Source: Clostridiales bacterium (GTDB taxonomy: Bacteria > Bacillota > Clostridia > Christensenellales > Aristaeellaceae). From it: a DNA stretch of 64,000 nucleotides. Under the pieces are notes generated by a model. It was not told where the DNA came from and did not search any database. It saw only the letters and a program-made list of their open reading frames with translations. Positions 1-64,000 of the stretch are shown here, piece by piece. Position 1 is the first letter of the stretch. The number at the start of each line of letters is the position of its first letter. The position numbers were made by a program, and so were the translations under genes. Where the stretch lies: contig JAIKWZ010000019.1 in assembly GCA_024684375.1 (NCBI GenBank), forward strand, positions 164,356-228,355, written 5' to 3'.

Positions 1-87
1 ATTTTCATGGCCAAAAAGAGCATGGATAAAATCGAGTACGAGTATACAGAAGGCCAGAACAGGCTGACGATCAGAAAGGCAATTTAA
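1..87 (+). CDS. C-terminal end of an RsbW/SpoIIAB-like ATP-binding serine kinase (partial)
   Basis: The open frame from base 1 reads IFMAKKSMDKIEYEYTEGQ and ends LTIRKAI before a TAA stop. This matches the usual tail of small anti-sigma-factor-type histidine-kinase-fold proteins (MD-x-V/I-x-Y-x-x-x-x-G-x-N-x-L-T-x-x-K-x-I). Such proteins bind and phosphorylate an antagonist in partner-switching pathways. The convergent neighbour is a CHASE2-PP2C phosphatase, the enzyme class that reverses this kinase step, which supports the call. Only 28 residues are visible, so the start and ATP-binding motifs are outside the window. Confidence 0.6.
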   Translation: MFMAKKSMDKIEYEYTEGQNRLTIRKAI

Positions 88-110
88 TAAAAAATCATCT
101 CCCCTACTTA

Positions 111-146
111 AAAACCCTTGCCATTTGGCAAGGGTTTTGTTTTTTC
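111..146. terminator. Bidirectional intrinsic terminator
   Basis: The stem AAAACCCTTGCC / GGCAAGGGTTTT has a four-base ATTT loop and is followed by GTTTTTT on the plus strand. The A run on the other side gives a T tail on the minus strand. It sits between the convergent kinase tail and phosphatase gene and can serve both. Confidence 0.85.
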
Positions 147-159
147 AGTTCAAATATCT

Positions 160-2079
160 TCAATCGTTTTGTACCTGCGGTCCGTGATACCTTAGGCAAA
201 GCATCGTCATGTCGTCAAACTGGGGTGCTTTTCCCACGAACCGGTCTACTTCGCTTCGGACCGCTTCGATTACCTCTTCGGGCGCGCCGTTATCCGCTTT
301 ACGCAGCGCGTCTATCATTCGCGCCGTGGTGAACAGCTGTTCATTGCTGTCGGTAGCTTCCGCTATGCCGTCTGTGTAGACAAACAGCTTGTCGCCGGGT
401 TCCAACTGTATCTGGTACTCCCTGTACCTCACTCCGTCCATCGCGCCTATCGCCACGCTGTGCTTGTCTTTCAGCAGTTCGAAGCTTCCGCTCCCCTGCT
501 TGAGCGCCGGGTATTCATGTCCCGCATTAGTCGCCATAAGCTTGCCGGTCGATATTTCCAGCACGCCCATCCACACAGTCACAAACATTTCTTCCGGATT
601 GCGTGAGCAGATCTGCCGGTTCACCAGCGTAAGCACCTTTGCCGGACTTGTTTCATTTATCGCCGCGTTGTGTATAAGGGCCGTAGCCACCATCATAAAC
701 AGCGCCGCGGGAATGCCTTTGCCTGAAACGTCTCCAATGACCATCGCCAGATGATCGTCGTCTATAAGGAAGAAGTCATACAGGTCTCCGCCCACCTCTT
801 TGGCGGGGTTCATGGACGCGTATATATCAAATTCATTCCTGTCCGGAAAAGGCGGGAATTCTTTGGGCAGAGAGCTGGTTTGAATGCGCGTCGCCAAAGA
901 CAGCTCCGCGGCATAACGCTCGTTTTCAAGCGCAAGGCGGTGTCTCTCCCTGGACGCCAGTATATAGTGGTACGCCAGTGCCAGCAAATACAGCACCAGC
1001 GTTCCCACCGGCAGCCACAGTACATGTACTATGAGACCGGCCATATAAAGCAGGTACGAGGCGGCAAAGCTGAGCAGTAGCACCCCGGCACAAACGATGC
1101 CGCCCAGGCCTACCCGCTTCAAAATAAACACTGATGCCGCGGCGGCGAGCAGTATAAGAATAGCAGCGAGCTGAACGCTGTCTTTTACATCTCTTTTCAG
1201 GTTTCCATCCAGCAGGGTTTGTATGACGTTGGCCTGGTATTCCACGCCGAACATCTTTAGGCCTTTGTTGGCAGCGGTAAAATAATCGTCTGACAGCGAA
1301 GTGGCGTAAGGCCCGATAAGCACGATCTTCCCTGCCCAGGCAGCGCTGGGGATCTCTCCCATAATAAGCCTGTATACTGAATATCCGTCGTTATAGGCGC
1401 CCGGTTTGCCAGCAAACGGCACATAATAGTTGCCGCCCGCGTCAACGGAAGGAAGGCTTAATTCAAGTTTTTTCGAGTCCGCGTACATAAGCGCCGTACG
1501 TACCGCCATCGAATATACCTGTTTCCCATCTGGCGTGTCCACAGAAAGCAGCGCATGACGGAGTATGCCGTCCTTATCCGTCATAGCATTGATATGGCCT
1601 TGAACGGTCACATCGCGCAGCGCTTTATACGGTTCCACATATTTGACCACCGCGGACCTCCGGCTCACCGCGTGCCCGTTTTCCCAGGTTATAACATCGC
1701 CGTATTCCGCCAGGGACGCAGTGACCACACAGCCCAGCTTCTCCGCGGCGCGGGCCAGTTTTTCGTCCGCCGAGGTGCCGCTCTCACCTTCATACAGCAC
1801 ATCTATCGCCACTGCAGCGGGCAGGTTCTCAGGGTCGGAAGCCAGCATTTCCAGCGCGTACGCCATCACGTTCCGGTAACTCGGTCCGTATGGGCCCAGT
1901 TCTTCCAGCGTTTCCTCGTCAATGCCTATCAGCACGATCTCACCCGAGGGAACGCCGCCCCTTTGATAGAGCAGGTCCTGCACCCATTTATCTACGCGGT
2001 TCAGCACGCCCGTAAACAGCACGGCTGTCACCGCCAGCGCTGCAGCCAAGGCTATAAGGATCTTTCGTATGTTTTTCAT
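160..2079 (-). CDS. CHASE2 sensor / SpoIIE-type PP2C serine phosphatase
   Basis: A 639-residue membrane protein. An N-terminal membrane segment (about residues 7-26) is followed by an extracellular CHASE2 sensing domain (about 30-300), three membrane segments (about 305-375), and a cytoplasmic PP2C/SpoIIE phosphatase domain (about 400-635). The phosphatase motifs are visible: EVGGDLYDFF, IGDVSGKGIPAALFM, NAGHEYP and the late YTDGIAEA and FDDMTML aspartates that bind metal. By family knowledge, RsbU-like enzymes dephosphorylate an anti-anti-sigma factor and so release a sigma factor or another effector. The CHASE2 domain suggests an external signal. The start has GGGGA five bases upstream. The adjacent RsbW-like tail supports a partner-switch module, but the antagonist protein is not in view. 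Confidence 0.9.
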   Translation of the reverse strand: MKNIRKILIALAAALAVTAVLFTGVLNRVDKWVQDLLYQRGGVPSGEIVLIGIDEETLEELGPYGPSYRNVMAYALEMLASDPENLPAAVAIDVLYEGESGTSADEKLARAAEKLGCVVTASLAEYGDVITWENGHAVSRRSAVVKYVEPYKALRDVTVQGHINAMTDKDGILRHALLSVDTPDGKQVYSMAVRTALMYADSKKLELSLPSVDAGGNYYVPFAGKPGAYNDGYSVYRLIMGEIPSAAWAGKIVLIGPYATSLSDDYFTAANKGLKMFGVEYQANVIQTLLDGNLKRDVKDSVQLAAILILLAAAASVFILKRVGLGGIVCAGVLLLSFAASYLLYMAGLIVHVLWLPVGTLVLYLLALAYHYILASRERHRLALENERYAAELSLATRIQTSSLPKEFPPFPDRNEFDIYASMNPAKEVGGDLYDFFLIDDDHLAMVIGDVSGKGIPAALFMMVATALIHNAAINETSPAKVLTLVNRQICSRNPEEMFVTVWMGVLEISTGKLMATNAGHEYPALKQGSGSFELLKDKHSVAIGAMDGVRYREYQIQLEPGDKLFVYTDGIAEATDSNEQLFTTARMIDALRKADNGAPEEVIEAVRSEVDRFVGKAPQFDDMTMLCLRYHGPQVQND

Positions 2080-2152
2080 AAAAATCCCCGCAATCCGTGA
2101 TTACTAAAAACCAGCCATCGTGATAGAGAGATCGGTAAATGATCCCGCAGAG

Positions 2153-2182
2153 ATTTTAACACCTCGCCACGCGAATTGTCAA
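2153..2182 (-). promoter_or_regulatory. Sigma-A promoter for the CHASE2-PP2C gene
   Basis: On the minus strand TTGACA, 18 bases, then TAAAAT with an upstream TG (extended -10). It leaves a leader of about 70 bases before the ATG. Confidence 0.65.
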
Positions 2183-2199
2183 CGCCGCTTTACAGAACA

Positions 2200-2226
2200 G
2201 GGCTCCCGCCAAATAAGCGGAAGCCC
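2200..2226 (-). terminator. Probable terminator of the peptide-modification operon
   Basis: GGGCT-C-CCGC pairs with GCGG-A-AGCCC around a seven-base loop, with one mismatch. On the minus strand it lies just after the thioredoxin-like gene. The T tail (TGTTCTGT) is poor, so termination may be weak. Confidence 0.4.
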
Positions 2227-2274
2227 CAAGACTGTATGCGTTGATGTTACGATGTGCGGACTCTTTCCACAGCG

Positions 2275-2835
2275 TTATTCCTGTACCCTTTGCGCGCCGT
2301 CCAGCAAGGGCGTTTTCAGGCCTTCCCCTGCCGCCAGCGCCTCCATTAACTGACCCACGATCTCAGTTTTAAGGTATAAATACCTGTCGCCGATCACCAT
2401 CGCGGGCACATACTGCCTTTCCGCCGGCACTTCGTATGTTTCATAGTAATCAGTGATGATCTTGAAGATATCCTCTTCCACTTTATTCAAGCAGATGAGC
2501 TTTACGTTGCTGGCCGTACCGTCCGGCAAAGTGATCTGCTTTGGCAAACCCGCAGTAAGCGGTTCAAGCTCGCGGCAGTACGGACAGTAATCCTTGTAGA
2601 AGTAGTATATCACGCTGTCAGAGGTTGAAACGGTTTCGCCAAACACACTGTCGCTCTTAGGATGATAAGGCTCCGGCGTGACAGCTGGCGTAACTTCAGG
2701 CTTAAGCTGCGGAAGTATCGGATACACTATATTCTGCTTTATCGACGGCCATACCTTGGGCATCACGCGCCAGCCCAGCATAAACACCGCGAGCAGCGCG
2801 AGTATCAGGCATAATACTTTGATACTTTTTTTCAT
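2275..2835 (-). CDS. Membrane-anchored thioredoxin-like protein (CPYC)
   Basis: 186 residues. An N-terminal membrane anchor (about residues 5-22) and a Pro-rich linker lead to a thioredoxin/glutaredoxin-like fold. The active-site motif is YFYKDYCPYCRELEPL near residue 85, and a later VPAMVIGDRYLY carries the cis-proline expected in the fold. It should act outside the membrane as a thiol reductase or oxidase. It is the last gene of the minus-strand operon that codes for two Cys-containing small peptides and a radical SAM enzyme. A role in peptide cysteine redox state is therefore plausible, but this is inference. AGAGG lies seven bases before the ATG. Confidence 0.75.
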   Translation of the reverse strand: MKKSIKVLCLILALLAVFMLGWRVMPKVWPSIKQNIVYPILPQLKPEVTPAVTPEPYHPKSDSVFGETVSTSDSVIYYFYKDYCPYCRELEPLTAGLPKQITLPDGTASNVKLICLNKVEEDIFKIITDYYETYEVPAERQYVPAMVIGDRYLYLKTEIVGQLMEALAAGEGLKTPLLDGAQRVQE

Positions 2836-2909
2836 ATATTGCCTCTATAATGCAACATAAGCCTGGCGAAAAATCCGCCAGGCGATGCATGTCAGTAGGG
2901 ATCTGTTAA

Positions 2910-3161
2910 TTACTTGAAGGGATTCCCGGGGCACTTGGTAGCATGCTTAGCGCCATCCTCGAACTGATACAAAATGATTGTTGCGCCGCAGCCAGGGCAA
3001 ACCCACGGAATGCCTTCCTTATTCTTTTTTTTCTTGGGTTTGTCATCATTACCACCGACAACCGCGTCCAGGTCGTCATCGTTGATCTCGCTGCGAAGCA
3101 TCTTCTTCATCGCATCGTACTCTTCCTGGGTAGTGGGGAACTTAAAATCGAAATCTGCCAT
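2910..3161 (-). CDS. Small peptide with double-glycine-type leader and Cys-rich tail (candidate RiPP precursor)
   Basis: The ORF track starts at 3200, but AAGGAGG seven bases before the ATG at 3161 gives an 83-residue product starting MADFDFKFP. The first half (EEYDAMKKMLRSEINDDDLDAVVGG) resembles the acidic leaders ending in GG of bacteriocin-type and Nif11-like precursors. The tail after GG has a Lys-rich stretch, then WVCPGCGATI and HATKCPGNPFK. That is CxxC plus a distant HxxxC, which could be a modified core or a zinc-binding knuckle. It follows the HPr-kinase-like gene on the same strand after 157 bases. I recognise no named family. A small zinc protein with a leader-like start is the main alternative. 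Confidence 0.65.
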   Translation of the reverse strand: MADFDFKFPTTQEEYDAMKKMLRSEINDDDLDAVVGGNDDKPKKKKNKEGIPWVCPGCGATIILYQFEDGAKHATKCPGNPFK

Positions 3162-3184
3162 TGTTTTTTCCTCCTTATGTTTTT

Positions 3185-3201
3185 GATGATATCTTATCAT
3201 C
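3185..3201. repeat. Short inverted repeat in the leader of the small-peptide gene
   Basis: GATGATA-TCT-TATCATC is a perfect 7-base inverted repeat 23 bases upstream of the ATG at 3161, just before the ribosome site on the minus strand. It could be an operator or an RNA hairpin. I see no clear promoter next to it. Confidence 0.35.
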
Positions 3202-3318
3202 TAATAGTATATACGTATCATTCTGCAAGTTGGCAGGGGTTCTCAAAAGCTTTTGGTGAAATAATTGGCACTAGCAGCTTTCTTCTTCCCAGAGATTCCT
3301 TCGGATGATCCAAACATA

Positions 3319-4170
3319 TCATTCTGAATAAAATGAAGTATCTTCTTTCACCTTCTTCAAAAACACTTCTGCTGCTTCCTGCATAGGAGCAAAGTCGAAT
3401 TCGTTTACCTTAAGCATGGAAATACACTTTATAATGTTCTCCTGCACTGTTTGCATCATGCATTTATCCCAATCTGGGACAAATGCATTGCTTAAGAACC
3501 GTATCACAGCTTCCCGGCCATCCAGCTCACGCCACTGATTTTCCTTTGCCTGTCCCAGGAAAACCACCCGGTTTACCCGGAATCGGTGATTCAAGCTTCT
3601 GCCCGACGATCCGCAAAAGGGCGTTGGTTCGAAGATTACACCATCTTCCGAAGGTGTCACCAGGGCGAAATCTCCGTTGATTATGATTGCATCACAATGC
3701 TTTTCAAGCAGTTTTGCCAGCGTCGTTTTACCTGTTCCGCTTGGTGCGGAACAAATAATGACCTCATTCCCGCACACTAATGTTACACCATGCAGACCAA
3801 AGCACTTTTGATAAAGTGCTGTCATCAGACCATATTGGATCCCAAGGCGTATTTTTTTTTCAGAATAGTTATCGACGTTAACCTTTATTTCATCCTTAGA
3901 CAAAGATTCTATGGCAAATAGAACCCTTTCATGTTGAGAATACACTGCTTGCCATCGTTCATGACTCCTTCTGAGAAACCATCCATTTTGTGTCCTTTCG
4001 TAGTCCCCGAAAGCACTTTTTTCAAGATTAATGGTGATCGTTTCAGAAGGTGACTGGAGCGTCTGGGCCTTGCCTATCCATTGTCCAGGAAAAAACTTGG
4101 AAATATCGCTGTCAGCAATAATTCGGCAAGTGTATTTTCCGCAAGAAAACCAATAGATTATGGGCACCAT
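3319..4170 (-). CDS. HPr kinase/phosphorylase-like (HprK-type) protein of a peptide cluster
   Basis: 283 residues. The centre carries a Walker A loop IICSAPSGTGKTTLAKLL (about residues 138-155), followed by IINGDFALV, the expected position of the second acidic motif of the HprK/PEPCK fold. The N-terminal 130 residues are divergent and lack the DRTT-like HPr-binding part of true HprK. Kinases of this kind occur in PqqD-containing peptide clusters and in some lasso-peptide clusters, where they phosphorylate the precursor or play an undefined maturation role. The gene begins nine bases after the stop of the Cys-rich small peptide, so the two are probably co-translated. The actual substrate here is unknown. 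Confidence 0.75.
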   Translation of the reverse strand: MVPIIYWFSCGKYTCRIIADSDISKFFPGQWIGKAQTLQSPSETITINLEKSAFGDYERTQNGWFLRRSHERWQAVYSQHERVLFAIESLSKDEIKVNVDNYSEKKIRLGIQYGLMTALYQKCFGLHGVTLVCGNEVIICSAPSGTGKTTLAKLLEKHCDAIIINGDFALVTPSEDGVIFEPTPFCGSSGRSLNHRFRVNRVVFLGQAKENQWRELDGREAVIRFLSNAFVPDWDKCMMQTVQENIIKCISMLKVNEFDFAPMQEAAEVFLKKVKEDTSFYSE

Positions 4171-4179
4171 CCTGCGTCA

Positions 4180-4392
4180 TTAACACCATGTATCATAAGC
4201 AGCAGTACCAGGCAGATAATTGCACCAATTATCTGTGTCTTCTGGATCTCGTGCACCGTAAGTTTCGCGGCAGCCGGCACAGTTCTGGTTGTTGTCAGGG
4301 TTGCCATTCTTGGTGGTATACCCCAATGATGCAATCATGGTGTCCGGAGCGAAGGAATCAACAATCAGTTCCGGGGCTTCGTACTTCTTCAT
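4180..4392 (-). CDS. Cys-rich 70-residue peptide, candidate radical SAM substrate
   Basis: A 70-residue ORF with AAAGGAGAT eight bases upstream. The N-terminal part (MKKYEAPELIVDSFAPDTM) has the Lys-Tyr-Glu-x-Pro start common to short precursor-like peptides in Clostridia. The second half is rich in Asn, Gly and aromatic residues and holds four cysteines at 38, 41, 57 and 70, with CAGC and a final TWC. It lies 43 bases after the radical SAM gene and nine bases before the HprK-like gene. A Cys-rich core beside a PqqD/SPASM pair suggests thioether formation of the sactipeptide or ranthipeptide kind. This is inferred from context; I recognise no known precursor family. Confidence 0.7.
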   Translation of the reverse strand: MKKYEAPELIVDSFAPDTMIASLGYTTKNGNPDNNQNCAGCRETYGARDPEDTDNWCNYLPGTAAYDTWC

Positions 4393-4435
4393 AAGTTATA
4401 TCTCCTTTCGATATTCCGTGTCCGGGCTTACTGCC

Positions 4436-5587
4436 TCAGGCACATGTAGGATCAGTTGGGATATCAGTCACTTCATGCCGGGCTCGGTACAGCCGCAGCA
4501 GGTAGGTGTACTGACAAGTGTATGGGTCAGGCTCGTGGGGCGAGCCCGTGCCTTCGTACCTACGCGCAGTGCAGTTTTGCAGGCAATCATTTTTCATGCT
4601 GCAAGCCTGACACACCGCAGGACGGCGAAAGGTCTCCTGAAATTGGTCTTTCAGCTGTGCCCATGCAGCTTCAAAACCGATTTCAAAAGGTTTTGCACAA
4701 CAATAACCATTCATCGAAATGCATGATTCCATATCTCCATTCCAATAGATGGCGCTGCTTACCATAGAACCAATACATACATCTGTTTCAGAGGGGAGCG
4801 CCTCTGCTGGCGCTTTGGGCATTTGGAAGTGTTTCAGTTCTTGTTCCAGTTCTTTGGCATTTTCCAAGGCCAGCGTTGCTTCCTCCGGCGGATGACAGGC
4901 GATGCAGGCCCGTTCAGCCGGGGTTAAGCGGCATTGCAGCGCGTCCGAAAAAGACGGATTATGCCGATGCCTGGTAATGTCTGTTATCAGCGTGTATGGA
5001 ATACCCAGCCCCTGACATAGCTTCCCTACTTTGAGATAATCCAGCGCGTTCTGTCGGATCATCGTAAAGTTCAATCCCACATTCACACGGATGGACTGCA
5101 AGAAGCGTATGTTCTCCATCACCTTATCTAAACCCCGCGGATCGCCGGTAACAGCAGCGTATGTCTCATTGCTGCCTCCGTATAGGGTTATGTCTACATT
5201 CGCGGGCGGATACCGCCGGAAAACTTCACGGATAGAGTCCGTATACGCTCCGGCGTTGCTCATAATCGTAATGCGGAAACCCATCAGCGCCAGCTGCTCA
5301 TACAGCTGCTCGAACCCCGGATACTGGGTGCATTCGCCGCCGGTCAGCGTCAGATACAGCACGCCGGCGTCCCGCATCTGCCTGGCCATATCCAGCCATT
5401 CTTCTACCGTGCGCAGCCTGCCGTACGGCGCTGCCTGCGAATCCGTCATACGGACGTAGCACATCCGGCAGCGGAAATTGCAGCGGTATGTAAGTTCCAT
5501 CGTGCAGCTCAGCGGCCTGCGCTGTTTTATTGCCTGCAGTTGGATCCGGTCAGTGACCTTTGTAAGGTCCCAGCGTTTTTCGATCAT
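4436..5587 (-). CDS. Radical SAM/SPASM peptide maturase
   Basis: 383 residues. The radical SAM cluster motif is CNFRCRMC (C36-x3-C40-x2-C43), preceded by MELTYR and followed by LTLTGGECTQYP, the usual SAM-binding GGE region. The C-terminal part (from about residue 268) has the Cys pattern of a SPASM domain: CIGS, SCISM, YCCA, CQAC, CLQNC. SPASM proteins usually carry extra iron-sulfur clusters and modify ribosomal peptides. The start overlaps the stop of the PqqD gene by four bases (ATGA), so recognition element and enzyme are translationally coupled. The likely substrate is the Cys-rich peptide encoded 43 bases downstream. Exact chemistry cannot be read from sequence. Confidence 0.9.
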   Translation of the reverse strand: MIEKRWDLTKVTDRIQLQAIKQRRPLSCTMELTYRCNFRCRMCYVRMTDSQAAPYGRLRTVEEWLDMARQMRDAGVLYLTLTGGECTQYPGFEQLYEQLALMGFRITIMSNAGAYTDSIREVFRRYPPANVDITLYGGSNETYAAVTGDPRGLDKVMENIRFLQSIRVNVGLNFTMIRQNALDYLKVGKLCQGLGIPYTLITDITRHRHNPSFSDALQCRLTPAERACIACHPPEEATLALENAKELEQELKHFQMPKAPAEALPSETDVCIGSMVSSAIYWNGDMESCISMNGYCCAKPFEIGFEAAWAQLKDQFQETFRRPAVCQACSMKNDCLQNCTARRYEGTGSPHEPDPYTCQYTYLLRLYRARHEVTDIPTDPTCA

Positions 5588-5850
5588 TCGGTTATCAACG
5601 ATCTTTCACGTAAGCTTGTGAGGAAAGCGTCCACATCTTTTTCGGCAGTCTCCGCGTCTACCTCGTACTCCTTCATCAGGCTGTCAAGCAGCTCGCTCTT
5701 CTCCGCGCCCGTCTCAAGCAGTTTCCACAAAAACGCGCCGGTTTCATTAAGGCTCATTATCTGGTTCGGAACATAGTTCTCGCTGCCTATCCCGATTACT
5801 AGGTATGTATCCATAACCTGGCGGACCACATAGCCGGTCTTTATTTTCAT
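5584..5850 (-). CDS. PqqD-family peptide recognition protein
   Basis: 88 residues with the PqqD/RRE pattern: an N-terminal strand pair (GYVVRQVMDTYLVIGIG), LNETGAFLWKLLETG, and a helical C-terminal region (LLDSLMKEYEVDAETAEKDVDAFLTSL). By family knowledge these small proteins bind a leader peptide and present it to a radical SAM enzyme. The gene overlaps the upstream peptidase gene by one base (TGATG) and the downstream radical SAM gene by four, the arrangement expected for a complex made in fixed ratio. Confidence 0.88.
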   Translation of the reverse strand: MKIKTGYVVRQVMDTYLVIGIGSENYVPNQIMSLNETGAFLWKLLETGAEKSELLDSLMKEYEVDAETAEKDVDAFLTSLRERSLITE

Positions 5851-6365
5851 CAGGTCGTTCCTTTCTGCCCGGAAGGCTGTCTGTTACGGAAAGGTCTGCA
5901 GAGTATCCGAACCAGCTTCCATAAGTATATACGAGGAAATGTCAGCGCTGTCACCGTCAAAGCATAACCTTTTATAAAAACGTTTTTGCACGATAGCCTG
6001 CGGCCGTTACGGTCGATCGAAACGACTGTACCGAGTATCTGATCGTACGGCAAATCCTTTTCAAAATGCCATTGGTGATCGCCGGCCATGACAAACCCGT
6101 GCCTTCGTTTCCATATCACGCGGTGCAGCGCGTAACGCCTGTCACGTCTGTCGAAAAGCACGATGTCTCCCACCCGGACCTTTTCTGGCGGTATGATCAC
6201 CACACCGTCCCTGAGATGATGCAGCAGCGGCCACATGCTCATGCCAGTTACCCGAACATACGCATGCCCGGTCTCGGAAAGGGTCTGGCGAATCAACGAA
6301 AAGTACTTTTCCGTAGGAAGAATCTGTACTTTATTTGATTTATTCAAGTTCGTCTCTTCACCCAT
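5850..6365 (-). CDS. S24/S26 signal-peptidase-like protein
   Basis: 171 residues with the Ser-peptidase pattern of the S26 clan: VTGMSMWPLL (catalytic Ser in GxSMxP), GDIVLFDRRDRRYALHRVI, where Lys is replaced by Arg/His-rich sequence, and VMAGDHQW. A hydrophobic stretch near residues 130-150 (ALTVTALTFPRIYLWKLV) may be a membrane segment. In this operon it may cut the leader of one or both small peptides, by analogy with other PqqD clusters. Its promoter ends only about 12 bases before this ATG, so either the message is nearly leaderless or translation starts later, for example at the in-frame TTG at 6347. Confidence 0.75.
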   Translation of the reverse strand: MGEETNLNKSNKVQILPTEKYFSLIRQTLSETGHAYVRVTGMSMWPLLHHLRDGVVIIPPEKVRVGDIVLFDRRDRRYALHRVIWKRRHGFVMAGDHQWHFEKDLPYDQILGTVVSIDRNGRRLSCKNVFIKGYALTVTALTFPRIYLWKLVRILCRPFRNRQPSGQKGTT

Positions 6366-6377
6366 CTATTCATACTG

Positions 6378-6406
6378 ATTCTATCATTAGAAAAAAGCCA
6401 TGTCAA
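6378..6406 (-). promoter_or_regulatory. Near-consensus sigma-A promoter of the peptide-modification operon
   Basis: TTGACA, 17 bases, TAGAAT on the minus strand, with TG one base before the -10 (extended -10). It directly precedes the S26 peptidase gene and can drive the whole operon down to the thioredoxin-like gene. Confidence 0.8.
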
Positions 6407-6475
6407 GTACCCTCTTTCCTTTTTTTGCGCAAATTGCTTTTTTGTATAGCAGGCAAGCCTTAAAATACAAATCGC

Positions 6476-7237
6476 TCAGGTATACACATTGTTGGCTGTT
6501 GCGAAACGGGCTTTTTTCTTTTCCTTTGCGCGTTTGCGCCTCTTATAAAACCATATAAGCTGAAATACGGCGCCTGCAAAAAACAGGGCGATCGCAACGA
6601 TATAAGTTAATGTCATCGCTACCGAATCGGTCGACGCGATCACGAAGCCGACTCCCGCCGCTCCTGCCGCCGCGGAAAACAGTATAAACAGATGATTATA
6701 AAACAGACAAAGCACCGCAAAGCTTACTGCCGCTATACATATTGAATAAAGCAAGACATGTTCCGACCGGAACATGAAAATGCTGGCAAAAGTATATATA
6801 AGTACACTCAGGCAGATCGGCACTGTGAACCTGTACAACAATGCGCCCAGGCATGCGCATGCCAAGCCCCCGATTATGTACAGTATCCACGTTTTGATGC
6901 CGCTGCCAGCTATAATAGACTTAAGATAGCCGCCGCCCAGTTCTTTTATCCTGTTAACGAGTTTTGTTATCTCGCTGTTCACTCTGTCAAGCGTTATTTT
7001 TCCTCCGCCTGCCACCAGATTTTTGACTATACAGCTGACCGCAAAACCGAAGGCAAGCCCTATAAAGAAAGGCAGCACACGCCTTAAATAGTGACCGAAG
7101 AAGCAAATAGTAAGGCCAATTATCACGATGGCAATAAGCCAGCATGCCTCTGTCTGTCTCAGCGCCTCAAGTATCATGTTGATTCGCCTCGTTGCTTTTG
7201 AGACAAACATATAGCGGATCATCTCAATATCAGACAT
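6476..7237 (-). CDS. Multi-pass membrane protein of unknown function
   Basis: 253 residues with about seven hydrophobic segments (first ACWLIAIVIIGLTICFFGHY, last YIVAIALFFAGAVFQLIWFY) and a basic cytoplasmic tail KRRKRAKEKKK. A soluble loop near residues 95-125 interrupts the membrane part. The pattern recalls DUF4203/TMEM198-like proteins, but I see no defining motif. GGGGAG lies eight bases before the ATG. It follows the metallophosphoesterase gene after 18 bases and is the last gene of the ABC exporter operon. Confidence 0.6.
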   Translation of the reverse strand: MSDIEMIRYMFVSKATRRINMILEALRQTEACWLIAIVIIGLTICFFGHYLRRVLPFFIGLAFGFAVSCIVKNLVAGGGKITLDRVNSEITKLVNRIKELGGGYLKSIIAGSGIKTWILYIIGGLACACLGALLYRFTVPICLSVLIYTFASIFMFRSEHVLLYSICIAAVSFAVLCLFYNHLFILFSAAAGAAGVGFVIASTDSVAMTLTYIVAIALFFAGAVFQLIWFYKRRKRAKEKKKARFATANNVYT

Positions 7238-7255
7238 GTCAAACTCTCCCCTGTT

Positions 7256-7936
7256 TTAGGCAAATTCCAGACAGAACTGGCCGTCCTTAGCGATCAATGC
7301 TGTCAGTTTGCCGCCCTTTCCGCTTCCCGTGTCGATACAGATTATGCCGTTTTTAGGCAAATCACGCCAAGCACTGTAAAAAAGCTTCTCTGTCGTCTTG
7401 CCATCACCGGCAAAGTATGTGGGCTCTTCAATGGCAATGTGTCCTACTACGGTCAACGGGCCTTTGTACTTGTTTCTGAGAACCACTTCATGGTCATGGA
7501 TAAGTGTATTCATATCGTTGACTTCTATGGGATCGACCATGATACCCGCGTGAACGCACTGTATATCCTCTCCGCGCCAGGAGAGTTGGCAGTGATCTTT
7601 AAACCACGGGATTGCTTCTTCCATCCGGTTTCCGTGCGCTTTGAAACTCTTTACGGTCGCTCCCCTGCCTACTCTCTCCCACATCACGCGCTGGAAAAAA
7701 GTCAGCTTAGGCTGGAGCAGATAGTCCTCATGGTTGCCGCGAAGCAGAACAAAGCGCTCGCCCATATCGGCGGCAAGCTTTTGCGCTGTTTGAAAGACTT
7801 CCCACGATTCCGGTCCTCTGTCAAACAGATCACCCAGCAGTATCAGCGTATCCTCCTGCGCCAACTGGATCTTATCCAATAAACCGCGAAGCGCCCGGTC
7901 GCATCCATGGACATCGCCAATTATGATCGTCTTCAC
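7256..7936 (-). CDS. Serine/threonine-phosphatase-type metallophosphoesterase
   Basis: 226 residues with all PPP/ApaH motifs in order: IGDVHGCDRAL, LGDLFDRGPES, LLRGNHEDYL, CVHAGI and VVGHIAIEEP. These bind two metals and cleave phosphomonoesters, phosphoproteins or dinucleoside tetraphosphates. PrpE-like and ApaH-like enzymes share this layout, so the substrate is not decided. Its ATG overlaps the stop of the ABC exporter gene by four bases, so the two are translationally coupled. Confidence 0.88.
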   Translation of the reverse strand: MKTIIIGDVHGCDRALRGLLDKIQLAQEDTLILLGDLFDRGPESWEVFQTAQKLAADMGERFVLLRGNHEDYLLQPKLTFFQRVMWERVGRGATVKSFKAHGNRMEEAIPWFKDHCQLSWRGEDIQCVHAGIMVDPIEVNDMNTLIHDHEVVLRNKYKGPLTVVGHIAIEEPTYFAGDGKTTEKLFYSAWRDLPKNGIICIDTGSGKGGKLTALIAKDGQFCLEFA

Positions 7937-9612
7937 TGCGCCGTTCCCTCTATACGCGTCATTCTGCCATTCTCGATATGCAGCTGATAATCACAGATAG
8001 CCAGCGCGGCGCGGCGGTGTGTAACGATTATTACTGTTTTGTCCCGCATTCCGGCTATATTTTTAAGCAGTCTTGCCTCAGTTTGTTCATCTAACGCGCT
8101 GGTTGCTTCGTCCAACAGCAAAATCGGCGAGTCAGAAAGCAAAGCACGTGCAATCGCCACACGCTGAGCCTGCCCCTCTGAAAGACCGATACCGCGCTCG
8201 CCAAGCCTTGCGTCCAACCCTACCTCGGCCACCACGTCGTCAAGACAAGCTGCCTGAATGGCTTTTACCATCATTTCTTCAGACGGATTGTCTGTAAAAG
8301 ACTCAATGTTTTCCCTGAGCGTCCCGCTCATAAGCGTATTGCCCTGTGGAACGTATGAGAATAAACGCCTTGTACCTTTGGATGCAGGCACCGCGTGCCC
8401 GCCTGAGATAAATGAAACGTTTCCGGACGTCGGCCTGTATATCCCCAGCAGCAGTTGGAACAAAGATGTCTTTCCGCCGCCGCTGATGCCTGTCAGCGCG
8501 ACAAAGTCGCCCCGTTTGATGCAGTCATCGATGTCAGAGAGCACGTCATCCGAGCTTTCATCGTACTGAAAGAACACATGCTCCAGGTTTATCTCGTCAA
8601 AAGTCTCCAGTTCAACCCCCGTAGCCTCATCCGGAAGGTCAATTATCTCCTGCAGGCGTTCTGCTGACGCAACGACCCCGTATGCCTGGCTCACAAGGTT
8701 CACAGCGTTAGCGATTGGCGCCTGTATACGCCCGACAAGCTGTATCAGCGCGGCAAGGCTGCCGTAAGTGAAGGTTCCCCTATATATTTTCACACAGCCC
8801 CATATTTGACACACAAGCCATGAAATATCGAAGATTGAACCCATGCCTTGGTTCATCAGTATCGACAGCCTGCCGTTTCTGAGCTGCTCGTTCACCAGCC
8901 TGGTTCTGTCTCCCTCTATCTGCCGCATCGCACGTTCTTCGGAAACGCTGGCTTTAACGATACGTATATTCTCGAATGTCTCCTGCGTTGACGAGCGCAG
9001 CGCGCCCTGGGCTTCCTGCACCCGTTTATGCCTCCGCTTCATCGGATCCCGGAACAATACGGCTATAAGCATTCCAACGCAGCTTGCTATGATTATTACC
9101 GGCACAAACCGCCAGTCCATGGTGATCAGGATAATCGCCGCGCCGACAAACGAGACCAGCATCTTCAGCAGTGACGGCAACAGTCCCATTATGCCGTTTT
9201 TTACAACACCCACGTCGGAGCTGACACGATTCAGCAGTTCCCCACTATGAAACGGTTTCAGGTAAGCATACTCTTTTCCTATCACCGAGGCCGTGACCAT
9301 CCGCTGCATCTCTGCCTGGAAACGCGCTGAAGCACGCACATTGATAGCGGAATTGGCAACAGACAGCAAACGCTCTGTCACTATCAGAGCCACCAGAGCT
9401 ATGCCCCAGCGCCACAGCGCGGATTCGTTTGCGCTGGTCGCTCCGTCAACCAGATTCTTTGTCACCAGCGTTACGCCTAAAGAAAGCAAAGAACCGGTCA
9501 CACCGATCAGGCTGATAAGCAGCACAGACCCGCGAACCGGCTTGCTCCAGCGCAAAACCGCCTTTAATGCCGTGCCGGAAAAAACATGTTTAATTTTACT
9601 CAGTTTGTCCAT
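7933..9612 (-). CDS. ABC exporter, fused membrane and ATPase domains
   Basis: 559 residues. Six membrane helices in the first 320 residues are followed by an ATPase with Walker A (TGISGGGKTSLFQLL), Q-loop (YVPQGNTLMSG), signature LSEGQAQRVAIARAL, Walker B (SPILLLDEATSALDE) and H-loop (IIVTHRRAA). It is a homodimeric MsbA/LmrA-type exporter and ends without a protease domain. Substrate is unknown. The operon next to it makes a candidate modified peptide and has no exporter, so this is a possible but unproven partner. AAGGAAG precedes the ATG. Confidence 0.9.
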   Translation of the reverse strand: MDKLSKIKHVFSGTALKAVLRWSKPVRGSVLLISLIGVTGSLLSLGVTLVTKNLVDGATSANESALWRWGIALVALIVTERLLSVANSAINVRASARFQAEMQRMVTASVIGKEYAYLKPFHSGELLNRVSSDVGVVKNGIMGLLPSLLKMLVSFVGAAIILITMDWRFVPVIIIASCVGMLIAVLFRDPMKRRHKRVQEAQGALRSSTQETFENIRIVKASVSEERAMRQIEGDRTRLVNEQLRNGRLSILMNQGMGSIFDISWLVCQIWGCVKIYRGTFTYGSLAALIQLVGRIQAPIANAVNLVSQAYGVVASAERLQEIIDLPDEATGVELETFDEINLEHVFFQYDESSDDVLSDIDDCIKRGDFVALTGISGGGKTSLFQLLLGIYRPTSGNVSFISGGHAVPASKGTRRLFSYVPQGNTLMSGTLRENIESFTDNPSEEMMVKAIQAACLDDVVAEVGLDARLGERGIGLSEGQAQRVAIARALLSDSPILLLDEATSALDEQTEARLLKNIAGMRDKTVIIVTHRRAALAICDYQLHIENGRMTRIEGTAQ

Positions 9613-9994
9613 TTGCTTCCTTTTTTATAAAAGCATTTCCTTACTCTGCGCCAAACTTCGCAACCTGCTTCCCACAGCAAGATTTATCGGACGGATCGAA
9701 AACAGATCGCGGTTCAGACACGCATACTGCTTTTAAATCCACTTAGTCGAACAGGCACTCTGCTATTACTTATAATACCCGCCGTAAAACGCGTACCTTT
9801 TTATACACGATGCGGTACTTGCATCAGCTCCAGTAAGTACTCTCTGAAAAGTTATTAAGTGCTGTCAGCGGCCAAATCAACTCAACGCCCGGAGTTTGAA
9901 AAGTATCCAAGCTCCGGGCATAAGCTGAATCGTTATAGAGAATCCTGATGTTCCGCTAAACTACTGGAACAAATAAATCTTATTTAAGATTTGT
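9613..9994. other. Intergenic region with an inverted repeat
   Basis: No gene is visible. GCCCGGAG (9887-9894) and CTCCGGGC (9912-9919) form a perfect 8-base inverted repeat with a 17-base loop but no T tail on either strand. The region must hold the promoter of the ABC exporter operon; I see no convincing one. Confidence 0.5.
9975..9992 (-). terminator. Weak AT-rich hairpin after the LCP gene
   Basis: AAATCTTA-TT-TAAGATTT is a perfect 8-base hairpin directly after the LCP stop codon; on the minus strand ATTTGTT follows. It is AU-rich and may only partly terminate. Confidence 0.4.
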
Positions 9995-11086
9995 TCAGTT
10001 GTCCTCCTTGAATAAGAATTCCGCAATCGCGGCAGAATTCGCTTCTTTATCCACAATATGGCCTTTCGCGCCTGCTATAATATCGTATTCCTGCGTGGCC
10101 TCCAGAGGAAGAACCATGTAATCCAGAGACTGCGAATCGAAAATGTTGACACCCTGCTTGGAAGCTTCGTATGCAACGCGCGCCAAAGCAAGGGATATCG
10201 AACGTATATCCTCCTCAGGCAAATTGTTGTACGACTTCCTGAAGATCGGGTCTATCTGTTCACGGATAAACGCATAGTCTTCTTCTGTAACGTCATCCAG
10301 ATTTATCAGCCGCTGACCGTTCAGATCGCCTTCCGGAACGCCGGTCTCGTTTGTATAGAAAGCAATCTTCTTGGAAATCGTCGCGCCGCAGCTTTTGAAA
10401 AGCCCGGCAATAACTTCCACTTCACGCTCACAGCAATTGTATACCGAGTCATACTGAAGCCAGCCAAACCCGACAGCCTGCAGTCCGTTCAGATGAGTGT
10501 CCGGGCCAAACTCCGTCAGGTAGTACTCCTCAGCCAGCATATCGATGACTGCCTGAGCCAGCAAACCGCTTCCTACGTTCGCTATAAGCTGGTTCTTTTT
10601 GGAACCCACCATCCCGTTAAGGGCATTGCGTTCGGCGCGGGAAACATCAACGTCGATCCCACCGTAATCATCGATCATTTCGGCGAGATTCAGATAGTTG
10701 AGCGACAGAAAATACTTGATGTTCGTACCAAAGTTGTAATTGAACACCTTCATAGCCTCTTCCGGCCCATTATTGCGGTAAGGCATGTCCAGCATCTGAG
10801 GAACATCGTATCCTTCATAATCTATGAAAGTATCCCAGGTGAACATAAGCAGCCTGATTTTGCCGCTCTCAGGGTTCATCGATACAACCATCAGAGTATT
10901 TCCTGCATTACCCTTGTCGTTGTTCATGCCTTCATTGCAAATCAGCAGGAAATCCACCCAGCTATCGGACACAGCACTCTCTTCTGCAACTGCAAATGAC
11001 GGCAGGAAGCAGAGCACAAGCGCTATGGCGATGAGTTTTATCAGTCCTCGAATCGAATGGAGATTATGAATACTGGTTCTATTCAT
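9995..11086 (-). CDS. Secreted LytR-CpsA-Psr (LCP)-like protein, atypical active site
   Basis: 363 residues; I use the ATG at 11086, nine bases after GGAGGG, not the TTG at 11092. A signal peptide (to about AVAEES) is followed by an LCP-like domain: DFLLICNEG, TLMVVSMNPESGKIRLLMFT, the FNYNFGTNIKYFLSLNY core and MIDDYGGIDVDVSRAE. LCP enzymes attach secondary wall glycopolymers to peptidoglycan. Here the usual RSDT and PRDT arginines read NAGNT and FTWDT, so pyrophosphate binding may be altered or lost. It ends the operon with the BY-kinase and YD-repeat genes, which fits a surface-polymer role. Confidence 0.78.
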   Translation of the reverse strand: MNRTSIHNLHSIRGLIKLIAIALVLCFLPSFAVAEESAVSDSWVDFLLICNEGMNNDKGNAGNTLMVVSMNPESGKIRLLMFTWDTFIDYEGYDVPQMLDMPYRNNGPEEAMKVFNYNFGTNIKYFLSLNYLNLAEMIDDYGGIDVDVSRAERNALNGMVGSKKNQLIANVGSGLLAQAVIDMLAEEYYLTEFGPDTHLNGLQAVGFGWLQYDSVYNCCEREVEVIAGLFKSCGATISKKIAFYTNETGVPEGDLNGQRLINLDDVTEEDYAFIREQIDPIFRKSYNNLPEEDIRSISLALARVAYEASKQGVNIFDSQSLDYMVLPLEATQEYDIIAGAKGHIVDKEANSAAIAEFLFKEDN

Positions 11087-11101
11087 AGTCAAAGCCCTCC
11101 T

Positions 11102-14100
11102 TTACTGCTTTTCTGCAGATACGGCATTGCGATCCTTGTCGTATTTGTTAGTAATGACGAGGATCCCGTCCGCTGTGTAGTAGCCGTTCCAACCCGCCAC
11201 GCCTTCTGTGTTGTTGGTCAGCTTGTTGTATCTGTCGAGATAACGCTCGGAGATCAGCCTGCCTTCGCTGTCATAGCCGCGTTCAACGCTGGAATAGCCT
11301 TCAGCGCAATTTACGCGAGCTTTGACGCTGTCATAGTAGCCTTCCCAGGTAATGTTACCGTTTTCGTCAAGTTCATATTCGAATATGGCGTAGCCATCAG
11401 TCGTTACGACCGGTTTGCCCGATTCGTCCAGGAAGGTCACTTCATGCACGCGTGTCACAGGGTAGTAGATCTGACTGATACCCCATGCGCCGTTAACGGC
11501 AGCACAGCGCTCACCACTCTCATCCAAGTAGCAGCAGAAGTACTTCTCAACTGTACTGGAGTTGCTAAGATCATATTCATATACAACACTTGCGTAACCG
11601 TTTACAGTCTTTGCAGGATTACCGTCCGCATCAAGCCATGTCTCCTTTACAAGCTTGGCAAACGACGAGTATTCATAGCGTATACCGCAGACGCCGTTCA
11701 CAGCGAATGGAACATCGTTTTCATCATAATAGAGTTCCTTGGTGACCTGACCGCGACTGTTGTATTCCCTGGTTACGGTATTGCATCCCTCTGCCCCTAT
11801 TGCCGCATTGTCCTGCGCGTCCACGTATTTGGCCTTTATCGGATTGCCATATCGGTCATAAGTCTGCACAGAAGCAATGTAAGCGTCCTTATCCACTGTC
11901 TCGTCCATGAGCCGCATCACATAAGTATGATCCTCTTCATTCTCAGAGACGATCACGCGTCTGCTGTAACCGTTTACTGCCATTGGCTTAAGGCTGCTGT
12001 CCAGATAGCTTTCTTCAGCTATATGGCCGCTTTCCGTATAGGATATGTAATGGGCAGCATAGCCGTCTTTGCAGGGAGCATATTCGTTAATCTCATCAAA
12101 GAACTCCTCGCTGATAAGGCGACCTTCTTTGTCATAATCCATGACGGCATAAGCATAAGGCAGGCTCTGCGGCTTCACTCCCAGGGATTCGGCATCGAGA
12201 TATTTCTCCGAAGTCATATTCCCCAATTCGTCATACGTGTACACTGCTTTGGCATAGCCCAAAATGGTGTCGGTCAGTTCTCCGTCAGTATCGAAGTAAG
12301 CTTCTTCAGTCACATCGCCTAAAGCGTTGTACGCAGTCGTTTTCCTGGCGTATCCCTGAAGATTCGACTTCGGTTTACCTGCCTTATCAAAGAAGCTGAC
12401 AGACGTTTCGCGTCCGGCCAAATCATATGTATACCTGAGTTCAGAGTAGTCGTTTGCATAAGCCGTTGGATTTCCGGCTATGTCATAGTACTTGACTGAA
12501 AGGATGCGTCCATCCGCATCTACCTTCCGGCTAAGAGAGGAGTAACGGCCGGAAGTGTGGATCGCCGGCTGTCCCTTGGTGTTGAGCAGTCTTTCTTCTA
12601 CGCAGTAATTACGCCCGTCGTACTTGAGCACGACCTCGCTGTAACCGTATTGGCACCAGGTAAGGGCGCCTTTAGCGTTGTAATAAGACTGTCTCGTTAC
12701 ATTGTTGCTGTTGTCGTACTCATAAACAATAGTAGAGTATCCGCTGCTGAGTATCGCGGGCTGGCCGTCTTCCTTAAGGAACTCGCGTTTCACCAGGCGC
12801 TGACGGGCATCCCATGTATTGCGCAAAACAGCATAGCCGCCGGAACACAGCACAGGGTTATTCTCCCCGTCCAGATATGTCTCGGTCAGGATATCGCCAT
12901 TCTTATCCACCGTACGCAGTATGGCAGCATAGCCGGCGCTTATATAAGTACTCTCATACTTGTCATCCAGATAAGTTATGCTTATCAGATTCAAGTTCTC
13001 ATCGTACAGGTTTTCTTCCGCAGCGTAGCCATCCTTGAACAGTGTTGGCTGTCCAAAAGTGTTAACGTAAGTGGTACGCCATACCTTACCCTGATCGCTG
13101 TACTCAAAACGTTTTCCGGAATAACCGGCAGAGATCATGGTGTTAAGTCCGCTCGTGTTCAGGTAATCCTCGCTGACCCTGCGGTCCTGCGCGTCGTAAG
13201 CGTAAATGATCGAGGCATACCCAAACTGGGTCTCAACAGGCTGCATTCCGGCGTTCAGATAGTCGATACGCAGCAGATTGCCGCGCGCGTCGTAAAGCCT
13301 GTGAGTCGAAGGAGCTCTCTCAGTCAGCGAGGCAATGCGCTCGTGCTCGTCGAGATACTGTTCAAGTATCACATGCCCATACTGATCATATTCTCTTTGC
13401 CATACGCTGAAGCCTTCAGGCAGACGGACAAGTTTGTCACCTTCGTCCAGATAACGGACCTGCAGCTTACGCCCGGCATTGTCGTAGAGATACTCGATAG
13501 CGGAATATCCAAGTTTGACCGTCACGCGGTTCATGGCTTCGTCAAGGTATATCTCCTTGGTGCAGCGGCCACGGCCATCATATTCGTATTCCGCGGCGGC
13601 ATAACCGCCCTCCGTCATTGTGACGCTGCCGTTTGCGTACCAGGCAGAACGGATAATGTTGCCGGCTGTGTCACGTTCATAGGTAACTCGGTCATATCCG
13701 TCCGGCAAGACAGCCGGGATCCCGTCTGCGCTGAACCAGGCTTTTTCCGTGCAACGTCCGTTGACATCCAACTGATAGGTTATATAACTGTATCCGCCGT
13801 CCTGGAGAATGTACTCCCCGTCGGCCCCATAATACGCTTCGCCGGTCATGAAGCCATGGGAATTCCAGGTCTGAACCTTTCGGGCATACCCGGAGGTCTG
13901 CACGATCAGTTTGCCGGAGGCGTCAAAGTATTCTTCAGAAAGCATATGGGCAACGTCGTCATAAACGCAGACTTTCTGTGCGAAACCCTTGGAGGAAACG
14001 ACCTGAGAACCGTCTGTTCCGTAATAGGTTTCTGTCAGAATGTCGCCGCGCCCGTCGTATGTGAATTCCACAGCCGCATAATCACCGCGAAGCATGTATA

Positions 14101-16954
14101 GATCGCCGTTTTCGTCGAAATAACGCTCACTCAGAAGCTGATCTTTTTCATCATATTCACGAACGATCTCAGCAGCGCCGGCGTTTACGCTGGTTATCTG
14201 CCCGTCTGAACCATAGTACACTTCACGTATCAGATTTCCTCTTAGATCATACTCACATTCGAAAGACGCATACCCATCCGGACACTCGGTTGGCATGCCG
14301 TTCGCATCAAAGTATGATTCTGTCAGCATCTGTCCTTCCGTGTCCCAGGTATACACAACGCTGTGGTAGCCATCATGGACCATGGCAGGCTGCCCAGTTG
14401 CATCAAAATAACTCTCGCTCAAGACATAGCCCGCATGATTTTTGACCGTTTTGCTGATCGCATAGCCAAATGAAGTATCTACCGGCTGACGGTCGGCTCC
14501 GAGATAAGTCAAAGTCTCTGTATCGTTCTCGTCATCGTATACCGTGCTCTTGACGGCATATTTGTCACGGTTGACCTTAAGACTGCCATCCGCTTCGTAA
14601 TACGCTTCTTCACACACGCGGTTATGCTCATCCAGCTTTCTTTCAAACCACGCATATCCGGCAGAAGCCGGCACGACTGGTTTGCCTGTTTCGTCATAAT
14701 ACGCGCGTCTTAATAGATTTCCGGAAATATCATACGCCGATTCGTAAGACGCATAGCCGGCTGCCAGCAGCACGGGATTCCCTTCCGTATCCAGATATTC
14801 GACCTTTGTATTAATGCCGGTGACAGGGTCATACTCCATCCTGCGTGCGGAATATCCCTGGCTAATCAGCGTAGGTTCAAGATCGGCGCCGAAGTTTGCC
14901 TCATATACCATATGATGCTTAGCGTCATATTCTCTCTCTACCCTGGCACTGCCGGACACAAGAGCGGGCTTATCTTCCGCATTCATATAGTTGATAACTA
15001 TGATGTTGCCGTGTGAATCATATTCGTATGTGACAGACGCGTAACCGGCGGCCTGAGCTAAAGCCGTGCCGTCGGCACCGAAGAACTTTTCACCGGTATG
15101 ATGGTTAGCGTAGTCATAGGAATGCACCTGAACCGCGCCCTGACCGCCGTTTGAGACAAGCTTGCCCTCAGCGTCGAACGTAGCCTGCCACAGCAGTCTG
15201 CCGTTACGGTCATACTCCCTTTGCATAGCGGAAACGCCGAGCCTGTCATCACAAGGGTTCCCGTTTACATCATAGTAGCGCACTGATGTCTGCAGCAGTT
15301 TCCCATCAAAGCCATAAACAACGCGATGCGCGCCGTTGGAAGTATTTGTGTCTTTAGCTCCTTCTGCGGTAAAAAACGCTTCCTCAAACAGCAGATCCTG
15401 CTTCGGACCGCCGTAAACCATGCTCCTGGCATAAGACCCGCTCAGGGATTCGCAGGGAATGCCGTTTTCATCGAAGTACGCCTCATATACTGCAGGTTCT
15501 GCCGGATCCGTCCCCTTATATTCATATTTTACGCTTGCCAGCTGGCGTTCATTGTTTCTTACAGGCAGCCATTTATCGCTCATGTATACCGTGCTCGACA
15601 CCTGATGGTTTTCGTTATATTCGTTGACGATACCCGCATATCCGGCTTTGATCTGTATGAGCTCCATATCGGTACCGAAGAAACGCTCACGTTCTACAGC
15701 TGTAGGATTAATTACCCACAGTTCCTGCCCGTCATCGTCGATTGACCTCTCTCTATGGTACCTGTATTCATGGCGGGCAAATCCGCCGTTGGACATGGTA
15801 TACTCGTCAACGACGTCGTAGTACGTTTCACGGTAATCGAAGTCTTCGCCGTCATATTCCCTTTCTTCCATGGAAACATGCGTTGTGGTCATCGTACGGT
15901 TGCCGTCGGCGCCGAAATAGCGCAGATAATGCACTCGATCGGAATCGCCATAGTATTCATAGGTCAGCTTGGCGTACCCGTTGATCATTTTTATAAGCTG
16001 GCCTTCTCTTCCCAAATAATCGGTTTCAATCACTCGATCCAGCTCATCGTAAACATTGATGATGGAGGCGTAACCTTTATCGGAAATAATCGGCTCGTCA
16101 TCCACGTCAAAATAGTCTACCCTGATAAGGTTGTCCCTTTCATCATAGGTATTGACCATGGTATGCCAACGGCCGGAGCCAAGGGATTTACTGCCGTCCT
16201 GAGCATAGATCTTTGTGGATTGGAGTTTCCATTTTTTAACTGTGTCGTCCCTGCGTGTTCCGGGATCCTCCTGCATGCCTTCCATGCTCTGTTCGATCTC
16301 TTCGTCAATGGGTTTGGCAGTATTTGTCGTATATACCGATACAACAACAGCGCCCCCCTCCGTTCCGATCAGAGGAGTCCCGTCAGCGTCAAGATAACGC
16401 TTGGTGACAGTTTTAGTGTCCCCATTTATATCGACATCGCATATGATTTGAGCGAATCCTCCGACCGGCCGTACCAGGTTGCCCTTTGCATCAAAGTATT
16501 CACTTGAAAGGATCTGGTCTCCGTCCCAGGCATCCCGGCGGAAACTGTAGCTCCCGGGGATCTCAGCGCGGCTGCCGTCAACGGCGTATCGGTCTTCTGT
16601 CAGCGTATAGCTTCTGCCGTTAGACTGCTTTCCGTAAGTATATTCCGCATAAGCATATCCGCCATCCGAAATGACAGGTTCGCCGCTCAGGCCAAAGAAC
16701 GCTTCTGTCAGCAGATTGCCATAGGCATCCCACGTATATTCCGCCCTGGCAAACCCTCTGCTGTTCAGAGCAGGCGCTCCGTTCAGGTTATGAGCCGTTT
16801 CGCTTATCAGGTTTCCCTGCGCATCCCAGACACAATCCGTTTGCGTAAACTCCGGCATGGACAGCGTCTTTGCGCTTTCGGCCTGTGCTGCAGTTAATGC
16901 CACCGACAAAGCTATGGCAAACAACAATACAACCCATTTATTCACTTGTCTCAC
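11102..16954 (-). CDS. Giant secreted YD-like tandem-repeat protein
   Basis: About 1950 residues. The tracked ATG at 17020 would run into the upstream gene; GTG at 16954, eight bases after GGAGG, avoids this and places the signal peptide (KWVVLLFAIALSVALTAAQA) at the N-terminus. The rest is roughly 38 units of about 49 residues with a consensus like GYAxxEYEYDxxGNxxxExYxDxxGxPV. These resemble YD/RHS-type beta-hairpin repeats. There is no Rhs core (DPxGL), no toxin tail, and no LPxTG or membrane anchor. It lies 13 bases after the BY-kinase gene and 15 before the LCP gene, so it is probably a surface or matrix protein co-made with a glycopolymer. Function is not known. Confidence 0.82.
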   Translation of the reverse strand: MRQVNKWVVLLFAIALSVALTAAQAESAKTLSMPEFTQTDCVWDAQGNLISETAHNLNGAPALNSRGFARAEYTWDAYGNLLTEAFFGLSGEPVISDGGYAYAEYTYGKQSNGRSYTLTEDRYAVDGSRAEIPGSYSFRRDAWDGDQILSSEYFDAKGNLVRPVGGFAQIICDVDINGDTKTVTKRYLDADGTPLIGTEGGAVVVSVYTTNTAKPIDEEIEQSMEGMQEDPGTRRDDTVKKWKLQSTKIYAQDGSKSLGSGRWHTMVNTYDERDNLIRVDYFDVDDEPIISDKGYASIINVYDELDRVIETDYLGREGQLIKMINGYAKLTYEYYGDSDRVHYLRYFGADGNRTMTTTHVSMEEREYDGEDFDYRETYYDVVDEYTMSNGGFARHEYRYHRERSIDDDGQELWVINPTAVERERFFGTDMELIQIKAGYAGIVNEYNENHQVSSTVYMSDKWLPVRNNERQLASVKYEYKGTDPAEPAVYEAYFDENGIPCESLSGSYARSMVYGGPKQDLLFEEAFFTAEGAKDTNTSNGAHRVVYGFDGKLLQTSVRYYDVNGNPCDDRLGVSAMQREYDRNGRLLWQATFDAEGKLVSNGGQGAVQVHSYDYANHHTGEKFFGADGTALAQAAGYASVTYEYDSHGNIIVINYMNAEDKPALVSGSARVEREYDAKHHMVYEANFGADLEPTLISQGYSARRMEYDPVTGINTKVEYLDTEGNPVLLAAGYASYESAYDISGNLLRRAYYDETGKPVVPASAGYAWFERKLDEHNRVCEEAYYEADGSLKVNRDKYAVKSTVYDDENDTETLTYLGADRQPVDTSFGYAISKTVKNHAGYVLSESYFDATGQPAMVHDGYHSVVYTWDTEGQMLTESYFDANGMPTECPDGYASFECEYDLRGNLIREVYYGSDGQITSVNAGAAEIVREYDEKDQLLSERYFDENGDLYMLRGDYAAVEFTYDGRGDILTETYYGTDGSQVVSSKGFAQKVCVYDDVAHMLSEEYFDASGKLIVQTSGYARKVQTWNSHGFMTGEAYYGADGEYILQDGGYSYITYQLDVNGRCTEKAWFSADGIPAVLPDGYDRVTYERDTAGNIIRSAWYANGSVTMTEGGYAAAEYEYDGRGRCTKEIYLDEAMNRVTVKLGYSAIEYLYDNAGRKLQVRYLDEGDKLVRLPEGFSVWQREYDQYGHVILEQYLDEHERIASLTERAPSTHRLYDARGNLLRIDYLNAGMQPVETQFGYASIIYAYDAQDRRVSEDYLNTSGLNTMISAGYSGKRFEYSDQGKVWRTTYVNTFGQPTLFKDGYAAEENLYDENLNLISITYLDDKYESTYISAGYAAILRTVDKNGDILTETYLDGENNPVLCSGGYAVLRNTWDARQRLVKREFLKEDGQPAILSSGYSTIVYEYDNSNNVTRQSYYNAKGALTWCQYGYSEVVLKYDGRNYCVEERLLNTKGQPAIHTSGRYSSLSRKVDADGRILSVKYYDIAGNPTAYANDYSELRYTYDLAGRETSVSFFDKAGKPKSNLQGYARKTTAYNALGDVTEEAYFDTDGELTDTILGYAKAVYTYDELGNMTSEKYLDAESLGVKPQSLPYAYAVMDYDKEGRLISEEFFDEINEYAPCKDGYAAHYISYTESGHIAEESYLDSSLKPMAVNGYSRRVIVSENEEDHTYVMRLMDETVDKDAYIASVQTYDRYGNPIKAKYVDAQDNAAIGAEGCNTVTREYNSRGQVTKELYYDENDVPFAVNGVCGIRYEYSSFAKLVKETWLDADGNPAKTVNGYASVVYEYDLSNSSTVEKYFCCYLDESGERCAAVNGAWGISQIYYPVTRVHEVTFLDESGKPVVTTDGYAIFEYELDENGNITWEGYYDSVKARVNCAEGYSSVERGYDSEGRLISERYLDRYNKLTNNTEGVAGWNGYYTADGILVITNKYDKDRNAVSAEKQ

Positions 16955-16967
16955 AGCGCGCTCCTCC

Positions 16968-18422
16968 CTATTTCTTCTTGCTCTTCCGGCGATTGGATCC
17001 CTCTGTCTTCCTGGTGTCATAATTGCGATAGTACTTATTATAATACCTGTAATAACCGTAACGGCCGGAATGTTCTATTTTTTCACCATAGAATACAAAG
17101 CCCAGAACATCGAGGCCAGCCATCTCCGCCTGATTCAGCGCCTTCTGTATCTCGCGATGATCTGAAAAGTTCTGGCGAACCACGAAAAGCCCGCCCGCGA
17201 CCTCGGCGGATAAGGCCAATGCGTCCGCGACTATGTTTATCGGCGGCACATCCAGGATGATTATATCGTATGCTTTCTCAAGCTGGAGGAATAATTCATG
17301 CATCGCATTCGAACCCAGCATTTCCGTCGGATTCGGCGGTGTTCGTCCGGCCGGCAATATATCTAAAGTACTGTAATCAGTCGTCAGCACAGTGCTTTCC
17401 CATTTATTGAATCCGGCCAATACTTCAGAAAGGCCGCTGGATTTAGCCTTATAATTGAATATGCTGTTCTGGCAGGACCTTCGCACGTCGGCATCGATCA
17501 GCAAAACATGCTTATCGCTTAAGGCAAGGGATATTGCCAGGTTAGCAGCGATTGTCGATTTTCCTTCGCCTGATACCGCGCTGGTAACAACAACAGAATG
17601 TTTATCCTTGCCTGCCAGCACATAAAGCAGGTTCATTCGCAGTTTCGCATATTCCTCAACCTGATCTATCGGAGCGTTATTGTTGAGGCGGAACGCGCTG
17701 CGTTCCTTATTGTCATCACCGACGATACGCCTTAGTGATGAGAGCACCGGCGGAGTATATTTTTCTTTCAACTCCTTTGTATCGTGCACTTTATTATTCA
17801 GGAAGAAGAAAATCAGCAGGATCCCTCCGGCGATCGCAGCGCCCGCAAACGCGCCGATCATGAACCCGTTTGAAGATGCATACCTGTCCGGCGAAAAAGG
17901 AACCGTTGCATAGTCAATGATTTCAATACTTCCGGCGCTTACCACACGGATGATTTCAGCCGGCGCTACATCCAGAACGGCATTGCAGATGTCAGCAGAT
18001 TTCTGAGGTTGATTCGTTCTGCAGCTCACCCTCACTACGCCCGTTTCAGACACTGAACCCATAGAAAGAGTCGCGCCGATATATGCAGGTGTTATGCCCG
18101 GGTACTTAGCAGACAGCCTCTCGGCTATAACGTCGAGCACCTTGTTGCTTCTCACAACGACCATATATGTATCCAACAGCTGAACGGCGCTGTTCAGGTC
18201 AGAAGAACTCGTGTAGCCGTAATTGATAAGGTTCGGATTGCCGTTGTATACGTACATCGTGCCGGAAGCCGTGTAAGTATCTGCTTTAGTCTCCGGAGCA
18301 TTAAAATATACATATGCCACGCCTATCGCTGCGCATAACACTATAAGCCAGCAGCGCTTAAGGACGTACTTTAACAATTTGAAAAGATCAACGCTTGCCT
18401 CGCGGTTTCTTACATAGGCCAT
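16968..18422 (-). CDS. Fused Wzz chain-length regulator and BY-type tyrosine kinase
   Basis: 484 residues. The N-terminal half is a Wzz-like domain with two membrane segments (about 20-40 and 185-207). The C-terminal half is a tyrosine autokinase with Walker A (TSAVSGEGKSTIAANLA), Walker A' (VLLIDADVRRS) and Walker B (IIILDVPPI). The tail holds the expected Tyr cluster (YGYYRYYNKYYRNYD) that is autophosphorylated. In Firmicutes these two halves are usually separate CpsC and CpsD proteins; the fused form is more typical of proteobacterial Wzc. It controls polymerisation and export of exopolysaccharide. No polymerase or glycosyltransferase is in this operon. Confidence 0.9.
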   Translation of the reverse strand: MAYVRNREASVDLFKLLKYVLKRCWLIVLCAAIGVAYVYFNAPETKADTYTASGTMYVYNGNPNLINYGYTSSSDLNSAVQLLDTYMVVVRSNKVLDVIAERLSAKYPGITPAYIGATLSMGSVSETGVVRVSCRTNQPQKSADICNAVLDVAPAEIIRVVSAGSIEIIDYATVPFSPDRYASSNGFMIGAFAGAAIAGGILLIFFFLNNKVHDTKELKEKYTPPVLSSLRRIVGDDNKERSAFRLNNNAPIDQVEEYAKLRMNLLYVLAGKDKHSVVVTSAVSGEGKSTIAANLAISLALSDKHVLLIDADVRRSCQNSIFNYKAKSSGLSEVLAGFNKWESTVLTTDYSTLDILPAGRTPPNPTEMLGSNAMHELFLQLEKAYDIIILDVPPINIVADALALSAEVAGGLFVVRQNFSDHREIQKALNQAEMAGLDVLGFVFYGEKIEHSGRYGYYRYYNKYYRNYDTRKTEGSNRRKSKKK

Positions 18423-18576
18423 ATCTGTTTTAAATTCTCCTTATCAGTTCAGCTAAACCAGGTTTTTCTTGTAAGCCGCTTTCGCTGTTTTATTACAATA
18501 TCGTATAATGAATATTCATCCAGTCATGCATGACCCGATATATTAGATAATAAACCCAAACACCAACTCACCTTAT

Positions 18577-18605
18577 ATTATACGTATGCGCAATACACAA
18601 GTCAA
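18577..18605 (-). promoter_or_regulatory. Promoter of the BY-kinase/YD-repeat/LCP operon
   Basis: TTGACT, 17 bases, TATAAT on the minus strand. The leader is long (about 150 bases) and holds two perfect palindromes, GTCATGCATGAC and ATGAATATTCAT, that may be regulatory. Confidence 0.75.
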
Positions 18606-18650
18606 ACGTTTTTTCACGATAATTGAACTTATCATAGAATAATTATTTAA

Positions 18651-18676
18651 AAAAACGGCACTGATGTGCCGTTTTT
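18651..18676. terminator. Intrinsic terminator after the ECF sigma gene
   Basis: AAAAACGGCAC-TGAT-GTGCCGTTTTT is a perfect stem with A and T runs on both sides, so it works on either strand. It is downstream of the sigma factor gene and upstream of the BY-kinase promoter. Confidence 0.8.
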
Positions 18677-18820
18677 AAGACAGTTCATTCAGCCTGTCAG
18701 ACGTTTGCTTTATGGACAAATGATTATTTGCTTCTCGGATCGGTTCGGCAGCGCCCGTAACCTCAGTATTCCGCCGGCAGCCGCTGCCCTGTTTCGCCTT
18801 CTCCTGCCGCGGGCATCCTC

Positions 18821-19300
18821 TTATCCCATATACTGTCTGAGTGCAGACAGCGCTTTCTGGTGTCGGATCTTGACTGCGCCGTAGCTCAGGTTCATCAGCC
18901 GCGCGATCTCGGTCATTGGTTTCTTATCGTAATAAAGCATTACGATTATGTCCCGCTGTTCCTGATCCAGTCTGTTCAGCGCGTCCGCCAGTTCGTCAAG
19001 CGTCTCCCTTTCCAGCATGGGCGTTTCCACAGACATGTCCGACGGTATTTCTTCGCTGATCTCCTCCGAAGGCCTGAACTTTCGGAAATGGTCTATCAGA
19101 GTGTTTCGGGTTATCGTAAAGATCCAGGTGCTCACGGATGCCTTAGTCTCGTCAAAATCGTTGATTCTCCGTAAAACCTTTTCAAAGACATCCTCGCACA
19201 GATCCTCGGCTTCAGCCCGTCGCTGCACCCGGGTCATGATGTATCTCATCACTTTGCCGCTGTACGTGGCGTAGATCTTTCCCACATCAGGAGAAGTCAT
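18821..19300 (-). CDS. ECF-type RNA polymerase sigma factor
   Basis: 159 residues with region 2 (YSGKVMRYIMTRVQRRAEAEDLCEDVFEKV, STWIFTITRNTLIDHFRK) and region 4 (LDQEQRDIIVMLYYDKKPMTEIARLMNLSYGAVKIRHQKALSAL). It lacks regions 1 and 3, as ECF factors do. Its start overlaps the end of the upstream small gene by 14 bases, so translation is coupled. No classical transmembrane anti-sigma factor is adjacent; the FecR-domain giant just upstream on the same strand is the only candidate signal partner in view, and that link is inference. Confidence 0.9.
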   Translation of the reverse strand: MTSPDVGKIYATYSGKVMRYIMTRVQRRAEAEDLCEDVFEKVLRRINDFDETKASVSTWIFTITRNTLIDHFRKFRPSEEISEEIPSDMSVETPMLERETLDELADALNRLDQEQRDIIVMLYYDKKPMTEIARLMNLSYGAVKIRHQKALSALRQYMG

Positions 19301-19487
19301 TTTCTTGCTTGGGTGTTTTTTGCTTTAATGCTGTTTCCGGCTGCCCCGCCGCCGCCACGAGCTCCGCTTCGTCGTCAGTCAGCTGCCGCGCGGCGTAACG
19401 AGCGTGCACTCTGTCAATAACCGCCTGCAGCTTGTCGCTCTTTTCATAATCCTGAAAATCGAAGAATAAACTAAGCTTTTTCTCCAA
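19287..19487 (-). CDS. Small protein coupled to the ECF sigma factor
   Basis: The tracked ATG at 19580 has no ribosome site. A TTG at 19487 lies seven bases after GGAGG and gives 66 residues: MEKKLSLFFDFQDYEKSDK, then QAVIDRVHARYAARQLTDDEAELVAAAG. The pattern F-x-DFQ...R-Y...L-(S/T)-D-(D/E)-E-L...AAG looks like a conserved small Clostridial family next to sigma factors. The tail overlaps the sigma factor start. It may bind the sigma factor, but no motif proves it. Confidence 0.65.
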   Translation of the reverse strand: MEKKLSLFFDFQDYEKSDKLQAVIDRVHARYAARQLTDDEAELVAAAGQPETALKQKTPKQENDFS

Positions 19488-19634
19488 ACTGCTCCTCCTT
19501 TCTATCCATTGTGAAGTGCTTTTTTGAAGTACTTCCTGATTATATACGTGCATTCTGATAAGATGGCAGCTGTTCCGCAAAGATCGTCAGTGTATTTCCG
19601 GGGCCTCAGACCCATGCGGTCATCTTATACATAT

Positions 19635-19663
19635 ATTCTATCACAAACGCTTCCGACTGTCTA
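19635..19663 (-). promoter_or_regulatory. Promoter of the small protein/ECF sigma pair
   Basis: TAGACA, 17 bases, TAGAAT with an extended TG on the minus strand, about 150 bases before the TTG start. It gives the sigma factor transcription independent of the giant upstream gene. Confidence 0.65.
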
Positions 19664-19722
19664 TGGCAGTAACTAACGCGTCATCGCGCATCAGCGTGAG
19701 AGTACCGGCTTCGGCAGCTCGT

Positions 19723-22700
19723 TTACGGCGAACCGGTATCACTTGTTGAGAGCTTTACCACCATCGTGCATCCGCTGGCCGCAGACAGGTCGTAATTGCC
19801 GCTTGAACCGCTGGTTACGGATCTTTCAGGCGCAGGTATGGTATATGTACCCGGTTCCGAACCGGTACCGTTCACTTTGACAGTTATCACGTCGCCTGTA
19901 AACAATCTGTACCTAAGTGTCCAGACCCCACCGGAAACCTGTCCTTCGTCTATAGGATTTATCTGCCTTCCGAAATAATGCTCGTCTCCGCCCAGGTAGC
20001 TCACTTTGACGTCCGGGAAAAACGTCTCACCCTCAGACCACGAAACCTCATAGCCGGACAGCGCGACTTTTATCCTGAGCTTCTCTACCGTAAGGCTGCC
20101 GTCCACTGTCTTAACATTCGTAAAATAGGATGTCACATTATTTTCTTCCGCGTCCCAGATCGTATATTGGGATATATGGCTCGCGCTTGTCCCGGCATTG
20201 GTCTGGCTCCCCGTAACACCTCCTATCGTAACAAAGAAGTCGTCGCTGGGAAGTCCTGAATATGTGTAATCTTCTTCATCTCCAACGATAGGCGTGCCGT
20301 CGTAGTCCTTGCTCTGGGAACCAAGAGTGATAGTGACCTGAGTTGTATTTTTGCTCACCGTAAGCGTACCCAGCTGCTCGTTTACAGTGTAGTTCGCGCT
20401 GTTTGTACTGCCCCAGTTTATGGTATAGGTGTTTGAAGTACTGCCGACATTGGTTATCGTGCCTTTCGCGGTAACGGTCGCTGTGTCATACCCCTTAAGC
20501 CCGGTAAGCTCCGCCCCGTCAGTCTTGGTCAGCGCGGTGCCGTCATACATTTTACTCGCTGAGCCGGTCTTCACAGTCAGCTGAGCCTTGGATATCGTTA
20601 CAGTGCAGCCTGATACCGTTATATCGTAGTTGCCCGTTGTTCCGCTTACGGAACAGGTCGGATTATATGTATGTTCACCCACACCGGGGCCGCACATGGG
20701 TCCTCTGACGGTAAGCGTATCTCCCGTATTCAATTTATAATAATACAAGTGATAATTGCCGTCCGCACCGGCGTCTGTCAAACTCAGCGTTGCGCCGCTG
20801 GAAGGGCCGTTTGCGTAAGCTACGGTAGAAGACGCCCATACCCCTGATCCCATATACTCGATCGTCCTGGATTGTGCTGAAACCGTGATACGGAGCGGTT
20901 CGACAGTAAGCGTGCCTTTGTTTTTCGTAAGGTTGGTCAGTTTTGAAGTCACATCCTCCGAGCCGTAGAAGAATTTGCACTCGCTTACGACATTGTCGCT
21001 GCTGCCAGCGTTCGTCTGGCTGCCCGTGACGGCGATCGAATACGTAAACCATGACGGCGCTCCGCTTACGGTATAACCGTTTTCGGTAAGCGCGGTGCCG
21101 TCATACACCTTGCTGGCGGATTTGGCGGTGACCGTTATCGGAGCAGAGTAATCAGGCGTGACTTCGAGCGTGCCAAGAGATGGCGTGACAGTATAATTGC
21201 CTGAGCTGACGCCGCCCCAGTTTATTGAGTAAGTGTTGGCTGTACTGCCCGGATTTGTTATGGTGCCCGTCGCGGTGACGGTCACCTTGTCCGTGTCTGT
21301 TGCGGCAAGTCCCAAGCCGCCAAACGTGACGCTGCTGTTTGTCAGCGGCGTTCCGTCATAGACCTTCGAGCCGGAGCCCGTTGTGATCGTCAGCGGTCTT
21401 GGATCCACCTTGAAAGATCCGTTTGTTATGCTGGCGCTGTAGTTGGAGGACAGTGTGTCTGAGAAAATATCTACCTCGGATAGATAACCGGTCAGCGTAT
21501 GAGTTCCGGCCTGCGCATTGTATCCGGAGATAGACAGCCCAAACCCTTCGCCTTCCACAGGGGAATTATATACGTAGAGCGCACTGTTAACATTTTCTGA
21601 TGTTCCGTTAAACTGACGGCTCCTGTACGAGATCGTTTCACCCGCGACGACCAGCGTGGGCTCCGGCCAGATTGTAAATATAGAAGGAGGAACGCTCCCC
21701 GAGTATGTCATGTACGCGTTATCGCCGATTGTGAATTTGAGCTGCAGCGGCGTGACCTCAAGCGTTCCAAGTTTTTCCGTGATCGTATAGTTTTCCTCGG
21801 AAGCATCATCCCATTCTATAGTATAGGTGTTCTGCGATTTTCCTGCATTTTTTCTTTTGCCCGTAGCAGTCACGCTGACTCTCATTTGATCTTCGGCTGA
21901 CAGCCCTGTTACACTTTTGATCCCGGCTGTCAAGTCTGTACCGTCGTACACCTTGCTGGCGGAATCTGTGACAATAGTGAGCTGAGCAGGCTTAACTATC
22001 AGTTTGCCGAGAGTCTCAGATGAAATGTAGTAGTTCTCCGGGTTCGTCTTGCCCCAGGATATATCGTAGGTGTTCTCGGTGCTTCCTACGTTGATTATGC
22101 TGCCATCGGGCTTAACAGTTATTTTGTCATTGCCCTTCAGACCGCTTACGCTTGCTTTGTTGGATTTAAGCTCTGTCCCGTCATAATTCCTGCTTGCGGA
22201 GCCTGTCTTGATGGTGATAGGCGCGGGTTCGACATACACGGGAAATGTCTTTAAAGCGGAGCCCGAGAACTCAAAGTTGGATGAAGATCCCGATACGCTT
22301 ACAGCGCCTTTTAAGTTATAATTGCCTACATTGGTTCCGGCGCCTTTCATGGTAACACGAACGGTATCCCCGGTAAAGAGTTCAAATTCAAATACCGCTC
22401 CTTTGGTGTCGACGCGCTTTCCCTTTACTTTCGAGCCTGAGTGTTCACCGTTCAGGAATGTAAGGGTAGGAGTCGGCGCGGCGGCGGTCCCTGAGTAAAC
22501 GAGGGTAATGTCATCCGGAACATCGATCCTGACTTTCAGCGGCTCAACTTTTAGAGAGCCCAGATCCGCGCTGATCTTGTAGTTGCTTTCTTTCGCGTTT
22601 GTCCATTTGACGGAATAGCCGTTGCTGGTTTTGCCCGCGTTTTTGATCCGGCCAGTTGAAGAAACATCCGCTTTCTCACCGTCAACGAAACCTGTAATTG

Positions 22701-24795
22701 TCGCCTTACTGTTAGAAAGATTCTTTCCGTTATACACCCTGCTGGCAGATCCTGTCGTGACCTTAAGCGTTGCAGGGTTTATTTTAAGAGTGCCCGCCAC
22801 GAGCTTGAGATCCGGATAGTATTCCGTAACATCTTCTCCGTTTTCGTCGAAAACCTGATATCCTGTGACCCTGCTGCTGACAGTGCCGGCATCCGTCGCT
22901 TTTCCTGCCACTTTCGCGGTCAGAGTATAACCTTTTGCAAGCCCGGTAACAGTCACGCCTTTCGCGTTAAGAGGCTTGCCGTCATAGACTTTCGTTGCCG
23001 ATCGCGCGGTCACTGTGACATCGGTCAAAGCGGGAAGCACCTTTAATGTGCCCAAGTCCTCGGTGATAATGAAATTTTTCTGGTTTTCGTTGCCCCAGTC
23101 GATAGTGTAAGTGTTCTTACTTTCGCCTTGCGCAGTTCGGCTGCCGGTAGCTGTCACTTTGACGGAGTCATCTATCCTGACTTCCTTAAATTTAGCTTCT
23201 TGCGCACTAAGCGCCCTGCCGTTATAGTCTGTTATGTCTGAGTCTATGTTTATATGAGCATTTGTGAGCTCGCGCATGAGGCCGCCCGCATATTTTATGC
23301 TTACTGTCAGGCCGTCCTTAACGGTCGTCTCTTCGTCCTTGCTGGGCAGCTGACTGATTCGCTCAAGCACTTTAGCCTTATCCCAGCCGGTGTCCGCGCA
23401 TGCCTGGTCCAGCAGCTCCGGGTTATCCGCGTACAGCCGCAGGATTTGTTTTGGAATCTCGTCCTCACTGATTTTATCTACGCTGAAGGTTATGCTGTCC
23501 GCATCGTTCTCGTCGCTCAGAAGTACAGTCAGCTTTTCGCCCGCAGCCAACACGATCTGGCTGGTCTTACCGGTCAGTGGGTTCGTGCCGTGTACGATCA
23601 GTTCGCCGCTTAAACCGTAGAGGGTCTCTCCTTCCCGCTCGGACAATACCATGGATGTATTGCGCCACGGCTCCTGTTCCGTCTTACCTGAAATCACATT
23701 AAAACCGGCTTCATTGCAAGTCAGCGGTTTGCCGTCATATCTTTTCGTCGCCGAGCCGGTCCATACGGTCATGGGCGCGGGGTCAACGACCAGCTTTCCT
23801 GGAACGGTCTCAATGATGTTGAAGTGACTGGTCACGTTTTCGCCATTTTTATTGTAGATCGCGTAGGAACCGATGGGGTTCTCCACAGTTCCTGCATTGG
23901 TGACGGATCCAACGGCTGACGCGTTGATGTCAAACATTTCCGGAAGGTTATAAACCAGTATATCTCCCGGTCTGGTCAGAGGAGTTCCGTCATACAGTTT
24001 ACTCGCGCTCTGCGCAATAATCATAACCTTGCCGGTAAACTCCCAGTCGCCGTCTGCCGGGAAGTCATAGTCTTCGAACAGCTTGGGGCAAGCCGTCATG
24101 ACTCGCGTTGCCGTATTGTTATCCTCAAATTGATCCTGTAGAAACGGCGTAAGGTTTCTTTTATTTATACCGGCTATAACGGTATCCTGACCTACAACAG
24201 CGATCTGTCCAGCGTGCACTGCAAATTTCTGGCCGTTTTTCTGTGTTACTGCTGCGCTGCCTTCGAGAACCCCGAACACCGTGACTTTTTCACTCGCATT
24301 CGTCGGTGTTTGACGCGGAGTCAGTCCGTATGTTTTTGCCGCCTGCGCCGCGGGAAGGACCGATACAACGGTGATAGTCCCACGGATACCTACGGTCATG
24401 GTTGAGGTCGTTATGTCCAGGCTCTCGTTCTCATCAAGCTTTTCACGGACATCAAGGAAAAGTGTGCCTTCATTCAGCGTCAGCACCATATGGTTATCAT
24501 TCTTTTCGAATTTTACGGTGCTGTTTTGGTCTATTGACAGGATCTTCGTGCTGTCAAGGCTCACGGAAGCGGTAGACTCCGCGCCCGTACGCATAGTCTC
24601 GCCGTTTGCAAAGCGGACGTTTTCCATCACGAAGCGCGGGCTGCCCGATGCATCGAGGATCTCCACATTCCCGTCGTATCTAAGCAGGCGTATTGTTTCT
24701 GCGCTGTAACTGTCTCCCAAAGCATAAGGGAGCAAGAAGAGCACGGCGAATACAACTGCCAAAGCTAAAATGCCTTTTTGCAAACGATGCTCCAA
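19723..24795 (-). CDS. Giant secreted FecR-domain/YDG-repeat protein
   Basis: 1690 residues, TTG start seven bases after AAGGAGG. A signal peptide (LALAVVFAVLFLLPYALGD) is followed by a FecR-like domain (about 35-150) containing GETMRTGAESTASVSL and TVGIRGTITVVS. The remainder has about ten YDG-type repeats (ASKVYDGTPLT ... NTYxINWG ... NYTV ... LGTLxVxP), with about four other beta-domains between them. YDG and related MBG repeats form extended adhesin-like stalks. There is no sortase motif or membrane tail. In Gram-negatives FecR signals to an ECF sigma factor across the membrane; here the FecR domain is secreted and an ECF gene follows, so any signalling would need another link. Confidence 0.85.
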   Translation of the reverse strand: MEHRLQKGILALAVVFAVLFLLPYALGDSYSAETIRLLRYDGNVEILDASGSPRFVMENVRFANGETMRTGAESTASVSLDSTKILSIDQNSTVKFEKNDNHMVLTLNEGTLFLDVREKLDENESLDITTSTMTVGIRGTITVVSVLPAAQAAKTYGLTPRQTPTNASEKVTVFGVLEGSAAVTQKNGQKFAVHAGQIAVVGQDTVIAGINKRNLTPFLQDQFEDNNTATRVMTACPKLFEDYDFPADGDWEFTGKVMIIAQSASKLYDGTPLTRPGDILVYNLPEMFDINASAVGSVTNAGTVENPIGSYAIYNKNGENVTSHFNIIETVPGKLVVDPAPMTVWTGSATKRYDGKPLTCNEAGFNVISGKTEQEPWRNTSMVLSEREGETLYGLSGELIVHGTNPLTGKTSQIVLAAGEKLTVLLSDENDADSITFSVDKISEDEIPKQILRLYADNPELLDQACADTGWDKAKVLERISQLPSKDEETTVKDGLTVSIKYAGGLMRELTNAHINIDSDITDYNGRALSAQEAKFKEVRIDDSVKVTATGSRTAQGESKNTYTIDWGNENQKNFIITEDLGTLKVLPALTDVTVTARSATKVYDGKPLNAKGVTVTGLAKGYTLTAKVAGKATDAGTVSSRVTGYQVFDENGEDVTEYYPDLKLVAGTLKINPATLKVTTGSASRVYNGKNLSNSKATITGFVDGEKADVSSTGRIKNAGKTSNGYSVKWTNAKESNYKISADLGSLKVEPLKVRIDVPDDITLVYSGTAAAPTPTLTFLNGEHSGSKVKGKRVDTKGAVFEFELFTGDTVRVTMKGAGTNVGNYNLKGAVSVSGSSSNFEFSGSALKTFPVYVEPAPITIKTGSASRNYDGTELKSNKASVSGLKGNDKITVKPDGSIINVGSTENTYDISWGKTNPENYYISSETLGKLIVKPAQLTIVTDSASKVYDGTDLTAGIKSVTGLSAEDQMRVSVTATGKRKNAGKSQNTYTIEWDDASEENYTITEKLGTLEVTPLQLKFTIGDNAYMTYSGSVPPSIFTIWPEPTLVVAGETISYRSRQFNGTSENVNSALYVYNSPVEGEGFGLSISGYNAQAGTHTLTGYLSEVDIFSDTLSSNYSASITNGSFKVDPRPLTITTGSGSKVYDGTPLTNSSVTFGGLGLAATDTDKVTVTATGTITNPGSTANTYSINWGGVSSGNYTVTPSLGTLEVTPDYSAPITVTAKSASKVYDGTALTENGYTVSGAPSWFTYSIAVTGSQTNAGSSDNVVSECKFFYGSEDVTSKLTNLTKNKGTLTVEPLRITVSAQSRTIEYMGSGVWASSTVAYANGPSSGATLSLTDAGADGNYHLYYYKLNTGDTLTVRGPMCGPGVGEHTYNPTCSVSGTTGNYDITVSGCTVTISKAQLTVKTGSASKMYDGTALTKTDGAELTGLKGYDTATVTAKGTITNVGSTSNTYTINWGSTNSANYTVNEQLGTLTVSKNTTQVTITLGSQSKDYDGTPIVGDEEDYTYSGLPSDDFFVTIGGVTGSQTNAGTSASHISQYTIWDAEENNVTSYFTNVKTVDGSLTVEKLRIKVALSGYEVSWSEGETFFPDVKVSYLGGDEHYFGRQINPIDEGQVSGGVWTLRYRLFTGDVITVKVNGTGSEPGTYTIPAPERSVTSGSSGNYDLSAASGCTMVVKLSTSDTGSP

Positions 24796-24855
24796 GATAA
24801 CTCCTCCTTCTGGCGGCGTTCCGCGGTAGGTATGGCTGAAAATATTTCGATAATA

Positions 24856-24885
24856 ATTATACCATATGATTATACGATGTTACAA
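24856..24885 (-). promoter_or_regulatory. Promoter of the FecR/YDG-repeat gene
   Basis: TTGTAA, 18 bases, TATAAT on the minus strand. A second TATAAT lies a few bases upstream, so start sites may be multiple. Confidence 0.5.
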
Positions 24886-25052
24886 TGCCGGTTGGCCAGA
24901 ATATTTTTATTTGTCGTGATACTGAACACGTTCATTCACAGTATGTGGCCACGGTCATCTTCACCATACCGCGCTTGTTTTGACCCATCCTGCCGGTTTC
25001 CAGCTTTGGCATGTTAAAATCAGAAAAACCGCCTTATTGAATGCGCAATCAA

Positions 25053-25081
25053 TTTACTACAGTGTTCAGCTATGCTATAAT
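25053..25081 (+). promoter_or_regulatory. Promoter of the plus-strand membrane protein gene
   Basis: TTTACT, 17 bases, TATAAT with TGC directly before it (extended -10), about 80 bases upstream of the gene. Confidence 0.6.
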
Positions 25082-25162
25082 GTTCACGGAATTAAAACAG
25101 CGACGGTTTCAAGCAAAAATTCGGATAGGAGAAGCACGTTGTCCGGCGCGATATGACCGAAC

Positions 25163-26080
25163 GTGCGGCATTCAATGAGTATATATCAGAAAAATCTGCG
25201 CAGGCTGGGTTTTATCCTGACAGGCGTTGCGGTACTTGATTTGATACTGGAGCTAGCCCTTTACAGGTACCTGCTCGCTTCATCTGCTACGTTCAAAAAA
25301 CAGATCCTGTCTCCCCTGGGCATTTGCCTTAAAGACGGTATCGGCCTGGCGATAGGTCTGTCGGCATGGTTCATATATTATCACAAGGATCAGGCCGGAT
25401 GGATTATCAAAGTCGAGATTTTGCTTTTTCTGGCCGCCTTTCCCGCAATCCTGATCAGCGCAAACGGCAAAGCATCGAGCCGTATCGACTGCCTGATCAA
25501 CGCGACCATGATACTGTCGGCTATGGCAGTATACACCGCGCTGCAGCTTAAGCGGAGCGATCGCAACTGGCAGCGCGTATGCAACGCAAAAGCTTCCATG
25601 CTGGATCTTAAACTTCCCGGTTTCAATCAATGGTTCAATTCAATAGAGATCGGACCGAAGCTGGAACTGAATCAGGAGATATCTTCCGTCGTCGACCGTT
25701 TCCTTGAAACATCAAAGGAAGCACGGCCTCTTGAAATCACAATCCACTGTCCCCGCGAAAGCTCCGAAGCCCTGCGCAACACCATGCAGGAAGTGTTCCA
25801 GATGCATTATGAAGATGAGGAGCGGAGCATAAACAGTTACCTGGAAAAGCGCTATATCCGTGTTATGGCCCTGGTGATCATAAGCATCATTCTTGTATCC
25901 GTCTGGATCAATTTCGCGCCGTCAGGAGATGAAGGCGTGACGTGGACGATACTCAGCAATTTTGCCGCATTCAGCCTCTGGCAAATCGGCGGCACATATT
26001 TTGAGCGTTCTGACGGTTACGGCAAACTGCTCCGCGCGCAGATCGCTAAACAGGCAAAGCTGCACTTCTGGGCAGATTAA
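25163..26080 (+). CDS. Membrane protein of unknown function
   Basis: 305 residues from GTG, or 301 from the ATG at 25175; neither has a clear ribosome site. There are three or four hydrophobic segments in the first 130 residues, a soluble middle (about 135-230) with acidic and His-rich sequence (HYEDEERSINSYLEKRY), then two more membrane segments (VMALVIISIILVSVWINF and a shorter one). I recognise no family motif. It stands alone between a minus-strand giant gene and a minus-strand VanZ gene, so context gives no hint. Confidence 0.65.
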   Translation: MRHSMSIYQKNLRRLGFILTGVAVLDLILELALYRYLLASSATFKKQILSPLGICLKDGIGLAIGLSAWFIYYHKDQAGWIIKVEILLFLAAFPAILISANGKASSRIDCLINATMILSAMAVYTALQLKRSDRNWQRVCNAKASMLDLKLPGFNQWFNSIEIGPKLELNQEISSVVDRFLETSKEARPLEITIHCPRESSEALRNTMQEVFQMHYEDEERSINSYLEKRYIRVMALVIISIILVSVWINFAPSGDEGVTWTILSNFAAFSLWQIGGTYFERSDGYGKLLRAQIAKQAKLHFWAD

Positions 26081-26369
26081 GATAATCAAACGTTTTTTTG
26101 TTTCCCGCCGCCTTGTAAAACTGATCGAAGCAGGAAACAGTATTAACATATCATAATAAGCTCGAACGCGGTGCGATCGCAGCGACCCATTGATAATACA
26201 TGCTCACGCGACAAGCGCCAGGCGCGACCGGCAGGCTCAATAAAAAAGCAGAAAGTCAAGCCGCGAAAAACAGCCAGCAACTGACTTCGAATGAAGATCC
26301 GGATATCCTTAAGATAAGAAGAAGCAGTATATTCGGGAAACGTTTCTTATAATTCCAAAACGCAGGCTT

Positions 26370-26840
26370 TCAATTCCCATGTTTTTGCGTTTTACGTTTT
26401 GCGACTATGAGCAGTATGGCAAAAGCCATAAGTATTCCTGTGATCGAACCGCCTGCGTCTATCAGCGTGTCCTGCCACATTCCTGCCCTCCCCGCTATAA
26501 ACGTCTGGTGAAATTCGTCAGCTATTGCGCTTATAACCGTAACAGGCAACGCCAGAAATGCATAAAACGGCTTCTGATACGGAGCAAACGCAAAGCCAAG
26601 CGACAGCCCCAGAAGAATGAACAAACCGAAATGCGCAGCCTTTCTGACTATGTATCCCGCCCTCGCAAGATTGTCCTCGGAAGCTTCAATGCCAAAAAGC
26701 CGCAGCAGGAAGCCAGTCACCGATCCGCTCAGCCGGCTCGATTCATCTCCGTTTTGAGACGAGAAAAACCACATCGCGACTAACAGCGCAACCGCGATAA
26801 CAAAGCAGCTTATTCGGAATACCATATATCTTTTATTCAT
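26370..26840 (-). CDS. VanZ-like family membrane protein
   Basis: 156 residues with the VanZ-like signature: WFFSSQNGDESS after the first membrane segment, VRKAAHFGLFILLGLSLGFAF, and SAIADEFHQTFIAGRAGMWQDTLIDAGGSITGI. Four membrane helices are visible. VanZ gives low-level teicoplanin resistance in enterococci, but most relatives have no known role. No van genes are nearby. The ribosome site is weak. Confidence 0.85.
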   Translation of the reverse strand: MNKRYMVFRISCFVIAVALLVAMWFFSSQNGDESSRLSGSVTGFLLRLFGIEASEDNLARAGYIVRKAAHFGLFILLGLSLGFAFAPYQKPFYAFLALPVTVISAIADEFHQTFIAGRAGMWQDTLIDAGGSITGILMAFAILLIVAKRKTQKHGN

Positions 26841-27435
26841 AATCAGAAGTCAAGGACGATAGCTCTTGATTCACCGCATTTATCTGTATCTGGCAGTTGA
26901 TCCAGCATTTGACTGACATGTCGCCCTGTTTGTTTCATTTTACTCAGTGTTTCCGGTCTTATTTCAGTCCTTTGTATGCCATAATTACCTGTCCGGCCGG
27001 CGCATCGGTACCTTCCCAAAGTGTAACTGAAACACATCTAAGGTCCCCGGAGCGCCTGCACGGATTATTAGCCCGTTAACGCAAAAGGCGCGCAGTGGTC
27101 GCGTCAGATATATCCTCAACGCATAAATGGGCTTTACGCCGATGGCCTTCACATATCTTATAATACACCGCGAATTGTCTTTTGACAGTATATTACCATA
27201 AACATGAAATAAAGAAAAGCATCAGCGGTTCGTTTTTTACCCATAAGCAGATCTCTTCATGCTGTATGCTGTGGGTTCGATATAAACCTGCGATCATATT
27301 GTAAATGTCCCAGAGATTACACTTTTCACAGTGCCGCAATGGCAAAACAGGACCGTTCACTGTTCAATGAACGATCCTGCCGCACTGCATGTGAAGTATC
27401 GCCTTAAAAGCTCGGATATGATCCCTGTTCCCGGC
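26841..27435. other. Intergenic region without a convincing gene
   Basis: About 595 bases. Small ORFs here lack ribosome sites and any recognisable pattern. The only structure I see is the terminator-like hairpin at 27344-27379. Confidence 0.5.
27344..27379 (-). terminator. Terminator of the cystatin-like gene
   Basis: CAGGA-C-CGTTCA pairs with TGAACG-A-TCCTG (one mismatch, eight-base loop) and is followed on the minus strand by TTTTG. It lies 57 bases after the stop codon. Confidence 0.6.
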
Positions 27436-27792
27436 TTAATACTCGCAAAGAGCGCCAAAGTCGAAATCAGCGATACTTAGTACCTCCACGCTGCCGTCCA
27501 GTTTCTCATACAGGAACACCAGCTTGTAAGATGGCTGCGCGTCAGGCACCACTACCTTGGCCTGAGCCAGGAAGCAGTGGTTAGTCCCTGCGACGACCTG
27601 AGAACCGAGATAAGCCACGGGCACATATTCGACACCTAAAAGCTTTTCAGTTCCTTTTTCAAACAGCGCATTGTTCTCTTCAGTGATCTCATATGATTCG
27701 GAAGCTGTCCAGCCGCCCATAATAGGCGCCTCAGCGAAAGCGGTGAAAGCTATAAGCATGATTGCGATAACGACGCACAGAGTTTTTTTCAT
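27436..27792 (-). CDS. Secreted cystatin-like small protein
   Basis: 118 residues with a signal peptide (MKKTLCVVIAIMLIAFTAFA). The mature part has the three cystatin/stefin hallmarks in order: an N-terminal GG (MGGWTAS), a helix region (ENNALFEKGTEKLLGVEY), and the inhibitory loop SQVVAGTNHCFLAQA, close to the eukaryotic QVVAGTNY. Cystatins block papain-like cysteine proteases. A role against host, protozoal or competitor proteases is possible but inferred. GAAAGGAAG precedes the ATG. It is a single-gene unit with its own terminator. Confidence 0.75.
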   Translation of the reverse strand: MKKTLCVVIAIMLIAFTAFAEAPIMGGWTASESYEITEENNALFEKGTEKLLGVEYVPVAYLGSQVVAGTNHCFLAQAKVVVPDAQPSYKLVFLYEKLDGSVEVLSIADFDFGALCEY

Positions 27793-28137
27793 ATTTGTGT
27801 ACTTCCTTTCTTTATCGTACTGTCTTTTGTTATTGTTTTTACGTCCCGGTTTTTTCGCGGTGACAATAGTTTATACGTTTCTCATGCAGAGATGGCAACC
27901 GTTTATTTGTTAATATTATGGAATTTCCCAAACCTCCTGCGGCACCCGGCAGTTTTGCCAGTCCCAACGGCAGGAAGGATATGGGGTGCTTTCATGTAAA
28001 GATTCACCGGCAGTCAAGAAGCATAAGCCGGTACAAAAACCGGAATGGTTGAAAGCGTGCTCATTATTCTACAATCAAGCGGCGTCTGTATGCCGCCTTG
28101 CTTATTTGACGGTCAGTCATTAATCAGAATCCAAAGA
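27793..28137. other. Intergenic region between EamA and cystatin-like genes
   Basis: 345 bases without a supported gene. A GC-rich hairpin (CAAGCGGC / GCCGCCTTG, about 28075-28100) lies beyond the EamA stop but has no T tail. The cystatin gene promoter should be here; I could not fix it. Confidence 0.4.
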
Positions 28138-29018
28138 CTATCCGGCGTCCTTAAGCTTTTCGCTGATAACGCCAATTATCATCAATGCTCCCAAAATGCC
28201 AGGCACGCTCAGCGGCTCATTCAGTAAAAGCGCGGAAAACAACAGTGCGGATACAGGATCGATGTAACTCAGTATGGCTATTGTCTGCGTTTTTAGCCCG
28301 TCTATGCTGCCGAAATACAAAACATAGGCAATGCCGGTATGGACGATTCCCATTATAAGCAGAAGTATAACTGTGCCTGTATTAAAGTCTTCATTGCCGA
28401 GTCCGCCCGTCAAAAGCATGTATGGGATCATTGTAATCCCGGCAAATAAAAGCTGAACGATCGTTTTTTGATAAGCGTCCACTCCGCTTATGCGCTTATT
28501 GATGATCACGACAGAAGAATAGAAAACCGCGGCTCCCAGTCCCATGAAAACGCCTTGTATATTGGTTTTGGGCAAGTCTCCGCTTCCGGTCACACCGGAC
28601 ACCAGAACCATACCGACTATCGCCACAGCTGCGCAGGCCGCTTTTTTTGCCGTCAGTTTTTCGCTGAAGATTAACGGCGAAAGAATCACCACGATCGTAG
28701 GCTGCATATAATAGCACAAGGTCGCGACAGCGACCGTCGTATAGTTGTATGCTTCAAAAAGCAGGATCCAGTTTATCCCCATAAGCGCACCTGAAAGCGC
28801 AAGCCAGGTGGCAGACCGAAGCTGCAATCTTGCCGGTGCTTTTTTCTTTTCAATTGCTTAAAAGCCAAGATAAACAAACAGCCGAGTATTCCGCGCGAGA
28901 AAGCCAGAAACGCGGAAGGCAGCGGGACCGATCTGCGGAAAACACCTATCGTTCCGAAGATCAGCATGGAAGAAATGATCATTAATACGGATCTGCGATC
29001 ATTCCCTTTCTTATCCAT
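28138..29018 (-). pseudogene. EamA/DMT-family transporter split by a -1 frameshift
   Basis: Two ORFs in different frames join into one typical 10-helix EamA transporter of about 293 residues. The first (start 29018) gives MDKKGNDRRS to FKQLKRKK; the second continues with APARLQLRSATWLALSGALMG and ends EKLKDAG. The break is at a six-A run on the minus strand (28840-28845), reading AGA AAA AAG CAC. A one-base slip back at A-AAA-AAG restores the second frame exactly. This may be a mutation, an assembly error in a homopolymer, or true ribosomal frameshifting. EamA proteins export small metabolites; the substrate is unknown. Confidence 0.8.
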
Positions 29019-29200
29019 GCTGTCCCTTCCCCCATATCCTTACAGTCAAAAGCTATTGATTTCGTTTTGCTATCTGCGTTCAGCGCACTGCCGATCCACA
29101 GCCCAAGTTCTGACCCTGCTGCCGCTTGCGGAATGGCAAAACATGATTTCACCCGGCATAACAGCATTTGCGAACAAGACATCCATAATTCATGACATTT

Positions 29201-29731
29201 TCAATCATTCGCAACCACGTATTCTACCCAGGTGGAGATCGTCTGTTTGTCAAATCTGAACTCCACTTTCATCCTGTGTTTTCTGCGTTCGACTTTTAAA
29301 ATCCGGGCATCGGTTCCCAAGTCGCTGTTCGAAGCCAGCGAAAGAATACCGTCAGCTTCATTTACAGCGGTCTTGCCCAGCACTCCGTTATTCTTCAGCA
29401 GCATCATCGCGAAAGCAAGATCATTGCCCGCGAGCCTGAAACCGTTTTTTTCGTCTCCCAACAGCTTTAACACGTTCGGAACACTCCGGCGTATGGTCGT
29501 ATCGATTTCATCATCCGTAAATATAAAAACATAACCCGGCAAGAGTTTATGCACCAGATCGATCATTTTGCCGTCTTTGAAAGTATGCTGGATCTGTTTG
29601 GGGCAAAACGCTGTCCCGCCATAGAGTTGGCAGGCCATTTTTGCAACATCGTCCGAAAACTGGCTGCGGCAAAAAACACAGTAAACATTCGTCGCGCTTA
29701 ACGCCTGTTCATTAGCCCTGTCTTCGCTCAT
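29201..29731 (-). CDS. LoaP-type NusG paralogue (processive antitermination factor)
   Basis: 176 residues from the ATG at 29731, six bases after GTGAGG; the track uses 29749. The N-terminal NGN domain shows NVYCVFCRSQFSDDVAKMA, FCPKQIQHTFKDGKMIDLVHKLLPGYVFIFTDDE, and the end is a KOW-like region (DARILKVERRKHRMKVEFRFDKQTISTWVEYVV). The LPGYVFI motif is a hallmark of NusG/RfaH/LoaP. LoaP proteins load onto polymerase at a leader RNA hairpin and let it read through long polysaccharide or antibiotic operons. The divergent neighbour is a glycan export operon whose leader has a 9-base inverted repeat, so this is the likely target. Confidence 0.82.
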   Translation of the reverse strand: MSEDRANEQALSATNVYCVFCRSQFSDDVAKMACQLYGGTAFCPKQIQHTFKDGKMIDLVHKLLPGYVFIFTDDEIDTTIRRSVPNVLKLLGDEKNGFRLAGNDLAFAMMLLKNNGVLGKTAVNEADGILSLASNSDLGTDARILKVERRKHRMKVEFRFDKQTISTWVEYVVAND

Positions 29732-29924
29732 GCATAGCCTCACGTTCATTCCAGTTTTGCAATACTTTTAACGCCGATATCTTATCAGTAAGCCGCATGT
29801 TTATCAAGACAATATCTGTAAATATGCCAAATTAACTCAACAGCCAAAAAAGTCCGCCGAACGTCGCAGTTCCGACGGCATCGGCGATCGGCAGCGAGAC
29901 GAGATATTTCGGGGGCTCAGGTCC

Positions 29925-29953
29925 TTGACATGTGTGTTTTTTTGTGGCATTCT
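29925..29953 (+). promoter_or_regulatory. Probable promoter of the glycan export operon
   Basis: TTGACA, 17 bases, CATTCT preceded by TG one base upstream. The -10 is poor but the -35 is perfect. It leaves a leader of about 115 bases. Confidence 0.4.
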
Positions 29954-29965
29954 TAATAATGGAAA

Positions 29966-30009
29966 AGGTGTATGTTTTTTTGTTTTGACGGTCGATCAAT
30001 CATACACCT
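29966..30009 (+). promoter_or_regulatory. Leader hairpin, candidate LoaP loading site
   Basis: AGGTGTATG and CATACACCT form a perfect 9-base stem with a 26-base loop containing T7GTTTTG. It sits in the leader of the operon, between the probable promoter and the first gene. LoaP and RfaH need such leader elements. Direct function is inferred. Confidence 0.45.
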
Positions 30010-30078
30010 CAGACCGGGAAAACATCCGATAATGTGGAAGCATTTCGCTTTTTCCCTGTCAGAAAGGCCGAATGAAAC

Positions 30079-31278
30079 ATGTCAAGCGATAAAAATGCGA
30101 TCTTCACAGATCTTCGCCTCTTCAAGGTACTGAAATCATTTATCTGGAATATCCTTCGCCTGATCCGTCACTCTGTACAGATCTTGCGCGCCTTGAGATA
30201 TCTGTTTTTGAAAAGGACGAAGGATAGAAAGACAGTTTTTTTTATTGCAAATTCCATTACCGGCGGCGGCGCAGAGCGCGTCGCGGCAATTTTGGCTTCA
30301 GAGCTTTCATCATGTTATCATGCCATCGTCATATGCTCCGTAAAAAGTCCCTCTAAAAGCCGCTATCCCCTATCCCCAAACGTTGACTTGATTTATCTTC
30401 CGTTTTATATACTGAATGATAATACCCCGAACAGATTTCTTTCCGGATTTACCAGACTGATAAAGCGGCGGCAGAACGCCTTTGCGTCGGTCTCGCTTGT
30501 TTTCAATTCAAACGCGCTGAATATCAGTTCCAGGGCGAACGATAAAGTGATCTGCTGTGAAAGAAACAATCCTCTCAAGCACGAGAGGGATAAGGAGCGT
30601 TTCGAACTGATACAATCCATTTACGAACGCGCCGATCATGTTGTTTTTCAATCATCTATCGTCCGGGATCTGTTCAGCGAGAAGGTCCGGGAGCATTGCT
30701 CCATCCTTCCCAATCCGATCAGCGTGACCTGCTGCCGGAAAGCCGAGACCAGACACCGTATCGTGACCTGCGGCCGGCTGCATGCTCAGAAAAACCACCC
30801 CATGCTGATCCGCGCTTTTCACAGGTTTAGCCGCATTCATCCGGAATATACGCTTTCTATATATGGAAAAGGCTTCATGCAGTCTGAGCTGCAGGAGCTT
30901 ATCGATTCGTTGAGCCTTCAAAACTCTGTATTTTTGGAAGGGCGTTCCACTCACATCCATGAAGACATCGCGGATGCCGAACTGTTTGTGCTCTCAAGCG
31001 ATTATGAAGGTCTTTCAAACGCTTTGCTTGAAGCTATGATGATGGGCTTCCCCTGTATCTCCACAGATTGCGAAGGGTCAACGGATGTCATAGAAAACGG
31101 CGTCAACGGGCTGCTTGTCTCCCGCGGGTCAGAGGAAGAGCTGCTCTCAGCCATGCTTTATATGGCAGAACATGAAACGCTCAGGGAAGAAATGGGCCAA
31201 AAAGCCATGCAGACCGCGCAGCGGTTTAAAAGGGAAAAGGTCGCGGAAGAATGGAAAAACATGATCGAGACAGTATAA
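30079..31278 (+). CDS. Family 4 glycosyltransferase
   Basis: 399 residues with GT-B fold and the GT4 pattern: the N-terminal GGGAERVAAILASEL nucleotide-sugar loop and the C-terminal EGLSNALLEAMMMGFPCISTDCEGSTDVI, with the ExxxxxxxE-like acidic motif, then NGLLV. It transfers a sugar to a lipid-linked or surface glycan on the cytoplasmic side. It is the first gene of an operon with ABC-2 polysaccharide export proteins. An N-terminal basic amphipathic stretch (about 10-50) may attach it to the membrane. Sugar donor and acceptor are unknown. Confidence 0.88.
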   Translation: MSSDKNAIFTDLRLFKVLKSFIWNILRLIRHSVQILRALRYLFLKRTKDRKTVFFIANSITGGGAERVAAILASELSSCYHAIVICSVKSPSKSRYPLSPNVDLIYLPFYILNDNTPNRFLSGFTRLIKRRQNAFASVSLVFNSNALNISSRANDKVICCERNNPLKHERDKERFELIQSIYERADHVVFQSSIVRDLFSEKVREHCSILPNPISVTCCRKAETRHRIVTCGRLHAQKNHPMLIRAFHRFSRIHPEYTLSIYGKGFMQSELQELIDSLSLQNSVFLEGRSTHIHEDIADAELFVLSSDYEGLSNALLEAMMMGFPCISTDCEGSTDVIENGVNGLLVSRGSEEELLSAMLYMAEHETLREEMGQKAMQTAQRFKREKVAEEWKNMIETV

Positions 31279-32537
31279 TGATCCGACTGTCGAATGTTGA
31301 CAAAAAGTATCGTTTGGGAGAGATCGGAAGCGGGACTCTGTACCGCGATATTCAGTCATGGATAGCAGCCCGAAAAGGCCTTCCGGATCCCAACAGCAAG
31401 ATAGGACACGAGAATTTTGTCCCTGGCGAGTCGTTCTACGCATTAAGAAATATCAGTCTGTCTGTAAAAAAGGGTGAACGTCTCGGGATCATCGGCGGGA
31501 ACGGAGCCGGCAAAAGCACACTGCTTAAACTGATCTCAAGAGTGACCACGCCTTCCGCCGGAGAGATAGACCTGTACGGCAGAGTAACTTCCATGCTCGA
31601 AGTCGGCACCGGTTTTCACAGTGAGATGACCGGGCGGGAGAATATCTATCTCAACGGCGCCATCCTTGGCATGAGCAAAAAAGAGATCGACAATGTCCTG
31701 GAACAGATCATCGATTTTTCCGAGGTCAGAGAATTCATCGACACACCGGTAAAAAGGTATTCCAGCGGCATGTACGTCAAGCTCGCGTTTTCCGTTGCCG
31801 CTCACCTGAACAGCGAGATCGTGATCATGGACGAAGTGCTCGCCGTGGGCGATATCGCCTTTCAGAAAAAGTGCATACAGAAAATGCAGCAGGCAGCTCT
31901 TAATGAAGGCCGGACCATACTGTACGTCAGCCACAATATGAACACGATCCGGGAATTGTGCGACAGATGCATCGTTCTGGATCGGGGAAAACTGGTTTAT
32001 GACGGCGATGTGGAACAGGCCGTATCTCATTACAGCAAAACGCTTTTGGAAAGTCCGGATTACCGCATCGATTATTCCTCCTATTCCCGCAGAAATCAGG
32101 GATTGTCAGGCATCTGCAGGATCGAGGAAATAATCGCGAAAGAAAAAACAGTCCAAATGGGCGGCGTTCTGCCCTTCTCAGTCCGGTTTTCTGCCCGGGA
32201 AGCAAAGGAAATCAGGCTGAGGATCATGGCAGTCATGCCCTCAGGCCATATCGTCGGGATGACTTATTCCGACCCGGTAAGCCTTCCGGAAGGCAGCAGC
32301 GAAGCGGAGTTTGGGTTTGATACGGCATTCCTGGCTGCGGATGTCTATTCTCTGGATATCGCCGTCTCAAGCTACGAAAAGGATGTCGAGATACGGCACG
32401 ACTTTATCAGCCGTGCGCTTTCATTCTCGGTAGACGAAAGCGTTCGCTACTTCGGAAAGCATTGGGAAAGCCGTGCCTGGGGAAACGTGAAGCTTCCCGC
32501 TGTGAAAGTTACCGAGGTGCATATCGATGAACGGTAG
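31278..32537 (+). CDS. Wzt/TagH-like ABC ATPase of polysaccharide export
   Basis: 419 residues from the ATG that overlaps the previous stop (TAATG); the track extends nine codons upstream to 31251, which is also possible. The ATPase domain has Walker A (GIIGGNGAGKSTLLKLI), signature (KRYSSGMYVKLAFSVA) and Walker B (IVIMDEVLAVGD), typical of the Wzt/RfbE/TagH subfamily. The C-terminal 140 residues look like a Wzt-C beta-sandwich that recognises the glycan end. It pairs with the permease encoded two genes downstream. Confidence 0.88.
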   Translation: MIRLSNVDKKYRLGEIGSGTLYRDIQSWIAARKGLPDPNSKIGHENFVPGESFYALRNISLSVKKGERLGIIGGNGAGKSTLLKLISRVTTPSAGEIDLYGRVTSMLEVGTGFHSEMTGRENIYLNGAILGMSKKEIDNVLEQIIDFSEVREFIDTPVKRYSSGMYVKLAFSVAAHLNSEIVIMDEVLAVGDIAFQKKCIQKMQQAALNEGRTILYVSHNMNTIRELCDRCIVLDRGKLVYDGDVEQAVSHYSKTLLESPDYRIDYSSYSRRNQGLSGICRIEEIIAKEKTVQMGGVLPFSVRFSAREAKEIRLRIMAVMPSGHIVGMTYSDPVSLPEGSSEAEFGFDTAFLAADVYSLDIAVSSYEKDVEIRHDFISRALSFSVDESVRYFGKHWESRAWGNVKLPAVKVTEVHIDER

Positions 32538-34344
32538 CAGAAAAAAGCAGCCCTCCCCCGGTATATATCGTTTCGAAGACCTTAGCTGGAAAAAGGAACG
32601 CCTGGCGCGTACGTCGTTCCGCAGCAAGCAGGAAGCTCATTCACTGAAGCGCAGCATCAAGCACAGCGTCATGTCAGTCCTGCGCCGGAGACAGGACCGC
32701 TTCATAAGTCCCGTCCTTCTGTCGACAGCTGATGGCGGAGGTAAAATAACCGACTGCGGATACGATATGTTTGACTGCCTCTTCACAAAAATTCCCTGCT
32801 CCTGTGACATGGTTTTTTCCGCGGATATATCGGTCTGTTCTTTCCTCGAGCCCGGGCACATCACCTATCAGGAAGGTTTCGGTCTGTTCCTGAGGGATAC
32901 CATGGAGCTTGATCCGGAGACCGGATTCCCGTATTCCAACATGATGGCTGTCGGGGGATACTACGGAGGATGGAATTGCTTCGGGCGGAGCGGTGTGCTC
33001 GAAAACGATATAGATAATATAAAAAACTGTTTCCTTTACGGCAGGCAAAGCTGCTGCGATCCTTTTCAGGTCTTCCCCGATTCTCCCCGCGCTTTGCATC
33101 TGACGCTCGAACGGAGAGGGTCCGGGATACGTGCGGACATGACGGATGGATCAGGCCGGCATCTTCTGTGTCCCGATGGCACCAGAACACCCGGAACGGG
33201 CGGGTTCTCTCTTCCCGGCGACGGTAGCTGCCTGCTCCACGTTTCGGATACGCTGTTCTTCCAAAGAGATCCCAAATATCTTTACCTTGGTTTCTTTGCC
33301 GCCGGCTGCAGGATATCCGTCGATTTAGGTTCCGTGGAACTGACCCTGACCGAAAGACCCTCATCCTCCGGAGTAAAGGCGCCCTTATTCGCTTCCCCGG
33401 ATGGGAGCTGTATGGGCTTTGGCACGAGGGAAGCTCCATATGATCTGGCCACGGCGATCCGGCAGTGCCGGGAAGGGCAGGAGGTCCGTGCCCTTCCGGG
33501 ACGCTACCTGCTGAAAGAAGACCTGATCATCGAAAAAACGAACCGCGGAACCAGAGACTGCCCGAAAACCCTTAAAGGCCCGAAGAAAGGTAAGGCCGTT
33601 CTGGATTTCGGAGGTTCTCCGCACGCGCTTTATGTTCTGGGAAGTTTCTGGATAATTGACGGGCTGACGGTAACGCACGGGTTCGGCATAAGGATACAGG
33701 GAGATCACAATCATATCGTAAACTGCACGGCGGAAAACAATCTTGAGACCGGCATTCTGATACGGCATGAACGAAACGATTCTCCAAAGGAAGAATGGCC
33801 CTCCTACAATACTGTCGAGGAATGCGTGTCCCGATTCAACTGTGACGCTGCCGGCTGCAACGCGGACGGTTTTGCCTGCAAAGTGGCGTCGGGTAAAGGA
33901 AACCGATTTGTTAACTGCGTTTCCTACATGAACGCCGACGATGGGTTCGATCTGTTTACAAAAAACCGCAAGATAGGACCCGTTGAACTGATCGGATGCA
34001 AAAGCTTTCTTAACGGGTACGACCATGTCAATGGAGCTTCCCTGCATCCGTCCAACGGGAACGGGAACGGCTTCAAGCTGGGCGGCAGCGGGCTTGCGGT
34101 TAACCATTGCGTAATCCGCTGTGAGGCTTTCGGCAATAAAGGCAGCGGTTTTACAAGCAATTCCAATCCGCAGATGAATCTTCTTTGCTGCAGATCGGAA
34201 GACAACATGGGGCCGAATTATTTGTTTGACTTTTCCGGCAGAAACTCGGCGGTAAAGTACTCACTGACGGATTGTACGGATAAAAACACGGAAGGCTTTG
34301 ACCCTTTGGCATTGTTGGAGAAAATCAGCCGAAATGAAGAATAA
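32527..34344 (+). CDS. Signal-less right-handed beta-helix protein (pectate-lyase-like)
   Basis: 605 residues, overlapping the ATPase gene by 11 bases. After a basic N-terminus, residues about 85-290 form a beta-sandwich-like part (HITYQEGFGLFLRDTMELD, MMAVGGYYGGWN). From about 300 the sequence is a parallel beta-helix with PL9-like repeats: CNADGFACKVASGKGNRFVNC, NADDGFDLF, HPSNGNGNGFKLGG, GNKGSGFTSN. Known PL9 enzymes are secreted lyases acting on uronic polymers, yet no signal peptide is seen here. Placed between the ATPase and permease genes, it could trim or bind the glycan before export. Alternatively it is a structural protein. Activity is not proven. Confidence 0.7.
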   Translation: MNGSRKKQPSPGIYRFEDLSWKKERLARTSFRSKQEAHSLKRSIKHSVMSVLRRRQDRFISPVLLSTADGGGKITDCGYDMFDCLFTKIPCSCDMVFSADISVCSFLEPGHITYQEGFGLFLRDTMELDPETGFPYSNMMAVGGYYGGWNCFGRSGVLENDIDNIKNCFLYGRQSCCDPFQVFPDSPRALHLTLERRGSGIRADMTDGSGRHLLCPDGTRTPGTGGFSLPGDGSCLLHVSDTLFFQRDPKYLYLGFFAAGCRISVDLGSVELTLTERPSSSGVKAPLFASPDGSCMGFGTREAPYDLATAIRQCREGQEVRALPGRYLLKEDLIIEKTNRGTRDCPKTLKGPKKGKAVLDFGGSPHALYVLGSFWIIDGLTVTHGFGIRIQGDHNHIVNCTAENNLETGILIRHERNDSPKEEWPSYNTVEECVSRFNCDAAGCNADGFACKVASGKGNRFVNCVSYMNADDGFDLFTKNRKIGPVELIGCKSFLNGYDHVNGASLHPSNGNGNGFKLGGSGLAVNHCVIRCEAFGNKGSGFTSNSNPQMNLLCCRSEDNMGPNYLFDFSGRNSAVKYSLTDCTDKNTEGFDPLALLEKISRNEE

Positions 34345-35185
34345 TACTGCGTATCATGTCCGCATCACAGCTGACCAGAGTCCGATCTCTTTGAACCTTC
34401 GGGAGGTATGGAAGTACCGGGACCTGATCATGCTTCTGACAAAGCGTTCATTCACTCTTATCTATAAGCAGACTATCCTTGGTCCCGCCTGGGTAGTGCT
34501 GACGCCTTTTCTGACAAGTATCGTTTATACCGTTGTTTTCGGCAATATGGCAGGTCTCAGCACGGCAGGAGTCCCAAAGCTGCTGTTCTATTTGTGCAGT
34601 CACTCTCTGTGGTCTTTCTTTGCGGAATGCGTCACCCGAAACTCCTCTACCTTTATTGCCAATGCCAATGTTTTCGGGAAGGTCTATTTCCCGCGGCTGA
34701 CCGTGCCTATCTCCTCTATGCTTTTTGCCGGGATCCAGTTTCTGGTCCAGCTGTTCATGGTCATTGCTCTTATCGTTTTTCACGTATTCCAGGGGGCTGT
34801 CCATCCGCGCCCGGAGCTGATCCCGCTGATAGTGCCCGTCATTCTGATCACCGGACTTATGGGACTGTCCATGGGCATCCTTATCTCAAGCGTAACGACC
34901 AAATACAGGGATCTCCAGCTCCTGGTCAGTTTCGGGATCCATCTGTTTATGTACGTCACTCCAGTTATCTTTCCTGTCTCACAGCTAAGCGACGGGATCT
35001 GGAAAACACTGCTTTTGCTCAATCCCATGACAGCGCCGATGGAACTGTTCAGGACAGTGCTTCTCGGCACGGGAACGGTTCGCTCGGTCTCGCTTTTGTC
35101 AAACGGGATCTTTGCAGTAATCATCATCCCTCTCAGCGTCCTTATCTTCAACAGAGTCGAAAGAAACTTTATAGACACAGTATGA
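34334..35185 (+). CDS. Wzm/TagG-like ABC-2 permease of polysaccharide export
   Basis: 283 residues from the ATG at 34334, which overlaps the previous gene by 11 bases; the track start at 34298 would overlap further. Six membrane helices and the ABC-2 pattern are present: LLTKRSFTLIYKQTILGPAWVVLTPFLTSIVYTVVFG, FANANVFGKVYFPRLTVPIS-like region, and SVTTKYRDLQLLVSFGIHLFMYVTPVIFP. With the upstream ATPase it forms the channel that exports a lipid-linked glycan. It ends the operon; no terminator is visible before the OhrR promoter. Confidence 0.9.
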   Translation: MKNNTAYHVRITADQSPISLNLREVWKYRDLIMLLTKRSFTLIYKQTILGPAWVVLTPFLTSIVYTVVFGNMAGLSTAGVPKLLFYLCSHSLWSFFAECVTRNSSTFIANANVFGKVYFPRLTVPISSMLFAGIQFLVQLFMVIALIVFHVFQGAVHPRPELIPLIVPVILITGLMGLSMGILISSVTTKYRDLQLLVSFGIHLFMYVTPVIFPVSQLSDGIWKTLLLLNPMTAPMELFRTVLLGTGTVRSVSLLSNGIFAVIIIPLSVLIFNRVERNFIDTV

Positions 35186-35318
35186 GCTTGGAAAACAGGG
35201 AGAGCAGGCAAATCTTCGAGCGGGAAGCACAGTATACTGATGCCCCTGAATACCCTATAAATGATATTACTGCGAAAGCGGGCAAAGCGCCGCGCGGAAC
35301 AATTAACATACGGGAGGC

Positions 35319-35348
35319 TTGACCAGGCCGATTTATGTATGATACAAT
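35319..35348 (+). promoter_or_regulatory. Promoter of the ohrR-peroxidase operon
   Basis: TTGACC, 18 bases, TACAAT. The -10 lies inside the inverted repeat listed next, so a bound repressor would block polymerase. Confidence 0.6.
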
Positions 35349-35362
35349 ATATTTGTATCATA
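35338..35362 (+). promoter_or_regulatory. OhrR-type operator
   Basis: TATGATACAA-TATAT-TTGTATCATA is a perfect 10-base inverted repeat with a 5-base spacer, 19 bases before the ATG. The inner TACAA...TTGTA fits known MarR/OhrR operators. Confidence 0.75.
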
Positions 35363-35381
35363 TGCAGTATTGGAGAGTGCC

Positions 35382-35855
35382 ATGGATCAGGATTACCATG
35401 ATGCGATGAAGCTGGCCAATCAGCTGTGCTTTCCCCTGTATGCCGCAGCGCGCAATGTGACGGGACTGTACACGCCCTGGCTCAAGCCTTTGGGCCTGAC
35501 ATACACCCAGTATATCGTGCTGCTGGTGCTGTGGGAAAAGGACGGCGTTTCCGTCACCGAGATAGGTGAAAGGCTCATGCTTGACAACGGCACCCTGTCT
35601 CCCCTGCTCAAGAAAATGGAGCAGGCGGGTCTCGTCTCAAGACGCCGCGACCGGGATGACGACCGCGTGGTCGAGATCACACTCACCCAGTCAGGAAGAG
35701 CCTTGCAGCAAAAAGCCAGGGACGTCCCCCGGCAGGTAGCCGCGTGCATAGATCTTCCTGCCGAAAAAGCGCTTGAGCTGCGCGCGCTGCTGGCAGAGCT
35801 GCTGGAAAACCAGGAAAAACGCGCGGACATGAACAGGAAAGGAGCAAACAAATGA
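35382..35855 (+). CDS. ohrR: OhrR-type MarR family organic peroxide sensor
   Basis: 157 residues from the ATG at 35382, six bases after GGAG; the track starts at an upstream TTG. The N-terminus KLANQLCFPLYAAARNV matches the OhrR pattern KLENQLCFLLY, with the peroxide-reactive Cys at residue 16. The winged helix (LMLDNGTLSPLLKKMEQAGLVSRRRDRDDDRVVEITLT) is nearly canonical. OhrR represses peroxide defence genes and releases DNA when its Cys is oxidised. The operator covers its own promoter, so it should be autoregulated. It overlaps the peroxidase gene by four bases. Confidence 0.88.
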   Translation: MDQDYHDAMKLANQLCFPLYAAARNVTGLYTPWLKPLGLTYTQYIVLLVLWEKDGVSVTEIGERLMLDNGTLSPLLKKMEQAGLVSRRRDRDDDRVVEITLTQSGRALQQKARDVPRQVAACIDLPAEKALELRALLAELLENQEKRADMNRKGANK

Positions 35856-36403
35856 ACACAGTTTACGATTTCACGGTCAAGGATCGCATGGGCAGAGAAG
35901 TGAGTCTGTCTGAGTATAAGGGCAAAGTGCTGCTTATCGTCAATACAGCCACCGGCTGCGGTTTCACACCCCACTACGAACCGCTTGAAGCGATGTACAG
36001 AGAGCTTCATAACAGCGGTTTTGAAATACTGGATTTTCCCTGCAACCAGTTCGCGGGCCAGGCTCCCGGCAGCGATGAAGAGATCCATCAGTTCTGCACG
36101 CTTAAGTTCGGCACGGAATTTCCACAGTTTGCGAAGATCGACGTTAACGGCGAAACTGCCGACCCCCTGTTCGCGTTCCTTGCATCCAAAAAGCCGTTTG
36201 CCGGCTTCGGCAAGGGGATCAAGAACGCGATGCTCAACAAATTCGCGGCAATGAACAACAAAAAGTTCGGGGAAAAGACCTATATCGGCTGGAACTTCAC
36301 CAAGTTCCTGATCGACCGCGAGGGTAAAGTGATCGCCCGCTTCGAGCCCACCGATGACATGGATAAGGTCTCAGCCGCGGTCGAAGCGGCGCTGCAGAAC
36401 TGA
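35852..36403 (+). CDS. Glutathione-peroxidase family thiol peroxidase
   Basis: 183 residues with all family motifs: VNTATGCGFTPHY with a Cys (TGC codon, not selenocysteine), DFPCNQFAGQ, and WNFTKFLIDREG. Bacterial Cys-type members reduce hydroperoxides, usually with thioredoxin. The ATG overlaps the ohrR stop (ATGA). In most OhrR operons the target is an Ohr peroxidase; here this enzyme takes that place, which suggests it detoxifies organic peroxides under OhrR control. Confidence 0.9.
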   Translation: MNTVYDFTVKDRMGREVSLSEYKGKVLLIVNTATGCGFTPHYEPLEAMYRELHNSGFEILDFPCNQFAGQAPGSDEEIHQFCTLKFGTEFPQFAKIDVNGETADPLFAFLASKKPFAGFGKGIKNAMLNKFAAMNNKKFGEKTYIGWNFTKFLIDREGKVIARFEPTDDMDKVSAAVEAALQN

Positions 36404-36462
36404 CGCGGGAGCCCGCAGGCAGTCCAAAGATATAATCAGCAACGCACAAACGAAGGAGCCAT

Positions 36463-37587
36463 ATGAAAAATACGGATGTAACACGCGAAAAGACGATCGT
36501 CAGGACCAGCGTGATCGGTATCATCGCCAACGTTTTCCTGGCAGGCTTTAAGGCAGTCATAGGCCTTATGACCAACTCCATAGCCATAGTGCTTGACGCC
36601 GTCAACAACATCTCGGACGCGGGCAGCTCCCTGATCACCATCGTGGGGACGAAGCTGGCAGGCAGGGAACCTGACAAAAAGCACCCTTTCGGCTACGGAC
36701 GCATAGAATACCTGAGCGCCATGGTCATCTCAGTGATCGTGCTGTACGCGGGCATCACCTCCTTTGTGGAATCCGTAAAGCAGATCATTCACCCGGAAAC
36801 GCCTGACTACAACGCCGTTTCCCTTATCATCGTGGGTGTGGCAGTGATAGTCAAGATCCTGCTTGGACGCTATGTCAAGCGGGTCGGCATAAATGTGAAT
36901 TCGGATTCCCTCATCAATTCAGGCGAGGACGCTACACTAGATTCCGTCATCTCAGCTTCTACGCTCGTGGCTGCCGCCGTATTCATGATATTCGGCCTGT
37001 CTCTTGAAGCCTGGCTTGGCGCGATCATCTCCCTGGTGATAATCAAATCCGGAATTGAAATGCTCCGCGATACGATCTCCCAGATCCTCGGCGAACGGAA
37101 TGATACGGAGCTTGCAAAAGCCATCCACGCGACCGTAACAAGTTTCCCGGATGTTCAGGGCGCTTACGATCTCGTTTTGAACAATTACGGTCCCGACACA
37201 TGGAACGGCTCCATCCATATCGAGGTGCCTGACACATATTCAGCTGCGCAGTTGGATCAGCTGATCCGTGAGATCACCCTCAAAGTGCTTCATGAGCATC
37301 ACGTGATCCTGACAGCCATCGGAGTATACTCAGTAAACACCAAGGATGAGGATATCATCGAGGCGCAGAAAAAGGTCCGCGAGATCGTCCTTGCGCACGA
37401 GCACGTCAGGCAGATACACGGTTTTTACCTGCTGAAGGAAAAAAAGACCATGCGTTTTGATATCGTGGTCAGCTTCGACGCGAAAGACCGCAGGGCAGTC
37501 TGCAACCAGGTCGTGGCCGACGTTCAGAAGGCATACCCTGAGTACGAGCTGCAGGTGGCAATGGATACTGATTTCGCGGAGGAATAA
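36463..37587 (+). CDS. Cation diffusion facilitator, manganese-type motifs
   Basis: 374 residues with six membrane helices and a cytoplasmic C-terminal domain. The helix 2 site reads DAVNNISDAGSS (NxxxD) and helix 5 reads SGEDATLDSVIS (DxxxD). This pair is the reported signature of MntE-like Mn(II) exporters rather than zinc exporters. HPFGYGRIEYLSAM is a standard CDF motif. It follows the peroxidase gene by 59 bases and may share its transcript. Manganese homeostasis and peroxide stress are often linked, so the grouping is reasonable, though metal choice needs testing. Confidence 0.85.
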   Translation: MKNTDVTREKTIVRTSVIGIIANVFLAGFKAVIGLMTNSIAIVLDAVNNISDAGSSLITIVGTKLAGREPDKKHPFGYGRIEYLSAMVISVIVLYAGITSFVESVKQIIHPETPDYNAVSLIIVGVAVIVKILLGRYVKRVGINVNSDSLINSGEDATLDSVISASTLVAAAVFMIFGLSLEAWLGAIISLVIIKSGIEMLRDTISQILGERNDTELAKAIHATVTSFPDVQGAYDLVLNNYGPDTWNGSIHIEVPDTYSAAQLDQLIREITLKVLHEHHVILTAIGVYSVNTKDEDIIEAQKKVREIVLAHEHVRQIHGFYLLKEKKTMRFDIVVSFDAKDRRAVCNQVVADVQKAYPEYELQVAMDTDFAEE

Positions 37588-37670
37588 GCTTCGACACGTC
37601 CGTAGATGATACTTTCCGGATCATTTTGTCACTGTCCACTCCGTTTCGGGGGGCAACGAAAGCATTAGGT

Positions 37671-37696
37671 GGGCTGCCGTGCAGCCCCTTTTTTAT
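37671..37696 (+). terminator. Intrinsic terminator after the CDF gene
   Basis: GGGCTGC-CGT-GCAGCCC is followed by CTTTTTTATT. It separates the stress genes from the glycoside hydrolase operon. Confidence 0.85.
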
Positions 37697-37837
37697 TATG
37701 AGCTTCCGGCGGGCGGATATGCACGAAAAGCTCCTGCAAGTGGGATGTTTACGCACTCTGTCCCGTAGGAGCCTGGGGTCTTGCCTCCACAGGCACGTTT
37801 CAAGGCACCGATCTCACTTGGTCATTCAAAAAAGCGA

Positions 37838-37867
37838 TTGCATTTACCGCGGCGCGGATGTTATAAT
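37838..37867 (+). promoter_or_regulatory. Promoter of the GH31-CE2-GH5 operon
   Basis: TTGCAT, 18 bases, TATAAT with TG one base before the -10 (extended -10). About 25 bases of leader follow before the GGGGG ribosome site. Confidence 0.7.
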
Positions 37868-37896
37868 CGTTCCATCAGGAATATGGGGGTCGCACC

Positions 37897-40146
37897 ATGA
37901 AATTCACCAACGGCTACTGGCTCACCCGCCCCGAATACCGCTTCGATTACGCTTCCCACTGCGTGCGCAGGGAGGTCGAAAACGGCGAATTGCGGCTTTT
38001 GGTCGCCTGCCGTCCCGTTTCAAACCGGGGAGCGGTCATAGGCTGCCCCACCCTTACCGTCTGCTTAAGCGCTCCCCGAGAAAACATAATCCGGGTGTCC
38101 GTGACCCACTTTGCCGGAGAGTCTCTCAAAGTGCCCCGGTTCGAGACGTTTGATGAGCCGGCGCAGCCCGTCATCCGCTTCGAGGACAGCTGCACGCTGT
38201 TCACCAGCGGCGGGCTTACCGCCCGCGCCTGCATGGATGAAGGCGGCTGGAAGCTGGAGTTCCTGGACAGAGACGGGCATCTGCTCACATCCAGCGGCTT
38301 CAGGGCTCTGGCCCACGCCGTAAAGGAGGAGGGCGAGACCGCTTCCCTGCAAAGGAACGGGCCTTCTTACATGATAGACTCCCTTGACCTCGCCGTGGGC
38401 GAAACCGTGTACGGGCTGGGCGAAAGATTCACTGCTTATGTAAAAAACGGACAGACGGTGGATATATGGAACTCCGACGGCGGGACCGCCAGCGAGCGCG
38501 CCTACAAAAACGTGCCCTTTTACATGACGAACATGGGCTACGGAGTGTTCGTGGAGGATCCCACCGAGGTCTCCTTTGAGGTCGCCAGCGAGAAGGTCGA
38601 GCGGGTGCAGTTTTCACTGCCCGGCGAGCGTCTCACCTACGATATCATTTACGGCGGCAGCCCAAAAAAGACCCTGAGCCTCTATACCGCCCTGACGGGA
38701 CGGCCTCCCCTGCTCCCCGCCTGGAGTTTCGGGCTGTGGCTGTCCACCTCCTTCACCACCAGCTACGATCAGCAGACGGTCACGTCGATGATAAACGGCA
38801 TGCGCGAAAGAGGCATCCCCCTGAGCGTGTTCCATTTCGACTGCTTCTGGATGCGCGGCTTCAACTGGTGCGATTTCGAATGGGACCCCGAGGTGTTCCC
38901 GGATCCCGAAGCCATGCTCAAAGCGTATCACGCCATGGGGCTTAAACTGTGCTGCTGGATAAATCCTTACATCGCCCAGGCCTCCCCCCTGTTCGCGGAG
39001 GGTATGCGCGAAGGGTATCTCATCAAAAAGACGGACGGCTCCGTGTGGCAGACGGACGCCTGGCAAGCCGGCATGGGCATACTGGACGTTACCAATCCGG
39101 CGGCGCGGAGCTGGTACTGTTCCAAGCTCAGGCAGCTGTTAAGGCAGGGAGTGGACTGTTTTAAGACCGACTTCGGCGAAAGGATCCCCGTTAAGGATAT
39201 ACGCTATTTCGACGGTTCCGACCCTCTGAGGATGCACAACTTCTACTCCTTCTTGTATAACAAAATGGTGTATGAGCTGCTTGAGCAGGAAAAGGGAAAG
39301 GGGCAGGCGATAGTGTTCGCCAGGAGCGCCACCGCCGGCTGCCAGCGTTTCCCCGTGCACTGGGGAGGAGACAACAGCGCCACCTACCCGTCCATGGCAG
39401 AGACCCTGAGAGCCGGCCTCAGCCTGAGCCACAGCGGCTTCGGTTTCTGGAGCCACGACATCTCCGGCTTTGAAAGCACCGCCCCTGCCCACGTTTACAA
39501 GCGCTGGGCCGCCTTCGGTCTGCTCTCAAGCCACAGCAGGCTGCACGGTTCGTCCAGTTACCGCGTGCCATGGCTGTTCGACGAGGAGAGCGTGGACGTG
39601 GTACGCTTTTTTGCCCGCCTGAAATGCCGCCTTATGCCCTATCTGTACCAAACGGCTGTGGAAGCCCATGAAAGCGGCGTGCCCATGCTTCGCCCCATGC
39701 TGCTCGAATTCCCAGATGACCGGGCGTGCGAATACCTGGACAGGCAGTACATGCTTGGCGACCGGCTGCTGGTAGCGCCCGTGTTCGACGAGGAAGGCTG
39801 GGTGGACTATTACCTGCCACGGGGAACCTGGTACAGCCTGATAAGCGGCGAACGCGTCGAGGGCGGCTGCTGGCGCAGGGAAAAACACGGTTTCCTGAGC
39901 CTGCCTCTTATGGTGAGAGGCGGCACGGTGCTGCCGATGGGCAAATGCGATATGTCCACCGAATATGACTACGCGGAAGGGATAGAATTGCGCGCTTACG
40001 GGCTTAAGGACGGGGAAAGCTATTCCCTCACCGTTCCCTCGGTGAACGGAGACAGCTCCTGCGAGTTTACCCTCTCCGTCGAAAAAGGGCAGGCGAGAGT
40101 GACCTCCTCCTGTGAAAAAACCTACAGCGTGAAACTGTTTGACTGA
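37897..40146 (+). CDS. GH31 alpha-xylosidase (YicI-like)
   Basis: 749 residues, no signal peptide, so cytoplasmic. The start MKFTNGYWLTRPEYRFDYA is typical of YicI-type alpha-xylosidases. The catalytic region has VFHFDCFWMRGFNWCDFEWD, the nucleophile Asp in VDCFKTDFGERIPVKD, and the acid/base Asp in GFWSHDISGFE. Flanking beta-sandwich domains are complete. It removes alpha-xylose from the non-reducing end of imported xyloglucan fragments. The CE2 and GH5 genes follow at once, which makes a coherent hemicellulose operon. Confidence 0.92.
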   Translation: MKFTNGYWLTRPEYRFDYASHCVRREVENGELRLLVACRPVSNRGAVIGCPTLTVCLSAPRENIIRVSVTHFAGESLKVPRFETFDEPAQPVIRFEDSCTLFTSGGLTARACMDEGGWKLEFLDRDGHLLTSSGFRALAHAVKEEGETASLQRNGPSYMIDSLDLAVGETVYGLGERFTAYVKNGQTVDIWNSDGGTASERAYKNVPFYMTNMGYGVFVEDPTEVSFEVASEKVERVQFSLPGERLTYDIIYGGSPKKTLSLYTALTGRPPLLPAWSFGLWLSTSFTTSYDQQTVTSMINGMRERGIPLSVFHFDCFWMRGFNWCDFEWDPEVFPDPEAMLKAYHAMGLKLCCWINPYIAQASPLFAEGMREGYLIKKTDGSVWQTDAWQAGMGILDVTNPAARSWYCSKLRQLLRQGVDCFKTDFGERIPVKDIRYFDGSDPLRMHNFYSFLYNKMVYELLEQEKGKGQAIVFARSATAGCQRFPVHWGGDNSATYPSMAETLRAGLSLSHSGFGFWSHDISGFESTAPAHVYKRWAAFGLLSSHSRLHGSSSYRVPWLFDEESVDVVRFFARLKCRLMPYLYQTAVEAHESGVPMLRPMLLEFPDDRACEYLDRQYMLGDRLLVAPVFDEEGWVDYYLPRGTWYSLISGERVEGGCWRREKHGFLSLPLMVRGGTVLPMGKCDMSTEYDYAEGIELRAYGLKDGESYSLTVPSVNGDSSCEFTLSVEKGQARVTSSCEKTYSVKLFD

Positions 40147-40166
40147 ACCGCCCCGGAGATATCTGC

Positions 40167-41210
40167 ATGGAAATGAAGCGTTTTGATCCCCTTGATTTTA
40201 CCCTTCCGGGCAGGCAGGAAGCCTCGCCCGGATGCTGCCGGCTGTGGTGGACGGGCAGCGGGATAAGCTTTTCGGCCGCCTGTACCCGGATAGATATAGA
40301 TGCGGAGGCTTTCACATCCGAGCACGCGGTGTGGCTGGCTGTGCTGGCGGGAGACGCCGTGATCGCCCGCTTTCCCCTGGCTCCTGGCCGGCGGACTTAC
40401 ACCGCCCTCGCGGGCATGGACACGGCGTTTACACACGAAATCAGCGTGGTCCGTGACACGCAGCCCCTTCCGGACGAGCCTCGTCCGCCGGTGATCCACT
40501 CCGTGTTTTCCGACGGCGAGCTTATGCCAGCCCGTCCCAGGGAACGCCTTATCGAGTTCATCGGTGACAGCCTCACCGTAGGCGAGGGCTGCGCGGGCCC
40601 AGTTTACGCCTCCGACTGGCGCATGGCCTGGATGAGCGGAGTGGGCGCGTTCCCCCACAGGGTCGCTTCACGCCTGGGCGCCCATAGGCGCGTGATCGCC
40701 ATGAGCGGCTGGGGCGTATGGAAAAGCTGGGACGCGGACGCAAGCCATCGGCTCGGACTGATCTATGACAGGCTGTGCGCTCCCATCCCATCGGGAGATG
40801 TCCCCTACGCGTTTGACAGCAGGCAGGCGGACTGGGCAGTCATAAACCTGGGCACCAACGACTCCAACGCAATAAAGCAGGAGCAGGAGCCCGACAGCGC
40901 CGCCGCTGAGTTCACCGATCGCGTCTGTGAGCTGATCAGAATCGTGCGCGCCCGCCAGAACCGGGCATACATCCTCTGGGCTTACGGACTGTGCGGGAAT
41001 AGTATGGAAAGATACATTCTCTCCGCCATGGAAAAGATAAAGGCGGAGGGTGATGAGCGGGTCGGCTATCTGAGACTGAGCGACTGCAGCGGTGACCTGG
41101 GTTCACGCATGCACCCCAGCCGCGCCGCCCACGAAGTCGCAGCGCGGGAGATCTGCGCATATATAGAACGAACAGAAACACTCAATACATCCAAGGAGGT
41201 GGAAAAATGA
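40167..41210 (+). CDS. Family CE2-type SGNH acetyl esterase
   Basis: 347 residues without a signal peptide. The first 120 residues form the jelly-roll-like domain typical of CE2. The SGNH part has the catalytic Ser in EFIGDSLTVGEG (about residue 135), INLGTNDSNAI, and the late GSRMHPSRAAHEVAA with the catalytic His. CE2 enzymes remove O-acetyl groups from xylan, glucomannan or related sugars. Being cytoplasmic, it would act on imported oligosaccharides. It lies 20 bases after the GH31 gene and overlaps GH5 by four. Confidence 0.85.
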   Translation: MEMKRFDPLDFTLPGRQEASPGCCRLWWTGSGISFSAACTRIDIDAEAFTSEHAVWLAVLAGDAVIARFPLAPGRRTYTALAGMDTAFTHEISVVRDTQPLPDEPRPPVIHSVFSDGELMPARPRERLIEFIGDSLTVGEGCAGPVYASDWRMAWMSGVGAFPHRVASRLGAHRRVIAMSGWGVWKSWDADASHRLGLIYDRLCAPIPSGDVPYAFDSRQADWAVINLGTNDSNAIKQEQEPDSAAAEFTDRVCELIRIVRARQNRAYILWAYGLCGNSMERYILSAMEKIKAEGDERVGYLRLSDCSGDLGSRMHPSRAAHEVAAREICAYIERTETLNTSKEVEK

Positions 41211-42406
41211 AGGGACTGTGCTGTGTTTTAGCGCTTATACTGCTCACGCTGAGCCTGACTCCCACGCTGGCTCAGGGGAAAGGAGAAAAAGTGGAAGTGC
41301 CCGTCATCGAAACAAAAACCTATGAAGTGCCCGACAACGAGGCTATGGCGTTCCTCGACCGCATGGGCGTAGGCTGGAACCTCGGCAACACCTTCGACGC
41401 TTACGCCGAAGGGCTGCCCGCCTACCGGGAAATGGAGCTGGAAAGCCTGTGGTGCGGCTTCAAGACCACAGAAAAGACCATCAAAGCGGTAGCCTCGGCC
41501 GGCTTCAGCACCATAAGGATACCCGTGTCCTGGCACAACCACGTGGACGCGGATTTCGTGATAAGCGAAAAGTGGCTCGACCGCGTGCAGCAGGTGGTCG
41601 ACTGGGCGTATGGACAGGGACTGTACGTGATAATCAACACACATCACGACGAAGGCTTCGACTATCTATATCCTGACTCGGAACACTATGAGACTTCAGA
41701 AAAATACATCCGCTCCATCTGGGCGCAGCTGAGCGCGCGCTTTGCCGAATACGATGAGAAGCTGATATTCGAGTCAATGAACGAGCCGCGTCTCAAGGGC
41801 AACGCCGCGTACGAATGGGTCTTTGACGGAAACAGCGCTCAGTGCAGGGACTCGGCCGAATGCATCAACCGCCTGAATCAGGTCTTTGTGGACACGGTGC
41901 GCGCATCCGGCGGCAACAATGCCTTACGCTACCTTATGGTGCCCGCCTACGACGCGGCCCCCGGCAACGCGGTCACCGCGCTGTTCACCCTGCCGCAGGA
42001 CAGCGCCGACAATCGGATAATCGTGTCCGCCCACGCCTATACTCCCTACAATTTCGCCTTGAGCGCGGGAGGCACGAACAGCTTCAGTCTGAAGTCTTCC
42101 CGCTTTACCGGTGAGATCGACAGTTTCATGAATTCGCTCTACCGCAAATACATTTCCAAGGGCATCCCGGTAGTCATCGGCGAGTTCGGAGCCCGGGACA
42201 AGGGCGGCAACCTGACGGACCGTGTGGCCTTTACGGCTTATTACGTAGCCGCTTCCACATCACGCCACATGCCCTGCTGCTGGTGGGACAACAATTCCTT
42301 CAGCGGCGACGGCGAAAACTTCGGCCTGCTGACCAGATATAAATCTGCCTGGCAGTATCCCGAAATAGTGGAGGCCATGCTGATAAACTGCGCCCTTGGC
42401 AAATAA
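41207..42406 (+). CDS. Secreted GH5 endoglucanase
   Basis: 399 residues with a signal peptide ending near TPTLAQG. GH5 motifs: GVGWNLGNTFDAY, GFSTIRIPVSWHNH, INTHHDEG, the acid/base Glu in FESMNEPRLKG (about residue 190) and the nucleophile Glu in PVVIGEFGARDKGG (about 325). There is no extra carbohydrate-binding domain or dockerin. It should cut beta-1,4-glucan or xyloglucan chains outside the cell and so feed the cytoplasmic GH31. AAGGAGG lies six bases before the ATG, which overlaps the CE2 stop. Confidence 0.92.
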   Translation: MKGLCCVLALILLTLSLTPTLAQGKGEKVEVPVIETKTYEVPDNEAMAFLDRMGVGWNLGNTFDAYAEGLPAYREMELESLWCGFKTTEKTIKAVASAGFSTIRIPVSWHNHVDADFVISEKWLDRVQQVVDWAYGQGLYVIINTHHDEGFDYLYPDSEHYETSEKYIRSIWAQLSARFAEYDEKLIFESMNEPRLKGNAAYEWVFDGNSAQCRDSAECINRLNQVFVDTVRASGGNNALRYLMVPAYDAAPGNAVTALFTLPQDSADNRIIVSAHAYTPYNFALSAGGTNSFSLKSSRFTGEIDSFMNSLYRKYISKGIPVVIGEFGARDKGGNLTDRVAFTAYYVAASTSRHMPCCWWDNNSFSGDGENFGLLTRYKSAWQYPEIVEAMLINCALGK

Positions 42407-42431
42407 AAAGGTCTGTCCCTCATTTCCGCGC

Positions 42432-42463
42432 GGATCCGGCGTTTCGGCCGGATCCTTTTTTTA
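42432..42463 (+). terminator. Intrinsic terminator of the GH31-CE2-GH5 operon
   Basis: GGATCCGGC-GTTTCG-GCCGGATCC is a perfect 9-base stem followed by seven T. Confidence 0.9.
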
Positions 42464-42553
42464 TTCTTGCGGACCGCTCCCCTGTTCCCCTGTTTCAAAA
42501 TAATCAATTAAGCCCCTTTGTGCAGAAATACTCACTTTATTTTGTCTGAAAAG

Positions 42554-42582
42554 TAGACTTTATTGACCGGATATGGTAGAAT
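42554..42582 (+). promoter_or_regulatory. Promoter of the large uptake operon
   Basis: TAGACT, 17 bases, TAGAAT, leaving a leader of about 140 bases before the binding-protein gene. Confidence 0.5.
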
Positions 42583-42729
42583 ATGGAATAAGACTGTTAT
42601 GATTGGATAAACAGGTTTATTGTACTGTTTCCCGCGCGGCCGACACTTACCCACACAGCGGCGGTAAAAACTGCCTCAGTCCCGGCAGGGCGGCGCGGAG
42701 CGGTATCACTACGCTATACAGGGAGCGGG

Positions 42730-45723
42730 ATGCGAGCCATGAAAAGAGGATTGCTTTTCATTCTGATATTCGTCATTGCGTGTTCGGCGCTTGGCGCCGA
42801 CGCGGTGACTCAAAAAACCGTGGACGAATACGAAAAGATCGTAAGCACCTATTCCATAGACAAGAGCATCCCGACCTACGAGTCATATAAGGCCGCTCAT
42901 ACGGGACCGCGTCCTGAAAACGAAATAGTCATCCAGGCCGCTTCACCCGTAAGGTACGCGGAGGATGGCTCAGATGAGGCGCAAATATTCACCGACTTCG
43001 GCGGCAGCGAAGGGCTTTCCCTTCTCACAGGCGAGGAAGCGCTGGCGGAGTGGGAATTCGATGTGGAAGAACCGGGCTGGTATGATCTGGAGATCGAATA
43101 CTACCCCTATCCGGGCAAAAACTCCGAGATCCAGAGGGCTTTTTTCCTGGACGGCCTGCTCCCTTACAGAGAGCTGTCGCTGATCTCGTTTTCACGCATC
43201 TGGCGCAACGACGCAAACCCCGGCGTCACGAGGCTGACGGACGAAAACGGCGTTTCTGAGATAGCCTGGGTCAAGGACAATCAGGGCAACGACCTGCGTC
43301 CATCTCCCCAGGAGGATCCCCGGTGGCTGACCACCTTCGTGTATGATTCAAACGGCTATATTTCCGAGAGCCTGAGTTTTTACCTTGAGAGCGGACGGCA
43401 TACGCTGGGCATGCTTTCCCTAAGAGAGCCGATGCTCGTCAAACGCCTAAGCTTCAAAAACGACGCGCGCATCGCCTCATATTCTGAGCTCCGCCGCGGC
43501 GAAGGCTGCGCAGAAGGCATCTGCGTGAGGATCGAGGGCGAGACCGCCCAATACACCTCCTCACAGATGCTCTATCCCGTGCAGGACCAGGCTTCCTCCG
43601 CCGTGTATCCCGCTTCCGCCCGATACCTGCTCAACAACACTATCGGCGGTTATCCCTGGCGTCTCGCGGGCCAATGGATAGAATGGACGTTCCAGGTGCC
43701 TGAGGAAGGCGACTACTGCCTCACCTTCTTCGACAAGCAGAACTTTGTGCGCGGCGTGGACGTGTACAGGAAGATCTACGTCGACGGAAAGGTCCCCTTT
43801 TCCGAGTTTGACGCGCTGCCTTTTTCTTACTCCTCCGGCTGGCGCATGGAGACCGCGCAGGACGAGAACGAGGTCCCGTATCTTATACACCTGACCGGCG
43901 GAACCCACACCCTGCGCATGGAAGTCGTGCTGGGCAGGATGGCCGAGATAATCAGCCGGGTGCAGCAGTGTGTGCTTGATCTGAACGGAATATACCGTCA
44001 GGTGCTCTACATCACCGGCGTATCACCCGACCAGTACCGCGACTACCAGATCGAGCGCAGTCTTCCCGGGCTCAAGCAGGAGCTGGAGCACGTGAAAAGC
44101 GAGCTGGAGATCGCCATAAGCGACCTGGAAAGGACTGCCGGGCATTCCAGCGACAAGCTCACAGTGCTCAAGACCATGAACGACCAGCTCACTTCGCTCA
44201 TCAAGGATCAGGAGCGCTTTACCAAAGTGCTTTCTTCCTTCAAAACCAACGTGCGCGCCTGCGGCAACTGGATAACCCAGGTGCTCATCCAGCCCCTGCA
44301 GATCGACAGGATATACGTCCACACTCCGGACGTGAGCCCCAAGACCGAAGGCGGCGGTTTCTTCGCGGGGCTGGGCCACGAATCCCAGAGGTTATACAAC
44401 TCCTTCATAATCGACTACAACCAGGTAGGCAACGTGGCCGCTGACGACGGCGAAACAAAGGTCATCACCCTGTGGATAGGCACCGGCCGAGATCAGGCCA
44501 ACGTCATCAAGGCGCTTATCGACGACAGCTTCACGCCTCAGACAGGCATCAGCGTGAACGTGCAGCTGGTGGACATGAACACGCTTCTCAGAGCCACCCT
44601 GTCCGGGCAGGGCCCCGACGTGGCCATACAGGTCGCCAATACCAACGGTCTTGCCGGCGCGGTGATGAACACAGGCAACGACACGCCCGTCAATTACGGC
44701 CTTCGCCACGCGGTCATGGATCTGACCGCGTTTGACGACTTTGGCGAAGTCGCGGATCGGTTCATGCCCAGCGCGCTTGTGCCCTTCTCGTTTAATGGCG
44801 CCACCTACGCCCTGCCCGACACCCAGACCTTCCCCATGCTGTTCTACCGCAAGGATATCCTGGCCGAGATCGGGCTTGAAGTGCCCGAGACCTGGGACGA
44901 CGTCAAGGTGGCAATGAGCGTGCTTTCCAAAAACCAGATGGAGTTCGGCATGCTCCCCGGAGAACAGACTTTCGCCATGCTTCTTTACCAGGCGGGCGGC
45001 AGCTATTACACCGAAAACGGCGACGCCTCCGCCCTGGACAGCGACACTGCCATAAACACCTTCCGCCGCTACTGTGAGTTTTATACGGACTACCGTCTGG
45101 ACAAGGCTACCAGCGTGGAAGAACGCTTCCGTACGGGCGAATGTCCGATCATCATAGCCGACTACACCACTTACAACAACCTGCAGGTCTCCGCCCCCGA
45201 CATCAGGGGCCTGTGGGACTTTACCCACGTGCCCGGGACGGTCCGGGAAGACGGGAGCATCGACACCACCACCGGCTGCAGCGGCCTTGCTGACATAATC
45301 ATGAGCGCCACCAAGGAGCCCGAGGCCAGCTGGGAATTCCTCAAATGGTGGACCAGCGCCCAGACGCAGACGCTTTACGGACGTGAAATGGAATCCCTTA
45401 TGGGCTCTTCCGCCCGCGTCGCCACCGCGAATATGGAAGCGCTGGCGAACCTGTCCTGGCCGGTCAGAGATTACAAGGTGCTTTCGGAGCAGTTCAAACA
45501 GGTCAGGGGCATCCCCCAGGTGCCCGGTGGATACTACACCTGGAGAAACGTCAACAACGCATTTTACGCCGTCACCACCGACAACGCGAGCAAGGGGCGC
45601 AACGAGTCCGGCAACACTCCCAGAGAAGAGTTGATGGACAAGATCTACTATATCAACGCTGAGATCAACTACAAGCGCACGGAATTCGGTCTGCCTCTGG
45701 CGGGCGAAGGCAAGGAGGACTGA
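42730..45723 (+). CDS. CBM-like/coiled-coil/extracellular solute-binding fusion protein
   Basis: 997 residues. A signal sequence ends in FVIACSALG, which could be a lipobox (VIAC). Two beta-sandwich, CBM-like modules follow: about 45-260 (WEFDVEEPGWYDLEIEYYPY) and 265-445 (WIEWTFQVPEEGDYCLTFFD). A helical coiled-coil part is at about 445-540 (LKQELEHVKSELEIAISDLE). From about 575 to the end is a family 1 solute-binding protein (KVITLWIGTGRDQANVIKAL, TFPMLFYRKDILAEIGLEVPETW). Binding proteins are normally 400-550 residues, so this fusion is unusual. It heads the operon and should deliver a glycan to the MalFG pair just downstream. Confidence 0.85.
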   Translation: MRAMKRGLLFILIFVIACSALGADAVTQKTVDEYEKIVSTYSIDKSIPTYESYKAAHTGPRPENEIVIQAASPVRYAEDGSDEAQIFTDFGGSEGLSLLTGEEALAEWEFDVEEPGWYDLEIEYYPYPGKNSEIQRAFFLDGLLPYRELSLISFSRIWRNDANPGVTRLTDENGVSEIAWVKDNQGNDLRPSPQEDPRWLTTFVYDSNGYISESLSFYLESGRHTLGMLSLREPMLVKRLSFKNDARIASYSELRRGEGCAEGICVRIEGETAQYTSSQMLYPVQDQASSAVYPASARYLLNNTIGGYPWRLAGQWIEWTFQVPEEGDYCLTFFDKQNFVRGVDVYRKIYVDGKVPFSEFDALPFSYSSGWRMETAQDENEVPYLIHLTGGTHTLRMEVVLGRMAEIISRVQQCVLDLNGIYRQVLYITGVSPDQYRDYQIERSLPGLKQELEHVKSELEIAISDLERTAGHSSDKLTVLKTMNDQLTSLIKDQERFTKVLSSFKTNVRACGNWITQVLIQPLQIDRIYVHTPDVSPKTEGGGFFAGLGHESQRLYNSFIIDYNQVGNVAADDGETKVITLWIGTGRDQANVIKALIDDSFTPQTGISVNVQLVDMNTLLRATLSGQGPDVAIQVANTNGLAGAVMNTGNDTPVNYGLRHAVMDLTAFDDFGEVADRFMPSALVPFSFNGATYALPDTQTFPMLFYRKDILAEIGLEVPETWDDVKVAMSVLSKNQMEFGMLPGEQTFAMLLYQAGGSYYTENGDASALDSDTAINTFRRYCEFYTDYRLDKATSVEERFRTGECPIIIADYTTYNNLQVSAPDIRGLWDFTHVPGTVREDGSIDTTTGCSGLADIIMSATKEPEASWEFLKWWTSAQTQTLYGREMESLMGSSARVATANMEALANLSWPVRDYKVLSEQFKQVRGIPQVPGGYYTWRNVNNAFYAVTTDNASKGRNESGNTPREELMDKIYYINAEINYKRTEFGLPLAGEGKED

Positions 45724-45729
45724 GGAGGC

Positions 45730-46662
45730 ATGAACGCAGTCAAGACCAAGCGAGCCGGCAGGGTCCGCGCTTACAGCCTCAGGCACGAAATATGGAAAAA
45801 CAGGGCTTCATACATGCTTATGGCGCCGTATTTCATACTGTTTTTCCTGTTTACGGTCGTGCCTGTGCTTATGTCCATATACCTGTCTTTCACCTACTTC
45901 AACATGCTGGAGGCGCCCCGGCTCATCGGCTGGACGAACTACGTGAAGCTGCTGCTGGAAGACGACATTTTTACCATCTCCCTGCGCAACACGCTTTTGT
46001 TCGCAGTCATCACGGGCCCGATAAGCTACATGCTGTGCCTGCTGTTCGCCTGGATAATCAACGAGTTCAAGCCCAAGGTCAGGGCGCTGCTCACTCTGGT
46101 GTTCTACGCCCCCTCCATCTGCGGCAACGCCTACATGGTATGGAACCTGATCCTGACCGGCGACCGCTACGGCTACCTTAACGGCATCCTGCTTAAGCTC
46201 GACCTCATCAACAACCCGATACTGTGGATGCAGACGGAAAAATACGTCATGCCCGTGCTCATAATCGTGCAGTTGTGGCTGAGCCTGGGCACCGGCTTCC
46301 TCGCGTTCATAGCGGGTCTTCAGACCATAGACAAAGGCATGTACGAGGCGGCGGCCATCGACGGAGTAAAGAATCGCTGGCAGGAATTATGGTACGTGAC
46401 CCTGCCCGCGATGCGCCCCCAGCTGCTTTTCGGCGCGGTGATGCAGATCACCCAGTCCTTCGCTGTGGCGGACATATCCATATGGCTGGCGGGCAACCCC
46501 TCAGTCAACTACGCCGGAGCCACGGTGGTCACGCACCTGCTGGATTACGGCTCAACGCGGCTTGACATGGGCTATGCCTCCGCCATAGCCACCATACTGT
46601 TCCTGCTGATGGTGGGCACCAACAAGCTGGTGCAGCGCCTGCTCAGAAGGGTAGGTGAATAG
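45730..46662 (+). CDS. Carbohydrate ABC permease, MalF/LplB type
   Basis: 310 residues, six membrane helices, with the EAA loop YEAAAIDGVKNRWQELWYVTLPAMRP that docks the ATPase. The N-terminus YMLMAPYFILFFLFTVVPVLMSIYLSFTYFN is typical for the MalF side. It begins six bases after the binding-protein gene, using a fused stop and ribosome site (TGAGGAGGC). With the next gene it makes the heterodimeric channel. Confidence 0.92.
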   Translation: MNAVKTKRAGRVRAYSLRHEIWKNRASYMLMAPYFILFFLFTVVPVLMSIYLSFTYFNMLEAPRLIGWTNYVKLLLEDDIFTISLRNTLLFAVITGPISYMLCLLFAWIINEFKPKVRALLTLVFYAPSICGNAYMVWNLILTGDRYGYLNGILLKLDLINNPILWMQTEKYVMPVLIIVQLWLSLGTGFLAFIAGLQTIDKGMYEAAAIDGVKNRWQELWYVTLPAMRPQLLFGAVMQITQSFAVADISIWLAGNPSVNYAGATVVTHLLDYGSTRLDMGYASAIATILFLLMVGTNKLVQRLLRRVGE

Positions 46663-46663
46663 C

Positions 46664-47617
46664 ATGGCACGAAAAGATCCCAACCAGACCGTAAAGGTGT
46701 CCATGCGCAAAGTCGTGGACAACCGCCCCGAAAAGATCAAAAAGCTGGAGCGCAAAATGAAGCGCCGCTCCGGCGAAAAGAAGCTGAACCGTTCTGTGGC
46801 CGGCAATACGCTGCTGTTTTTGCTGATGGGCATCTGCGGCGTATTCATGGTGCTGCCTCTGGTAATGATAGTCAATAACGCCCTTAAGCCGCTGGACGAG
46901 ATCTACCAGTTCCCGCCCAGGATATTCGTCCGCAATCCATCGCTGAGCAATTTCAGCGACCTGTTCGTGCTGATGAACGAAAGCTGGGTGCCTTTCTCAA
47001 GGTACGTGCTCAACACCATCATCATCACCTTAGGCGGCATGGCGGGGCACGTGATAGTGGCGTCGCTGGCAGCCTATCCCCTGGCCAAGCACAAATTCCC
47101 CGGCAAGACGCTGCTGTTTTCCATGGTGGTGCTCTCCCTCATGTTCTCATGGACGGTCACCCAGATACCCCAGTACCTGATAATCAGCTGGCTTGGCATA
47201 AACAATACGTATCTGGCGCTGGTCCTACCCGCCTGGAGCTTCGGCATGGGCCTTTACCTCATGAAGCAGTTCATGGAGCAGCTGCCCGACTCCCTTATGG
47301 AGAGTGCCCGGCTGCAGGGAGCGAACGAATGGATCATCTTCTGGAAGATAGTGATGCCCAACGTGCGGCCTGCCTGGCTGACGCTGGCCATATTCCAGTT
47401 TCAGCAGATGTGGGGCAATACGGGCGGAATGTTCCTCAGGAGCGAGGAATTAAAGCCCCTGCAGTACGCGCTGCAGCAGATCACATCCGGCGGCGTCAGC
47501 AGGGCTGGCGCGGGCGCGGCGGTCACGTTCATCATAGCCGCCATACCCATAACCTTCTTCCTGATCTGCCAGAGCTCCATTCTCGAAACCATGACCACCT
47601 CCGGCATGAAGGACTGA
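46664..47617 (+). CDS. Carbohydrate ABC permease, MalG/YtcP type
   Basis: 317 residues from the ATG at 46664, one base after the previous stop; the track starts at a GTG inside that gene. Six membrane helices and the EAA loop DSLMESARLQGANEWIIFWKIVMPNVRP. A basic N-terminal extension of about 45 residues (KIKKLERKMKRRSGEKKLN) precedes the first helix. It is the partner of the preceding permease. Confidence 0.92.
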   Translation: MARKDPNQTVKVSMRKVVDNRPEKIKKLERKMKRRSGEKKLNRSVAGNTLLFLLMGICGVFMVLPLVMIVNNALKPLDEIYQFPPRIFVRNPSLSNFSDLFVLMNESWVPFSRYVLNTIIITLGGMAGHVIVASLAAYPLAKHKFPGKTLLFSMVVLSLMFSWTVTQIPQYLIISWLGINNTYLALVLPAWSFGMGLYLMKQFMEQLPDSLMESARLQGANEWIIFWKIVMPNVRPAWLTLAIFQFQQMWGNTGGMFLRSEELKPLQYALQQITSGGVSRAGAGAAVTFIIAAIPITFFLICQSSILETMTTSGMKD

Positions 47618-47629
47618 GGAGGCGCGGGT

Positions 47630-49756
47630 ATGAAAAAGACAGTATTCGCTTACAGATTCATATGCGCCCTGCTGGTGCTCTGCGCGCTGCTGCCCTGCGC
47701 GCTGGCAGACTCTTCCCAGCCCTTCGATACCTACAATTACGACCACTGGAACAACATCCTGTACACTCCCTCCCCCTATACGCTGGACTTCAGCGTGTCA
47801 GGGGCGACCCTCGTGTGGCAGGGTACCGCTTTGGGCGTGCTTAAGGCGCCAAGGGATTTTTGCTTTGACGAGGACGGCCGGCTGTACATCGCCGACACGG
47901 GCAACAACAGGGTCGTGATAGTGGCTGACGACCTGAAAACCGTCCTTGCCATAATCGACAGTTTTGATTCTCCCGGCGGGCCGCAGACCTTCAGCGCCCC
48001 TTACGGTGTGGCGGTGTCCCAGAACGGGCAGCTCTATGTCGCGGACTCCCAGAACCACAGGATAGTTGTGCTTGAAAAGGACGGGACCTTTGTCAAGTAC
48101 GTTATGGACCCCAAGGGCGACGTACTGGACGAAAAGTTCGTGTTCACTCCCCTGCGCGTATCTGTGGACTACGCCGACAGGGTGTACTGCGTGGCTCAGA
48201 ACATCTTCCAGGGCATAATGGTTTTCTCATCCGACGGGGACTTTACCGGCTTTTTCGGCACCATAAACGTAAAGATCAGCCTGTGGGAGAAGATCTGGCG
48301 CAGGCTCTCCACCAAGGAAGAGCGCTCCAAGCAGCAGCTGTTCATTCCTACCGAGTTTACGGGCATAGATGTGGACTCCGAGGGCTTCGTTTATGCCTCC
48401 AACAAAGACACCGACGGCATACAGGCTGTCCGCAGGCTGAATCCCAAGGGCGAAGACGTCATTCTCAGAGGATCCAAAGAAAATCTGGGCGGCGACATGG
48501 TGTACGGACAGGTGGGCAATTACTCCGGCCCCAGCCAGATAGTCGACGTGGTGTACAGAAACCACGGCATCTATTCCCTGCTCGACGCCCGGCGCGGACG
48601 CATATTCACTTATGACCATGAGGGCAATCTTCTGTACATCTTCGGAGGCATGGGGACCCAGGAAGGCACCTTCCGCGCGCCCGTGGCCATAGAGCATGCC
48701 GATGGACGCCTGCTGGTGCTGGACAACCTGCAGGGCAGCATAAGCGTGTTCGCCGAGACCGAATACGGCTCCCTCATCAACCGGGCGGTCGCATTGCGCT
48801 ACGACGGCGACGAAAGCCTCGCCGTACCTCTGTGGCAGGAGGTCCTGCGGCTGGACGAGAACAACGAACTGGCCAACTCGGGCATAGGCAAGGCATACCT
48901 TTCCGCCGGTGACAACGATAATGCGCTTGTTTACCTGCGCCGCGGCATGAACCGAACCTACTACTCGGTGGCCTTCAAGCGCTGGAGGAACGAGGTGCTC
49001 AGCAGCAACATCAGCTGGGTGCTTACCGGCGTCGTGCTCTTTGTGGTGCTGATCGTGGTCTGGAAAAAGCTGCTGTCACCCAGGCTGCTGAAAAAGCAAA
49101 AGAAGGACATAAACGAAAAGGCTCGCAGAGAACTGCCCGTAAATGCCCGCTGGCGTTACCTGTTCTACACTGTTTTCCATCCCAACGAGGGCTTTTACTG
49201 GATCCGTCATCAGGAAAGGGGCAGCCTGTGGATCGCCGTGCTGATGGTGTTCCTATACGCTGTCGCGTTTTCCTGCAACCGCATTTACGCCAGCTTCGTG
49301 GTAAACGACATAGAGCCCCGCAGCGTGAACCTGATCGCCGAAATGGCAGGAGTACTGCTGCTTTATGTCATACTCTGCGTGGGCAACTGGTCGGTCACAT
49401 GCCTTATGGAAGGCGAAGGCCGCTTTAAGGACATACTCACCGTCATCGGCTATTCGCTCGTGCCCATGATATTCACTACCGTGCTGGCTACGGTCGTTTC
49501 TCAGGCGGTCGCTGAAAACGAGGAAGCGTTCTATTACATACTTATGGGCCTGGGCATGGCCTACAGCCTGATACTCATGCTTATTGGCATAATGCAGGTG
49601 CATAACTATACCTTGGGCAAAACGTTGATCACGCTGTTTATTACGGTCGTGGCGGTGTTCATTATCATATTCCTGGCGATGCTGGTACTGAATTTCGTTA
49701 CCCAGGTATACAGCTTCCTGCGCAACATCTACACCGAACTGATATTCCGCACGTGA
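47630..49756 (+). CDS. NHL beta-propeller/TPR/YIP1 membrane protein
   Basis: 708 residues. A signal peptide (ALLVLCALLPCALAD) is followed by an extracellular NHL-type propeller (about 50-390) with repeats such as PRDFCFDEDGRLYIADTGNNRVVIV and APYGVAVSQNGQLYVADSQNHRIVVLEK. A short TPR-like pair follows (about 395-455: LWQEVLRLDENNELANSGIGKAYLSAGDNDNALVYLRRG), then a membrane helix near 465-482, a basic linker and a five-helix YIP1 domain (about 515-700). The propeller may bind a sugar or a partner protein outside, with YIP1 as the membrane anchor. Its place between permease genes suggests it is part of the uptake complex. Function is unknown. Confidence 0.8.
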   Translation: MKKTVFAYRFICALLVLCALLPCALADSSQPFDTYNYDHWNNILYTPSPYTLDFSVSGATLVWQGTALGVLKAPRDFCFDEDGRLYIADTGNNRVVIVADDLKTVLAIIDSFDSPGGPQTFSAPYGVAVSQNGQLYVADSQNHRIVVLEKDGTFVKYVMDPKGDVLDEKFVFTPLRVSVDYADRVYCVAQNIFQGIMVFSSDGDFTGFFGTINVKISLWEKIWRRLSTKEERSKQQLFIPTEFTGIDVDSEGFVYASNKDTDGIQAVRRLNPKGEDVILRGSKENLGGDMVYGQVGNYSGPSQIVDVVYRNHGIYSLLDARRGRIFTYDHEGNLLYIFGGMGTQEGTFRAPVAIEHADGRLLVLDNLQGSISVFAETEYGSLINRAVALRYDGDESLAVPLWQEVLRLDENNELANSGIGKAYLSAGDNDNALVYLRRGMNRTYYSVAFKRWRNEVLSSNISWVLTGVVLFVVLIVVWKKLLSPRLLKKQKKDINEKARRELPVNARWRYLFYTVFHPNEGFYWIRHQERGSLWIAVLMVFLYAVAFSCNRIYASFVVNDIEPRSVNLIAEMAGVLLLYVILCVGNWSVTCLMEGEGRFKDILTVIGYSLVPMIFTTVLATVVSQAVAENEEAFYYILMGLGMAYSLILMLIGIMQVHNYTLGKTLITLFITVVAVFIIIFLAMLVLNFVTQVYSFLRNIYTELIFRT

Positions 49757-49769
49757 GGGGGGCAGATTT

Positions 49770-52358
49770 ATGCAGAATCAGGAAGAAGTAAGGACGCTTT
49801 CCCCACGCGCAAAAAAGATCATCGCCATCATACTGGCTGTGGCGATACTGGCCGGCGGCGCTCAGCTGTGGTGGTTCCTGGCGAGATACCGTTTTTATTC
49901 CGCGTATAAGGATATAGTCATTCCTCCGGACGAATACGTTGAAGGTCAGGCTTTCGTCCCTGCCGAAGATACGCTCAAGGCGGTGCCGGGGTTCACGCTC
50001 GCGGCAATAAACGACAGCATGGCCCTTTACGTAAAACAGGACACGGCAGAAGTGGCCGTCTATGACAGGCGCAGCGGGAAGACCGTTTACTCCAACCCGT
50101 CCGACGCCTCGAAAGACCCCATAGCCAGGACCGCCAATCAGGAAAACCTGAAAAGCCAGTTCATACTCAGCTACATGGATTCCAACGCCAAGGAAGGCAC
50201 CGCCTGGAGCAGCTACGCCAAGGCAGTCGCCAACGGACAGGTGGAGTACGAGTCCATTCCGGGCGGCGTCAGGGTCATATACAACCTGTCAAACGAAAGG
50301 CTGCTTTTGGTGCCGGACGTGCTCACAAAGGAATGGTACGACATCCTGTCCGTGACCGGCCGTAAAATGACGGCAAGGTCTTATGATCTTGATGAGGAAA
50401 GCGGGCTGTATATCATCAAAACTCAGGGAGTCACCCTGAGAAATAAGCAAATGATCGACCAGGATGCCCGTACCGCAGGCTTTTCGCTGGAAGATTATGA
50501 GGAAATGCAGGCGCTGAGGATAAGCGAAGGCGAGGAAAAAGCCGAATCGCTCTCCTTCACGGTGGCTCTGGAATGGCGTCTGACCGAAGACGGCGTTGAA
50601 GTGTGCGTCCCCTACGGCGGCATACACGAATTCGGAGGCGGAAAAGTCAGGACCATTCAGTTGCTGCCCTTTCTCGGGGCGGGCGGCAGCCAGGAAAGCG
50701 GATATATAGTGCTTCCCGAAGGCAGCGGCGCTCTCATGCGTTTCAATAACGGCAAAAGCTCTTTCCCCCAGTACAACAAAAACGTATACGACCTTGACCT
50801 CGTAGACAGCGACTTTACAGCCATCCAGTACGCCGAGACCGCGCGGATGGCGATGTTCGGCATAGTACACGACGGCCTGGGCATCCTCGCTACCTGTGAG
50901 CGGGGCGCTTCCCTGGCAAACATCGTGGCGGACGTGGCAGGCCGCAACAACAGCTACAATTTCGCTTACTTCAGCTTCACCCTGCGCAGGTCAGATACCC
51001 TAATGATCACCAACGAGGAAGTGAACGTTGCGGAAAAAGACCTGTATCCCGTGGACTGCAAAGTGAGATACGCTCTTCTGGCAGGTGAAAACACCGGTTA
51101 CGACGCGCTTGCCGCCGCTTACAGGCAGCGTCTCATCCGCGAAGGCGCCCTGACTGCCGCTGTGGACGAGGGCGACATACCTTTCTACTCAGACATTATC
51201 GGCGGCGTAAAGGAGACTGCCCACTTTATGGGGATCCAGTACCTGCGCGTGCTACCCATGACCACATTCAAAAACGCCGGGGATATCATCCAGGCACTGG
51301 ATGAGGCAGGCGTAAAGAACCAGCGCATCAATCTGCAGGGCTGGATGAACGGCGGGTACTACCACAATCCCGTAAGCAAGCTCAGCGTTCTGAGCAAGCT
51401 GGGCGGCAAAAGCGGGCTTAGTGAACTGAACCGGAAGGCGGAAGCATTGGGCGCAAAAGTGTACCCCGACGCAGCCGTTCAGCTGGTAACCGACATCGCG
51501 AAAGGCTTTAAGCCCAGCCAGGAAGCCTCACGGTATTACGCTGAGGGCTACGTGGTGAAGCTTGGCGTGATAAACCCGGTCACCCTGCGCAGGACCGGAG
51601 TGGTGGGTTACAACGAAAGGGCTTATATGCTGCTTTCGCCCAAATTCCTGCCCAGGTATGCCGCTTCCCTCGCCTCCGGCGCGGAAAAACTGGGTCTGAA
51701 CAGTCTGAGCCTCAGGGACCTTGCCAGCGAAGTGCACGCCGACAAGCGCCGCACCAACGTCATCAACCGCGAATACGCGCTGGACCTGGTGAAGGACGCG
51801 TTCAGTACGATCAAGGGCAGCAGCAGGGAGCTGATGGTGTCCGGCGGCAACGATTATTCCTTCCCCTACGCCAGCCACGTTATCAATGCGCCGCTTAACC
51901 GCACCCCGTACCCCATACTGGACGAAGAGATCCCTCTCTGGGAAATGATCGTTCACGGCTCAATCGAATACTGCGGCAAGGCGCTGAACCTTTCCCAGAC
52001 CGATGACAGGCGCGCTCAGCTACTCCACCTTGTGGAATACGGCGCTTCGGTGCACTACACGTTCACCTGGAAAGACGCGGCGGAAATGAAATACACCGGC
52101 CTGAACGAAAACTTCGCCACCACCTTTTCGTCCTGGAAAGACGCCGCGGCGGAAGACTACGCTTACGTGAACGGCGCGCTCAAACACGTGCGCGGGGCTC
52201 AGATGAGCTCTTTCGAGCGGCTTTCGGACACCCTGTCACGGACATGTTACTCAAACGGTACGGAAATATACATCAACTACGCAGACGAACCGGCCCAGGC
52301 GGGCACTTACAGCGTGCCCGCGCGGGACTATCTGGTAGTGGGAGGTGACGCAAAGTGA
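49770..52358 (+). CDS. DUF5696-type membrane-anchored protein, possible glycosidase-like fold
   Basis: 862 residues. One N-terminal membrane helix (IIAIILAVAILAGGAQLWWFL) anchors an extracellular body. Residues about 60-430 look like a mutarotase-like beta-sandwich (VCVPYGGIHEFGGGKVRTIQLLPFLGAGG; YIVLPEGSGALMRF). From about 470 the pattern suggests a TIM barrel: FMGIQYLRVLPMTTFKNAGDIIQALDEAGV, INLQGWMNGGYYHNP, LGLNSLSLRDLASEVHADKR, ELMVSGGNDYSFPYASH, LDEEIPLWEMIVHGSIEY. This sandwich-plus-barrel plan is common in glycoside hydrolases. I match it to DUF5696 from memory, and catalytic residues are not known. It may trim glycans at the membrane before import. Confidence 0.7.
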   Translation: MQNQEEVRTLSPRAKKIIAIILAVAILAGGAQLWWFLARYRFYSAYKDIVIPPDEYVEGQAFVPAEDTLKAVPGFTLAAINDSMALYVKQDTAEVAVYDRRSGKTVYSNPSDASKDPIARTANQENLKSQFILSYMDSNAKEGTAWSSYAKAVANGQVEYESIPGGVRVIYNLSNERLLLVPDVLTKEWYDILSVTGRKMTARSYDLDEESGLYIIKTQGVTLRNKQMIDQDARTAGFSLEDYEEMQALRISEGEEKAESLSFTVALEWRLTEDGVEVCVPYGGIHEFGGGKVRTIQLLPFLGAGGSQESGYIVLPEGSGALMRFNNGKSSFPQYNKNVYDLDLVDSDFTAIQYAETARMAMFGIVHDGLGILATCERGASLANIVADVAGRNNSYNFAYFSFTLRRSDTLMITNEEVNVAEKDLYPVDCKVRYALLAGENTGYDALAAAYRQRLIREGALTAAVDEGDIPFYSDIIGGVKETAHFMGIQYLRVLPMTTFKNAGDIIQALDEAGVKNQRINLQGWMNGGYYHNPVSKLSVLSKLGGKSGLSELNRKAEALGAKVYPDAAVQLVTDIAKGFKPSQEASRYYAEGYVVKLGVINPVTLRRTGVVGYNERAYMLLSPKFLPRYAASLASGAEKLGLNSLSLRDLASEVHADKRRTNVINREYALDLVKDAFSTIKGSSRELMVSGGNDYSFPYASHVINAPLNRTPYPILDEEIPLWEMIVHGSIEYCGKALNLSQTDDRRAQLLHLVEYGASVHYTFTWKDAAEMKYTGLNENFATTFSSWKDAAAEDYAYVNGALKHVRGAQMSSFERLSDTLSRTCYSNGTEIYINYADEPAQAGTYSVPARDYLVVGGDAK

Positions 52359-53278
52359 ACACTGCGGCAAAAAAACGGCGTTTCCGCCTGAACTATGAGC
52401 AGAGGAACGCCCTGCGCGGCTATTCCTTCATACTCCCGTGGCTGATCGGCTTTCTGGTGTTCTACGTGGGGTGTCTGATACAGCTGGGACAATTCAGCCT
52501 GCTTGAGATCAAGATCGACGCCGGCACCGGCACGCGTCAGGACATTTTCGTGAAGTTCCAGAACTTCGTGGATGCGTTCACCTCACACGCAAGCTTCAAG
52601 CAGGTGCTCACATCGTCCGTGATGGACATGCTCATCGACCTGCCCATGATAATCTTCTTCAGCCTGTTCGTAGCGCTGCTGCTCAACCGCAAATTCAAGG
52701 GGCGGGCGCTGGTGCGCGCCATCTTCTTCCTGCCCATAATCCTGAGTTCCTCCGCCGTGGGCGACGCCATCAACCGCGCCACCGCGATGATGACTACGGG
52801 CGTAGCCTCCTCCACCGCCGAGATCGCCGAGACCGGCACCGTTTCCGTGTCCTACTACATACAGCTGTTCGGTGACCTGGCGCTGCCTCCCACCGTGCTT
52901 GAGTACGTGGTGGGCGCGGTCAACCGCATAGCCTCCATCATCAAAGGCTCCGGCGTGCAGATCATCCTGTTCATCGCGGCGCTGCAGTCGATACCCGGCT
53001 CGCTGTACGAGGTGGCAAAGATAGAGGGCGCGACCGGATACGAGACCCTGTGGAAGGTCACCATTCCCATGGTGATGCCCCACATCATCACCAACACGAT
53101 CTACACGGTGGTGGACAGGTTTACCACCAGCGATATCGTGGCTTTGGCCGCCGATACCTACCAGAAGTACAACTACGGGCTGTCCGCCGTATTCTCGCTT
53201 ACGTCCACAGTGATCACCTGCCTGATACTTGCCCTGATAGTGTACCTGCTCAACAAACGCGCGTTCTATTACAACTGA
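52355..53278 (+). CDS. Second carbohydrate ABC permease, MalF type
   Basis: 307 residues, GTG start overlapping the previous stop (GTGA) with GGAGG nearby. Six membrane helices and the EAA loop YEVAKIEGATGYETLWKVTIPMVMPH. It contains a longer periplasm-side-type loop around residues 145-190 (TGVASSTAEIAETGTVSVSYYIQLFG), which is unusual for the family and may contact a large binding protein. It pairs with the next gene. Confidence 0.9.
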   Translation: MNTAAKKRRFRLNYEQRNALRGYSFILPWLIGFLVFYVGCLIQLGQFSLLEIKIDAGTGTRQDIFVKFQNFVDAFTSHASFKQVLTSSVMDMLIDLPMIIFFSLFVALLLNRKFKGRALVRAIFFLPIILSSSAVGDAINRATAMMTTGVASSTAEIAETGTVSVSYYIQLFGDLALPPTVLEYVVGAVNRIASIIKGSGVQIILFIAALQSIPGSLYEVAKIEGATGYETLWKVTIPMVMPHIITNTIYTVVDRFTTSDIVALAADTYQKYNYGLSAVFSLTSTVITCLILALIVYLLNKRAFYYN

Positions 53279-53301
53279 TACAACTGAGGAGGCACGGCCA
53301 G

Positions 53302-54273
53302 ATGGTATATGTTCGCAAAAAAACCGAAGAATTGCGCAAAATACGCGCCTCGGCTCTGTATTTGGACAGGAAGAGCAAGGCTCTGAACACAGTGAAGGGG
53401 TTTCTGCTGGGCCTGTTCAGGGCAGCAGTGATCATAGGCATAAGCTATGTGATACTCGCCCCTGTGATAGGCATTGTCTCCAGCTCGTTTTTCTCCACCC
53501 AGGACTCGATCAACCCCATGGTGTTCACCATACCCATAAGCCCGACCATTGAAAGGTACACCATGGCGATAAAGTACATGGACTATCTGCCCATACTGGG
53601 CCGGACGCTGCTGTACACCGGCGGAGTCACGCTTTTGCAGCTGCTGATCTGCTCCATGGCGGGCTACGGTTTCGCCAGGTACAATTTCCCGCTCAAAAAG
53701 CTATGGTTCGGCTGCATAGTTGTCATGATCGTCGTGCCGCTCAACACCATCCAGTTCCCGCTGTACATGACGTTCAGGTACTTCGGTATAGGCAGCCATG
53801 TGACGAACCTGCACAAGACGGCGTGGCCCACGTTCATTCTCACCGCCTTCGGCTGCGGGCTGAAAAGCGGGCTGTACATTTACATTTTTACCCAGTTCTT
53901 CAGGGGCCTGCCAAAGGAGATCGAGGAGGCCGCGCTGGTGGACGGCGCCAATTCCTGGTACACCTACTTCAGGATAATGATGCCCAACGCCTCTCCCGCG
54001 ATCATCACCGTGGCAGTGTTTTCCATAGTCTGGCAATACAACGACGCCTTCTTCGCCAACACCTTCAACATGCCCGCCACGCTGCTGATCACCCGCAAAC
54101 TCGACTCGCTTGTAGACGTTATCGCGAACGCCGAAAGGATCAACAGCCTGCGCGAGCTTCAGCTCTACTTCGACGCGGGCGTGGTGCTGGTGCTGATCCC
54201 CGTGGTAGTGATCTACATAATCCTGCAGCGCCGCTTCATAGAAGGCGTGGAGCGCAGCGGCATAGTCGGCTAA
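53302..54273 (+). CDS. Second carbohydrate ABC permease, MalG type
   Basis: 323 residues from the ATG at 53302, preceded by GAGGAGG; the track start at 53050 lies inside the previous gene. Six membrane helices and the EAA loop KEIEEAALVDGANSWYTYFRIMMPNASP. It completes the second permease pair of the operon. As with the first pair, no ATPase gene is adjacent, so a shared MsmX-like ATPase encoded elsewhere is expected. Confidence 0.92.
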   Translation: MVYVRKKTEELRKIRASALYLDRKSKALNTVKGFLLGLFRAAVIIGISYVILAPVIGIVSSSFFSTQDSINPMVFTIPISPTIERYTMAIKYMDYLPILGRTLLYTGGVTLLQLLICSMAGYGFARYNFPLKKLWFGCIVVMIVVPLNTIQFPLYMTFRYFGIGSHVTNLHKTAWPTFILTAFGCGLKSGLYIYIFTQFFRGLPKEIEEAALVDGANSWYTYFRIMMPNASPAIITVAVFSIVWQYNDAFFANTFNMPATLLITRKLDSLVDVIANAERINSLRELQLYFDAGVVLVLIPVVVIYIILQRRFIEGVERSGIVG

Positions 54274-54338
54274 ACGCCGAAAAACCAAATCACGTTAATT
54301 GTGCCTTACTTCGGGCATAATAATAAAGGAGGTATATC

Positions 54339-56072
54339 ATGAAGAAATTCGTTTCCTGGTTGCTGATCGTCGTGATGGCGCTCGGCATGTGCTCGTTCGC
54401 GAGCGCTGAGGAAACTGCCGCCCCGGTCGACGTGATCGACTTTGAAGACGGCGCATTCGGTTTCCTGGGCCTGTACAAGGGCAAGGCGAACGCGGACGCC
54501 AGCACCATCGAGGTGGCTGAGTTCGCTGGTTCAAAAGCTCTTAAGGTCACCCTCTCCCCCGACGCCAAGGTGCCCTACATAGCCTTCAACATCGAAGGCC
54601 TGCTGGGTGAGCGTCTGGCGGACGTGGCGGCGGTCAGCGTAGACTTCGGCCTGGATCTGGGTTCCGATGGCAAGTTCCATGCAGTATCCGGCAAGTTCTA
54701 CGACTACACCGGCGAAGACAACAAAGAAGCCACCGCGGATTGGTCCGTGTATCTGCAGAAGAAGAACCCCCGCACCATAGTTCACAAGTTCGCGGGCGCT
54801 TTCCTGCCCGAAGCCGGCAACTTCTTCGCCATTTCACGCGAGGATCAGGCGGGCGGCGACCCCGTGGCCTTCTATCTGGACAACATCAAGTTCCTTGACA
54901 AGGACGGCAACGCCATCGCTCTGGATCTCACCGCCGAGTACGTAGCTCCCGATTCCGGCAGAGACCTCAGCAATCTGGTGGCGCTCACCAATGTTGTTGA
55001 ATTCCCGAACTTCAAGACCTCCGCAGGCGCTTGGGCGCAGAGCGGCTTTGAGATGCCTCAGGAATTCATCGACGCCCTGGTGCCCGGCAGCGTGATCGAA
55101 GTTGACTACGAAAGCGCCGACGGCTCCATGTGGATCGTGTTCCCCTGGGCGGCCGCGGGCTGGATGCGCGTGGGCGGCTGCGGCAACGGCGTTGACGCCC
55201 GCAACAACAGCCACACCATCGCTCAGATCCCCTACGAGATGATAGAGCAGTTCTGCGGTGAGGACAAGAGCACCTGGAACGTGAAACTGGAATGCGAAGC
55301 CGGCAGCGAATGGACCGTGTTCGGCGTGCGCGTAGGTCAGAGAGCCAATCAGATAGTGCTGAAGAACGCTGTGGAACTTCCCGGCTTTGCCGTTTCCGGC
55401 GCCGCCTGGGCACAGACCGGCATCGAGATGACTCAGGAGTTCATCGACGCGCTGGTACCCGGCAGCGTGATCGAAGTAGCCTTTGAGTCCGAAGACAACA
55501 ATATCTGGCTGGTATTCCCCTGGGCCGCCGCCGGCTGGAGCCGCGTCGCTCAGAACGAAGCCCTTATCATCGGCGACAAGGCCTATATCACCTATGAGCA
55601 GATCGAGGCGGTATGCGGCGAAGACAAGGCGACCTGGAATGTGATGCTGCAGGCAGAAGGTTCCAGCCCCTGGACCGTGTACAGTGTCCGCGTAGGCCAG
55701 AAAGCCGAGCTTTACGGTCTGACCAACCTGATCGAGTTCCCCGGCTTCGCCACTTCCGCGGGCGCATGGGCTCAGAGCGGCTTCGAGATGCCTCAGGACT
55801 TCATCGATGCCCTGGTGCCCGGCAGCGTGATAACCGTTTCCTATGAGTGCGAAGGCGGCGACGTATGGATCGTGCTGCCCTGGGCGGCCGCCGGCTGGAG
55901 CCGCGTAGGCAACGACGGCAAAGCCGCCAGCGACGGAAAGATCGCCCAGATCACCTACGAGCAGATCGTTGAAGTATGCGGCGAGGACAAGGCGACCTGG
56001 AACGTCAAGCTCGAGTGCGAAGGTTCCCAGCCCTGGACCGTGTTCAGCGTAGCCGTAGGCACGGCCATGTAA
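54339..56072 (+). CDS. Secreted CBM-like protein with three tandem repeats
   Basis: 577 residues with a signal peptide ending in SFASAEE. Residues about 30-200 form a jelly-roll-like domain (VIDFEDGAFGFLGLYKGKAN ... PVAFYLDNIKFLDKDG). Three close repeats of about 115-120 residues follow, sharing FxTSAGAWAQSGFEMPQEF, DALVPGSVIEV, FPWAAAGWxRV and CGEDKxTWNVKLE. Their bases run about 54977-55349, 55350-55706 and 55707-56069. Conserved Trp residues suggest carbohydrate binding. There is no catalytic motif and no anchor. It may act as a shed or wall-bound glycan collector for the second transporter. Confidence 0.75.
   Translation: MKKFVSWLLIVVMALGMCSFASAEETAAPVDVIDFEDGAFGFLGLYKGKANADASTIEVAEFAGSKALKVTLSPDAKVPYIAFNIEGLLGERLADVAAVSVDFGLDLGSDGKFHAVSGKFYDYTGEDNKEATADWSVYLQKKNPRTIVHKFAGAFLPEAGNFFAISREDQAGGDPVAFYLDNIKFLDKDGNAIALDLTAEYVAPDSGRDLSNLVALTNVVEFPNFKTSAGAWAQSGFEMPQEFIDALVPGSVIEVDYESADGSMWIVFPWAAAGWMRVGGCGNGVDARNNSHTIAQIPYEMIEQFCGEDKSTWNVKLECEAGSEWTVFGVRVGQRANQIVLKNAVELPGFAVSGAAWAQTGIEMTQEFIDALVPGSVIEVAFESEDNNIWLVFPWAAAGWSRVAQNEALIIGDKAYITYEQIEAVCGEDKATWNVMLQAEGSSPWTVYSVRVGQKAELYGLTNLIEFPGFATSAGAWAQSGFEMPQDFIDALVPGSVITVSYECEGGDVWIVLPWAAAGWSRVGNDGKAASDGKIAQITYEQIVEVCGEDKATWNVKLECEGSQPWTVFSVAVGTAM
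54977..56069 (+). repeat. Three tandem in-gene repeats of about 360-370 bases
   Basis: The DNA itself is repeated: GACGCCCTGGTGCCCGGCAG-like segments occur once per unit with few changes. The units are in frame and equal in length within a few codons, which indicates recent duplication within the gene. Confidence 0.8.
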
Positions 56073-56123
56073 GCTCGAAAAGCTCTGCATTATCACAAAA
56101 CAGCAATAGGAGGATCTGAATTT

Positions 56124-57479
56124 ATGAAGCGTTTATTGGCCCTGATTCTGGTGGCGCTGATGGTTGTTTCCATGCTGTCCGCGTTTGCCGACGAAGAGCC
56201 CCGCGACATCACGCTTGCCGTGTGGTGGGATATGTATTATGATTCCGACGACGAGAGTTGGGAAGCCGACCCCAGCGCCACCGGCAAAGAGACCGATATA
56301 ATGAGATTCGATAACGTAAAGACCATCGAGGACACTTACAACGTGACCTTCGAGTTTGTCAACCCCACTTACGCGGGCACCATCGATTCCCTGAACAACT
56401 CCATACTGGCCGGCGAGCCCGACTTCGACATCTATACAGTGGAGCTGGGCTGGGGCGTTCCCGCCGTTATGAACGGCCTGGCCTGCGACCTGAGGGACGT
56501 ACTGGATCCCGACGATCCGATGCTGAGCCATGAAGATCCCATCCTGAACTACGTTGACCTGAGCAACGGCGCCGTGTCTCTGCTCTACGCTCAGGGCGCA
56601 GCTAACCAGGTGGACCACGTGTACAACCTGGCCTTCAACCTCCAGATGATCCAGGAAGCCAACCTTGAGGATCCCCGCGACCTCGTGGCGCGCGGCGAAT
56701 GGACCTGGGACAAGTTCCGCGAATACTGCTTCGCGCTGACCAAGGACATCGACGGCGACGGCGTGACCGACGTGTACGGCTACGGCGGATGGCTGGGCGA
56801 TTTCCTGCCCTACTGGTTCATGTCCAACGGCACTTACGTGGCGGCTACCGCTACAGAGAACCTCTCTTCTCCCGAAGTCGGCGAGACCCTTAAGTTCCTC
56901 CAGGATCTGTACATCACCGACAAGGTAGCCTACCCCATCCCCGAGGAGAGCGGCTGGGACATCTGCCGCTGGCTGTACAGGGACAAGAAGGTCGCCTTCT
57001 GCACCACCACTACCTGGATACTCGACAACTATAAGGATTACACTACAGCCGATCCCAACCTGGACTTCGACATGGTGTTCATCCCCTACCCCATCGGCCC
57101 CAGCGGCAACGCGGAGACCAACTCCACCCAGCTGGCCAACTCCAACTACTGGCTGATCCCCTCCAACGTGGAAGATCCCAAGCTGGTGTACAACGTGCTG
57201 CGCCAGTACGTGAACTGGTTCCAGGGCGACACCGAGCTGCGCGACGATCCGCTGGAGCTTGAGTGGCACTATGTGTCCACCAGCAACAAGTTCGAGCTCC
57301 AGGAGGAGAACTTTGAGGTCATGATGGAGTACGGTTCCCGTACCATGGTCGACTTCCTGAACATATTCATCAACGATATCCCGTTCCGTCAGTTCCTGGA
57401 CGGCGAATATACTCCCGCCCAGCTGCAGGAACAGTACAAGCAGGTCGTGCAGAACGCCCTGGATGATCTGTTCGGCTGA
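56124..57479 (+). CDS. Extracellular solute-binding protein (family 1)
   Basis: 451 residues. The signal peptide ends in MLSAFADEEP, a signal peptidase I site with no lipobox Cys. The body has the expected pattern: ITLAVWWDMYYDSDDESW, NSILAGEPDFDIYTVELGWG, WTWDKFREYCFALTKDIDGDG, TTTWILDNYKDY. It should bind an oligosaccharide for the second permease pair upstream. Lack of a lipid anchor is odd in a Gram-positive; it may be held by the permease, the wall or another protein. Strong terminator follows. Confidence 0.9.
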   Translation: MKRLLALILVALMVVSMLSAFADEEPRDITLAVWWDMYYDSDDESWEADPSATGKETDIMRFDNVKTIEDTYNVTFEFVNPTYAGTIDSLNNSILAGEPDFDIYTVELGWGVPAVMNGLACDLRDVLDPDDPMLSHEDPILNYVDLSNGAVSLLYAQGAANQVDHVYNLAFNLQMIQEANLEDPRDLVARGEWTWDKFREYCFALTKDIDGDGVTDVYGYGGWLGDFLPYWFMSNGTYVAATATENLSSPEVGETLKFLQDLYITDKVAYPIPEESGWDICRWLYRDKKVAFCTTTTWILDNYKDYTTADPNLDFDMVFIPYPIGPSGNAETNSTQLANSNYWLIPSNVEDPKLVYNVLRQYVNWFQGDTELRDDPLELEWHYVSTSNKFELQEENFEVMMEYGSRTMVDFLNIFINDIPFRQFLDGEYTPAQLQEQYKQVVQNALDDLFG

Positions 57480-57503
57480 TAGACTTTCGCGGCTTAAACA
57501 AGC

Positions 57504-57544
57504 CCGGGGCGCGCTCTTAAGAGCGCGCCCCGGTTTTTTTGTTT
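57504..57544 (+). terminator. Strong terminator of the uptake operon
   Basis: A perfect palindrome CCGGGGCGCGCTCTT/AAGAGCGCGCCCCGG is followed by TTTTTTTGTTT. Confidence 0.92.
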
Positions 57545-57564
57545 GTCCGGACGGTCTCCTGCCG

Positions 57565-59130
57565 CTACTTTACCGAGTCAGGGTCAAGCACTGCCCAGAA
57601 GGCGGGCTTCGGGTAGCCTTTGGCGCTGAACAAAAGCGGATATTCGCTCCTTCTCCAGCTGTTTGAGTCCGTGATCCCCCACACCTGCACCGCTTCAAGC
57701 GAATCCGAATAGCTGAGCAGCAGCTTGATTATCCTGGCATACGCAAGCGCCTGCGCCTCGAACTCGCTTTGGGTGTTCTTCGTAACGCCTATGTCCAGCT
57801 CGCTCACGCGTATCCTGAGCCCCAGGGCTGTGATCTTCTTTAGCGCGTTGTTTATCTGGAGCAGCGAGGGGTAGGACGTCTTATAGTGCATCTGGAAGCC
57901 GTAGCCGTCTATCGTTCCGTCGGGCATGACCTCTTCCAGCAGGCGGATTATCCCCCTGAGCTTAATCGTTTCGGGCGTATTGTAGTCGTTGTAATACAGT
58001 TTGACGCCTTCAGGCGCGTATTTGCGTGCGATCCTGAACGCCTGGTTCACGAAGTCGTCGCCCACGACTTTTTTCCAGTCGGAGTCCCTGAGCCAGCCCG
58101 TGCCGTCGTCTATCGCTTCGTTCACCACGTCCCAGGACACCACCACGCCCGGATAGTCCCGCTCTATCCCTTCCATAACGAGGCGTATGTAGTTGTCCAG
58201 CCTTGCCAGCATGACTTCGCGGCTCACATAAGGCCTGTTCACGTCGTAGCCCTCATGAAAAAACGCCTTGGGCGTCTGGCTGTGCCATACAAGCACGTGC
58301 CCGTGCACCTTGATGCCGTTCTTTGAAGCGAAGGTGAGCAGCGGCTTGGCGGCGGTCAGTCTGACAGCGACGGCGGTCTCGTCTTCCGCGGCCAGCTTCT
58401 TTGAAGCCTCAACATCCAGCACGCTGTCCGGCTTTAGCTCGTTTTCCGGAGTCAGTATCGAGCACTGCTGCGCCAGCAGATTCCTGAGTGTAAAATTATT
58501 GAGCTCACGGGGGCCTGCCGCCATGCCGAAGTCAAACACGCCGGCGTACGCCTCTTTTATCGAGGGCACGTCTTTTACTTCCTCTATCACCATGGGAGGC
58601 TCGGTGGGCTGCGGCGTAGGCGCGCCCAAAGGCGCCGTCAAGCGGAAATCTCTCATTTCGAAAGACAGCTGCGGAGAGCCTGTGGTCTCCACGTACAGCA
58701 CATAGGAATCATATTTCCCTGCCTTCCAGCTGCCCTCTATCTTTGTCCATTCGCCCTTTTTCGCAGTGCCCCGGGCGAGATTCTCGTAGCTTTCCACGCC
58801 GTTTAGCGAGTGGGCGACTGAGATCATGAACACGGCCGCATCGGCATCATCCTGTAGTATCTCCGCGCTGAGTGTATACTCGACGCCCGCCGCGAGCTCG
58901 AAATTGCGCCCGGGCGAATGCCAGTCCGATTCCCTTCCCGTGACCTTCAGCGTAGCCTGAGTAGTCCTGTACACCTGCTGCGCGCCTCGGGCATACCAGC
59001 CGTCCATGCCCGCGATAAACGATGACGAATACACCGTGTTTCCTCCTTCCGCCGCGGCATTGACTCCGCAGCACGCAATTGCCAGCGCCAGCAGCGCACA
59101 AAGCGCGCACGTGCGCATTCCTGTTTTCAT
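57565..59130 (-). CDS. Secreted GH10 endo-xylanase with N-terminal CBM22-like domain
   Basis: 521 residues. A signal peptide (CALLALAIACCGVNAAAEG) is followed by a CBM22-like module (about 30-165: DGWYARGAQQVYRTTQATLKV, GVEYTLSAEI, FEMRDFRL), a Pro/Thr linker, and a GH10 domain. Catalytic motifs are KVHGHVLVWHSQTP, the acid/base Glu in VVSWDVVNEAIDD (about residue 333) and the nucleophile Glu in IRVSELDIGV (about 444). It cuts beta-1,4-xylan outside the cell. The start follows AAAGGAGGGG; the Cys pair in the signal region could also be a lipobox (IACC). Confidence 0.93.
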   Translation of the reverse strand: MKTGMRTCALCALLALAIACCGVNAAAEGGNTVYSSSFIAGMDGWYARGAQQVYRTTQATLKVTGRESDWHSPGRNFELAAGVEYTLSAEILQDDADAAVFMISVAHSLNGVESYENLARGTAKKGEWTKIEGSWKAGKYDSYVLYVETTGSPQLSFEMRDFRLTAPLGAPTPQPTEPPMVIEEVKDVPSIKEAYAGVFDFGMAAGPRELNNFTLRNLLAQQCSILTPENELKPDSVLDVEASKKLAAEDETAVAVRLTAAKPLLTFASKNGIKVHGHVLVWHSQTPKAFFHEGYDVNRPYVSREVMLARLDNYIRLVMEGIERDYPGVVVSWDVVNEAIDDGTGWLRDSDWKKVVGDDFVNQAFRIARKYAPEGVKLYYNDYNTPETIKLRGIIRLLEEVMPDGTIDGYGFQMHYKTSYPSLLQINNALKKITALGLRIRVSELDIGVTKNTQSEFEAQALAYARIIKLLLSYSDSLEAVQVWGITDSNSWRRSEYPLLFSAKGYPKPAFWAVLDPDSVK

Positions 59131-59159
59131 GTATATGCCCCTCCTTTGTTTTCGGCCAT

Positions 59160-59188
59160 ATTATAGCGCGTTTCGCGGCCCGTGTCTA
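59160..59188 (-). promoter_or_regulatory. Promoter of the GH10 xylanase gene
   Basis: TAGACA, 17 bases, TATAAT on the minus strand, about 30 bases before the ATG. Confidence 0.7.
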
Positions 59189-59238
59189 TTGCCTGTATTT
59201 CAAAGCCATATTTCAAAACCGGCTTTTTACACTGTTTA

Positions 59239-59268
59239 TTGCGCAGGTTTATGCCGCTGTGATATAAT
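59239..59268 (+). promoter_or_regulatory. Promoter of the flavin reductase operon
   Basis: TTGCGC, 18 bases, TATAAT with TGA directly before it (extended -10), 50 bases before the ATG. Confidence 0.6.
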
Positions 59269-59317
59269 CTGAGCGCAATAGATTATCCGGCGCGGCTTCC
59301 GCCTCAAGGAGAACACT

Positions 59318-59863
59318 ATGATAGAGAAGATCAATGTTTTTGACTATTCCGAACACATAATGAAGGCTCTGAGCAAGGGCATCCTCCTCAACACCAACGG
59401 TGAGAAGTTCAACTCCATGGTCATTGGCTGGGGGCACCTGGGCGTGATATGGGGCCAGCCCACATTCGCGGTATATGTGCGCGAACACCGCTACACCAAG
59501 CCCCAGCTTGACAAGACCCGTGAATTCACTGTAAGCATACCCCTTGGCGATCCTGACGCCCAGATCAACCGCGTGTGCGGCCTTGAGTCCGGGCGCGATA
59601 TCGACAAGGCGGAAAAAGCGCGCCTGACTCTCGTGCCCGCCCGCACTGTAAACACCCCGGCGGTAAAACAGTATCCCCTAACGCTGGAGTGCCGCGTACT
59701 GTACTCACAGAAGCAGGATCTTGCGCTGCTGCCCGAGGATATACGCCGCAGGGCGTACCCTTCCGACGTTAACTGGGATGCGCCCCTGGCTAATCAGGAC
59801 GCGCACACGTCCTATATCGGGCAGATCGTGGACGCATACATAATCAGGGACGACGAAGCGTGA
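59318..59863 (+). CDS. Flavin reductase-like FMN-binding protein
   Basis: 181 residues with the flavoredoxin/flavin reductase-like pattern: KGILLNTNGEKFNSMVIGWGHLG, FAVYVREHRYT, and REFTVSIPLGDPDAQINRVCGLESGRDIDK. Such proteins bind FMN and pass electrons from NAD(P)H or another donor. The partner is unknown. It starts an operon with a YczE-like membrane protein and a sugar-dehydrogenase-type oxidoreductase; the next gene overlaps its stop by four bases. Confidence 0.85.
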   Translation: MIEKINVFDYSEHIMKALSKGILLNTNGEKFNSMVIGWGHLGVIWGQPTFAVYVREHRYTKPQLDKTREFTVSIPLGDPDAQINRVCGLESGRDIDKAEKARLTLVPARTVNTPAVKQYPLTLECRVLYSQKQDLALLPEDIRRRAYPSDVNWDAPLANQDAHTSYIGQIVDAYIIRDDEA

Positions 59864-60579
59864 GGAACGTAAGCAGACCCCGTCTGGCAGAGCTGGAGCT
59901 CAACCGTACCCCCGGCGCTATAATGATCAACATGCTCATCGCGGCGGTCAGCCTGTTCGTGAACGGGTTTGGGGTATACCTGACCATACAGGCGGATATC
60001 GGCGCCGCGCCCTGGGACATTCTGAATTTGGGCATCTCCAAATCGCTGGGCATACTGTACGGCACTGCATCCATAGCCGTGTCGCTCACGATACTTCTGA
60101 TCGACATATTGATGAGAGAGCCCATCGGACTCGCCATGTTCATAGACTCAGTGGTGGTAGGCAAGGCAGTCGATTTCTTTAACTGGATTAACGCTGTACC
60201 CAAATGCGCGTCCCTGCTCACGGGCATACCAGTTATGATAGTGGGGCTGTTCATCATCGCCTATACCCAGTTCACCTACATGAAGGCGGCGCTGGGCTGC
60301 GGCCCGAGGGACACGCTGCTGGTGGGAGCAGCCAAACGCCTGAAAAAGCTGCCAATAGGAGCGGTCAGCATCGGCATACTCTCACTTGCCACGCTGACAG
60401 GCTGGCTGCTGGGCGGGCCTGCGGGCGTAGGTACGCTGATCTGCGCGTTCGCTACAGGGCCGATAATGCAGTTTTCGTTCAAAACCGTGCATTTCGACGC
60501 CACCCGGATAAAGCACCAGCACCTGGGTGATTCCATCAGGGTCTTCCTGCGCAAAAGCCCTTATCAGAAAGGAGCATGA
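59860..60579 (+). CDS. YczE/YyaS/YitT-family membrane protein
   Basis: 239 residues, GTG start overlapping the previous stop. Five or more membrane helices, with LFVNGFGVYLTIQADIGAAPWDILNLGISKSLG and AALGCGPRDTLLVGAAKRLKKLPIG, both typical of the YczE-like family (GxxPWD and GPRD motifs). YczE of Bacillus affects secondary metabolite production, but the biochemical role is not known. Confidence 0.8.
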   Translation: MRNVSRPRLAELELNRTPGAIMINMLIAAVSLFVNGFGVYLTIQADIGAAPWDILNLGISKSLGILYGTASIAVSLTILLIDILMREPIGLAMFIDSVVVGKAVDFFNWINAVPKCASLLTGIPVMIVGLFIIAYTQFTYMKAALGCGPRDTLLVGAAKRLKKLPIGAVSIGILSLATLTGWLLGGPAGVGTLICAFATGPIMQFSFKTVHFDATRIKHQHLGDSIRVFLRKSPYQKGA

Positions 60580-60581
60580 CC

Positions 60582-61556
60582 ATGCCGATTTTCCGTTTCG
60601 CAATTATGGGTGCGGGCAAGATCGCCCGCAAGTTCTGCGACGCCGTCGCCCTGACCGAAGGCTGCTGCGTGTGCGCCGTGGCCAGCAAATCCATGGACAG
60701 AGCCAGGGCGCTCGCCTCGGAAAAAGGCATCCCCGCCGCCTACGACAGCTATGAGCAGATGCTTGAACAGGAAAAGCCCGACTGCGTGTACATTTCCGCT
60801 ACCTGCGACGCGCACTACGCTCTGTCCATGCTCTGCGCGGAGCATGGCGTTTCCGTGCTGTGCGAGAAGGCCATGTTTACCTGCCTCTCGGACGCCGAAC
60901 GTTTTTTCAGCTTTGCGGAGGAAAAGGGGATCTTCTCGATGGAAGCGCTCTGGAGCCGCTTTCTGCCCGCTGTCAGGACAGCGCGCAAATGGGTGTCCGA
61001 CGGTGAGATCGGCATTCCCGTCGCGGCGGAAATGGGTATAGGTTTCGCCGCTAAGAACGACCCTGATAACCGCTATTTCAGCCCCAGACTGGGCGGAGGC
61101 GCGGCTAACGACCTGACCGTGTACGGTATACAGCTGCTCACCTGGGTGCTTGACCGCCCAATCACCCGCGCTTCCGCGGAGGTCATACCTGCCTTTACGG
61201 GCGTGGACGCCACCTCGATGGTGCTTATGCTTCTGGGAGACGACGTGCCCGCGCTGGTAAGAAGCAGCCTTTTGGCAAACGTGGATCAACAGCTCGTCGT
61301 GTACGGCACCGACGGCAAGATTATGATCCCGCGCCCCCATTTCGGCGCCGAAGCGTTCCTGATAAAACCTGATGAAACGCACAACGTTCACTTCAGGGAC
61401 GAAACGACCGTAAACGGTTTCACCTATGAGATAGAAGAGACCATGCGCTGCGTAAACTCCGGCTTTACCGAGAGCCCGGTAGTGCCCCATTCCTCCACCC
61501 TCGCCTGTTGCAGGGTGTTTGACCTGATCTCTGCCCGCCTTAACAAAGGTCAATGA
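60582..61556 (+). CDS. Gfo/Idh/MocA-family oxidoreductase
   Basis: 324 residues from the ATG at 60582, seven bases after GGAG; the track ATG at 60576 is only one base from it. The N-terminal Rossmann loop is FAIMGAGKIARKFCDAV, and the family motif CEKxx reads SVLCEKAMFT. A C-terminal sheet region (GGGAANDLTVYGIQLLTWVL) follows. These enzymes oxidise or reduce sugars or sugar derivatives with NAD(P). Near a hemicellulose locus a pentose or hexose substrate is plausible. No terminator is seen directly after it. Confidence 0.88.
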   Translation: MPIFRFAIMGAGKIARKFCDAVALTEGCCVCAVASKSMDRARALASEKGIPAAYDSYEQMLEQEKPDCVYISATCDAHYALSMLCAEHGVSVLCEKAMFTCLSDAERFFSFAEEKGIFSMEALWSRFLPAVRTARKWVSDGEIGIPVAAEMGIGFAAKNDPDNRYFSPRLGGGAANDLTVYGIQLLTWVLDRPITRASAEVIPAFTGVDATSMVLMLLGDDVPALVRSSLLANVDQQLVVYGTDGKIMIPRPHFGAEAFLIKPDETHNVHFRDETTVNGFTYEIEETMRCVNSGFTESPVVPHSSTLACCRVFDLISARLNKGQ

Positions 61557-61570
61557 GGCAGCCATTGTAA

Positions 61571-61705
61571 TACAGGCATATCGGCGGCACAGACCCGCCG
61601 CTGTCCTTCCTCTCCTACGGCGTTATCGCCCTGGCGCTCATACTCTATGCCTGGCGCAGCGTACAGCAGAAAAAGAGCAACTTGCTTGAACAGGCGAATA
61701 AATAA
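61571..61705 (+). pseudogene. Remnant: C-terminal tail of a membrane protein
   Basis: After a TAA at 61568 the frame reads YRHIGGTDPPLSFLSYGVIA, then LALILYAWRSVQQKKS and ends QANK. One hydrophobic helix with a basic tail and GC-rich coding bias looks like the end of a real integral membrane protein. PPLSFLSYG loosely recalls the FtsW/RodA PFxSYG motif, but this is too short to assign. There is no start codon or ribosome site. It is probably left from a deletion. Confidence 0.4.
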
Positions 61706-61718
61706 ACCGCCAAAACTT

Positions 61719-61750
61719 ATCGGAGCCGCAGTATGTACTGCGGCTCCGAT
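61719..61750 (-). terminator. Perfect palindrome, probable terminator of the phosphatase gene
   Basis: ATCGGAGCCGCAGTA-TG-TACTGCGGCTCCGAT is a perfect 15-base stem. On the minus strand it is followed by AAGTTTTGG, a modest T tail, about 95 bases after the stop of the histidine phosphatase gene. Confidence 0.55.
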
Positions 61751-61845
61751 CATTTGGATCGGCATGAAGGCATTTGGATTTTCCCTTATCCCGAAACGCT
61801 GCGGAAGGTATTCCCTGTCCGGAGAAAAACAGTATGACCTGTCAC

Positions 61846-62448
61846 TTAAATGTCTTTTATGTGCCCGTCCATGTTTGCCTTTACCACATAGGTCCCCTGC
61901 TCAGTGACCTCCCATACATGTATCCCGGTATCGGATGTGCAGAAAAACGAACTGTCCCCCACCGGCGTGTGAAGCAAAGTCCCGTACAGCTGGTTGATCA
62001 TTCCGCCGTGCGTCACGACAGCGATCACGTCGTCCGATGCGTTTTCGGAGATCAGCCTGCCCATTACTCTTTCAGCCCTGCCGCGGAATTCTTTTTTCGA
62101 TTCCTGACCGTATACCGCCCGGTCAACAGGCAAGTCTTTCACTTTGGGATAGAGCCGGTCCGCCTCGTCGTACGGAAGCCCCGCCAGCAATCCGTTGTTG
62201 AATTCCATCAGATCCGGATCAAACTCGATCCCAACGCCGGTCTCATCTGAGAGGCGCTTCGCGGTCTGCGCTGCCCTTTTAAGCGTGCTCGCATAGATTT
62301 TGGTGATCCTGTATCTCTGCGCTACAAACTTCGCCATGACAGCTGCCTGCTTCTGTCCCCTTTCCGTCAGTTCAAAGTCCGCCCGCCCTTCATGTACATT
62401 AAGGATATCCGCTTCAGATTCGCCGTGACGGATCACTAAAACAGTCAT
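61846..62448 (-). CDS. Histidine phosphatase (phosphoglycerate-mutase-like)
   Basis: 200 residues with the catalytic VLVIRHGESEAD at the start, YASTLKRAAQTAKRL, LMEFNNGLLAGL and the second His in VVTHGGMINQL. Members act on phosphosugars, nucleotides or other small phosphate esters; the substrate cannot be told. It is a single gene on the minus strand between plus-strand carbohydrate genes. Confidence 0.9.
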   Translation of the reverse strand: MTVLVIRHGESEADILNVHEGRADFELTERGQKQAAVMAKFVAQRYRITKIYASTLKRAAQTAKRLSDETGVGIEFDPDLMEFNNGLLAGLPYDEADRLYPKVKDLPVDRAVYGQESKKEFRGRAERVMGRLISENASDDVIAVVTHGGMINQLYGTLLHTPVGDSSFFCTSDTGIHVWEVTEQGTYVVKANMDGHIKDI

Positions 62449-62560
62449 CTTTGTGTCCTTTCTTCCGGAAACCGGCGCGCAAAAAAGCCTGCCATTTCAT
62501 TTCTTACGCCGTGCATTGTACCACACGCGCTCCGCCATGTAAATCCTTTGCCCAAAGCGC

Positions 62561-62589
62561 TTGCGCGTTTGCGGGTTTTATTATACAAT
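62561..62589 (+). promoter_or_regulatory. Promoter of the GH43 gene
   Basis: TTGCGC, 17 bases, TACAAT, 50 bases before the ATG. The same TTGCGC -35 hexamer is used by the flavin reductase operon. Confidence 0.45.
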
Positions 62590-62638
62590 TGCCGTGTGTG
62601 AAAATGCCCGTCCCATCTTTCGTCCGAAGGAGGATAAT

Positions 62639-63487
62639 ATGCTTAAGACCTGCGATATCAACATCCGCGATCCATTCGTGCTTCTTCATAACGGCACCTA
62701 CTGCATGTACGGCACCCGGGGCGCCACCTGCTGGGGCGCCGCCAGCGGCTTTGACGTGTACACCAGCACAGATCTTGATACCTGGGAGGGCCCGTTCGTG
62801 TGCTTCGAGAATGATGGCAGCTTCTGGGCCGACCGCAACTACTGGGCGCCTGAAGTGCATATGTGGAACAGCGCGTTCTATATGTTCGCCAGCTTCAAGA
62901 ATGAGACTCGCTGCCGCGGCACCGCGATACTCAAGGCCGATTCCCCTCTGGGTCCCTTTGCTCCATGGTCGGACGGCCCTGTCACGCCTGAGGACTGGGA
63001 GTGCCTGGACGGCACATTTTACGCAGACAAGGCAGGAAAGCCATACATGGTTTTCTGCCACGAGTGGGTGCAGGTAGGCGACGGCGAGGTGTGCGCTTTG
63101 CCTCTGAAGGACGACCTTTCCGCCCCGGACGGTGAGCCCCGGCTGCTTTTTAAAGCATCCCAGGCGGATTGGGTGAGAACGGTGCACCATTCCTCGGGTA
63201 TGAAAGGCTTCGTAACTGACGGCCCGTTCATGTGGCGTGACAAGGCAGGCAGGCTGCTGTGCCTGTGGTCCTCACTCTCAGCCAGCGGCTACACCCAGGG
63301 GCTGGCAGTGTCTGACAACGGCGAGATAGACGGCCATTTCACCCAGCTTGAGCCGCTGTTCACGGGCGACGGCGGACACGGTATGCTGTTCAAGACCGCC
63401 TGCGGAAAGACCCTGCTCACCCTTCATTCACCCAACTCACATTTGAACGAGAGGCCGCTTTTCCTCCCCGCACCTGAATTCCTGTGA
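62639..63487 (+). CDS. Cytoplasmic GH43 glycosidase (arabinosidase/xylosidase type)
   Basis: 282 residues from the ATG at 62639, preceded by AGGAGGA; the track start 26 codons upstream has no such site. No signal peptide. The five-blade propeller has the catalytic base Asp in NIRDPFVLLHNGTYCMYGT (residue 9), YWAPEVHMWNSAFYMFASF, and WECLDGTFYADKAGKPYMVFCHEWVQ with the Asp/Glu pair. It would remove arabinose or xylose from imported xylan fragments. It has its own promoter and is followed by a binding-protein gene with a separate promoter. Confidence 0.9.
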   Translation: MLKTCDINIRDPFVLLHNGTYCMYGTRGATCWGAASGFDVYTSTDLDTWEGPFVCFENDGSFWADRNYWAPEVHMWNSAFYMFASFKNETRCRGTAILKADSPLGPFAPWSDGPVTPEDWECLDGTFYADKAGKPYMVFCHEWVQVGDGEVCALPLKDDLSAPDGEPRLLFKASQADWVRTVHHSSGMKGFVTDGPFMWRDKAGRLLCLWSSLSASGYTQGLAVSDNGEIDGHFTQLEPLFTGDGGHGMLFKTACGKTLLTLHSPNSHLNERPLFLPAPEFL

Positions 63488-63497
63488 GCATTAATCA

Positions 63498-63526
63498 TTG
63501 ACAAAATACACATTTGATTGTATAAT
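63498..63526 (+). promoter_or_regulatory. Perfect consensus sigma-A promoter
   Basis: TTGACA, 17 bases, TATAAT: both hexamers and the spacing match the consensus. It precedes the last gene of the window by about 75 bases. Confidence 0.85.
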
Positions 63527-63530
63527 CAAA
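63513..63530 (+). promoter_or_regulatory. Operator overlapping the -10
   Basis: TTTGATT-GTAT-AATCAAA is a perfect 7-base inverted repeat that covers the TATAAT. A repressor bound here would block this very strong promoter. No regulator gene is adjacent. Confidence 0.6.
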
Positions 63531-63599
63531 CTGTCTAAGATTGCGCCCTTCCCGAAAGCGGCGCGGTCGGACGTCATTCTTTTTGGGAGGTTCTTTTTA

Positions 63600-64000
63600 A
63601 TGAAGAAATTCATGACCTACCTGCTGCTGGCCGCCATGCTGCTGTGCTCAGCTGCCATTCCCGCCATGGCCGAAGACAAGGCTGAAGGCTGGAACAACGT
63701 AAACGCCGAGGGTTACGTGTTCCCGGATTACACCGGCGAGACCCTGACCTTCATGTGGTGGGGGTCCAACACCCGCGCTGAGATCACCGAAAAAGTGGTC
63801 CATCTGTGGGAACAGCACACCGGCGCCAAGGTCGAGTTCGAGTGGTACGACGGCGGCACCTACTGGACCCAGTTCCAGGCCAAGATGGAAGCCGGCACCC
63901 TGCCCGACGTGTTCCAGATGGGCAACAACTGGCTGACCTACTACAAGACCATCCAGCCCCTTAACGAGTTCATCGAGGACGGCACCATCGACACCACCGC
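63600..64000 (+). CDS. Extracellular solute-binding protein, N-terminal part (partial)
   Basis: The frame opens at ATG 63600, nine bases after GGGAGG, and runs off the window with 133 codons visible. A signal peptide (MTYLLLAAMLLCSAAIPAMA) ends in an AMA-type signal peptidase I site without a lipobox. The mature start has TLTFMWWGSNTRAEITEKVV and MEAGTLPDVFQMGNNW, typical of family 1 sugar-binding proteins. Permease genes probably follow beyond the window. The strong promoter and operator suggest high, substrate-induced expression. Confidence 0.9.
   Translation, partial: MKKFMTYLLLAAMLLCSAAIPAMAEDKAEGWNNVNAEGYVFPDYTGETLTFMWWGSNTRAEITEKVVHLWEQHTGAKVEFEWYDGGTYWTQFQAKMEAGTLPDVFQMGNNWLTYYKTIQPLNEFIEDGTIDTT

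Follow-up and report, generated by a model that had tools for sequence, protein, structure and literature searches.

Within the window, the whole 64,000-nucleotide stretch of DNA that was analysed, from a Clostridiales bacterium of the gut (probably the rumen), we identified a gene, P0001, with a cystatin-like product. The gene and its features are:

27436..27792, minus strand: cystatin-like gene P0001, encoding a 118-aa product (open reading frame, family conservation and dN/dS)
27733..27792, minus strand: signal peptide, residues 1-20 (MKKTLCVVIAIMLIAFTAFA; read by eye, including the cleavage site)
27709..27717, minus strand: G26-G27-W28, N-terminal trunk of the putative wedge (conservation; same GGW in tick cystatins)
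27649..27681, minus strand: alpha helix, residues 38-48 (AlphaFold2 models)
27568..27600, minus strand: Q65-VVAG-TNHCFL-75, putative first binding hairpin (L1) and strand b3 (models, conservation, PDB profile matches)
27490..27507, minus strand: E96-KLDGS-101, putative second binding hairpin (L2; turn between the last two strands in the models)
27802..27810, minus strand: ribosome-binding-site-like GAAAGGAAG, 9 nt upstream of the P0001 ATG
27344..27379, minus strand: hairpin then UUUU, probable terminator (folding, z -4.6), about 57 nt past the stop codon

The GAAAGGAAG before the ATG and the stable hairpin with its U run after the stop codon make P0001 look like a single, complete gene; a simple consensus terminator scan missed the hairpin at 27344..27379, although folding shows it. 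The minus-strand orientation of the gene was not given in the original prediction. The product is laid out as a signal peptide, GGW, a short helix and then SQVVAGTNHCFL, or, in protein order, MKKTLCVVIAIMLIAFTAFA, EAPIMGGW, a helix-like stretch, YLGSQVVAGTNHCFLAQ and YEKLDGS. By eye, the signal peptide reads as KK, a hydrophobic core and AFA, with the mature part starting at EAPIMGGW, and simple pattern matching found a signal-like N terminus of the same type in most relatives, which supports the bacterial signal peptide proposed in the original prediction.

Several other features of the window were recorded. An EamA-type transporter gene (28138-29018, minus strand) appears to be split into two overlapping frames of 229 aa and 81 aa, probably by a frameshift, whether genomic or introduced during assembly. 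A NusG paralogue (29201-29749, minus strand) resembles the antiterminator LoaP (NCBIfam E 8e-14, below the cut-off) and is oriented divergently to the glycan genes clustered at 30079-34344. Positions 19723-24795 of the minus strand encode a repeat protein of 1690 aa that looks exported and contains FecR and MBG domains. We also looked for an operon partner of P0001, but no neighbour was conserved except in a single syntenic group made up of five loci. The shared ABC-transporter cluster, which belongs to a common family, was not taken as a partner.

A scan of species genomes identified 33 relatives of P0001, nearly all in Clostridia, and the genome itself encodes a paralogue (G000:C66) with 54% identity. 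Comparison with P0001 gave dN/dS values of 0.06-0.30 in nine pairs, a tenth pair being saturated at synonymous sites. Given these relatives, the paralogue, the near-invariant residues described below and the dN/dS values, P0001 is a real conserved gene under purifying selection and not a chance motif. The distribution of the family is patchy: it was found in 118 of 300 genomes and 18 of 50 genera of the taxonomic family to which this bacterium belongs, in none of the 24 genomes sampled from the rest of the order and in 4 of 399 genomes across the phylum, and a broader profile detected it in 13 of 381 genomes across the class. Carriers include genomes assembled as a single contig, G594 for example, and cultured isolates may therefore exist. 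Of the 33 relatives, at least 26 have source records whose names give a ruminant gut or the label RUG, which we take to denote rumen MAGs, and these sources fit the gut or rumen setting suggested earlier for the protein. Among 86 family open reading frames, a regular expression alone found a lipobox in 15, and simple pattern matching found two domains in about a quarter of the family's reading frames. Most members thus appear, from sequence, to be single- or double-domain proteins of Clostridia, putatively secreted or lipid-anchored, chiefly from ruminant guts. Some are fusions, joining a copper-amine-oxidase-N domain to two cystatin-like domains (L024) or a SpaA-like domain to one (L025). In some tandem members (L032, L035), the second domain has lost QVVAG or GGW and is probably non-inhibitory. 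A search of viral contigs gave no match to the family, and phage records gave a single weak match of 42 residues.

The relationship to cystatins emerged from profiles of the family. When the single protein was searched, Pfam, NCBIfam and PHROGs returned nothing relevant and PDB sequences gave no match. The Pfam cystatin model, PF00031, missed all 42 family members tested; a relative from Aureibacter scored 19.2 bits against its curated cut-off of 22.2, which is a practical and not a biological criterion, and across 391 genomes of the class the model gave sub-threshold matches in three. A profile of 42 Clostridial sequences, in contrast, had 21 matches among PDB sequences, of which 19 were cystatins (best E 0.02). 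We found signal-less relatives in Aureibacter and Persicobacter (Bacteroidota), in Bradyrhizobium and in other Bacillota, and a bridging profile combining the Clostridial sequences with some of these matched 6i1m (E 3.3e-5), 8gqq (3.1e-4) and the tick cystatin 8r28 (3.3e-4). Cystatins made up 24 of its 29 PDB matches, including the 16 best; the other five were chorismate mutases with E 0.012 or worse. An hhalign comparison of the family with four stefins extended over 81 columns with a score of 37.2, the maximum in 60 column shuffles being 16.7. Masking QVVAGTN lowered the stefin score to 15.1, which is noise level. The sequence signal therefore comes mostly from this motif together with GGW, and GGW still matched a combined cystatin set, built from PDB sequences as printed, some of them partial, when QVVAGTN was masked.

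Structure prediction pointed in the same direction. Two AlphaFold2 models of P0001 had pLDDT values of 89.7 and 94.4, the better one with a pTM of 0.85, and showed a b-a-b-b-b-b topology in which QVVAG forms the first hairpin (V67/A68) and KLDG the second, as expected if the cystatin wedge that was to be looked for in a predicted structure is present. The best Foldseek matches were cystatins with probability 1.00, among them 6i1m, sialostatin L2 and the cathepsin V complex of ricistatin, at TM-scores of 0.55-0.65, rmsd of 4-5 A and E values of about 0.005-0.05, none reaching 0.001. The predicted helix is short, at 11 residues, and the predicted fold is a cystatin topology but not a close copy. 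Together, the profile, fold and motif evidence bears out the assignment of a bacterial cystatin-like protein to positions 27436-27792.

In eukaryotic cystatins, the N-terminal segment, the QxVxG hairpin and the second hairpin together make up the wedge inserted into the cleft of papain (PMC2784779). All three elements, which by analogy with cystatins would contact the protease, are near-invariant in the P0001 family. In a 48-sequence alignment, G26 and G69 were invariant and W28, Q65, V67, N71 and G100 nearly so. Across the 52 rows of the family alignment, the trunk residues G26, G27 and W28 were conserved in 51, 46 and 50, respectively, the L1 residues Q65, V67, G69 and N71 in 50, 49, 52 and 51, and the L2 residues L98 and G100 in 44 and 51. 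A further conserved element, C-F-L-C, follows QVVAGTNH in strand b3 (precursor residues 73 and 76; Cys in 40 and 41 of the 52 rows). The pair had no parallel in the eukaryotic cystatins compared, and P0001 itself reads C-F-L-A, keeping only the first cysteine.

P0001 has three elements that characterize the cystatin superfamily (MEROPS I25): the N-terminal trunk glycine (G26), the Q-x-V-x-G hairpin (Q65-V-V-A-G69) and, in the predicted model, the b-a-b-b-b-b order. It does not fall cleanly into either class of eukaryotic cystatin. Stefins (type 1) have no signal peptide, whereas one was read by eye in P0001 and most relatives, and P0001 has neither the two disulfides in the C-terminal half nor the PW in L2 of type-2 cystatins. 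The only cysteines of the mature protein are C73 and C116, the latter outside the conserved core, and the second hairpin (family consensus E-D-L-x-G-N, E96-KLDGS-101 in P0001) carries a conserved xLxG without PW. Stefins likewise lack a Trp in this hairpin. P0001 resembles human stefins A and B (1gd4, 1stf) in size and in the order of its elements, and its SQVVAGTN is identical to that of stefin B, but the human proteins are cytosolic, without a signal peptide, and share about 19% identity with it over 81 aligned columns. The best profile and fold matches of the family were the secreted type-1 cystatin 6i1m of Fasciola hepatica and tick type-2 cystatins (8r28, 6ztk, 3lh4, 7pk4). Like these, P0001 is putatively secreted and about 95-115 aa long, with an N-terminal GG(W/Y), the GGW being identical in tick 8r28, 6ztk and 3l0r, and a QVVAGTNY-type hairpin; it differs from them in its short helix, in having NHCFLC in place of NY and in showing no evident type-2 disulfides, and identity over the fold is about 14-21%. 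The match of the binding elements to cystatins therefore stands, but their reading as specifically stefin-like needs correction, since GGW and xLxG resemble the elements of secreted type-2 (tick) cystatins no less than those of stefins.

The proteins most closely related to P0001 are bacterial and not eukaryotic. A tree was built from 27 bacterial and 6 eukaryotic domains, its rows being short, in part fragmentary and without ciliates or fungi. It placed all bacterial rows on one side (96/84), and within them the secreted group of Clostridia (98/98) sat among relatives that have no signal peptide. This nesting within bacterial sequences does not support recent transfer from a eukaryote, which such a phylogeny was meant to reveal, the eukaryotic side of the comparison being six rows. 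One signal-less relative (L093) lies between transposase genes on pNK6d, a conjugative Bradyrhizobium plasmid, a setting that hints at mobility of the bacterial family.

Because the parts of the wedge are among the least variable positions, inhibition of C1A proteases would most likely be the function of P0001. We think that P0001 is probably a secreted cystatin-superfamily inhibitor whose targets most likely lie outside the cell: the exported protein would use its N-terminal GGW, its QVVAG hairpin and its xLxG hairpin as a wedge against papain-like proteases. An alternative, which we consider improbable, is that this cystatin-fold inhibitor acts like a staphostatin, on a cysteine protease of the bacterium itself or of close relatives. 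The genome does encode PepC, the one papain-family protein found in it (PF03051 E 2e-163), but this protein is expected to be cytosolic and the inhibitor to be exported. It also encodes a secreted clan-CD protein (L116, C13/caspase-like, with a weak PF01650 match), and some cystatins inhibit legumain (C13). This protein, at G000:C32:95399-96229, has the motifs TAHGG and DCCFSGG and is a possible own target of P0001. Its gene lies about 96 kb from P0001, however, and among 36 genomes of the taxonomic family, clan-CD co-occurrence was loose (10 of 13 carriers versus 13 of 23 non-carriers). No conserved gene stands beside P0001, and other papain-family matches in relatives covered only the PepC-like C-terminal part, with two exceptions: a partial match in G005 and, in the non-carrier G043, a match over the full length. 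A legumain/C13 or C11 target in the same genome was set aside, with only the weak C13 match and no C11 peptidase found in an assembly that is 77% complete and may lack an own target. Outside targets are favoured because the only papain-type protein of the genome is the cytosolic PepC and clan-CD co-occurrence is loose.

The cystatin-like fold might instead have lost inhibition and serve as a binding or surface domain, such as an adhesin or ligand carrier, in the manner of fetuin or monellin. The tandem and fused forms (L024, L025), the forms that the lipobox pattern marks as lipid-anchored, the second domains that have lost GGW or QVVAG (L032, L035) and the conserved C-F-L-C, which has no cystatin parallel, would all suit such a role; we nevertheless regard it as unlikely, because conservation is strictest at the protease-binding wedge residues, which a structural or binding domain would not need. 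That the likeness reflects a short motif shared by chance or convergence on an unrelated fold seems very improbable: the stefin match vanishes once QVVAGTN is masked and the TM-scores are moderate, yet the motif, the N-terminal GG, L2 and the strand order agree and are predicted at the right places, and the PDB profile reaches E 3e-5 with mostly cystatins.

Bacterial stefins and cystatins as a kind have been known since 2009, when stefins were described in 17 bacterial genera, including Clostridium, and proposed to act on host proteases (Kordis and Turk 2009, PMC2784779), and a 2012 review stated that more experimental data were needed on the role of bacterial cystatins (PMC3594739); our literature search on bacterial cystatins and stefins found little beyond these two papers. 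P0001 resembles the 2009 proteins in being bacterial, in its cystatin motifs and patchy distribution, and in its expected action on foreign cysteine proteases. Compared by description only, it differs in its signal peptide and in its many lipoprotein-like and tandem relatives, whereas the short signal-less relatives L089, L101, L086, L087 and L093 (Bacillota, Persicobacteraceae and Bradyrhizobium) fit the 2009 description. The architecture seen here is unusual, and this exported, often tandem branch of bacterial cystatins seems to be undescribed.

If P0001 is a secreted inhibitor of outside proteases, candidate targets would be the cathepsins with which bacterivorous rumen ciliates digest their prey, or proteases of the host or the feed. 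The rumen ciliate Entodinium caudatum, which lives on engulfed bacteria, has numerous expressed C01A cathepsins (PMC6925433). Export, inhibition, target and benefit are what we infer for P0001, and the ecological step to ciliate cathepsins is likewise conjectural. We suggest only tentatively that widespread, unannotated, exported and often double-headed bacterial cystatins may serve rumen Clostridia as a standing defence that keeps ciliate or host cathepsins from digesting them. The family offers a compact, putatively exported and well-conserved test case that Pfam and NCBIfam miss, and its habitat is one in which cathepsin-rich ciliates that feed on bacteria are major predators. If P0001 does inhibit such proteases, it would act as an anti-digestion factor of bacterial origin, with a bearing on protozoal predation and on nitrogen loss in ruminants.
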